From Clostridiales bacterium (GTDB lineage: Bacteria > Bacillota > Clostridia > Christensenellales > Borkfalkiaceae): a DNA stretch of 34,552 nucleotides. Shown here piece after piece: positions 1 to 34,552 of the stretch. Position 1 is the first letter of the stretch, and every line of letters starts with the position of its first letter. Position numbers and translations under genes: made by a program. The stretch is taken from contig SVHP01000016.1 of NCBI GenBank assembly GCA_015055735.1, forward strand, positions 1 through 34,552, written 5' to 3'. The notes below the pieces were generated by a model. The model was not told where the DNA came from. It did no database searches and was given only the letters and a program-made list of their open reading frames with translations.

Positions 1-1086
1 TTTTATTTCATCACCTATTCTCTAGTGCAAATTATACTCTTTTTCTGCATGGATAAAATAAACGTAAAATGGTATATGCTAATAAGCGTTTTTGCATCTG
101 GAATAGTTACAGTAATCATAGCGATAGCGACTTCACTTTGGCAACTTTGGTGGATTTTAGCAATAAACGGTATATTGCAAGCAGGTATTTGGGGTATGTG
201 TACCGGCGTATTAAATAAATATTTGCCTATCAACTTAAAAGCAAAAGCAAACATGATCATGAATATAGGTACTGCTGTTGCTGGTATTATCTCGTACGGC
301 TCTGCATCTTTATTCATATCATTTAAAACTATTGCTTCGCCTTTCGTTTTTTTTGGTTTTTTACTTTCATTTTCTGCCATACTTTTCTTCGTTGCCGTTT
401 CAAAATGTGCAAAACTAAAATCGAACGAAACTATAAATTGTGAGCCAAGCGCAACAGTAAAGCAAGTAACCAATCTTCCTTTTTCATTAAAAACAAACAA
501 GACAAAAAATATATTTTACGTAGTATCGTTTTTGTTTAGTGTGTTAGTACACTTTGTTTTTTATGGAGTGCTTAATTGGATTCCTAACCTATTGCAAGAA
601 AATTTTTCTTTACCAGAAAACGTAGCTATCATAATTTCAGTTTTAGCACCACTTGCAACCATGCTAGGTCCGATAATTGCAATAAATCACTGTGAAAAAC
701 AAGCAAACTTTATTAAAGTAGGGCTTATTTATTCGATTATAGCAACCATATTTTCACTTTTGTTAGTCTTTTTATATAAGGCAAACTTAGTTTTATCCTT
801 AGCAATTTTAATAATATATCTAATTATTATACAAGGAATTGTGACCATTATCTTTAGCGTTATCTCGTACAAATTAAGCGACTACATAAATGCGGGAGCA
901 CATTCAGGATTAATGAACGCCGCAGGTGGAATATCAGCAGGTATTGCCCCACCTATAATCGGCGCTGTTATAGAAAATGCTGGTTGGCAAATTTCTTACG
1001 TGTCAATACTTTTAATGACCTTATTTATTACTATGTCAACAATCTTAATTCTTTTCTTATTAAATAAAAAACGCAACGAAGCATAA
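1..1086 (+). CDS. MFS transporter, 5'-truncated by window edge
   Basis: Frame is open from base 1 (FYFITYSLVQIILFFCMDKI...) to TAA at 1084-1086; many hydrophobic helices and the MFS-like C-terminus 'GLMNAAGGISAGIAPPIIGAVIENAGW'. Confidence 0.85.
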   Translation, partial: FYFITYSLVQIILFFCMDKINVKWYMLISVFASGIVTVIIAIATSLWQLWWILAINGILQAGIWGMCTGVLNKYLPINLKAKANMIMNIGTAVAGIISYGSASLFISFKTIASPFVFFGFLLSFSAILFFVAVSKCAKLKSNETINCEPSATVKQVTNLPFSLKTNKTKNIFYVVSFLFSVLVHFVFYGVLNWIPNLLQENFSLPENVAIIISVLAPLATMLGPIIAINHCEKQANFIKVGLIYSIIATIFSLLLVFLYKANLVLSLAILIIYLIIIQGIVTIIFSVISYKLSDYINAGAHSGLMNAAGGISAGIAPPIIGAVIENAGWQISYVSILLMTLFITMSTILILFLLNKKRNEA

Positions 1087-1104
1087 ACTAAGAAAAAATT
1101 ATAA

Positions 1105-1136
1105 ATCCCCCAAGTTCTTCAAAAAACTTGGGGGAT
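1105..1136. terminator. Bidirectional intrinsic terminator between convergent MFS gene and argF
   Basis: ATCCCCCAAGTT / AACTTGGGGGAT 12-bp perfect stem with 8-nt loop, flanked by A/T tracts. Confidence 0.9.
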
Positions 1137-1151
1137 AATTTTATATCATAT

Positions 1152-2138
1152 TTAATTAAGAGTTGCTAACATTACTGCCTTGATAGTATGCATCCTATTT
1201 TCGGCTTGATCAAACACTATCGATTGCTTGCTTTCAAACACTTCGTCGGTCACTTCCATAGCTGTAATATTAAACTTTTCGTATATATCCTTGCCGATTT
1301 TAGTATTTAGATCGTGGAAAGCAGGGAGGCAGTGCATAAATACACATTGTTCGCCAGCATTATCCATCACCTTTTTATTTACTTGATAAGGCATTAACTG
1401 TTCAATTCTTTCCTTCCAAACGCTATCAGGCTCACCCATTGACACCCAAACGTCGGTATAAATAACGTCAGCGCCTTTTGTTGCAAGCATAGGATCTTCA
1501 ATAAACTCTAATACTGCGCCGGTCTTAGTTGCTATTTCTTGACACTCATCAACTAATTGTTTATTGGGAAAATATTCTTTTGGGGCACACGCCACAAAAT
1601 GCATACCCATTTTAGCGCAACCGACCATTAAAGAATTACCCATATTATATCTTGCATCTCCCATATAAACTAATTTTTTACCTTTTAAAGTTCCAAAATG
1701 CTCTTTTATGGTTAAAAAATCGGCTAAAATTTGCGTTGGGTGAAATTCATTAGTTAAACCGTTCCAAACGGGTACACCTGCGTATTTTGATAAGTCTTCT
1801 ACAATTTCTTGACCAAAACCACGATATTCGATACCGTCAAACATTCTACCCAAAACTCTAGCAGTATCTGCTATACTTTCTTTCTTACCAATTTGAGAGC
1901 CTTGTGGATCAAGGTAAACTGCCGTCATTCCTAAGTCAGAAGCAGCGACTTCAAAACTGCAACGAGTACGAGTACTCGTCTTTTCAAATATTAATGCGAT
2001 ATTTTTACCCTGACAATAAGTGTGCTTTTCACCGTTCTTTTTCTTTGACTTTAGCTCGCTTGCTAAATCTATTAAATATTCAATTTCTTTACTTTCAAAA
2101 TCTAATAATTTTAAAAAACTCTTGCCTTTTAAATTCAT
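1152..2138 (-). CDS. argF: Ornithine carbamoyltransferase
   Basis: Motifs [33 protein letters not shown]; 328 aa; within arg operon. Confidence 0.97.
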
Positions 2139-2150
2139 AATATCTCCAAT

Positions 2151-3317
2151 TTATTGAGCGCAAACTTGTTTTATAGTTTGAATAGCGAACGCTAAATCTT
2201 CATCATTAATATTTAACGCAGGTAATAATCTAACCTTATCTTTTGCCGTTAAACAAATTACACCCTTTTCTATACATTTATTAACTACGTCTTTTGCGTT
2301 CTTAACAGTCTTTATGCCAACCATAAGTCCCATTCCACTTACGCTTTCTATTCCGGTAGCGCCTGTTAACTCATTAAACACGTATTTACTCTTTTTCTTT
2401 ACGTTTGATAAAAACTCGTTGTCCAAACGTTTAATTACACTTAAAGCACCCGAAGCACAAACGGGATTTCCACCGTAAGTAGAACCGTGGTCGCCAAAAC
2501 CCAATACGTTTTGAGTTTTTTCGTTCATTAGGCACGCACCTATTGGTAAACCGCCGCCTAAACCTTTTGCAGTCGTAATAACGTCAGGATTAACACCGTA
2601 ATTCATATATGCGTAAAGTTCGCCCGTTCTTCCGTTACCCGTTTGAACTTCATCAATCATAAAAATAATATCGTTATCTTTACAAATCTTTTCAATGCCT
2701 TGCACGAACTCTTTATCTAAAGCGATAACTCCGCCTTCGCCTTGCACGCATTCGATTAAAATACCACAAACTTTATTTTCAGCTACAAGTTTTTTAACAC
2801 TTTCAATATCGTTTGCGACAGCATGCACGAAACCGTTTGTCAACGGCTTAAATTTAGCGTGAAATACGTCTTGACCAGTTGCCGCAAGTGTCGTTATATT
2901 GCGTCCATGAAAACTGTTTTTAAGGGTTATTATAACGTTATAATCTTCGCCTTTATTATCAGCAGCGTATTTTCTTGCCACTTTTATAGCACATTCGTTA
3001 GATTCAGCGCCAGAGTTTGTGAAAAAAACTTTTTTCATGCCCGTTCTCACACAAAGTTCTTTTGCTAACTCTGCACAAGGCTTTGTGTAATATAAATTAG
3101 ACGTGTGTTGTACTAAATCTAATTGATTGATAACGGCATTTTTCCATTCGATATCGTTAATACCAAAAGCAGTAACGCCTATACCTGAACCCATGTCAAC
3201 GTATCTTTTTCCATCGGTAGAATATACTACACTACCCTTTCCACTTGCTATTTCAATAGGAAAACGAGCGTAAGTATTCGCCACGAACTGTTTGTCCATT
3301 TCTATTATGCTAGACAT
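2151..3317 (-). CDS. argD: Acetylornithine aminotransferase
   Basis: Class III aminotransferase: FTNSGAESNECAIKVARKYA, DEVQTGNGRTG, TTAKGLGGGLPIGA; operon context. Confidence 0.96.
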   Translation of the reverse strand: MSSIIEMDKQFVANTYARFPIEIASGKGSVVYSTDGKRYVDMGSGIGVTAFGINDIEWKNAVINQLDLVQHTSNLYYTKPCAELAKELCVRTGMKKVFFTNSGAESNECAIKVARKYAADNKGEDYNVIITLKNSFHGRNITTLAATGQDVFHAKFKPLTNGFVHAVANDIESVKKLVAENKVCGILIECVQGEGGVIALDKEFVQGIEKICKDNDIIFMIDEVQTGNGRTGELYAYMNYGVNPDVITTAKGLGGGLPIGACLMNEKTQNVLGFGDHGSTYGGNPVCASGALSVIKRLDNEFLSNVKKKSKYVFNELTGATGIESVSGMGLMVGIKTVKNAKDVVNKCIEKGVICLTAKDKVRLLPALNINDEDLAFAIQTIKQVCAQ

Positions 3318-3318
3318 A

Positions 3319-4182
3319 CTATTTCTCCTTAACCATTGTACCAGCGCCTTCGTCAGTCAAGATTTCCATAAGAATTGAGTGTGGAATTCTTCCGTCCATA
3401 ATAATTACGTTTTTAACACCGTGACCTATTGCGTCTATACAGCACTTAACTTTTGGGATCATACCACCTTGAATAACACCTTGTTCAAATAGCGATTGTG
3501 CTTGCTCTATTGTGATTTCAGGAATTAAGGTAGACGGATCGTCTTTATCTTTTAATATACCTGCAATATCGGTCATCATAATAAGTCTTTCGGCGTTTAG
3601 CGCACCAGCAATCCTTGCCGCCGCCGTGTCGCCGTTAATATTATAAACGTTGCCTTCGTCATCGCAACCAACCGTTGAGATAACAGGAATATAGCCGTTA
3701 TCAAGTAGGTCTTGTACACATTGAATATTGATATTAGTTATTTCGCCAACGTAGCCTAATCTTTGATCTTTCATTTTTGCTTCTATAAGCCTTCCATCCA
3801 TACCTGAAACACCCATAGCTTTTCCACCTTTCATTTCAAGATAGTTGACTAACGACTTATTGATTTTACCTGCTAAAACCATTTGAACGATATCCACGGT
3901 TTCTTTATCGGTAACTCTTAATCCGTCCACAAATTCAGGTTTTTTGCCGAGTTTTGACATCATTTCACTAATTTCAGGGCCACCACCGTGAACAAGAACA
4001 ACTTTTACGCCTATAAGATGTAATAGAACTATATCTTCCATTACTTGTTCTTTTAGCGTTTGATTTATCATAGCGTTTCCGCCGTATTTAATAACTAAAA
4101 CTTTTCCGTTATAATTTTTTATATATGGAAGTGCTTGAGTTAATACTTCTGCTCTTTGCGCATTAGAAAAATGTTTATCCAT
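3319..4182 (-). CDS. argB: Acetylglutamate kinase
   Basis: VIKYGGNAM, LVHGGGPEI, NINGDTAAARIAGAL, GGMIPKVKCCIDAI. Confidence 0.97.
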   Translation of the reverse strand: MDKHFSNAQRAEVLTQALPYIKNYNGKVLVIKYGGNAMINQTLKEQVMEDIVLLHLIGVKVVLVHGGGPEISEMMSKLGKKPEFVDGLRVTDKETVDIVQMVLAGKINKSLVNYLEMKGGKAMGVSGMDGRLIEAKMKDQRLGYVGEITNINIQCVQDLLDNGYIPVISTVGCDDEGNVYNINGDTAAARIAGALNAERLIMMTDIAGILKDKDDPSTLIPEITIEQAQSLFEQGVIQGGMIPKVKCCIDAIGHGVKNVIIMDGRIPHSILMEILTDEGAGTMVKEK

Positions 4183-4197
4183 TATTTCTTCTCCTTA

Positions 4198-5412
4198 TTA
4201 GGTACGATAATCTCCGTTTATTTTTACGTAATCGTAAGTCAAATCACAACCCCATGCCTTTGACGAAAACTCGCCGTCGTTTAGATTAACTGCTATAACT
4301 ATTTCTTTTTCTAACAAAATTTCTTTTGCCTTATCTTCAGAAAAATCAACGCCACTACCATTTTTACAAACGTCAATTTCGCCTTTATTAGATTTGAAAG
4401 ACACGTCAATCTTATTGACGTCAACTTGAGCACCACTGTATCCGATTGCACAAAGCACTCTTCCCCAGTTAGCATCAGCGCCAAACATTGCTGCTTTAGT
4501 TAAGCTTGAACAAATTACGCTCTTTGCAACGGTTTTTGCTATATCTAACGTTTTTGCGCCGTCAACCGAACATTCTAGAAGCTTAGTTGCTCCTTCGCCG
4601 TCGCCTGCAATCATCTTACACAAAGCAACGTTAATCGTGTTTAACGCTTTCATGAAAGCGTTAAAATCTTCGCCTTCGCTAGTTATAGTAGCGTTTCCTG
4701 CTTGTCCGTTAGCAAGTACTGTCACCATATCGTTAGTTGAGGTATCTCCGTCAATACTAATCATGTTAAAGGTAGATTGAATATCGCCTTTTAACGCCTT
4801 ATTTAACATCTCTTTGCTAATGCTAACGTCGGTAGTAATAAATACTAACATGGTTGCCATATTTGGATGAATCATGCCACTACCTTTTGCAATACCACCC
4901 ATCTTACAAGTCTTTCCACCTATCGTAAATTCAACTGCAACTTCTTTTTGAGCAACGTCAGTTGTCATGATCGCTTCAGCTGCAAGAGAACCATTTTCGT
5001 TTGATAAACCTTTAGATAGTTCGTCTATACCGTTTGCAATAGGTTCGATATTTAGTGGTTGACCTATTACACCAGTTGATGCAACTACGACGTCACTAGC
5101 GTTTATAGATAATGCGCTTGCAACTAAATCGCTCATCTTTTGAGCAATTTCTATACCGTTTGCGTTGCAAGTGTTGGCATTTCCACTATTACAAATTACT
5201 GCTTGAGCAATTCCGTTTTCTAAGTGTGACTTAGTCACAATCAATGGCGCACCTTTAACTAAGTTGGTAGTATAAACCGCCGCCGCAGTCGCTGGTACCG
5301 TACTATATATAAGCGCTAAATCACGTTTTGTACGATTTTTTCTAATTCCACAATGCACTCCGTTTGCTAAAAATCCTTGAGCGGCACATACGCCACCTTT
5401 AATAAACTTCAT
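4198..5412 (-). CDS. argJ: Bifunctional glutamate N-acetyltransferase / ornithine acetyltransferase
   Basis: Contains KGSGMIHPNMATMLVFITTD, with the conserved A|T self-cleavage site of the ArgJ family. Confidence 0.97.
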   Translation of the reverse strand: MKFIKGGVCAAQGFLANGVHCGIRKNRTKRDLALIYSTVPATAAAVYTTNLVKGAPLIVTKSHLENGIAQAVICNSGNANTCNANGIEIAQKMSDLVASALSINASDVVVASTGVIGQPLNIEPIANGIDELSKGLSNENGSLAAEAIMTTDVAQKEVAVEFTIGGKTCKMGGIAKGSGMIHPNMATMLVFITTDVSISKEMLNKALKGDIQSTFNMISIDGDTSTNDMVTVLANGQAGNATITSEGEDFNAFMKALNTINVALCKMIAGDGEGATKLLECSVDGAKTLDIAKTVAKSVICSSLTKAAMFGADANWGRVLCAIGYSGAQVDVNKIDVSFKSNKGEIDVCKNGSGVDFSEDKAKEILLEKEIVIAVNLNDGEFSSKAWGCDLTYDYVKINGDYRT

Positions 5413-5422
5413 TTTTCTTCTC

Positions 5423-6346
5423 CTATAACACTAGTCCTGTTTTTTCGTCTACACCTAAAAGTATATTCATGTTTTGAATTGCTGCACCAGATGCGCCTTT
5501 TCCTAAATTGTCAAATCGACTAACTAAAAGTATTCTATCTTCATTACCAAAAACTGAGATTTCCATAGAGTCTTTGCCCTTCATTGAGTTAGCCGATAGA
5601 AAACCGTTTTCATCGTTTGCATCGACGTATTTTACTACGTCAGTTTTATATAAATCTTGATATATTTGTTTTATTTGGTCTAAATTACATTTAACGTCCT
5701 TTTTAAATAGTGGCACGGTAACTTCCATACCGCAATCGTAATTAGAAACTATTGGACAAAATATTGGTAAATCTTTTAATTTACAATACTTTTGCATTTC
5801 AGGTAAATGTTTATGCGATTGCGTAAGCCCGTATTGTCTAGGCGCTTGATATAAAGCAGGAATACTGTCACTTTCATATTCAACAATCATCTTCTTACCA
5901 CCACCCGAATATCCAGTAATTGAAAAACAAGTTAAATTTATATCTTTTTCAATTACACCTGCATTTATTAAGGGATTAACAAGAGCGATAAAACCACTTG
6001 CGTGACAACCTGGGTTTGCAATTTTATTAGAAGTTGCAATCTTTTCCCTATTTCCGTCTAATTCAGCAAAGCCGTACTGCCAAATAGGATTTGTTCTATG
6101 CGCTGTTGAAGTATCGATAATTTTTACGTTTTTATTTTCAACTAAAGAAACCGATTCAATTGCCGCGCTATCAGGCAAACATAAAAATACTACGTCAGCG
6201 CTATTTATTGCGTCCTTTCTAGCATTTACGTCCTTCCTTAATTGTTCGGATAAAGTAATTAGGTTTATGTCCCTTCTTTCTTTTAATCTATCGAAAATTT
6301 TTAAGCCGGTAGTCCCTGCGCTTCCATCAATAAATACCTTAAACAT
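5423..6346 (-). CDS. argC: N-acetyl-gamma-glutamyl-phosphate reductase
   Basis: FIDGSAGTTGLKI, ANPGCHASGF, short ArgC type; start refined to ATG overlapping the argH stop (ATGTTTAA). Confidence 0.95.
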   Translation of the reverse strand: MFKVFIDGSAGTTGLKIFDRLKERRDINLITLSEQLRKDVNARKDAINSADVVFLCLPDSAAIESVSLVENKNVKIIDTSTAHRTNPIWQYGFAELDGNREKIATSNKIANPGCHASGFIALVNPLINAGVIEKDINLTCFSITGYSGGGKKMIVEYESDSIPALYQAPRQYGLTQSHKHLPEMQKYCKLKDLPIFCPIVSNYDCGMEVTVPLFKKDVKCNLDQIKQIYQDLYKTDVVKYVDANDENGFLSANSMKGKDSMEISVFGNEDRILLVSRFDNLGKGASGAAIQNMNILLGVDEKTGLVL

Positions 6347-7718
6347 TTGCAAGTTTTTCCTTTACGAAATCTATTTGTTTTTGAACGGATTCTGGCGACG
6401 TTCCACCTTTTGAAATACGCTTTTCAACACAAGTCTTTAGGTTTATTTCGTCGAACAAATCATTATCAAAAATTTGGTCGTATTTTTTATATTCGTCAAG
6501 CGTCATTGTTTCCAACACTTTGTTGTTCTTTATACAGTCGCTAACAATCGTTCCAACAATTTTATACGCTGACCTAAAAGGCATGCCCTTTTTAACCATA
6601 TAATCGGCAAGGTCGGTCGCATTGATAAAACCTTTTTGCGCAGCAACGAGCATGTTTTCGGTTAATACGTTCATTCCTTTTATCATCGGTGCAAAAACGT
6701 CTAAACACATCTTTATTGTATCGTAACTATCAAACACGCTTTCTTTATCTTCTTGCATATCTTTGTTATACGCAAGTGGTAAACCTTTAAGCATTGTTAA
6801 TATTCCTATAAGATTTCCGTAAACTCTACCCGTTTTGCCACGAACGAGTTCTGCCATATCCGAATTTTTCTTTTGTGGCATAATTGAAGACCCAGTCGTA
6901 AATGCATCGGATAACTCAACGAATTTAAATTCCCAACTTGTCCAAAGAATAATTTCTTCCGAAAATCTAGATAGGTGCATCATTAACATTGAAGCGTCGC
7001 TGTTAAATTCTACGCAAAAATCCCTATCTGATACGCCGTCAATACTATTTAAGCCAACGTTAGTAAAGCCTAAAAGTTTTGCTTCCATATCCCTATCGGT
7101 ATTATAAGTAGTTCCAGCTAATGCACAACTACCTATTGGACAAATGTCAATACGCTTTTTTAAGTCGTTAAATCTATCTATATCACGAAGAAACATCATG
7201 GCGTAAGTCATAAGATGATGCCCGAAAGTTATAGGTTGAGCACGTTGCAAGTGAGTGTATCCTGGCATTATAGAACTTTTATGCTCATAGGCCTTGTCTG
7301 CAATTTCAACTATTAAAAGTTTGATTTTGTCGATTATTTCATCAGTACAATCACGCAAATACATTCTTGTATCTAAAGCGACTTGGTCGTTTCTACTTCT
7401 TGCAGTATGAAGGCGTTTTCCAACTTCACCTACCCTTTCGGTTAAAACTTGCTCGATAAACATATGAATATCTTCTGCCGAATAATCTATTTGTAAATCT
7501 CCGTTTTCAATATCTTTTAAGATTTTATCTAAGCCGTCAATCAATATATCAGCATCTTGCGTGCTTATTATATTCTTTGCACCAAGCATACTAGCGTGCG
7601 CCATACTGCCCAAAATATCTTGCTTATACATTCTACTGTCAAACTTGATAGACGAATTAAAATCATCAGCAATCTTATCTGTTATTCCGTCGGTACGACC
7701 CGTCCACATTTTTGCCAT
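6339..7718 (-). CDS. argH: Argininosuccinate lyase
   Basis: HTARSRNDQVALDTRMYLRD, GYTHLQRAQPITFGHH, GSSIMPQKKNSD. Confidence 0.98.
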   Translation of the reverse strand: MAKMWTGRTDGITDKIADDFNSSIKFDSRMYKQDILGSMAHASMLGAKNIISTQDADILIDGLDKILKDIENGDLQIDYSAEDIHMFIEQVLTERVGEVGKRLHTARSRNDQVALDTRMYLRDCTDEIIDKIKLLIVEIADKAYEHKSSIMPGYTHLQRAQPITFGHHLMTYAMMFLRDIDRFNDLKKRIDICPIGSCALAGTTYNTDRDMEAKLLGFTNVGLNSIDGVSDRDFCVEFNSDASMLMMHLSRFSEEIILWTSWEFKFVELSDAFTTGSSIMPQKKNSDMAELVRGKTGRVYGNLIGILTMLKGLPLAYNKDMQEDKESVFDSYDTIKMCLDVFAPMIKGMNVLTENMLVAAQKGFINATDLADYMVKKGMPFRSAYKIVGTIVSDCIKNNKVLETMTLDEYKKYDQIFDNDLFDEINLKTCVEKRISKGGTSPESVQKQIDFVKEKLANV

Positions 7719-7765
7719 TTTTCTTCTCCGTTTATAGACTTTTTTATAGTCTTTTTAATGAAAGT

Positions 7766-7789
7766 GTCCTGCACTGAAGAGTGCAGGAC
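7766..7789 (-). other. Intercistronic hairpin between argG and argH
   Basis: GTCCTGCACT-gaag-AGTGCAGGAC, 10-bp perfect stem; no T-tract after it on the minus strand. Confidence 0.75.
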
Positions 7790-7803
7790 TTTGGTACGAA
7801 ACC

Positions 7804-9024
7804 TTATTTCTTACCTTGTTCAGCCATAGCGGCAACTTTAATTGGTAAACCGAATAGATTTATAAAACCTTCAGCATCTTTTTGATTGTAATCGCTTTCG
7901 CCAAAAGTAGCGATTTCTTCGCTATATAGCGAATCGTCACTCCAAACGCCTGCGTTAATCATATTGCCTTTATAGAGTTTTAAGCGAACCTTACCGTTAA
8001 CCTTTTCTTGAGTTTTATCAACGAAAGCGGCAAGCGCTTCTCTTAATGGTGTAAACCATTGTCCGTTATACACGAGTTCTCCGTAAGTAATTGCTAACTT
8101 TTGTTTTTCGTGCATTGTATATTTATCCAAACATAACGTTTCTAAAACGCTATGCGCTTTGTAAAGGATTGCTCCACCAGGCGTTTCATAAACGCCACGA
8201 CATTTCATACCAACTAATCTGTTTTCAACGATATCTAGAATACCTATACCGTTTGCACCACCTAATTCGTTTAACTTTAGAATAATGTTCTTAGCGCTCA
8301 TTTTCTTTCCGTCAAGAGCAACAGGTGCACCTTTTTCAAATTCTATTTCTACGTAGGTTGGCTTATCAGGTGCATCGATTGGAGAAATACCCATTTCTAA
8401 GAAACCTTTCTTTTCGTACGTTGGTTCGTTGCCCGTATCTTCTAGGTCTAAACCTTCGTGTGATAAGTGCCATAAGTTCTTATCTTTTGAATAGTTTGTT
8501 TCCCTATTTATTTTTAGTGGAACGTTATGCGCTTCAGCATAATCGATTTCTTCTTCACGAGATTTGATATCCCATTCACGCCATGGAGCGATGATAGGCA
8601 TATCAGGTACGAAGTGCTTAAACGTTAATTCAAAACGAACTTGGTCGTTTCCCTTACCCGTACAGCCGTGAGCAATAGCGTCAGCGCCTTCCTTTATTGC
8701 AATTTCAGCAAGAGCTTTTGCTATACAAGGACGAGCGTGTGACGTACCTAATAAATATTCTTCATAAATTGCGCCTGCTTTTACACATGGAACAATATAG
8801 TTATCAACGTAATCTTCGGTTAAGTCTAAAACGTAACATTTTGACGCACCCGTTTTAATTGCCTTTTCTTCTAAGCCTTCAAGTTCGTCTGCTTGACCAA
8901 CGTTTGCGGCAACTGCTATAACTTCACAGTTATTGTAATTTTCCTTTAGCCATGGAATGATAATTGACGTATCAAGACCACCTGAGTATGCTAAAACTAC
9001 CTTTTTAATATCTTCTTTTTTCAT
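7804..9024 (-). CDS. argG: Argininosuccinate synthase
   Basis: [35 protein letters not shown]; start refined to MKKEDIKK preceded by GGAGGCGTT. Confidence 0.98.
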
Positions 9025-9068
9025 AACGCCTCCATAATGCTTTTCGTTCATTTATTTTTTACAGCATT

Positions 9069-9097
9069 ATTATATACACTTATAAATTTATTGTCAA
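9069..9097 (-). promoter_or_regulatory. Consensus sigma-A promoter of the arg operon
   Basis: Minus strand TTGACA (9097-9092), 17 nt, TATAAT (9074-9069). Confidence 0.85.
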
Positions 9098-9116
9098 CGA
9101 TTTTTCATTGTTTTTA

Positions 9117-9220
9117 TGAATATTTTTCAAAAATATTTACATAATTTTCAAATTATTACATATTTTATTCATAATTTAGTGAATATTTTAATTTTTTATT
9201 CATTTCGAATAATTGAATAA
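9117..9220 (-). promoter_or_regulatory. Candidate ArgR/AhrC operator cluster
   Basis: TGAATATTTTTCA (9117-9129), TTATTCA (9165-9171), TGAATA (9180-9185), TTATTCA (9196-9202), TTGAATAA (9213-9220) in front of the arg promoter. Confidence 0.55.
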
Positions 9221-9246
9221 TGAAATTTTAATCAAAACATACAAAA

Positions 9247-9276
9247 GTGCGGGGTGAAAAAATTCCCTTCCCGCAC
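9247..9276 (-). terminator. Intrinsic terminator of the aldolase operon
   Basis: GTGCGGG...CCCGCAC, followed on the minus strand by TTTTGT. Confidence 0.75.
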
Positions 9277-9309
9277 GATTATATTTTCAGCCAAACAAAA
9301 AATCAAAAA

Positions 9310-10338
9310 CTATTTTACTGAACGACGATATTTTTCAGCTTCCCAGTTATTGATGAAATAAACTTCTTTTTCGTTCATAGTAGAAACTGTTAGACCTGCT
9401 TTTTTAACTGTTGTTACTACGAAAAGATATGCAGCGAGAGTTTCTTCTAGTGTAGTTGCTTGCTTAATATCTGTATTGTAGTAAACGCTTGATTTTTCTA
9501 CTACCATAGTATTAGGTGAGAAACCTAAAATATTGTTTAAGTAAACAAGTTGGTCTGGATATAAAGGAGTTTCATCTAAAACTGCTTTATTTAATGGATT
9601 ATCCTTAACGAAATCGTTTACAATCTTAGTTTCCGACTTAAATCCAGTTTCGGTAGGAACTAAACTAACCGTTCTAAAGTCGTCAGCTAAACCAAAGTAA
9701 TTTCTAATAGTTTCGTTAACGTCAGTATTCACTGCTTTAACCCTATCGATAAAGTCGCCTGTAACAACAAGGCCGTGGTTTTTCATGAAAATAACTTCTG
9801 GGTATTTTCCTGATTTTGCAACGTATTCGTCGATCTTGTTCTTCATAGCGAGAGTTAATTCAAAACCAGGATTGATATATGGTAAGAAAATAAAACCAAA
9901 ATCCTTATCTTTGAATAACTTTTCAGCAAGCGCTTCACCTTCTTGGCTACAAGTTAAAAGGTTAGCGTAAACTGAGTGGGTATGAATTACGTACTTTTTA
10001 AGTATTGCATGGAAACCAACTTCTACACTTGGGCGAAGAGTTTGCATTCCAGTAATTGCAATAACTGAATTTTTGCTTACTTCAGCGCTTTCTTTCTCAT
10101 AGTCTTTTTCAACCGAAAGATCAACGCTATTGTAATAATCATAAATCTTATTTTTATCTACGGCAACAAAAGCTGTATTTTCGTTTATGTCAACGAGTCT
10201 ATAACCAGAAGCTTTGATTAACATAGCGCCGTTATCGAAATTTTTAACCGAAGTGTTGCCGCCGCCACCTTGAGTATAGTCTGCACGGCTACCTGCGTAT
10301 TGTGATATATCTATCAAATCTTTAATTGTGTTTTTCAT
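9310..10338 (-). CDS. Class II aldolase/adducin family protein (rhamnulose/fuculose-phosphate aldolase-like)
   Basis: GGGGNTSVK, RPSVEVGFH, VIHTHSVYANLL, MKNHGLVVTGD (acid/base Glu and three zinc His present). Confidence 0.8.
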   Translation of the reverse strand: MKNTIKDLIDISQYAGSRADYTQGGGGNTSVKNFDNGAMLIKASGYRLVDINENTAFVAVDKNKIYDYYNSVDLSVEKDYEKESAEVSKNSVIAITGMQTLRPSVEVGFHAILKKYVIHTHSVYANLLTCSQEGEALAEKLFKDKDFGFIFLPYINPGFELTLAMKNKIDEYVAKSGKYPEVIFMKNHGLVVTGDFIDRVKAVNTDVNETIRNYFGLADDFRTVSLVPTETGFKSETKIVNDFVKDNPLNKAVLDETPLYPDQLVYLNNILGFSPNTMVVEKSSVYYNTDIKQATTLEETLAAYLFVVTTVKKAGLTVSTMNEKEVYFINNWEAEKYRRSVK

Positions 10339-10355
10339 TATTTTCTCCTTAACTG

Positions 10356-11645
10356 TTAATTTAAATTGAAAGCTTTATTTATGTCTTCAACTTCTTTATC
10401 GCTTATCATTACTATATCGCCTATCATCTTTGCATGGATAATGGTATTTGCAGTAAATTCAGCAACTTCAAGTCTATCGAAAGCATTGATTAAAGTAGTA
10501 CCGGTACTGATAACGCTATCGTTTTCAACTAATATAACCGGTGAACTTGGACTCAACATACTTGAAATCTTTTTTGGCTCAACGATATTAGTACCGAAAG
10601 GAACTCTTCCAATATCACGCATTGCAATATACGATTCAGGAATAGTTCTACTGTCAATCGGCGTATGAGTCACACCAAACGCCATAAGGTGTTTAGGGTG
10701 CGCAACCGTTATCGCATTAATTTCAGGATGTTCGTCGTAAATAAGTTTATGCAAAGTAACCGAACGACTTGGACGTTTTCCAGCCTCTCTCCAACCGTTT
10801 TCTATTCTAACGATATCTTCAGGTTCGATATATTTTCTGTCTACACCGTAAGGTGTTATAAGAAAAGCGTCGTTATTCAAGCGAACTGAGAACGTACCTT
10901 GAGTACTCGTAAACAATCCTTGATCGTAAGATCTGTGAATTAAAGCGCACATTTCCTTTCTCAATCTTCTTTCGTCCGAACTATAAGTCGTTGGAATAAA
11001 TTCGCCGAGCGAAGTCTTGCCCTTTCTATTATTTAGTTCAATTTGTTCTTCGGTTAATGGTTCAGGTTTGCCTAAAATAGACGCCGTAATACCTATTGAT
11101 GCTGCAAAGTTTAAGGTTTCAAAGCGTTTAAATGCTTCAAATAGATTGTCAGCACAAGTAATAACGCCATGGTTTTCCATGATAACGGCGTTATAACCTT
11201 TTTTAATTTCGGCAACTATTCGTTTTGCCAAAAGATCGCTGCCAGGTACTTCATATTCAGCAATACCAACCTTACCACAAACTTGTTGTGGCGTTGGAAT
11301 AATATTAACGTCTGGAATCTTTCTAATCAAACTATAACTAACGAGTGCTGGTGGGTGCGCGTGTAATACTGCACTTACGTCCGATCTCGTTTCGTATACT
11401 AATTTGTGAAATGGTAATTCAACAGACGGTTTATACTTGCCTACGACCGTTCCGTCAGGAAGCACCTTACAAATATCTTGTGGTGTAAGCGAACCTTTGT
11501 CAATACCAGATGGTGTAATCCAAATATTTCCTTCACTGTCGAGAATAGATAGGTTCCCACCAGAAGTAGTCGTCAATCCCTTTTGATAAACACGGTTTAT
11601 CAACATGACGATTTGTTCTGCAGGATGCATTAGGTTAAAATTCAT
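10356..11645 (-). CDS. Tandem-domain class II aldolase family protein
   Basis: Domain 1: TSGGNLS, PSVELPFH, LHAHPPA, MENHGVI. Domain 2 (about residue 230 on) repeats the fold (STQGTFSVR, VTLHKLIYDEHPEINAITVAHPKH, LVENDSVISTG) but lacks key metal ligands. Confidence 0.8.
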   Translation of the reverse strand: MNFNLMHPAEQIVMLINRVYQKGLTTTSGGNLSILDSEGNIWITPSGIDKGSLTPQDICKVLPDGTVVGKYKPSVELPFHKLVYETRSDVSAVLHAHPPALVSYSLIRKIPDVNIIPTPQQVCGKVGIAEYEVPGSDLLAKRIVAEIKKGYNAVIMENHGVITCADNLFEAFKRFETLNFAASIGITASILGKPEPLTEEQIELNNRKGKTSLGEFIPTTYSSDERRLRKEMCALIHRSYDQGLFTSTQGTFSVRLNNDAFLITPYGVDRKYIEPEDIVRIENGWREAGKRPSRSVTLHKLIYDEHPEINAITVAHPKHLMAFGVTHTPIDSRTIPESYIAMRDIGRVPFGTNIVEPKKISSMLSPSSPVILVENDSVISTGTTLINAFDRLEVAEFTANTIIHAKMIGDIVMISDKEVEDINKAFNLN

Positions 11646-11733
11646 ACAGTTTCTCCTTGAATAATTATATTTTCCCTATCGTTTGTGTATTTTGTATATA
11701 GTAATAAAATTGCGCTTAATATTTTAAGCAAAA

Positions 11734-12510
11734 TTACATTTGTTGTCCGCCGGTAACGTTGATAGCTTGACCAGTCATGTAGTTTGAATAGTCAGACGCT
11801 AAGAATACCATTGCGTTTTCGATATCGATATATTCGCAAGAACGTTTCATAGGAACTTGGTTGATATATTTTGCTCTAACTTCTTCTTCGGTAATACCTT
11901 GGTTAGCAGCGTATTGTTTGAACAAGCTGTTTACCCATAGTGGTGAATTTAATAGGTTACCAGGACAAATACAGTTAACTCTTACGCCTGCTTCAGCAAA
12001 TTCTAATGCTAAACTTTGAGTTAAACCTACGCCACCAAACTTACTAGCTGCGTATGCACCGTTTTTGAAACTTCCCTTTCTACCTGACTTAGAGTTGATT
12101 TGAATAATGCTACCACTCTTTGCTTCAAGCATATATGGAGCGAAAGCCTTAACCGTGTTGAAATATCCGTTTAAGTTGATGTTAGTAACCAAGCTGAAAG
12201 CTTCTGGTGTCAAATTGAAAATATCGCCACTCTTAACGATAGCAGCGTTACAAATAAGAATATCAACCTTACCGTATTTTTCAATAACGGTTTTAGCTGC
12301 ATCTTGTAATTGGTCGAATTTAGTAACGTCAACAGCAAGAGCGATAGCGTCGTTTAATTTAGAAGCAACTGCTTGTGCACCGTCGTAGTTAATATCGCAA
12401 ACTACTACTTTGCAACCTTCTTTGTCTAAACGCATTGCTAATGCTTCGCCTAAACCTTGGCTTGCGCCTGTTACTACTGCTACTTTACCTTGTAAATTGA
12501 TTGAACTCAT
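11734..12510 (-). CDS. Short-chain dehydrogenase, sorbitol-6-phosphate 2-dehydrogenase-like
   Basis: VVTGASQGLGEAL, ICNAAIV, YAASKFGG, INVTGGQQM. Confidence 0.85.
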   Translation of the reverse strand: MSSINLQGKVAVVTGASQGLGEALAMRLDKEGCKVVVCDINYDGAQAVASKLNDAIALAVDVTKFDQLQDAAKTVIEKYGKVDILICNAAIVKSGDIFNLTPEAFSLVTNINLNGYFNTVKAFAPYMLEAKSGSIIQINSKSGRKGSFKNGAYAASKFGGVGLTQSLALEFAEAGVRVNCICPGNLLNSPLWVNSLFKQYAANQGITEEEVRAKYINQVPMKRSCEYIDIENAMVFLASDYSNYMTGQAINVTGGQQM

Positions 12511-12547
12511 TTTTATTTCTCCTTAAAATGTTTTATTTTTTTAATTT

Positions 12548-13810
12548 TTATTTTACGGTGTTATGACCGATAATTGCGAATTTTTTAATTCTTTCATATA
12601 GATTTGGTGTTTCCTTGATAGTTTTTTCAGAGAACATACCATAATCTAAACCTTTTTCACTAGAAATTGCTTCGTGACCGATAAGCGCCCAAGTTGCATC
12701 GATTAAATGTGCGTGTTCAGGTTTTGCAAGCGCTGCGCAAGCAAACTTTTGACGTGGTGAGTTTACGTCTTCACCACTTATTTCAAAGAATCCGTTTTCT
12801 TGACACAAATTACTGATGCGAACGAGTTGTTCAGGGGTATTTCTAGTTGGCATATATGCAACTGCTAAATAGCCAGCCTTTTTAATCTCAGCGATTAGTT
12901 CAGGCAAGAAATCATCTTCAAACTTTTGAGCCTTTTTATCGCCCGTAACCGAGTTACCAACGTCGCCTAAATATGCGTAAGCAGGAATTGCGCCTAAACT
13001 CTTTGCAAATTTAACGAATTCAACAGCGTCAGGCATTTCTTCGTCAGCGTCAATATAGAAGAACGCTGTGTCAGCCTTCAAAACGCCAAGTAAGTCGTAC
13101 AAGAAATTTTCGTTTTCACTATCTAATAAATAGCCCTTAATTTTATCGTTTACCTTTAAGTTAAGGTCGTTTTCCAAAAATGCGATAAGTTCGTTTGTTC
13201 TACCAAACTTATTTTCTAACTTAACTGCAAGAGCGTAAAGAAGATGTCTTTCGGTTACGCTTCCACCAAGTTCTGCTTGAGATAAAGGTTTAACGTCCTT
13301 TTCAAAATCAAGTTCTACACCGAACTTTCCAAACTTACCTGTGATAAGTTTACACATTTCAGCATTTCTTTGATTTCTCTTTTCTCTATAAAAAGCAAGA
13401 TAATCGTTTAATTTTTGTACGCTTTGCGCAGGAATACCGTGCGCTGCCATATAAACGCATTCAGCTTGGTCTGGGTGATTCATCTTACCAAAGCCACGAT
13501 TGAATTTAGCACGAACTTCAACACCACAAGTTGAACCAAGCCCTAAAATCTCACAAGCCTTTTTAAATTCTTCTACCCCTGATAAGCTATCGTGGTCCAT
13601 AATACCCGCACTCGTCAAGCCTGCCATATACGCCATATACGCAGCTTTGGTTGGTGAATATGGTGAGAACGAATAAATGGTATGAATATGATTATTAGCA
13701 TCGTTATCACGACGAACAGGTTTTTCTGTTTGTTTTTGAACAAGTTCTTTTAATGCTTCTAATCTTGTTTCAGCCGTTCCACCATTAAGCTTTTTAATTA
13801 ATTCTTGCAT
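12548..13810 (-). CDS. PHP-domain metal-dependent phosphoesterase family protein
   Basis: NHIHTIYSFSPYSP (HxH), GIMDHDSLSG, CGVEVRAKF, YMAAHG; SD AGGAG. Confidence 0.75.
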   Translation of the reverse strand: MQELIKKLNGGTAETRLEALKELVQKQTEKPVRRDNDANNHIHTIYSFSPYSPTKAAYMAYMAGLTSAGIMDHDSLSGVEEFKKACEILGLGSTCGVEVRAKFNRGFGKMNHPDQAECVYMAAHGIPAQSVQKLNDYLAFYREKRNQRNAEMCKLITGKFGKFGVELDFEKDVKPLSQAELGGSVTERHLLYALAVKLENKFGRTNELIAFLENDLNLKVNDKIKGYLLDSENENFLYDLLGVLKADTAFFYIDADEEMPDAVEFVKFAKSLGAIPAYAYLGDVGNSVTGDKKAQKFEDDFLPELIAEIKKAGYLAVAYMPTRNTPEQLVRISNLCQENGFFEISGEDVNSPRQKFACAALAKPEHAHLIDATWALIGHEAISSEKGLDYGMFSEKTIKETPNLYERIKKFAIIGHNTVK

Positions 13811-13964
13811 AGTAAAACTCCTATATTTTGTTTAATAAATTATGCTTTTCATAAATTATACAAAAAAGATCTTATATAGTCAAGCATAATCATATTCTCG
13901 CTAGTTAAAAAAATAAATTTAATACATTATATAAAAATATATCAAATTAAGAGCAAAATTTAAT

Positions 13965-13990
13965 CACAAATGAACACAAATGAACAAACG
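13965..13990. repeat. Tandem 10-bp direct repeat, candidate operator upstream of PHP-SDR-aldolase operon
   Basis: CACAAATGAA CACAAATGAA, then a partial third copy CAAACG. Confidence 0.6.
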
Positions 13991-14064
13991 ATTATAAATA
14001 GATAAAACAAATAAATATTTGGAGCTTAACAATTAAGAGATAACAATAAAAAATACCCTTATAA

Positions 14065-14097
14065 AAGAAAAAACCTCCCGGCCACAGCGACCAAGAG
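14065..14097 (-). terminator. Intrinsic terminator of the 31-aa ORF transcription unit
   Basis: Minus strand CTCTTGGTC-gctgt-GGCCGGGAG-GTTTTTTC, 9-bp stem with G.U pairs plus U tract; preceded by hairpin AGATTGA-TTT-TCAATCT (14119-14103). Confidence 0.8.
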
Positions 14098-14131
14098 TCC
14101 CTAGATTGAAAATCAATCTTTCTTCTTTTGC

Positions 14132-14227
14132 TTAAAACATTTTGTTACGGAAATCAGACAGGATAAACGCTCTACAAGTTTCTTCATTAGCAAAAAATTT
14201 TACGCAATCTTCCAAGAATTTTTTCAT
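14132..14227 (-). CDS. Small ORF, 31 aa: MKKFLEDCVKFFANEETCRAFILSDFRNKMF
   Basis: AAAGGAGGGTAACA-ATG strong SD; own promoter and terminator; absent from the supplied ORF track (below length cut-off). Confidence 0.65.
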   Translation of the reverse strand: MKKFLEDCVKFFANEETCRAFILSDFRNKMF

Positions 14228-14357
14228 TGTTACCCTCCTTTGTGCGACCAATAGATTTTTTTGTTTTTATCGCACCAACTCACTTAATAAGTTATGCAAA
14301 TTAAAAGCAACAACAAATATTAAGTTGTAATGAAATCCCTTTGGAATTTTCGCCCAT

Positions 14358-14386
14358 ATTATATATCTAACTTTTTATATTGTCAA
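14358..14386 (-). promoter_or_regulatory. Perfect consensus sigma-A promoter for the small ORF
   Basis: Minus strand TTGACA (14386-14381), 17 nt, TATAAT (14363-14358). Confidence 0.85.
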
Positions 14387-14528
14387 CTGTTTATGACAAG
14401 TTTTTTAAATATTTTTTTAAAATTTATTTTTGCACAATATTTGTTAATTTTTAACACAAAAATAACCATACAAAGAAATTTTGCACGGTTATTTGTTAAT
14501 TTATTTCACCAAGATGTTTTATCAATAA

Positions 14529-15788
14529 TTATTTTCTTACTGCACCATCGCCCTTAATATAATACTTTGTCGTCACTAAAGCCGATAGTCCCATAGGACC
14601 ACGAGCATGAAGTTTTTGAGTACTTATACCAATTTCTGCGCCTAGACCAAAAACAAAGCCGTCAGTAAACCTAGTAGAAGCGTTATGATAAACCGACGAA
14701 GCGTCTATTTCATCTAAGAATTTTTGGGCGTTATCTTCGTTCTCTGTAATAATACTTTCAGAGTGTCGAGTATTATGCTCATTGATATGCGAAATCGCCT
14801 CTTCTATATTATCAACAGTCTTAACAGAAATCATCGCTTTGCCGTATTCGGTATAAAAATCTTCTTCAGTCGCTATTTCTAAATACGGATAATCTTTTAT
14901 GATATCGTAAGATCTTTCATCAGCACGAATAACCACTTGCTTTTCTTTCAACCTTTCAGCAATTTTAGGGAGTGCATTTTTTATAATTTTTGAGTGAATA
15001 ACTAGTGATTCACAAGCGTTACAAACACTATATCTTTGAGTTTTAGCATTAAAAATTACACTTGCCGACATATCGACGTCAGCAAATTCATCAACGTAAA
15101 TATGGCAATTCCCCGTACCCGTTTCTATTATAGGAATGGTAGAATTTTCCATTGTTGCCCTTATTAAAGATGCGCTTCCCCTAGGTATTAAAAGATCAAC
15201 ATACTTATTTAATTTCATAAATTCAGTAGTAGTTTCTCTAGAAGTGTCTTCTATAACTGAAATTGCATTTTGGTCAACACTCATATTTTTGAGCGCCATT
15301 TTTAACACTTTAACGATAGCAATATTTGAACGAAGAGAATCGCTACCACCTTTTAGAATTACTGCGTTAGCAGTCTTAAAACAAAGTGCAAAAGCATCGG
15401 CAGTCACGTTTGGACGAGATTCGTAAATTATGCCAACCACACCAAAAGGAACGTTCTTTTTTACGATGCTTATACCTTGCTCCTTATTTTCGTGAGAATA
15501 CACTTCTTGTCCAAGTGGACTTTCAAGGGTAGCAACTTGTTCAAGTCCAATAGCCATACCTTCGATAACCGAACTCGTAAGAGCCAATCTATCAATAAAA
15601 GCATCGCTCATACCTTTTTTCTTAGCATTTTCTATATCGACAGTGTTTTCAGCCATTAGATAATCGGCGTTTTGCCTAAGCATCTTTGCACCTTCAAGTA
15701 AAGTTTCAGCACGTTTTTGCTCGCTTAATTTAATTAGTTCAATAGATGCTTTTTTTGCATTTTGACCAAGACTTAATAAATCATACAT
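14529..15788 (-). CDS. proA: Gamma-glutamyl phosphate reductase
   Basis: [59 protein letters not shown]. Confidence 0.97.
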
Positions 15789-15796
15789 TATAGTTA

Positions 15797-16267
15797 TTAT
15801 CTCCCAAACAATTTCTTAAAAATCGATTTCAATTTATTTTTAACCCTAATTGTAAAAAAGAAGGTTTTTAACCGAATTTTTCGTAATGTTTTGCGTTTAT
15901 ACCACTTTTCTACCCTTTTTATATATTTAGTATCGTTGCTTTCAATATATTTTTTCCCGTGATAAAACCCTATCATTACCCCAAATACTTGCTCTTCTAA
16001 AATCGGCTCTAAAGTAAACTGACTATCGCCACACATAACGTATCCATCATCCTTTACTTCAACAACTCTATGAAGAACGAAAGCACCGTCTTTTCTAACG
16101 TAAAAAGCAACGTCGTATTTTTTCAGTCTTTCTTCCTTTAATTTTATAACGACCGACTGACCACGATTTTTTATAATCGGCCACATACTATTGCCCTTTG
16201 GAACAAAAGAAATTACGCCACTTTTTAACAATTCAGTTTTATAATCACCAAATTTTACATTTTCCAT
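15797..16267 (-). CDS. S24/S26 (SipW/ER-type signal-peptidase-like) peptidase
   Basis: [19 protein letters not shown]..., [21 protein letters not shown] (Ser and 'HR' box), GDSQF; start refined to MENVKF from promoter position. Confidence 0.75.
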
Positions 16268-16275
16268 ACTTTGAT

Positions 16276-16305
16276 AGTATAACAAAAAGTTCGAGTATTT
16301 GTCAA
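16276..16305 (-). promoter_or_regulatory. Promoter abutting the S24/S26 peptidase ATG
   Basis: TTGACA - 18 nt - TATACT - 8 nt - ATG on minus strand; no SD. Confidence 0.7.
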
Positions 16306-16353
16306 CACCCGAACGTATTTGTATTATGTTTTTAGACATTAAATTTATTATCA

Positions 16354-17187
16354 TTACACCACTCGCCTACTAGTTAGATAGTACGACCAACGAAGATTTG
16401 ATATAGGTTCTAAAACAGCATAATCACTTGCAGTATGTAATATATAATTGTTTCCAAAATAAATACCGACGTGACCTATCCTTTCAACACCTTTTTTATT
16501 ATACCTAGAAGCGTTTGTGAAAAACATTAAATCACCACGTTTTAACTGACTTTTTTCCACAAACTCGCCATTTAGCGATTGCGCTCTACTAGTAACGTCT
16601 AATAAAACCCCGTTTGTTTTATAGTAGACATATTGAACGAAAGCCGAACAGTCAAATTTACCGTTTACAAAATTTGAATTTAACTTTCCATTTCCCCAAT
16701 GATAGCGTTCGCTACCCCAAACGTATGGATAACCTAATAGTTTCATACCAAATTCAATTGCTTTTTCAACCTCATTAGTATAACTTTCAATTTCAAACAA
16801 ATCTACGTAATCAGCGTGAACGTACGCGAATTTTTCTTTATATATTGTTTTATAATAAGAACCTTGCTTTTCAATATATAAAACCATATCGTTTTTATCC
16901 ATATATCCGACAACCGAATAATTACTACTTGGTCCACTCCTTATTCTTAAAGAATTAGTTTTTGAAACTAAATATTTCTTTTTTTCAATTTCTTCATCGT
17001 CAAACGGTGGAATTATTTCATTAGGTGGATTATTGGGTAAACTTTCAACTGGTGGAATTATAACACTCTCATCTACTGACGGCGGGACAATTTGAGAATT
17101 GTCATTAACTGAATTATTTTCTTTATAACTACAAGCACTGAATAACCAAACAACACAACATAAAACTAAAGTAATAAATCTTTTCAT
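16354..17187 (-). CDS. NlpC/P60 endopeptidase with bacterial SH3 domain, lipoprotein signal
   Basis: Lipobox LFSACS; SH3 'LRIRSGPSSNYSVVGYMDKND'; NlpC/P60 'GKFDCSAFVQYVY', 'RGDLMFF', 'GHVGIYFGNNYILHT'. Confidence 0.9.
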   Translation of the reverse strand: MKRFITLVLCCVVWLFSACSYKENNSVNDNSQIVPPSVDESVIIPPVESLPNNPPNEIIPPFDDEEIEKKKYLVSKTNSLRIRSGPSSNYSVVGYMDKNDMVLYIEKQGSYYKTIYKEKFAYVHADYVDLFEIESYTNEVEKAIEFGMKLLGYPYVWGSERYHWGNGKLNSNFVNGKFDCSAFVQYVYYKTNGVLLDVTSRAQSLNGEFVEKSQLKRGDLMFFTNASRYNKKGVERIGHVGIYFGNNYILHTASDYAVLEPISNLRWSYYLTSRRVV

Positions 17188-17194
17188 CGATTAA

Positions 17195-17223
17195 ATTATA
17201 ATATAACTACGCCTTGAAGTCAA
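17195..17223 (-). promoter_or_regulatory. Promoter abutting the NlpC/P60 ATG
   Basis: TTGACT - 17 nt - TATAAT - 7 nt - ATG; no SD. Confidence 0.75.
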
Positions 17224-17389
17224 TAGGAAATTACTGGGAATTTAGACTGTTATGTCTGACATAATTATATGTAAAATTATGTTGTAATTACTTGCATAAT
17301 AAAACATTTAAAACAACTTACTTATTCCTTAACGCTATTCCGTTTCTTTTTAGAGAAATTAATACCCCCCATCACCTTATCTAAAACAA

Positions 17390-17416
17390 AAAGAGACGCC
17401 TTTTGATGTCTCTTTT
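17390..17416. terminator. Terminator-like hairpin
   Basis: AAAGAGAC gccttttgat GTCTCTTT with flanking A/T tracts. Confidence 0.7.
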
Positions 17417-17420
17417 CTTT

Positions 17421-17551
17421 TGGTGTGAAAGATAGGACTTTCGCCTGTGCGACCTACCCGCAAAATAGTCCACTGGACTATTTTTTCGCCTATCGGCGAA
17501 CACGCAACTAAAGTTGCTCGCTCCATATTCAATTCCTATCCTTTTTAGCAC
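17421..17551 (-). repeat. Compact multi-hairpin element beginning with a copy of the tRNA-Leu 3' end
   Basis: Outer stem GATAGGA/TCCTATC encloses TCGC-ctgt-GCGA, AAAATAGTCC-act-GGACTATTTT, TTCGCC-tatc-GGCGAA, GCAACT-aa-AGTTGC. Confidence 0.7.
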
Positions 17552-17553
17552 AA

Positions 17554-17588
17554 AAAAATACAGGCACCGTTATGGTGTCTGTATTTTT
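17554..17588 (-). terminator. tRNA-Leu terminator
   Basis: AAAAATACAGgCACC-gttat-GGTGtCTGTATTTTT. Confidence 0.8.
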
Positions 17589-17671
17589 TGGTGTGAAAGA
17601 TGGGACTTGAACCCACACGGATATCCATACGCCCCTCAAACGTACGCGTCTGCCAATTCCGCCACTCTCAC
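17589..17671 (-). tRNA. tRNA-Leu (anticodon GAG), CCA encoded
   Basis: Minus strand GTGAGAGTGGCGGAATTGGCAGACGCGTACGTTTGAGGGGCGTATGGATATCCGTGTGGGTTCAAGTCCCATCTTTCACACCA; acceptor GTGAGAG/CTTTCAC, anticodon stem-loop TACGT-TTGAGGG-GCGTA. Confidence 0.95.
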
Positions 17672-17688
17672 AAGTTAGCCTATATATA

Positions 17689-18324
17689 TTACTCAATATT
17701 TTTTGTTTTGTCAAGAATATTTGTGTATAATTTTCTATATTTTATAAAGTTTTGTTCTATTTTATTTAAGTATTCCCTACTTTCACTAAACGGTATTTCT
17801 TTTAAGGTTTTTCCGTCGTCACTTAATTCAGTATTTAGTAGCCAAAGAGCAACGTTGCCTTCCCCTGCATTATAGGCAACTAAAGCCGTTTTCATATTTT
17901 TAAATCGGTTATACAAATACTTTATATAAAAGCAACCGAAATTTACGTTTGTATCAACGTTAAAAATATCATAATCGTCAACACCTAATTTATTTGCGAT
18001 ATAATTAGCCGTTTTATCGGTTATTTGCATAAGTCCTTTTGCACCTTTTTTACTTTGCGCATTTTTATCAAAGCTACTCTCAGTTTTTATCACAGCGAAT
18101 ATAAGTACCCTACTTAAACCGTAGTAGTCGGCATACTCAAAAATAGTTTCTTTATACGATAATGGATAAAAATATCGTCTTTCTATTATTCTACTAGCAA
18201 ACAACACTCCAAACAGTATCCAGCAAATAACAAGATAAAACAATAACGCCTTAAATATAATTCTAACTAATTTTTCCCTCGTTTTTAAATTAAAAAAACT
18301 CATACACATAACTATTATATTCAA
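17689..18324 (-). CDS. Lytic transglycosylase (SLT domain), membrane-anchored
   Basis: AVIKTESSFDKNAQSKKGAKGLMQITDKTANYIA, ALVAYNAGEGNV; N-terminal TM helix. True start may be an internal ATG (18309 or 18303). Confidence 0.9.
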   Translation of the reverse strand: MNIIVMCMSFFNLKTREKLVRIIFKALLFYLVICWILFGVLFASRIIERRYFYPLSYKETIFEYADYYGLSRVLIFAVIKTESSFDKNAQSKKGAKGLMQITDKTANYIANKLGVDDYDIFNVDTNVNFGCFYIKYLYNRFKNMKTALVAYNAGEGNVALWLLNTELSDDGKTLKEIPFSESREYLNKIEQNFIKYRKLYTNILDKTKNIE

Positions 18325-18447
18325 TAATATGAAAATTAGCCGAATTCAACGTTAACTTTTGACAATATAAGATTTTTTACGCTAAAATTTGACTGTAAAA
18401 CAATGGTTATTTATAGTATAATCTATCTTACTATAAAAAGGTGGATT

Positions 18448-19182
18448 ATGAAAAAACTTTGTACTTTAACAGCATTTTTAACGTTCTTTATAAATATTAC
18501 AACCTATTTCTTTAACCCAACGATAACGTTTGCCCAATCAACGTATTTAAGGGTTATAAATAACGAAACGCCTTTTTATCAAAACGTCAACGACACTGAA
18601 CCTTGTTTTTATTTACCGTACACATATTACGTTAAAGTATTAGATAATTTTGAGAGTTTAACACACGTTGAAATTCACGGTAAAAACGGTATTGCTGGTA
18701 TTGACGGATACGTACCGACCGATGACCTTTTTGACGATGGTTTAGAAGTTATAAATCCCTTTCTCTGTCTTGACATAACGACGGCTGGAACAACCGTTTT
18801 ATATCAAGACAGATACTTGGTTACACCTAGTCAGTACATTTTTGCCCAACGAAAACTTAAATATTACGGACATATTAGTTCTGAAAATGGTAATATTTAT
18901 TACGTTTCATACAACAATAAACTCGGCTACGTTAAGGAAAGCGACATTTTACCTTTCGCTATCCAAAACCATCCAAACGAATTAACGTTTATCGTCCAAC
19001 CATCACCACCCGTGGAAGAGGAGCAGTATGAAAATACCTCTAATAATAGCGACTTTTTTGGATTAAAATCGGTAATTATCGTTTGCTTATTGTTTGCAGG
19101 TTTAATAGCCTTATTTATTGCACTAGGCAAAAAGAACGACAATCGCAAAAGTAATTATTACGAAGAAAACGATTATGAATAA
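18448..19182 (+). CDS. Secreted membrane-anchored protein with SH3-like segments
   Basis: Signal peptide MKKLCTLTAFLTFFINITTYFF; GYVPTDD and LGYVKESD motifs; C-terminal TM VIIVCLLFAGLIALFIAL; SD AAAGGTGG. Confidence 0.6.
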   Translation: MKKLCTLTAFLTFFINITTYFFNPTITFAQSTYLRVINNETPFYQNVNDTEPCFYLPYTYYVKVLDNFESLTHVEIHGKNGIAGIDGYVPTDDLFDDGLEVINPFLCLDITTAGTTVLYQDRYLVTPSQYIFAQRKLKYYGHISSENGNIYYVSYNNKLGYVKESDILPFAIQNHPNELTFIVQPSPPVEEEQYENTSNNSDFFGLKSVIIVCLLFAGLIALFIALGKKNDNRKSNYYEENDYE

Positions 19183-19183
19183 T

Positions 19184-19738
19184 TTAAGCCGACAGCTTAA
19201 ACGAATTATCCTTTCCCTTTTTTCTCGAATTATTTTTAATATTATTTAATTTACCAACGCACTTTTCCCCTTTATTCTTTCTCGAATTTTCTTCTCGATT
19301 TTCCACCCTTTTAACCAGCCATTTTATTGCGTTAATATTCAAACAATTTTTTTCAAACCACTCGTCCGTTAATAAGGCTTTATCACAACGATGTGAAATT
19401 TTTTTTATTAAATTAAGCTGTTTCCTATAATAACTTCGCTTAGTCGTATCGATATTTTCAAAGTATTCTTTAGGTCTTATCTTCAAATATTTGTAATCCA
19501 ACAACTCTAATTCTTCGTTAGTAAGACTGATTAAAACAGCTTTTAGTTTACTTTTTAATTGTGTTAAAATGACTTTTTGCGCCATGTGTTCAATTATGAT
19601 TTCACACTGCTCGTCACAAGGTGAATAGTCGTTCATTGACGCTAACGCCCTCCTTTCTACGAAATCGTCAATCTGTCTTTTTATCGCTTCTATGCTAGTA
19701 TAAGCATATAAAACGGCTTTTGTGTAAATAACGTTCAT
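19184..19738 (-). CDS. Conserved-looking hypothetical protein, basic C-terminus, possible sigma/HTH-like helices
   Basis: 184-aa ORF with SD AAGGAG and good promoter; LTNEELELLDYKYLKIRPKEYFENI...KRSYYRKQLNLIKKI resembles a region-4/HTH-type helix set (weak). Confidence 0.55.
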   Translation of the reverse strand: MNVIYTKAVLYAYTSIEAIKRQIDDFVERRALASMNDYSPCDEQCEIIIEHMAQKVILTQLKSKLKAVLISLTNEELELLDYKYLKIRPKEYFENIDTTKRSYYRKQLNLIKKISHRCDKALLTDEWFEKNCLNINAIKWLVKRVENREENSRKNKGEKCVGKLNNIKNNSRKKGKDNSFKLSA

Positions 19739-19781
19739 AAGTTACTCCTTAATAATTTTGCTTTTGCATCGATGCCCCATA

Positions 19782-19810
19782 ATTGTATAACCGAAAAATG
19801 CCAATGTCAA
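19782..19810 (-). promoter_or_regulatory. Promoter of the 184-aa ORF
   Basis: TTGACA - 17 nt - TACAAT on minus strand. Confidence 0.7.
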
Positions 19811-19828
19811 TATTTTATGTCACATTTT

Positions 19829-19844
19829 ACGAACATTTGTTCGT
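19829..19844. promoter_or_regulatory. LexA (SOS) box-like palindrome
   Basis: ACGAACATTTGTTCGT; matches 13/14 of the Gram-positive LexA consensus CGAACRNRYGTTYG as recalled. Confidence 0.6.
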
Positions 19845-19970
19845 GTTTTTTATTGTATAATAACATAGAAATATGTCAATTTTTGTCATATTTGATTTTT
19901 TCTAACAATTTAAGGATTTTTTGCCGATAAAAAATTAATTTTAAAAAATATAAATATATTTAAAAATATA

Positions 19971-19999
19971 ATGACAAAACGTTATTTATATGATAAAAT
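19971..19999 (+). promoter_or_regulatory. Promoter abutting ATG of the 873-aa protein
   Basis: ATGACA - 17 nt - TAAAAT - 7 nt - ATG; no SD. Confidence 0.65.
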
Positions 20000-20006
20000 A
20001 TAATTT

Positions 20007-22628
20007 ATGGAAAACTTATTTACAAAAAAATCTAAAAATCTTATAATTACCCTATTATTTGCAGTTCTAATTATTTGTTCGGCTTTTACTTTTCTTACGC
20101 CAAAAGTAGCACAAGCGTCTTCGTTGATTGAAGTTAACAAATACTTGCCAAAAACCGATTTAGAATGCTTATCTTTAAACTCGCCTAAAGACGTTTACTC
20201 CGACGAACAAATTACGGCAATAGTTGACTCGGATAAATTTATTATTGAATATAACGGTGTATTGCTTGAAGAATTTAATAATTTTGAAGAAATTAATCAA
20301 GTTTTAAAGTTTAATGCAACTTCATTATTGATAAACGATTATGCAAGAATTTATTCCCTAACCTTTAATTCACAAGATAATACTATCCAAAAAACCGATC
20401 TTAACATTAGTGGAAACGACTTTGCATTGAATTCTAATCTTTTAGCAACCACTTTCAATAATATAGTCAAATTTTACGATAAAAACCAAAACGATTTTCA
20501 AGAATCAACGGCTCATCAACAAATTAAAAACGTTAAGGAAAACACGCCAATCGCTGCGAACGATAATTATTTCTTCTTTCTTAACAATGATGACGTATTG
20601 CATAAATACGACGTAATTTCAAAAGAAAGCACACCTTTGTTCGCCCCTGAAAATACATATTTTAAGAACAATCTACCACTAAAAATAATCGCAAACCAAA
20701 GTCACGTTTATTTATTACTTGCCGGTGGAGATATCGTAAAATCCGATATTAACGGCAACTATACAACCCTAAATTGTGACAATGATAAAAATTTAGATTA
20801 TGAGTTAGGAAAAATTACAAACCCAAGTAACCTTTCGTTTAAAGGCGATAATTTGTTAATTATTCAAGCAAACACAATACAAGAATTTAAGATTGACAAT
20901 AATAAATTAGTGTTTACCGGATACGCTATTGCTAGTGGCAAAACTGCATACAATCGTGTAAACGGTCAAGCGCAAGCCGTATCTATGCAAAAATACGGCG
21001 ATAATTTAGCTGTATTAGACGATTATAAATTGACTATCGTTAATACCGATAACGTAGATAAGTACGACCTAAATAATTATAAAAATTACGTGGAAGGAAA
21101 CGAAAAACTTATTGGCGAAACCCTCCCTAACAAGTTCGCATTAGGCGTAGAACACGCATTTTTAGTTTATAACGCAGGCGATTCTTCTTGTAAATTAAAG
21201 TTTTTAAATTTTAAAACTGATAAAATATATGATATTGAAACCTCAGCTTTAAATTTGCGAGTAGAAGACGTGTTCTTTCAAGGAAATAGTTTTTATATAC
21301 TAAACGGTACCGAAAACTTTACACCTGAAGTGTATAAAATTGACGAACAAGCCCTATCGTCAGCCGAAAAAGAAAATTCTTTTCAATTATCAGAAAATGA
21401 TAGAATTTATAAAATTCCAATCAATTATTCGGTTAAACACATTTGCCTTGACCTATTTGGCAATATATATTTAGCAAACAACAAAGACGTAATAAAAATT
21501 ACTAAAGAAAAGCAGAACGTATACACTATTCCTGAAAAAATAATTGATAGTTGCACTAATATCAAAAAGTTATCGACTGATTTAGCTGGCAATTTGTTTA
21601 TTTTGGACGAAAACACTTTGAAACAATATTCCACGACATCTCAATCAATAAGCGATATTGTAATTAACCAAAATATAACTTGTTTTGCCTTCGATTATAT
21701 AGACGACGATTTCTATATTTTAACTAACAGCAACGAATTTATATCGAAAACTTATGGTATTCAAACCACGTCTATTAAAGATTTAGTTATTCCTAGTGAT
21801 TTTAACTTAAACAACTCTAACACAAATTTTGCATCTACTCAGTTAAAGTCGTATAAGATCGCTCAAGATGAAAATGCATTTATAGTAAAACAAACCGAAA
21901 ACGGTTTTGAACTTGATAAACTAGCAACGGCTGGCGAAGAATATATTTACGTTTGCCCTATAAGCCTTTCTCAAGGTACTGCTACACTACATATTCTTGC
22001 AGGTCAAAACGATATCGTTCTCACTTTATCAAATGCAAATTGTGAAAATTTAACACAAAACACTTCGGTTAATCAAAAAGCGTACGTCACACCAAAAGTT
22101 AACGTTTTATACTACCCTATTCTTACTAGAAACGGCACGTATAATTTACTTAATGACAGAGAACAAATAACGCTTGATAAAAACACTGAAATCTCGCCAC
22201 AGTTTACTGTTGAATTTTTAGGTCAAACTTATTATTACGCTAAATTTAACTTAGGCGAAAAAGAATTTGCAGGATACATTCCAACAGCGTTTACTGTTAC
22301 CACCTTAAATAGCAACGTCGTTTACGACGAATATTCAATAGAAACGGTATCCAAAACCAATCTTTATAATGATTATGAATTGTCAAACCTAGTCTTTGAA
22401 GATTGTCTACAAGATGGAACTTCCGTAAGACTATTAGAAAAAGATAAGAACGTTAGTAAAATTGCAGTTCTTGTTGACGGCGAGTGGATTGAAGGTTATA
22501 TTCCTACCAAATATATTAAAGACAAGCCTAGTGTTGCAATAAGAAATGTTTTAGTGATTTTAGCAGTAGTGACAAGCCTTTCAGCAACTTCAATATATTT
22601 CTTACTAAAGAAGAAAAAAGATATCTAA
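20007..22628 (+). CDS. Large secreted, C-terminally membrane-anchored protein: probable beta-propeller plus SH3-like modules
   Basis: Signal peptide; repeated blade-like strands (NIYLANNKDVIKIT, NLFILDENTLKQY); two GYIPT SH3-like motifs; C-terminal TM plus KKKKDI. Confidence 0.6.
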   Translation: MENLFTKKSKNLIITLLFAVLIICSAFTFLTPKVAQASSLIEVNKYLPKTDLECLSLNSPKDVYSDEQITAIVDSDKFIIEYNGVLLEEFNNFEEINQVLKFNATSLLINDYARIYSLTFNSQDNTIQKTDLNISGNDFALNSNLLATTFNNIVKFYDKNQNDFQESTAHQQIKNVKENTPIAANDNYFFFLNNDDVLHKYDVISKESTPLFAPENTYFKNNLPLKIIANQSHVYLLLAGGDIVKSDINGNYTTLNCDNDKNLDYELGKITNPSNLSFKGDNLLIIQANTIQEFKIDNNKLVFTGYAIASGKTAYNRVNGQAQAVSMQKYGDNLAVLDDYKLTIVNTDNVDKYDLNNYKNYVEGNEKLIGETLPNKFALGVEHAFLVYNAGDSSCKLKFLNFKTDKIYDIETSALNLRVEDVFFQGNSFYILNGTENFTPEVYKIDEQALSSAEKENSFQLSENDRIYKIPINYSVKHICLDLFGNIYLANNKDVIKITKEKQNVYTIPEKIIDSCTNIKKLSTDLAGNLFILDENTLKQYSTTSQSISDIVINQNITCFAFDYIDDDFYILTNSNEFISKTYGIQTTSIKDLVIPSDFNLNNSNTNFASTQLKSYKIAQDENAFIVKQTENGFELDKLATAGEEYIYVCPISLSQGTATLHILAGQNDIVLTLSNANCENLTQNTSVNQKAYVTPKVNVLYYPILTRNGTYNLLNDREQITLDKNTEISPQFTVEFLGQTYYYAKFNLGEKEFAGYIPTAFTVTTLNSNVVYDEYSIETVSKTNLYNDYELSNLVFEDCLQDGTSVRLLEKDKNVSKIAVLVDGEWIEGYIPTKYIKDKPSVAIRNVLVILAVVTSLSATSIYFLLKKKKDI

Positions 22629-22640
22629 TAAAACGAATAA

Positions 22641-22678
22641 AAAAGAGCCCACTATATAACCGATAAGTGGGTTCTTTT
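22641..22678. terminator. Bidirectional terminator
   Basis: AAAAGAGCCCACT...AGTGGGTTCTTTT between convergent genes. Confidence 0.85.
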
Positions 22679-22697
22679 ATTTTGCTTGTTTTTTAAT

Positions 22698-23399
22698 TTA
22701 ATCTAAGTAAACACTTTCATCTTGAGTATTAGGAATAACGCCAAACAAAGAAAATTCTTCATCAACGTCAAAATTTTCAGCATTTTCATACGCAACTAAC
22801 TTGCTTATCGAAACTTCGTAGGCAGTCATTATTTTCATACTGTCGTCAGTTATTTTCTTTTGATATTCTCTACTTTGAATTCTTCCACTAACTGCAATCT
22901 TTTCACCAACTGCAAGATTTTTTGCAAATCTAGCGTTTCTTCCCCACGCTATACATGGTATATAATCGGATTTATTATACGAACGATTGACTGCAATTAA
23001 AAGGTCTGCAATCTCTCGATTGAAAGGCGTAGTTCTATATATAGGTGGTTTACAAATATACCCCATTAAAACTATACTGTTTGGATTTCTAACGATTATA
23101 TCGTCTAGTAATTCTCTAATAAAGACCGTTAACATTAGTTTACTTTTACCGTCGACCAACTTGTTATAACTTCTAAATTGACCGAGAGCGTTAATTGTAT
23201 CACCAACTTTTAACTGTCTATCGCTTATTAGTCGTTCTGAAATGGTAATGGGTAGTATATCTCCTTGCCCCGACAATCGTTTTACTAATAAATTCATTTC
23301 ATAAAAGCCTTCCCCATACACTTCGTGCGAAAATTCGGCTTCGGTCACTATTTCGCCACTGACGAATACTTTGTTGTTTTTTTCTGCCATAAAGTTCAT
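22698..23399 (-). CDS. SSB-like protein with two OB-fold domains
   Basis: N-OB 'VFVSGEIVTEAEFSHEVYGEGFYEMNLLVKRLSG..'; C-OB 'NSIVLMGYICKPPIYRTTPFNREIADLLIAVNRSYNKSDYIPCIAWGRNARFAKNLAVGEKIAVSGRIQSREY'; start refined to MNFMAEK after GGAGG. Confidence 0.75.
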   Translation of the reverse strand: MNFMAEKNNKVFVSGEIVTEAEFSHEVYGEGFYEMNLLVKRLSGQGDILPITISERLISDRQLKVGDTINALGQFRSYNKLVDGKSKLMLTVFIRELLDDIIVRNPNSIVLMGYICKPPIYRTTPFNREIADLLIAVNRSYNKSDYIPCIAWGRNARFAKNLAVGEKIAVSGRIQSREYQKKITDDSMKIMTAYEVSISKLVAYENAENFDVDEEFSLFGVIPNTQDESVYLD

Positions 23400-23424
23400 A
23401 TTTTTACTTTCCTCCAAAGAATTT

Positions 23425-24192
23425 CTAATTATTTTTAATTTGTGTTCCATCTGCTAGCATATGATAATCTTGCTTGTATATAAGTTCGCCTATGCTGACA
23501 AATTCATAACCTTGTTGTTTTAATTCTTTAATTATGGTTTCTATCGCTTTTGAGGTGTGTAAACCTTGATTATGAAATAATACTATCGAACCATTTTTTA
23601 CTCTATTTAACACTCTATCCGTAATATCTTTAGCTGATAAATCTTTCCAATCTAGACTATCTACGTCCCATTGAATAGTATATAAACCCAATTCTTTTGC
23701 CGTTTCAATAAGTAAATCATCATAATCACCGTAAGGCGGACGAAATAATTGAACGGTTTTTCCCGTTATGTTTTCAATTGCTCCTTTTGAACTTAAAAGT
23801 TCTTTAGTTATTTCCTCCTTAGTAAGTTTACTCATGTACGGATGAGTTGCCGAGTGAGTGCCTATTTCATGACCTAAATCACTAATTTTTTTGACGTAGT
23901 CGGGGTGCTTTTTTACCCAAAATTCAACGGCGAAAAAGGTGCACTTAATATTTTGGTCTTGCATTATTTGTAAGAGTTTATCGGTATAATCCACACCCCA
24001 GGCACAGTCAAATGATATTGCAATCTTTTTATCGTCCGTTTCCACCCTATATATAGGAAGTTGCCTTGTTTTTAACCCAGCAAAAGTCTCTTTACTAGTA
24101 ATTGCAAATACTATTGACATCAATAAAATTATCGCAAGAGCCAAGCTTATAAGCGCTATCATTTTTCGCTTTGTCAAAACTGTAAAATACAT
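23425..24192 (-). CDS. Polysaccharide deacetylase, PdaB-like
   Basis: NodB domain: ISFDCAWG, HEIGTHSATHPYMSKL, LFRPPYGDYDD, IVLFHNQG; N-terminal TM. Confidence 0.9.
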   Translation of the reverse strand: MYFTVLTKRKMIALISLALAIILLMSIVFAITSKETFAGLKTRQLPIYRVETDDKKIAISFDCAWGVDYTDKLLQIMQDQNIKCTFFAVEFWVKKHPDYVKKISDLGHEIGTHSATHPYMSKLTKEEITKELLSSKGAIENITGKTVQLFRPPYGDYDDLLIETAKELGLYTIQWDVDSLDWKDLSAKDITDRVLNRVKNGSIVLFHNQGLHTSKAIETIIKELKQQGYEFVSIGELIYKQDYHMLADGTQIKNN

Positions 24193-24330
24193 TATAAACC
24201 TTTCCTTTTGTCAAATTTTGTTATCTTTTGTTAGATTATATTCTTTTATGTATAAACATTAACTTATTAAAAAGCCTTTATAAATCTATATGATTTTCTT
24301 CTACCTTATATGAAAAAACTAAAATAAAAA

Positions 24331-24357
24331 CACTATCTTTTTTATTTATAGATAGTG
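24331..24357 (-). terminator. Terminator-like hairpin in a divergent intergenic region
   Basis: CACTATCT...AGATAGTG flanked by A/T tracts. Confidence 0.55.
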
Positions 24358-24429
24358 CTTTTATATTTTGTTGCAATTATTATATAAAAGTGTTAAAATA
24401 TTTTTATTGTCACCAACTAGGAGAAAAAT

Positions 24430-26226
24430 GTGAGTAAAAAACTTATTGCTATTTTAGCATCGTGCGTAACTGTATGTTTAGCAGTCGGTATTATTTTAAT
24501 TTCAATTAATACCAACGACGCAAACAATGAAAACACCGACCACGTGCACAACTTTAACGGTAGAAGAATTACACAAGAATATTTAGCAACTAATCCAACT
24601 TGCACTGAAAAAGCAAAATATTACTATTCTTGTGATTGTGGAGAAAAAGATATTGATACTTTTGAACACGGCTCTCCCCTTGACCACGCTTATGGCGAGT
24701 TTATAACTAATGGTAACGGTACTCATACTAAAACTTGTTCAAGAGATAATACTCATACTATAACTGAAAATTGTAGTGGAGGAACTGCATCTTGCACTAA
24801 CAAAGCAATATGCGTTAATTGTGATACTGAATATGGTGATTTAGAAGAACACAAATATTTAACTTTAAAATATGACAACACAAAGCATTGGCACGAATGT
24901 ATTTGTGGCGATAAGAGCGATATAGAAAATCATACTCCAGGTGCTCCTGCAACTGAAAACTCAAATCAAATTTGTACGGAATGTAAATATATTGTAGCGA
25001 CTGCATTGGGTCACGTTCACACTTTGCATTTAACAAAAGTTGATGCTATCCAACAATCTTGTACAAAAGAAGGTAATATAGAATATTATACTTGTACTTG
25101 TGGAAAGTGGTTTACTGACAGCACTGCAACTACTGAAATCTTTGATAAAGACAGTGTTGTTATAGAAAAAGATAACCATGATTACACCCTAGAATATAAC
25201 GAAACACAGCATTGGTACGAATGTATTTGTGGCGATAAGATAAATATTGAAGATCACAAAGGTGGTACTGCAACTTGTACTGAAAAAGCAGTTTGCTCAA
25301 CTTGTGAAACGTCTTATGGCAACTTAAAAGGTCACGAATACATTATCATAAAATATAATGAAACACAGCATTGGTACGAATGTGTTTGTGGAGATAAGAT
25401 AAATATAGAAGATCACAAAGGTGGTACTGCAACTTGTACACAAAAAGCAGTTTGCTCAACTTGTGAAACGTCTTATGGCAACTTAAAAGGTCACGAATAC
25501 ATTATCATAAAATATAATGAAACACAGCATTGGTACGAATGTGTTTGTGGAGATAAGATAAATATAGAAGATCACAAAGGTGGTACTGCAACTTGTACAC
25601 AAAAAGCAGTTTGCTCAACTTGTGAAACAGCTTATGGCAACTTAAAAGATCATCAGCACACTATCATAAAGTATAACGAAACACAACATTGGAACGAATG
25701 TAGTTGTGGTGATTATCAAACAAAAGAAAACCATAAAGGTGGAACAGCAACTGAAACTACAAAAGCGATATGTTCAGTATGTAATCAACCATATGGCGAA
25801 TTACTAGAAAAACCGACAACTGAAGGATTAGAATTTACTTTAATAAATAATGGTACTGAATATTCAGTAACGGGATACACAGGGAGTTCTACTAACGTAT
25901 ATATTCCTGCAACTCATGAAGATAAACTAGTAACAGCTATTGGCGAAGCAGCGTTTAATAATTGCAGTTTATTAAGTAATATAATAATTCCAAATACTAT
26001 TAAATCTATTGGTAATTATGCTTTCCGTGCCTGTTTTTCTTTAGAGTCGATAGTAATACCAAATAGTGTTACAACTATTGGTGAAAATGTTTTTTATTTT
26101 TGTACCGTACTAGACACTATTTATTGTGAAGCTGAAGATAAACCAACTGGTTGGGATAGTAATTGGAATAGAAACGATTATAATGGTAGTTATCATGACG
26201 TTTATTGGGGATATAATGGTAATTAA
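24430..26226 (+). CDS. Surface protein with Cys/His-rich tandem repeats and a BspA-like leucine-rich repeat C-terminus
   Basis: GTG start after AGGAG; signal anchor; repeats HWYEC.CGDKINIEDHKGGTATCT.KAVCSTCE; LRR_5-like 'TAIGEAAFNNCSLLSNIIIPNTIKSIGNYAFRACFSLESIVIPNSVTTIGENVF'. Confidence 0.85.
   Translation: MSKKLIAILASCVTVCLAVGIILISINTNDANNENTDHVHNFNGRRITQEYLATNPTCTEKAKYYYSCDCGEKDIDTFEHGSPLDHAYGEFITNGNGTHTKTCSRDNTHTITENCSGGTASCTNKAICVNCDTEYGDLEEHKYLTLKYDNTKHWHECICGDKSDIENHTPGAPATENSNQICTECKYIVATALGHVHTLHLTKVDAIQQSCTKEGNIEYYTCTCGKWFTDSTATTEIFDKDSVVIEKDNHDYTLEYNETQHWYECICGDKINIEDHKGGTATCTEKAVCSTCETSYGNLKGHEYIIIKYNETQHWYECVCGDKINIEDHKGGTATCTQKAVCSTCETSYGNLKGHEYIIIKYNETQHWYECVCGDKINIEDHKGGTATCTQKAVCSTCETAYGNLKDHQHTIIKYNETQHWNECSCGDYQTKENHKGGTATETTKAICSVCNQPYGELLEKPTTEGLEFTLINNGTEYSVTGYTGSSTNVYIPATHEDKLVTAIGEAAFNNCSLLSNIIIPNTIKSIGNYAFRACFSLESIVIPNSVTTIGENVFYFCTVLDTIYCEAEDKPTGWDSNWNRNDYNGSYHDVYWGYNGN
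25177..25809 (+). repeat. Four tandem ~159-bp (53-aa) coding repeats
   Basis: Units begin near 25177, 25333, 25492, 25651; units 2 and 3 nearly identical at DNA level. Confidence 0.9.
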
Positions 26227-26256
26227 AAAATAAACCAACCTAGTTTTAAAATTCTA

Positions 26257-26287
26257 AAGGCGCTGCGAATTCTCGCAACGCCTTTTC
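26257..26287. terminator. Bidirectional terminator
   Basis: AAAGGCGcTGCGA-attc-TCGCAaCGCCTTTT between convergent genes. Confidence 0.8.
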
Positions 26288-26304
26288 CCTATTATTTTAT
26301 GAAA

Positions 26305-26517
26305 TTAGTTTAAGCCGTTATGTAAAATATCAGAAATGATACCGATAATCTTGTCGTGGCAACCACCACAACCGGTTGAACAATGAGTTAGTTCTTGAAC
26401 GTGTTGAAATTCTTTTTCTACGTCTTCAAACTTTTGATGATCTTTCATTGCATCTTCAATATCAAATAGGCTAACTTGCATACAATTACAAATTATTTCG
26501 TTCTTTTTATAATCCAT
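26305..26517 (-). CDS. BFD-like [2Fe-2S]-binding protein
   Basis: CNCMQVSLFDIEDAM...CSTGCGGCHDKI; start refined to MDYKKNE. Confidence 0.8.
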   Translation of the reverse strand: MDYKKNEIICNCMQVSLFDIEDAMKDHQKFEDVEKEFQHVQELTHCSTGCGGCHDKIIGIISDILHNGLN

Positions 26518-26535
26518 AGTACACCCCAAAAACAA

Positions 26536-27081
26536 TTATTTGTTGAAATATCTCTTTAGTAAGCCTTCAAAAGCTTTGCCGTGACGAGCTTCGTCTCTTG
26601 CCATTTCGTGAACGGTATCGTGAATAGCGTCAAGATTTAACGCCTTAGCCTTTTTTGCAAGTTCAAATTTACCTAAAGTTGCGCCGTTTTCAGCTTCAAC
26701 TCTCATTTCAAGGTTTTTCTTTGTAGAATCGGTAACAACTTCACCTAAAAGTTCAGCAAACTTTGCTGCGTGTTCTGCTTCTTCGAAAGCTGCCTTTTCC
26801 CAATACAAACCGATTTCAGGATAGCCTTCACGGTGAGCAACTCTTGCCATTGCTAAATACATACCAACTTCGGTGCATTCGCCTTGGAAGTTCATTCTTA
26901 AACCTTCTATAATTTCAGGATCTACGCCTTGAGCAACGCCGATAACGTGTTCAGCAGCCCAAGAAAGTCCGTCGCCTTGAGCGTTAAACTTAGAGTCAGG
27001 TGCGCCACAAGTTGGGCATTTTACTGGAGGGGTATCTCCTTCGTGTACGTAACCACAGATAGTGCAAACAAATTTTTTCAT
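26536..27081 (-). CDS. rbr: Rubrerythrin with N-terminal rubredoxin domain (reverse rubrerythrin type)
   Basis: N-terminal [27 protein letters not shown]; ferritin-like EXXH motifs [25 protein letters not shown]. Confidence 0.93.
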
Positions 27082-27139
27082 ATTTTTAATCTCCTTATAA
27101 TGCGGTTTCCCGCTAAATTTTTTCTTTTAATTATTACTT

Positions 27140-27511
27140 TTAATTATTAACTACACAGTCAGGGCAAGTTCCATAATAAATACATTTTTCACTTGCAACT
27201 TCAGATCCCATTTCTTTAAGTTCTTCAGGGATTGGCGCTGGCTTAAATAAATCTATTATCTTCCCGCATTTATTACATATGAAGTGACTGTGCCTTGACG
27301 TATCTCCGTCATAATGCAACCTTTCATCTTCGGTTTCTAAAGTTATTATCATCTTTTCATCAGTTAATAACTTAAGGTTGCGATAGACCGTCCCCAAACT
27401 GATATTAGGATTATTCTCCCTTGCCGACGTATAAATCATATCAGCTGTAGGGTGATCTTTTCGCCCTTTTATGATTTCTATTATCAAATCCCTTTGCTTT
27501 GATTTTCTCAT
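27140..27511 (-). CDS. Fur-family regulator, PerR-like
   Basis: SLGTVYRNLKLL; HSHFICNKCGKIIDL; CIYYGTCPDC; immediately upstream of rbr. Confidence 0.88.
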   Translation of the reverse strand: MRKSKQRDLIIEIIKGRKDHPTADMIYTSARENNPNISLGTVYRNLKLLTDEKMIITLETEDERLHYDGDTSRHSHFICNKCGKIIDLFKPAPIPEELKEMGSEVASEKCIYYGTCPDCVVNN

Positions 27512-27533
27512 CAACTAGCTCCTTATCAGTAAT

Positions 27534-27552
27534 GATTACTATTATTATAATC
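27534..27552. promoter_or_regulatory. PerR/Fur-like box
   Basis: GATTACTATTATTATAATC 19-bp imperfect palindrome (7/9 half-site positions) just upstream of the perR-like start. Confidence 0.65.
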
Positions 27553-27658
27553 AATCAATATAGGTTTGTCAAGAAATTTTACAAGATTTTTTAAAATTTT
27601 TTCAAGTTAAATTAAGAAAAACAAGCTATATATAATATGTATACAAAATTAGAAAAAA

Positions 27659-29569
27659 TTAATCTAATTTAATTTGTTCTAATTCGTCAAGCCAAAGCTT
27701 AGAAATTGCATCAGACGGCATTTTATAACTTCCACGTGGAGAAAGTGAAATTTCACTTACCTTTACCCCGTCAGGCAAGCACGAACGCTTAAATTGTTGA
27801 TTGAAAAATCTTCTTATAAATGTTTTTAGCCATTTTAATACAGTTTTTTGGTCAAATTCACCCTTAAACGTATTAACAGCAATAAAATAAGTTTTTGTTG
27901 GCGTAAAACCACGTTTTATAAGATTATACAAGAAAAAGTCGTGCAAAATATAAGGACCTACCAAATCTTCGGTCACTTGACCGATTTTATCGTCCTTTGA
28001 CGGAATTAGTTCAGGACTGACGGGCGTATCTAAAATATCCTTTAAAACAGCCTTTAATTTCCCCCTATTAGTGTTAGCAGTATAATCAACCAAGTGTCTT
28101 ACTAAAGTTTTTGGAATCGAACCGTTAACTGCATACATGCTCATGTGATCGCCGTTATAAGTTGCCCAACCGAGAGCGAGTTCAGAAAGATCGCCCGTTC
28201 CAACCACTATACCATTTACAGAGTTTGCATAGTCCATTAAAACTTGTGTTCGCTCTCTTGCTTGAGAGTTTTCATAACTTGCATCGTGAACGTCTTCGCT
28301 ATGATTTATGTCTTTTAAGTGGCGTTTTACGGCTTTAGTTATTTCAATCTTTTTTAAGGTCACGCCAAATGCTTTTGATAAAACTATACTATTATCAAAG
28401 GTACGCTTGCTCGTGCCAAAACATGGCATTGTGATTGCAATTATATCCTTTTTAGGTCTATTTAATAATTCCATAGTTCTACTTGCGATAATTAAGGCTA
28501 ACGTTGAATCTAACCCACCAGAAATACCTATAACTATTTTATTTGCAAAAACGTGTTCTATGCGCTTTTTTAGTCCGTGAGCAGCAATGTCTATTAAAAA
28601 TTGTTCTTCGCCTTGTTTTATAAACGGCGTTTTGCTGTAAACTCTCTCTATTTGGTTTTTACTTAAATCCAAACTAAAACCAACCAATAAATAATCGCAA
28701 CATAAATCTTGGTAATTTTGATTAAAAAGTTTACTTCTTTGATAATCTATACTATCTAAATCTATTTGTGCAGTCACTATACCGTTAGAAAAGGGCTTAC
28801 TTTCTTCTAAAATTTCACCGTTTTCACAAATTATATTATGCCCCGAATAAACTGCGTCGGTTGTAGACTCTCCTTCCCCTGCATTTGCGTAAATATATCC
28901 ACTGACGATTTTTTGCGAGTGACTTTTTACAAGTTCTTCTCTATATTCTTGCCTACCCGAAAACTCGCTATCGGCACTGATATTAATGATTATTCTAGCA
29001 CCGTTTACAGCGTGAAAAACTGACGGTGGCATAATCGCTTGTAAATCGCTGCCTATTTCACAACTAAGTTTTAGACTTTGGTTTTTGCTATCGGCAAAAA
29101 TTATGTTTGTACCAAACGGAATTTGGTCTTGGTCGTCATTAAATTCGTCTAATACGAAATATGAAATTTCGCCGTTCGGCGTAGCAAAATATCTTTTTTG
29201 CTCATCGTCGTTCGTTATATTAGTTTTTGGTACTAAACCTAAAACCACGCCATCGCAAATACCTGCACAAACGTTATATATAAGTCCGTCTTTTTTTATA
29301 GGTAAACCTAGAAAAACTAATAGGTTTTTACCTTCGGTATAGTCGGCAATTTCTTTAAGTGCCTTTTTTGAATTATTGAGCAAAGTGTCCGTAAAAAACA
29401 AATCGCCACAAGTTGAACCCGTAAGACATAGTTCGGGAAAAGCAATAAGGTTTATCCTTTCGGATACTGCAAAATCGATTGCCTTTTTTATTTGAGTTTT
29501 ATTGAACTCAACGTCTGCAACTTTTATACTAGGCGTAAACGCACAACTTTTTATATAACTAAATTGCAT
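27659..29569 (-). CDS. nadE: NAD+ synthase, glutamine-dependent (nitrilase + NadE domains)
   Basis: Nitrilase domain FPELCLTG; ATP pyrophosphatase IGISGGLDSTLAL; GTGDLSELALGW; start refined to MQFSYIKS after AAAGGAG. Confidence 0.95.
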   Translation of the reverse strand: MQFSYIKSCAFTPSIKVADVEFNKTQIKKAIDFAVSERINLIAFPELCLTGSTCGDLFFTDTLLNNSKKALKEIADYTEGKNLLVFLGLPIKKDGLIYNVCAGICDGVVLGLVPKTNITNDDEQKRYFATPNGEISYFVLDEFNDDQDQIPFGTNIIFADSKNQSLKLSCEIGSDLQAIMPPSVFHAVNGARIIINISADSEFSGRQEYREELVKSHSQKIVSGYIYANAGEGESTTDAVYSGHNIICENGEILEESKPFSNGIVTAQIDLDSIDYQRSKLFNQNYQDLCCDYLLVGFSLDLSKNQIERVYSKTPFIKQGEEQFLIDIAAHGLKKRIEHVFANKIVIGISGGLDSTLALIIASRTMELLNRPKKDIIAITMPCFGTSKRTFDNSIVLSKAFGVTLKKIEITKAVKRHLKDINHSEDVHDASYENSQARERTQVLMDYANSVNGIVVGTGDLSELALGWATYNGDHMSMYAVNGSIPKTLVRHLVDYTANTNRGKLKAVLKDILDTPVSPELIPSKDDKIGQVTEDLVGPYILHDFFLYNLIKRGFTPTKTYFIAVNTFKGEFDQKTVLKWLKTFIRRFFNQQFKRSCLPDGVKVSEISLSPRGSYKMPSDAISKLWLDELEQIKLD

Positions 29570-29656
29570 ATTTTCTCCTTTTTTTGAAAAAAAGTTTATT
29601 TTCATTAAACCTATTTTACACCATTTTTCAATATTTTGCAATAATTTTTAAAAAAT

Positions 29657-29698
29657 AAAAACGACAAAATTGATATTTTTTACAATTTTGCCGTTTTT
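29657..29698 (-). terminator. Terminator after the THUMP methyltransferase gene
   Basis: AAAAACGaCAAAATTG...CAATTTTGcCGTTTTT with T-tract on the minus strand. Confidence 0.8.
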
Positions 29699-29705
29699 CG
29701 ACTTG

Positions 29706-30854
29706 TTAATTTTGCTTGTTTTTATAATAATAATAAAATTTACACTCTCTGTTTGAATTGTAAAGTTTTCTTTCCTTATCGGGTTTTTTGCCAAAATCTT
29801 TACTAAAAGAATTTGCGCTAGTTATAACGAACGCCGACCAATTATCTAGACTCTTATATAACTTGCCTAGCGAAATATTGCACTCTTTTGCTTGTTCTCT
29901 ATCAAAAACTCTTTCGCCGTAAGGTGGATTTGTAACAATCGTTCCGTTAGATAATGGACAAGTGACGTTTTTAACGTCGCAAACACTAAACCTTATCTTA
30001 TCAGCAACGCCTGCACGTTCGGCGTGGCGTTTTGCTAGCTTTATTGCTTTAGGATCTATATCGGATGCAAAAAACTCGGTTTTTATACTTCTATTTTCTT
30101 TATCGAGCGCTTCTTCTCTTGCTAAATCGTAATATTTTTTATCAAAGTTATCCCAATCGTTAAATGCAAAGCGTCTATTTATCCCACCTGCAATATTCAT
30201 GGCTATTCTTGCGCTTTCTATCGCTATCGTCCCTGACCCACAAAAAGGATCTAAAAACGGATTTTTATAATAAAAATCGCTCAGTAAAATCATAGCCGAC
30301 GCTAGAGTTTCTCTAATTGGCGCAATACCGACCAAATCACGATAACCACGTTTATGTAGCCCAACCCCACTCGTATTTATATAGAGTGAAACTTGGTCTT
30401 TAAAAATCGAAAACTCTACGCCGTATTCAGCACCCGTTTCGTAAAGTCTTTGATTGTATTTTTTTGAAAGTCTATCAACTATTGCCTTCTTTACTATGCT
30501 TTGACAGACCGATATTGCAAAAAGTTTACTTTTTACACACTTGCCGTTGACGATAATCTTTGCTGATGGTGGAATAAAATCTTCCCACCTAACGCTTTTA
30601 ACACCATCAAACAAAAGGTCAAAAGTGTCAGCAGAAAAATCTGCAACCTTTATATATACCCTATCAGCAGTTCGCAAAAATAAATTGCACCTTGCAATAT
30701 CTAGCATTCCACCATTAAATGTAAGCGCTCCGTTTATCGCAGGCGCATCTTCATAGCCCAAGCGCTTCAGTTCACTCTTTAACGCCTTTTCAACGCCAGA
30801 AGCACAAGTTATCGTTATATCGAAATTATCTCTAAAATTCAAGTACTTTTCCAT
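29706..30854 (-). CDS. THUMP-domain class I SAM-dependent RNA methyltransferase (RlmL/YpsC-like)
   Basis: HKRGYRDLVGIAPIRETLA, LDPFCGSGTIAIE, TNPPYGER. Confidence 0.92.
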   Translation of the reverse strand: MEKYLNFRDNFDITITCASGVEKALKSELKRLGYEDAPAINGALTFNGGMLDIARCNLFLRTADRVYIKVADFSADTFDLLFDGVKSVRWEDFIPPSAKIIVNGKCVKSKLFAISVCQSIVKKAIVDRLSKKYNQRLYETGAEYGVEFSIFKDQVSLYINTSGVGLHKRGYRDLVGIAPIRETLASAMILLSDFYYKNPFLDPFCGSGTIAIESARIAMNIAGGINRRFAFNDWDNFDKKYYDLAREEALDKENRSIKTEFFASDIDPKAIKLAKRHAERAGVADKIRFSVCDVKNVTCPLSNGTIVTNPPYGERVFDREQAKECNISLGKLYKSLDNWSAFVITSANSFSKDFGKKPDKERKLYNSNRECKFYYYYKNKQN

Positions 30855-30861
30855 CTAGTTT

Positions 30862-30890
30862 ATTCTAAACAATATCTAAAATTTTTGCAA
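30862..30890 (-). promoter_or_regulatory. Promoter abutting the methyltransferase ATG
   Basis: TTGCAA - 17 nt - TAGAAT - 7 nt - ATG; no SD. Confidence 0.65.
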
Positions 30891-31028
30891 GCGTTTTTTT
30901 ATAATAACAAAAATTAAAAGACTTTTAAAAAATATTTAGATTTTCTTTGAAAAGTTTTGAAAATCTGCTTGTCAATATCTTAATTATAAGATATAATATA
31001 TGGGAAGAATTTTAAAATGGAGTTAAGT

Positions 31029-32267
31029 ATGAGCATTTCTAGAAATTACTTAAAAGATTTTTTGAAAAGCAAACTGATTTTTGTTTCGGTGTTAATTACA
31101 GCTTTAGCGTTAACGCTTATGCTAGCAAATACTTCTTTCGGTTTGCGTGATATTGTTTTTAATACGCCTAACGTTACTAACTTTGCAGTTATTTGCACTT
31201 TCGTTTATCTTGCGATTATATTTATCTTTATGATAACGAGATTGGCTTTTAACAAAATCAATATTACCGACGCATTTGCTTTAGCGATATTTTTAACCGG
31301 ACTCATTCATTTAGTTTATATTATCGTAACTAAAACTTTTGCCGATAACCATCGTCTATTTTTCTTTTTAGCACACATTGCATTCGGTGGCTGGTATTTA
31401 TTTACTAGATTTTTCGTTTATAAAAGAAAATATATTAGAACAAGACCGATCAAAACTAATTTCCTTAAAAGATATTACCAAGAGCTTTTCAATAAGTTTA
31501 ACGTATTGCCTTTAGTAATCTTCTCACTGCTTTTATCTTGCGTTGTATGTATCCTTTCGTATACACCTACTGGCGATATAATGGACCAACTTCCTTTATA
31601 CATAGTAGCACTTTTATGTTTCTTACCTTTTATAGTTGCTATGGCAAGACATATCGTATCAAAAACTATTACTGTTGCAGATGGATTTGCCTTCTCAAGC
31701 TTAATCCAAATGCCAATAGTTTTCGCATTTTTATTCTACGTTAACTTCTCGCCTATTTTAGTTATCATTTGGGCTATTGCTTTTGCACTTCTTTTAGTTT
31801 TCACTTTCTTTAGATTCTTAAAGTTTGATGCTGAAGCAAAGCCAAAGAAAAAAATCAACAAGAGCAACTATATCAAATTGCTTTTCTCACTATACACTCC
31901 ATATGCAATTATCGGTATAGGAACGTTTTTAGCATTATCTTTAATGCTTATTTCAAAAACTAACGTATTAAACGTATTATCAAATGGAGCAACCTTAGAT
32001 ATATATTCGTTCTTCGGTTTGATTTTAACCATTTTTTTATTAGCAGTTATAATCGCTCTCGTCGTTTTAACCTTCTACGGTCGTGACGATGAGGAAACAC
32101 ATTTAGTTGACTTTGGTATTTTAGTTTTAACGGTATTCTCTATTTGTGGCTTTGCAACCTTGTTTATAAGCCTAAACCAAACGGCAGTTATCGCAATGTC
32201 AATCATCATGCTATACACCTTGTTGATGTTAAGATATAGATCTAGAATGTTTGAAACTTTAGACTAA
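31029..32267 (+). CDS. Polytopic membrane protein of unknown function
   Basis: About 10 or more hydrophobic helices; start refined to MSISRN after GGAG; promoter TTGTCA-17-TATAAT upstream. Confidence 0.7.
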   Translation: MSISRNYLKDFLKSKLIFVSVLITALALTLMLANTSFGLRDIVFNTPNVTNFAVICTFVYLAIIFIFMITRLAFNKINITDAFALAIFLTGLIHLVYIIVTKTFADNHRLFFFLAHIAFGGWYLFTRFFVYKRKYIRTRPIKTNFLKRYYQELFNKFNVLPLVIFSLLLSCVVCILSYTPTGDIMDQLPLYIVALLCFLPFIVAMARHIVSKTITVADGFAFSSLIQMPIVFAFLFYVNFSPILVIIWAIAFALLLVFTFFRFLKFDAEAKPKKKINKSNYIKLLFSLYTPYAIIGIGTFLALSLMLISKTNVLNVLSNGATLDIYSFFGLILTIFLLAVIIALVVLTFYGRDDEETHLVDFGILVLTVFSICGFATLFISLNQTAVIAMSIIMLYTLLMLRYRSRMFETLD

Positions 32268-32285
32268 TTTGACTTAAGTATTTTC

Positions 32286-32314
32286 ACCCTACAAAACGAA
32301 CTGTTTTGTAGGGT
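32286..32314 (+). terminator. Intrinsic terminator
   Basis: ACCCTACAAAAC-gaact-GTTTTGTAGGGT-ATTTTTTT. Confidence 0.92.
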
Positions 32315-32407
32315 ATTTTTTTATTTTAAAAGTACTTTTTGAATAGTATATATTTGACAAATTTCACAATTTTTAGTACACTATAAATGTTATCATGGGG
32401 TAAGGTT

Positions 32408-32893
32408 TTGAAATTGAAAAATTATTCACAAATTAAACAAAATAAACCTTTTGAAATTAACGATATATTTATATATTTATTCGTTATCGTTAGTCTTTTC
32501 GTTTTGTTTTTATCCTTGGTTATCTTACCTCAAAAAAAGAAAACCAACGGCTTTGCCATCTATAAAGGTCAAGAAATAGTTTTTACCTATTATAACGACA
32601 AAAACGACCTCATTATCAATGATAAATATTCAAATTTAGTAAATATTGAACAACTTAAAGATGGCATAACTATTAAAGTTTTTACTAGTGAAACCTTTGA
32701 AAACTTTAATTTTATCTTTATAAACACAGCCGACAATTATGCAAAAATGCATGATTCAACTTGTTCTCAATCTAAAGATTGCGTCCATTCCCCTTCTATT
32801 ACAAGTTCTGGAATGATATATTGCGCCCCACACGATTTAAAAATCGTGCCGTTAGGTCAAAATAATATTCCACCTTGGACAGGAGGTGCGTAA
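32408..32893 (+). CDS. NusG domain II-containing protein
   Basis: TM helix then small beta domain ending CSQSKDCVHSPSITSSGMIYCAPHDLKIVPLG; adjacent to Gx transporter and rnfC; TTG start inferred. Confidence 0.75.
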   Translation: MKLKNYSQIKQNKPFEINDIFIYLFVIVSLFVLFLSLVILPQKKKTNGFAIYKGQEIVFTYYNDKNDLIINDKYSNLVNIEQLKDGITIKVFTSETFENFNFIFINTADNYAKMHDSTCSQSKDCVHSPSITSSGMIYCAPHDLKIVPLGQNNIPPWTGGA

Positions 32894-32896
32894 ATT

Positions 32897-33412
32897 ATGA
32901 AATCTAGAACTTACAAGATAACGCTTTCTGCAATTTTAACCAGCCTTTCGATAATAGCTTTTACTATCGAGAACTTGTTCCCACCCGTTTTTCTTGCAGG
33001 CGCAAGAATTGGAGTATCTAATATATTTATATTGTTATCAACTATTCTTTTAGGCATTTCTTACGGATACTCTTCGTTAATCCTTAAAATACTCGTCGGC
33101 AGTTTATTTTCGGGGAATATAATGGGTATTATGTACTCACTCCCTGCAGGGCTTATTTCTTTATCGGTTGAAATTGTCGTAATCTTTTTCATCAAGAAAA
33201 CTAGCGTAATTTCAGCAAGTATCATTGGAGCTGTTCTAAACTCGACAGTGCAAAACCTTGTTTTTTGCCTAGTCACTGATACGACTAACTACCTAATATA
33301 TTTACCCTACTTAGCGCTTATAAGCGTTATTTCAGGGCTTATAGTTGGCTTTACTGTGTATTTACTCGTTAAATACATTCCTAATAAATATTTCATGCAA
33401 AAAGAATATTAG
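32897..33412 (+). CDS. Gx transporter family protein (Rnf-associated membrane protein)
   Basis: GARIGVSNIFILLSTILLG, SGNIMGIMYSLPAGLISL; SD AGGAGGTG; upstream of rnfC. Confidence 0.75.
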   Translation: MKSRTYKITLSAILTSLSIIAFTIENLFPPVFLAGARIGVSNIFILLSTILLGISYGYSSLILKILVGSLFSGNIMGIMYSLPAGLISLSVEIVVIFFIKKTSVISASIIGAVLNSTVQNLVFCLVTDTTNYLIYLPYLALISVISGLIVGFTVYLLVKYIPNKYFMQKEY

Positions 33413-33435
33413 TATATTCTTAAAGGAAGGTAAAT

Positions 33436-34552
33436 TTGAAACTCAAAAAAGGAAAAAGATACCCTTACGGCATACTCGTAAACGGTATGAAAGAATTATG
33501 TTCTGAACGTGCTATTGAAAACATGCCTGCACCAAGTAAGGTTTATTTAAGCACTTCACAACACATAGGCGCTCCTGCCACCCCTATCGTAAACGTTGGC
33601 GATCGAGTTAAAAAAGGACAACTTATCGCTACTGCTAACGGCCCAGTTAGTGCAAACGTTTACTCTTCAGTTTGTGGTTCGGTAGTCGGCATAGAAGATA
33701 TTGTTAACGGGCTTGGTCAAAAACAAACGCATATCATCATTGAAAACAACGGCGAAAACGATCAAGTTTTCTTTGATAAAATGCAAGATCTTTCCCCTTC
33801 TTCTATCATTGAAAGAATACGCCTTGCAGGTATAGTTGGGCTTGGTGGCGCAGGCTTTCCAACAGCTGTAAAACTCACCCCTAAATCTCAGTTAGACGTA
33901 CTCATTATTAACGGCGCTGAATGTGAACCATATCTAAACTGCGATTATAGGCTTATGCTTGAAAGAAGCGACGATATCTATAAAGGTATTAAACTCGTGG
34001 CTAAAGCGCTTAATATTACCGATATTAAAATCGGTATTGAAGAAAATAAGCCACTCGCTATCAATACCTTTCAAAAATACGACGATATAGAAGTTATCGT
34101 TCTTAAAAAGCAGTACCCTATGGGTAGCGAAAAACACTTGATATATTGCACTACGGGTAGAAAAGTTCCCGTCGGTAAAATGCCGTTCGACGTAGGCGTT
34201 TGCGTTCAAAACATTAAGACAGTTCTCGCTTGCTACGAAGCCGTTGAACTCAATATTCCACTTACCGAAAACGTTATGACTGTTAGCGGAAAAGGAATAA
34301 ATACAAGCAAAAATTTAAAAGTTGCACTCGGCACTCCTTTTGAAGACATTATAGAATATTGTGGTGGACTTAAAGAAGGGGTTGTTAAACTTGTTGCAGG
34401 TGGTCCTATGATGGGCAAAGCCTTAATTAGCACAAATCATTTTTCAAGAAAAACCGATTCGGGACTTCTTGCGCTTTTAGAAAAGGAAACTAATATTCAA
34501 GAGCCTTCAAACTGCATTAACTGCGCAAGATGCGCTAAAAACTGTCCTATGC
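33436..34552 (+). CDS. rnfC: Electron transport complex subunit RnfC, 3'-truncated by window edge
   Basis: TTG start after AAGGAAGG; KLKKGKRYPYGILVNGMKELCSERAIENMPAPSKVYLSTSQHIGAPATPIVNVGDRVKKGQ...GLGGAGFPTAVKL...INGAECEPYLNCDYRLM...CINCARCAKNCPM; not in the ORF track because no in-frame stop. Confidence 0.93.
   Translation, partial: MKLKKGKRYPYGILVNGMKELCSERAIENMPAPSKVYLSTSQHIGAPATPIVNVGDRVKKGQLIATANGPVSANVYSSVCGSVVGIEDIVNGLGQKQTHIIIENNGENDQVFFDKMQDLSPSSIIERIRLAGIVGLGGAGFPTAVKLTPKSQLDVLIINGAECEPYLNCDYRLMLERSDDIYKGIKLVAKALNITDIKIGIEENKPLAINTFQKYDDIEVIVLKKQYPMGSEKHLIYCTTGRKVPVGKMPFDVGVCVQNIKTVLACYEAVELNIPLTENVMTVSGKGINTSKNLKVALGTPFEDIIEYCGGLKEGVVKLVAGGPMMGKALISTNHFSRKTDSGLLALLEKETNIQEPSNCINCARCAKNCPM

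Follow-up and report, generated by a model that had tools for sequence, protein, structure and literature searches.

Introduction

The tRNA-linked repeats (TLRs) of Escherichia coli were first described in 1978. Twenty-two of them are found at ten loci, and the final 18-19 bp at the 3' end of each are the same as in the tRNA or rRNA that lies upstream (PMC8144298). Three belong to rrn operons, where they sit between the dual terminators and are transcribed by read-through, and the TLRs of rrnA, rrnB and rrnD transcribed in this way bind Hfq and CsrA; the function of TLRs is not known, the phenotype once ascribed to the tyrT repeats having been retracted (PMC8144298). RNAs of the RtT family, which likewise lie near tRNA genes, are expressed in Actinobacillus (PMC4986893). 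At the E. coli loci that we examined directly (tyrT, lysT/W/Y/Z/Q/V and argQ/Z/Y/V), the TLRs carry hairpins and a closing stem specific to the tRNA, namely GTGAAGGAT..ATCCTGCAC for lys, GGGAGGAT..ATCCTCCC for arg and GGGGAAGGAT..ATCCTTCCCC for tyr.

Here we describe a comparable arrangement in a stretch of 34,552 nucleotides (the window; contig SVHP01000016.1) from a Clostridiales bacterium of the family Borkfalkiaceae. A sequence-only reading had proposed three origins for it: an attL/attR-like scar, a REP-like cassette that had captured a tRNA end, or a processed structured RNA; tRNA-linked repeats were not named among them. We think it probable, at roughly 0.6, that positions 17421-17551 of the minus strand are a TLR, a DNA unit of ~168 bp that has spread by recombination in trans at the T-loops of tRNA genes.

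Results

A hairpin unit between two copies of a tRNA-Leu end

The duplication that drew attention to the locus was verified in every respect: TGGTGTGAAAGATAGGACTT (17421-17440) and TGGTGTGAAAGATGGGACTT (17589-17608) agree at 19 of 20 positions, lie 168 bp apart and have the same orientation, and TGGTGTGAAAGATGGGACTT is the 3' end of a tRNA-Leu(GAG) gene on the minus strand. The terminator hairpin reported before each copy on the plus strand is present (17388-17416 and 17552-17588) and, read on the tRNA strand, follows each copy. The outer stem, GATAGGA (17431-17437) with TCCTATC (17534-17540), does close over four hairpins as first described. The parts of the unit, in the order of the tRNA strand, are as follows.

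17589-17671, minus strand: tRNA-Leu(GAG) gene, with the unit directly 3' of it (ARAGORN; Rfam RF00005, 45.8 bits)
17552-17588, minus strand: terminator 1, a hairpin and T-run immediately past the tRNA CCA (from the sequence)
17528-17541, minus strand: inverted copy of the T-loop and the 3' strand of the T-stem, reading GGATAGGAATTGAA in sense; forms the left arm of the closing stem
17520-17527, minus strand: left constant segment, type B, sense TATGGAGC (alignment A1)
17504-17517, minus strand: hairpin H1, GCAAC..GTTGC (helix 3)
17485-17500, minus strand: hairpin H2, TTCGCC..GGCGAA (helix 4)
17462-17484, minus strand: hairpin H3, its tip conserved as GTCCAGTGGAC (helix 5)
17441-17452, minus strand: hairpin H4, sense TCGC ACAG GCGA, found in type B units
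17421-17440, minus strand: duplicate of the 3' end of tRNA-Leu, from T-loop nt 57 through CCA, 19/20; forms the right arm of the closing stem
17388-17416, minus strand: terminator 2, past the tRNA-end copy (from the sequence)

The possibility that these palindromes fold no better than chance did not hold, since the fold scored z = -5.0 with the plus strand taken as RNA and z = -4.2 with the minus strand taken as DNA, and none of 200 shuffles was as good. In an Rfam search of the window the tRNA alone reached gathering level, and RtT (RF00391) had no match at that level; weak sub-threshold matches to other known Rfam RNAs at further loci were set aside as due to chance, being terminator-like or microRNA-like. 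The unit is crossed on the minus strand, between 17377 and 17551, by two short ORFs of 51 and 56 aa, which are almost surely spurious; gene callers may annotate similar ORFs beside tRNA genes in related genomes.

The units, of which 110 distinct ones were examined, share a common plan. On the tRNA strand, the T-loop to CCA of the tRNA is followed by terminator 1, an A/T-rich spacer, an inverted copy of the T-loop and the 3' T-stem strand (~nt 54-65), a first constant segment, H1, H2 and H3, a second constant segment, the tRNA-end copy (from ~C56/R57 to CCA) and terminator 2. The inverted copy occupies the equivalent position across the aligned units and shows covariation with the opposite arm of the closing stem, and terminator 1 of the window matches those of other units in spacing and position. 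Each unit has three or four hairpins. The first constant segment is TTAGGAGC in type A and TATGGAGC in type B, to which the window unit belongs; the second is GCGGGAGGCTCGAGAGAAG in type A and GCGGGTAGGTCGCACAGGCGAA in type B, with H4 inside GCGGGTAGGTCGCACAGGCGAA, and the tip of H3 generally reads GTCC-N-GTGGAC. Core types C and D are also found at tRNA-Leu(GAG), in sister species, so that there are at least four hairpin-core types overall. Among 59 units the period from CCA to CCA had a median of 168 (range 133-211), and a terminator-like hairpin lay past the tRNA CCA in 53 and past the copied CCA in 49; the two terminators are usually unlike, with near-duplicates in several of the 59 units (for example L132, L156, L157 and L168). 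Longer inverted tRNA fragments, comprising the T-arm and the 5' strand of the T-stem, were seen past the terminator at L085 and L033 without a hairpin core.

The hairpins are conserved as structure more than as sequence

In alignment A1, produced with MAFFT and not fitted to structure, changes on both sides occurred at 17 of 34 pairs, in 102 cells against 27.7 expected; no shuffle reached 102, and the signal was lost when one side was slid by 1-3 columns. Alignment A2 (98 units) gave a covariation of 0.506, against 0.143 when shuffled and at most 0.10 when slid, with changes on both sides at 26 of 34 pairs, although A2 was fitted to the covariance model and is hence biased towards it. The individual hairpins were paired in 94.9% (H1), 98.6% (H2) and 98.9% (H3) of cells, with double changes at 5/5, 6/6 and 7/10 pairs, respectively, and H4 exists in the compensatory variants TCGC/GCGA (L001/L028), CCAC/GTGG (L041) and CCGC/GCGG (L034). 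An inner 4-bp stem, GAGC/GCTC, was rejected as a general feature; it was paired in 71% of cells overall and found support in type A only.

In a rival explanation the unit is retained because it acts as RNA: read-through of terminator 1 would yield a structured transcript that ends in CCA like a tRNA and is limited by terminator 2. The rrA/rrB/rrF and rtT RNAs of E. coli offer a precedent, as do the read-through transcripts that bind Hfq and CsrA (PMC8144298) and the RtT-family RNAs of Actinobacillus (PMC4986893), and the unit sits between two terminators. On the tRNA strand, G.U exceeded A.C pairs by 42 to 15, as an RNA would have it; however, the excess came chiefly from the outer stem, and within the hairpins the difference (16 against 11) was not significant. 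Moreover, the TLR precedents are themselves without known function, their tyrT phenotype having been withdrawn (PMC8144298), in sister species most tRNA-Leu(GAG) loci have no unit or one of a different kind, and the 5' mirror form described below lies outside the 3' trailer of the tRNA transcript. We therefore regard an RNA function as the reason for the units' retention as rather doubtful, while noting that an RNA role and mobility could be compatible with each other.

Units are dispersed through the genome, the genus and the class

Counting copies and asking whether they adjoin tRNA 3' ends had been suggested as a check on the initial reading. In the window's own assembly (G000; 1.52 Mb, 76% complete) the unit was present at 9-10 dispersed places, other contigs included, most copies being 80-90% identical; a search with the type A constant-segment pattern returned further copies there, and the reversed control pattern returned none. 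The alternative of a single copy without covariation thus failed on both counts. A covariance model based on 33 units gave matches in 33 of 44 species genomes of the genus, with up to 12 units in one of them (G348). In another genus of the family, a second model located units beside tRNAs or tRNA ends (L190, L191/L202), and other families of the class also contain them (L048, L049, L052, L192, L193, L196-L200, L207), at a frequency that is a lower bound because these wider searches were run under stricter filters. The TLR-type layout is thus present far outside the Proteobacteria. Five matches of the R2 search (L194, L195, L201, L203, L205) had the H3-like hairpin alone in common with the units and were left out of the counts, and an exact search of viral contigs with one 23-base core pattern gave no match. 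The genomes are mostly incomplete assemblies, and contigs frequently break off at units.

Unit ends match the adjoining tRNA

An intact tRNA gene on the same strand lay 39-79 nt upstream of 69 of the 110 units, and these tRNAs represent 21 isoacceptors; many of the remaining 41 units lie in tandem arrays or past a tRNA 3' end that is truncated, as is seen where an island ends. Among the 69, the copied end agreed with its own tRNA at 21/21 positions in 30 units, 20/21 in 24 and 19/21 in 5. The mean match was 19.3/21 to the own tRNA and 12.2/21 to tRNAs of other isotypes, and the own tRNA was the best among all isotypes in 62 of 69 units, in a permutation control that compares isotypes and counts related species, which are not independent samples. 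The outer stem is variable because it follows the adjoining tRNA: in each place the closing stem is matched anew to the gene beside it. The boundaries of the unit are tRNA loops, that of the 3' form lying within the T-loop at TT^C56.

Ends that match the local tRNA would also be expected of a duplication arising from that gene by replication slippage, template switching or gene conversion, with the hairpins as by-products. The near-identical terminators 1 and 2 at L132, L156, L157 and L168 also fit such an origin, as does the exchange of terminator and core combinations between genomes G023 and G029. The two terminators are usually unlike, however, and 21 unrelated tRNA genes share one hairpin core, which is found again in other genera; the core itself must therefore have been copied between loci, and local duplication is in our judgement an unlikely explanation.

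Filled and empty sites suggest a module

At tRNA-Leu(GAG), genome G033 has the tRNA, terminator 1, the unit and the tRNA end, followed by CTAATAACCTAAGTTGAACC.., whereas in the unit-less G027 the tRNA is followed by CTAATAACCTAAATTGAACC... The terminator of this empty site matched the distal terminator of G033 at 54 of 60 nt and the proximal one at 38 of 60, which is the random level; the L071/L072 comparison has the distal terminator at the empty site. The unit is therefore a module running from T-loop to T-loop, with a tRNA end and a terminator of its own. Loss through recombination between the 20-bp repeats would account for the filled/empty pair equally well, and its upstream flanks have diverged. 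Units in tandem were found at L009, L049, L054, L088/L168, L123 and L200; those at L088/L168 are identical, and the arrays at L049 and L123 have mixed terminators. Together with the exchange between G023 and G029, the arrays are also consistent with a module. In sum, units are dispersed and sometimes tandem, and a given tRNA locus has one in some species and none in others.

Direct repeats and filled or empty sites resemble integration at tRNA 3' ends, and to this extent the idea of an attL/attR-like scar was borne out. In its fuller form this explanation takes the unit as the scar or decoy site of tRNA-integrating islands, in which the tRNA-end copy attracts or records integrases. Five units (L018, L026, L033, L037, L043) do lie past truncated tRNA 3' ends, like the attR ends of islands, and island-like sequence is common past tRNA-Leu(GAG) in the genus. 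A scar, however, would be without a conserved, covarying hairpin core such as the one found at 21 isoacceptors, and the islands at tRNA-Leu(GAG) have other ends and no core; we consider this explanation very improbable.

The 3' end of tRNA-Leu(GAG) is apparently a frequent integration site of varied islands (L064, L066, L069, L074, L075, L086, L087). At L065 the same island end, GGGCTTTTGCCCACTT, comes after a tRNA-Leu(CAA) end that stands alone.

A mirror form lies at tRNA 5' ends

Units of the opposite polarity were found at genes for tRNA-Pro, -Ala, -Lys and -Thr (L058, L063, L209-L212, L214-L216, L218, L223, L224); the coordinates of three are as follows.

L209:1487-1654, plus strand: mirror unit
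L212:1487-1654, plus strand: mirror unit
L218:1487-1648, plus strand: mirror unit

In these, nt 1-19 of the tRNA, as far as the GG of the D-loop, are followed by GGCGACGCG, a GTCCTGTGGAC hairpin, AGCC..GGGC hairpins, an inverted D-stem copy, ~60 nt and the intact tRNA; at L216 there is an interruption further along the tRNA. The inverted copy is specific to the D-stem, reading GCGCTACC for Pro and GCTCTACC for Ala, Lys and Thr. In ten measured copies the 5' half matched its own tRNA at 19/19 positions (18/19 in one), with a period of 162-170. We know of no earlier description of the mirror form, among TLRs or otherwise, and a literature search for insertion on the 5' side of tRNAs returned nothing, a result of little weight. 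Mirror units at D-loops argue for insertion at tRNA loops at the level of DNA.

Proposed insertion at tRNA loops and candidate enzymes

In the scheme that we favour, a trans-acting recombinase inserts the units as DNA into the loops of tRNA genes. A unit would be added behind a tRNA gene, bringing a second tRNA 3' end and its own terminator, and would spread as DNA by recombination at the T-loop; the folded hairpin block may be what the enzyme recognises, possibly as single-stranded DNA, as with integron attC. Insertion would leave the tRNA gene intact because the unit supplies the missing tRNA end and terminator, and insertion of the mirror form would do so because that unit supplies the 5' half and upstream sequence. 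One such scheme explains the dispersion, the local tRNA ends, the filled and empty sites, the tandem arrays and the mirror form. Against this model, neither integron integrases nor IS200-type transposases nor a family of tyrosine recombinases could be linked to the units in general. By itself, a recombinase model does not explain how a unit gains the end of a new tRNA, and the near-duplicate terminators of several units also fit local duplication.

A family of tyrosine recombinases (306-318 aa, MKYKNWLNEWLALYVKPTTK..) was found at L226:727-1644 (G030:C14), just past the unit that follows tRNA-Leu(CAG), at L228:548-1501 (G005:C4), near tRNA-Leu(CAA), and at L231, L233, L234 and L236-L238. It was rejected as the autonomous partner of the units: it also lies beside other tRNA genes, shows no general link to units, and its other members have none close by. 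At several of these loci the next ORF reads like a secreted lipoprotein.

More tentatively, tiny gene-less units that target tRNA loops from both sides might constitute a general mobile class of bacterial DNA, moved as folded single strands by a recombinase in trans, of which the E. coli TLRs would be one branch; this is a possibility that we hold well below the insertion model itself. The 3' kind would enter the T-loop and replace the tRNA 3' end and terminator, and the 5' kind would enter the D-loop and replace the tRNA 5' half and upstream region.

Discussion

As far as we know, the origin of TLRs is an open question. More than 100 copies, several core types, presence and absence at the same loci, tandem arrays and a mirror form provide comparative material beyond the 22 copies of E. 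coli, with which this question becomes directly testable. The units also point to one reason why assemblies break, and why spurious short ORFs arise, beside tRNA genes.

Integron attC sites are recombined as folded single strands. Like integron cassettes, the units start at the insertion point and form arrays that grow at one site, and like attC they have a folding site in which an inverted and a direct copy of a core site enclose hairpins that vary. Their core site, however, is the tRNA T-loop and T-stem, not GTTRRRY/RYYYAAC, and they are gene-less. By inspection of the aligned units the R'/R'' cores GTTRRRY and RYYYAAC were absent, and membership of attC was rejected, the likeness being an analogy of layout. 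The integron integrase model TIGR02249 was over its cut-off in 0 of 44 genomes, and in G000 (76% complete) it gave no match at E<=0.001.

A mobile palindromic cassette with a captured tRNA end came closest among the early proposals, except in its identification with REP. The units resemble REP/RAYT elements in being short, palindromic, non-coding and dispersed; unlike them, they are bound to tRNA genes and carry the end of the adjoining tRNA, both directly and inverted. The IS200/RAYT transposase PF01797 was found in 6 of 44 genomes, with two matches in G000 and none in the unit-rich G029 and G348, a distribution that does not track the units, and REP/RAYT membership was rejected.

The closest likeness is to the TLRs of E. 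coli (tyrT/rtT, rrA/rrB/rrF). Like these, the units lie on the same strand directly behind a gene with which they share the 3' end (19/20 in the window, and 20-21/21 with the own tRNA in 54 of 69 units), have a similar period (median 168, against 178 at tyrT), and combine a closing stem specific to the tRNA with internal hairpins; they occur at several loci per genome, with one to several units per locus, as against one to five repeats in TLRs. Like the rrn TLRs, they are flanked by two terminators (PMC8144298). The RtT model RF00391 gave no match at E<=10 in G000, the E. coli control being positive. By layout, then, the units are TLRs, whereas in sequence, given the lack of a match to RF00391, they are a new family unrelated to those of E. 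coli. They differ from E. coli TLRs in that a terminator normally stands between the tRNA and the hairpin block, and in having at least four core types, at 21 isoacceptors, in far greater numbers. The TLR layout has been known mainly from E. coli, and to it the units described here add the 5' mirror form and far greater copy numbers.
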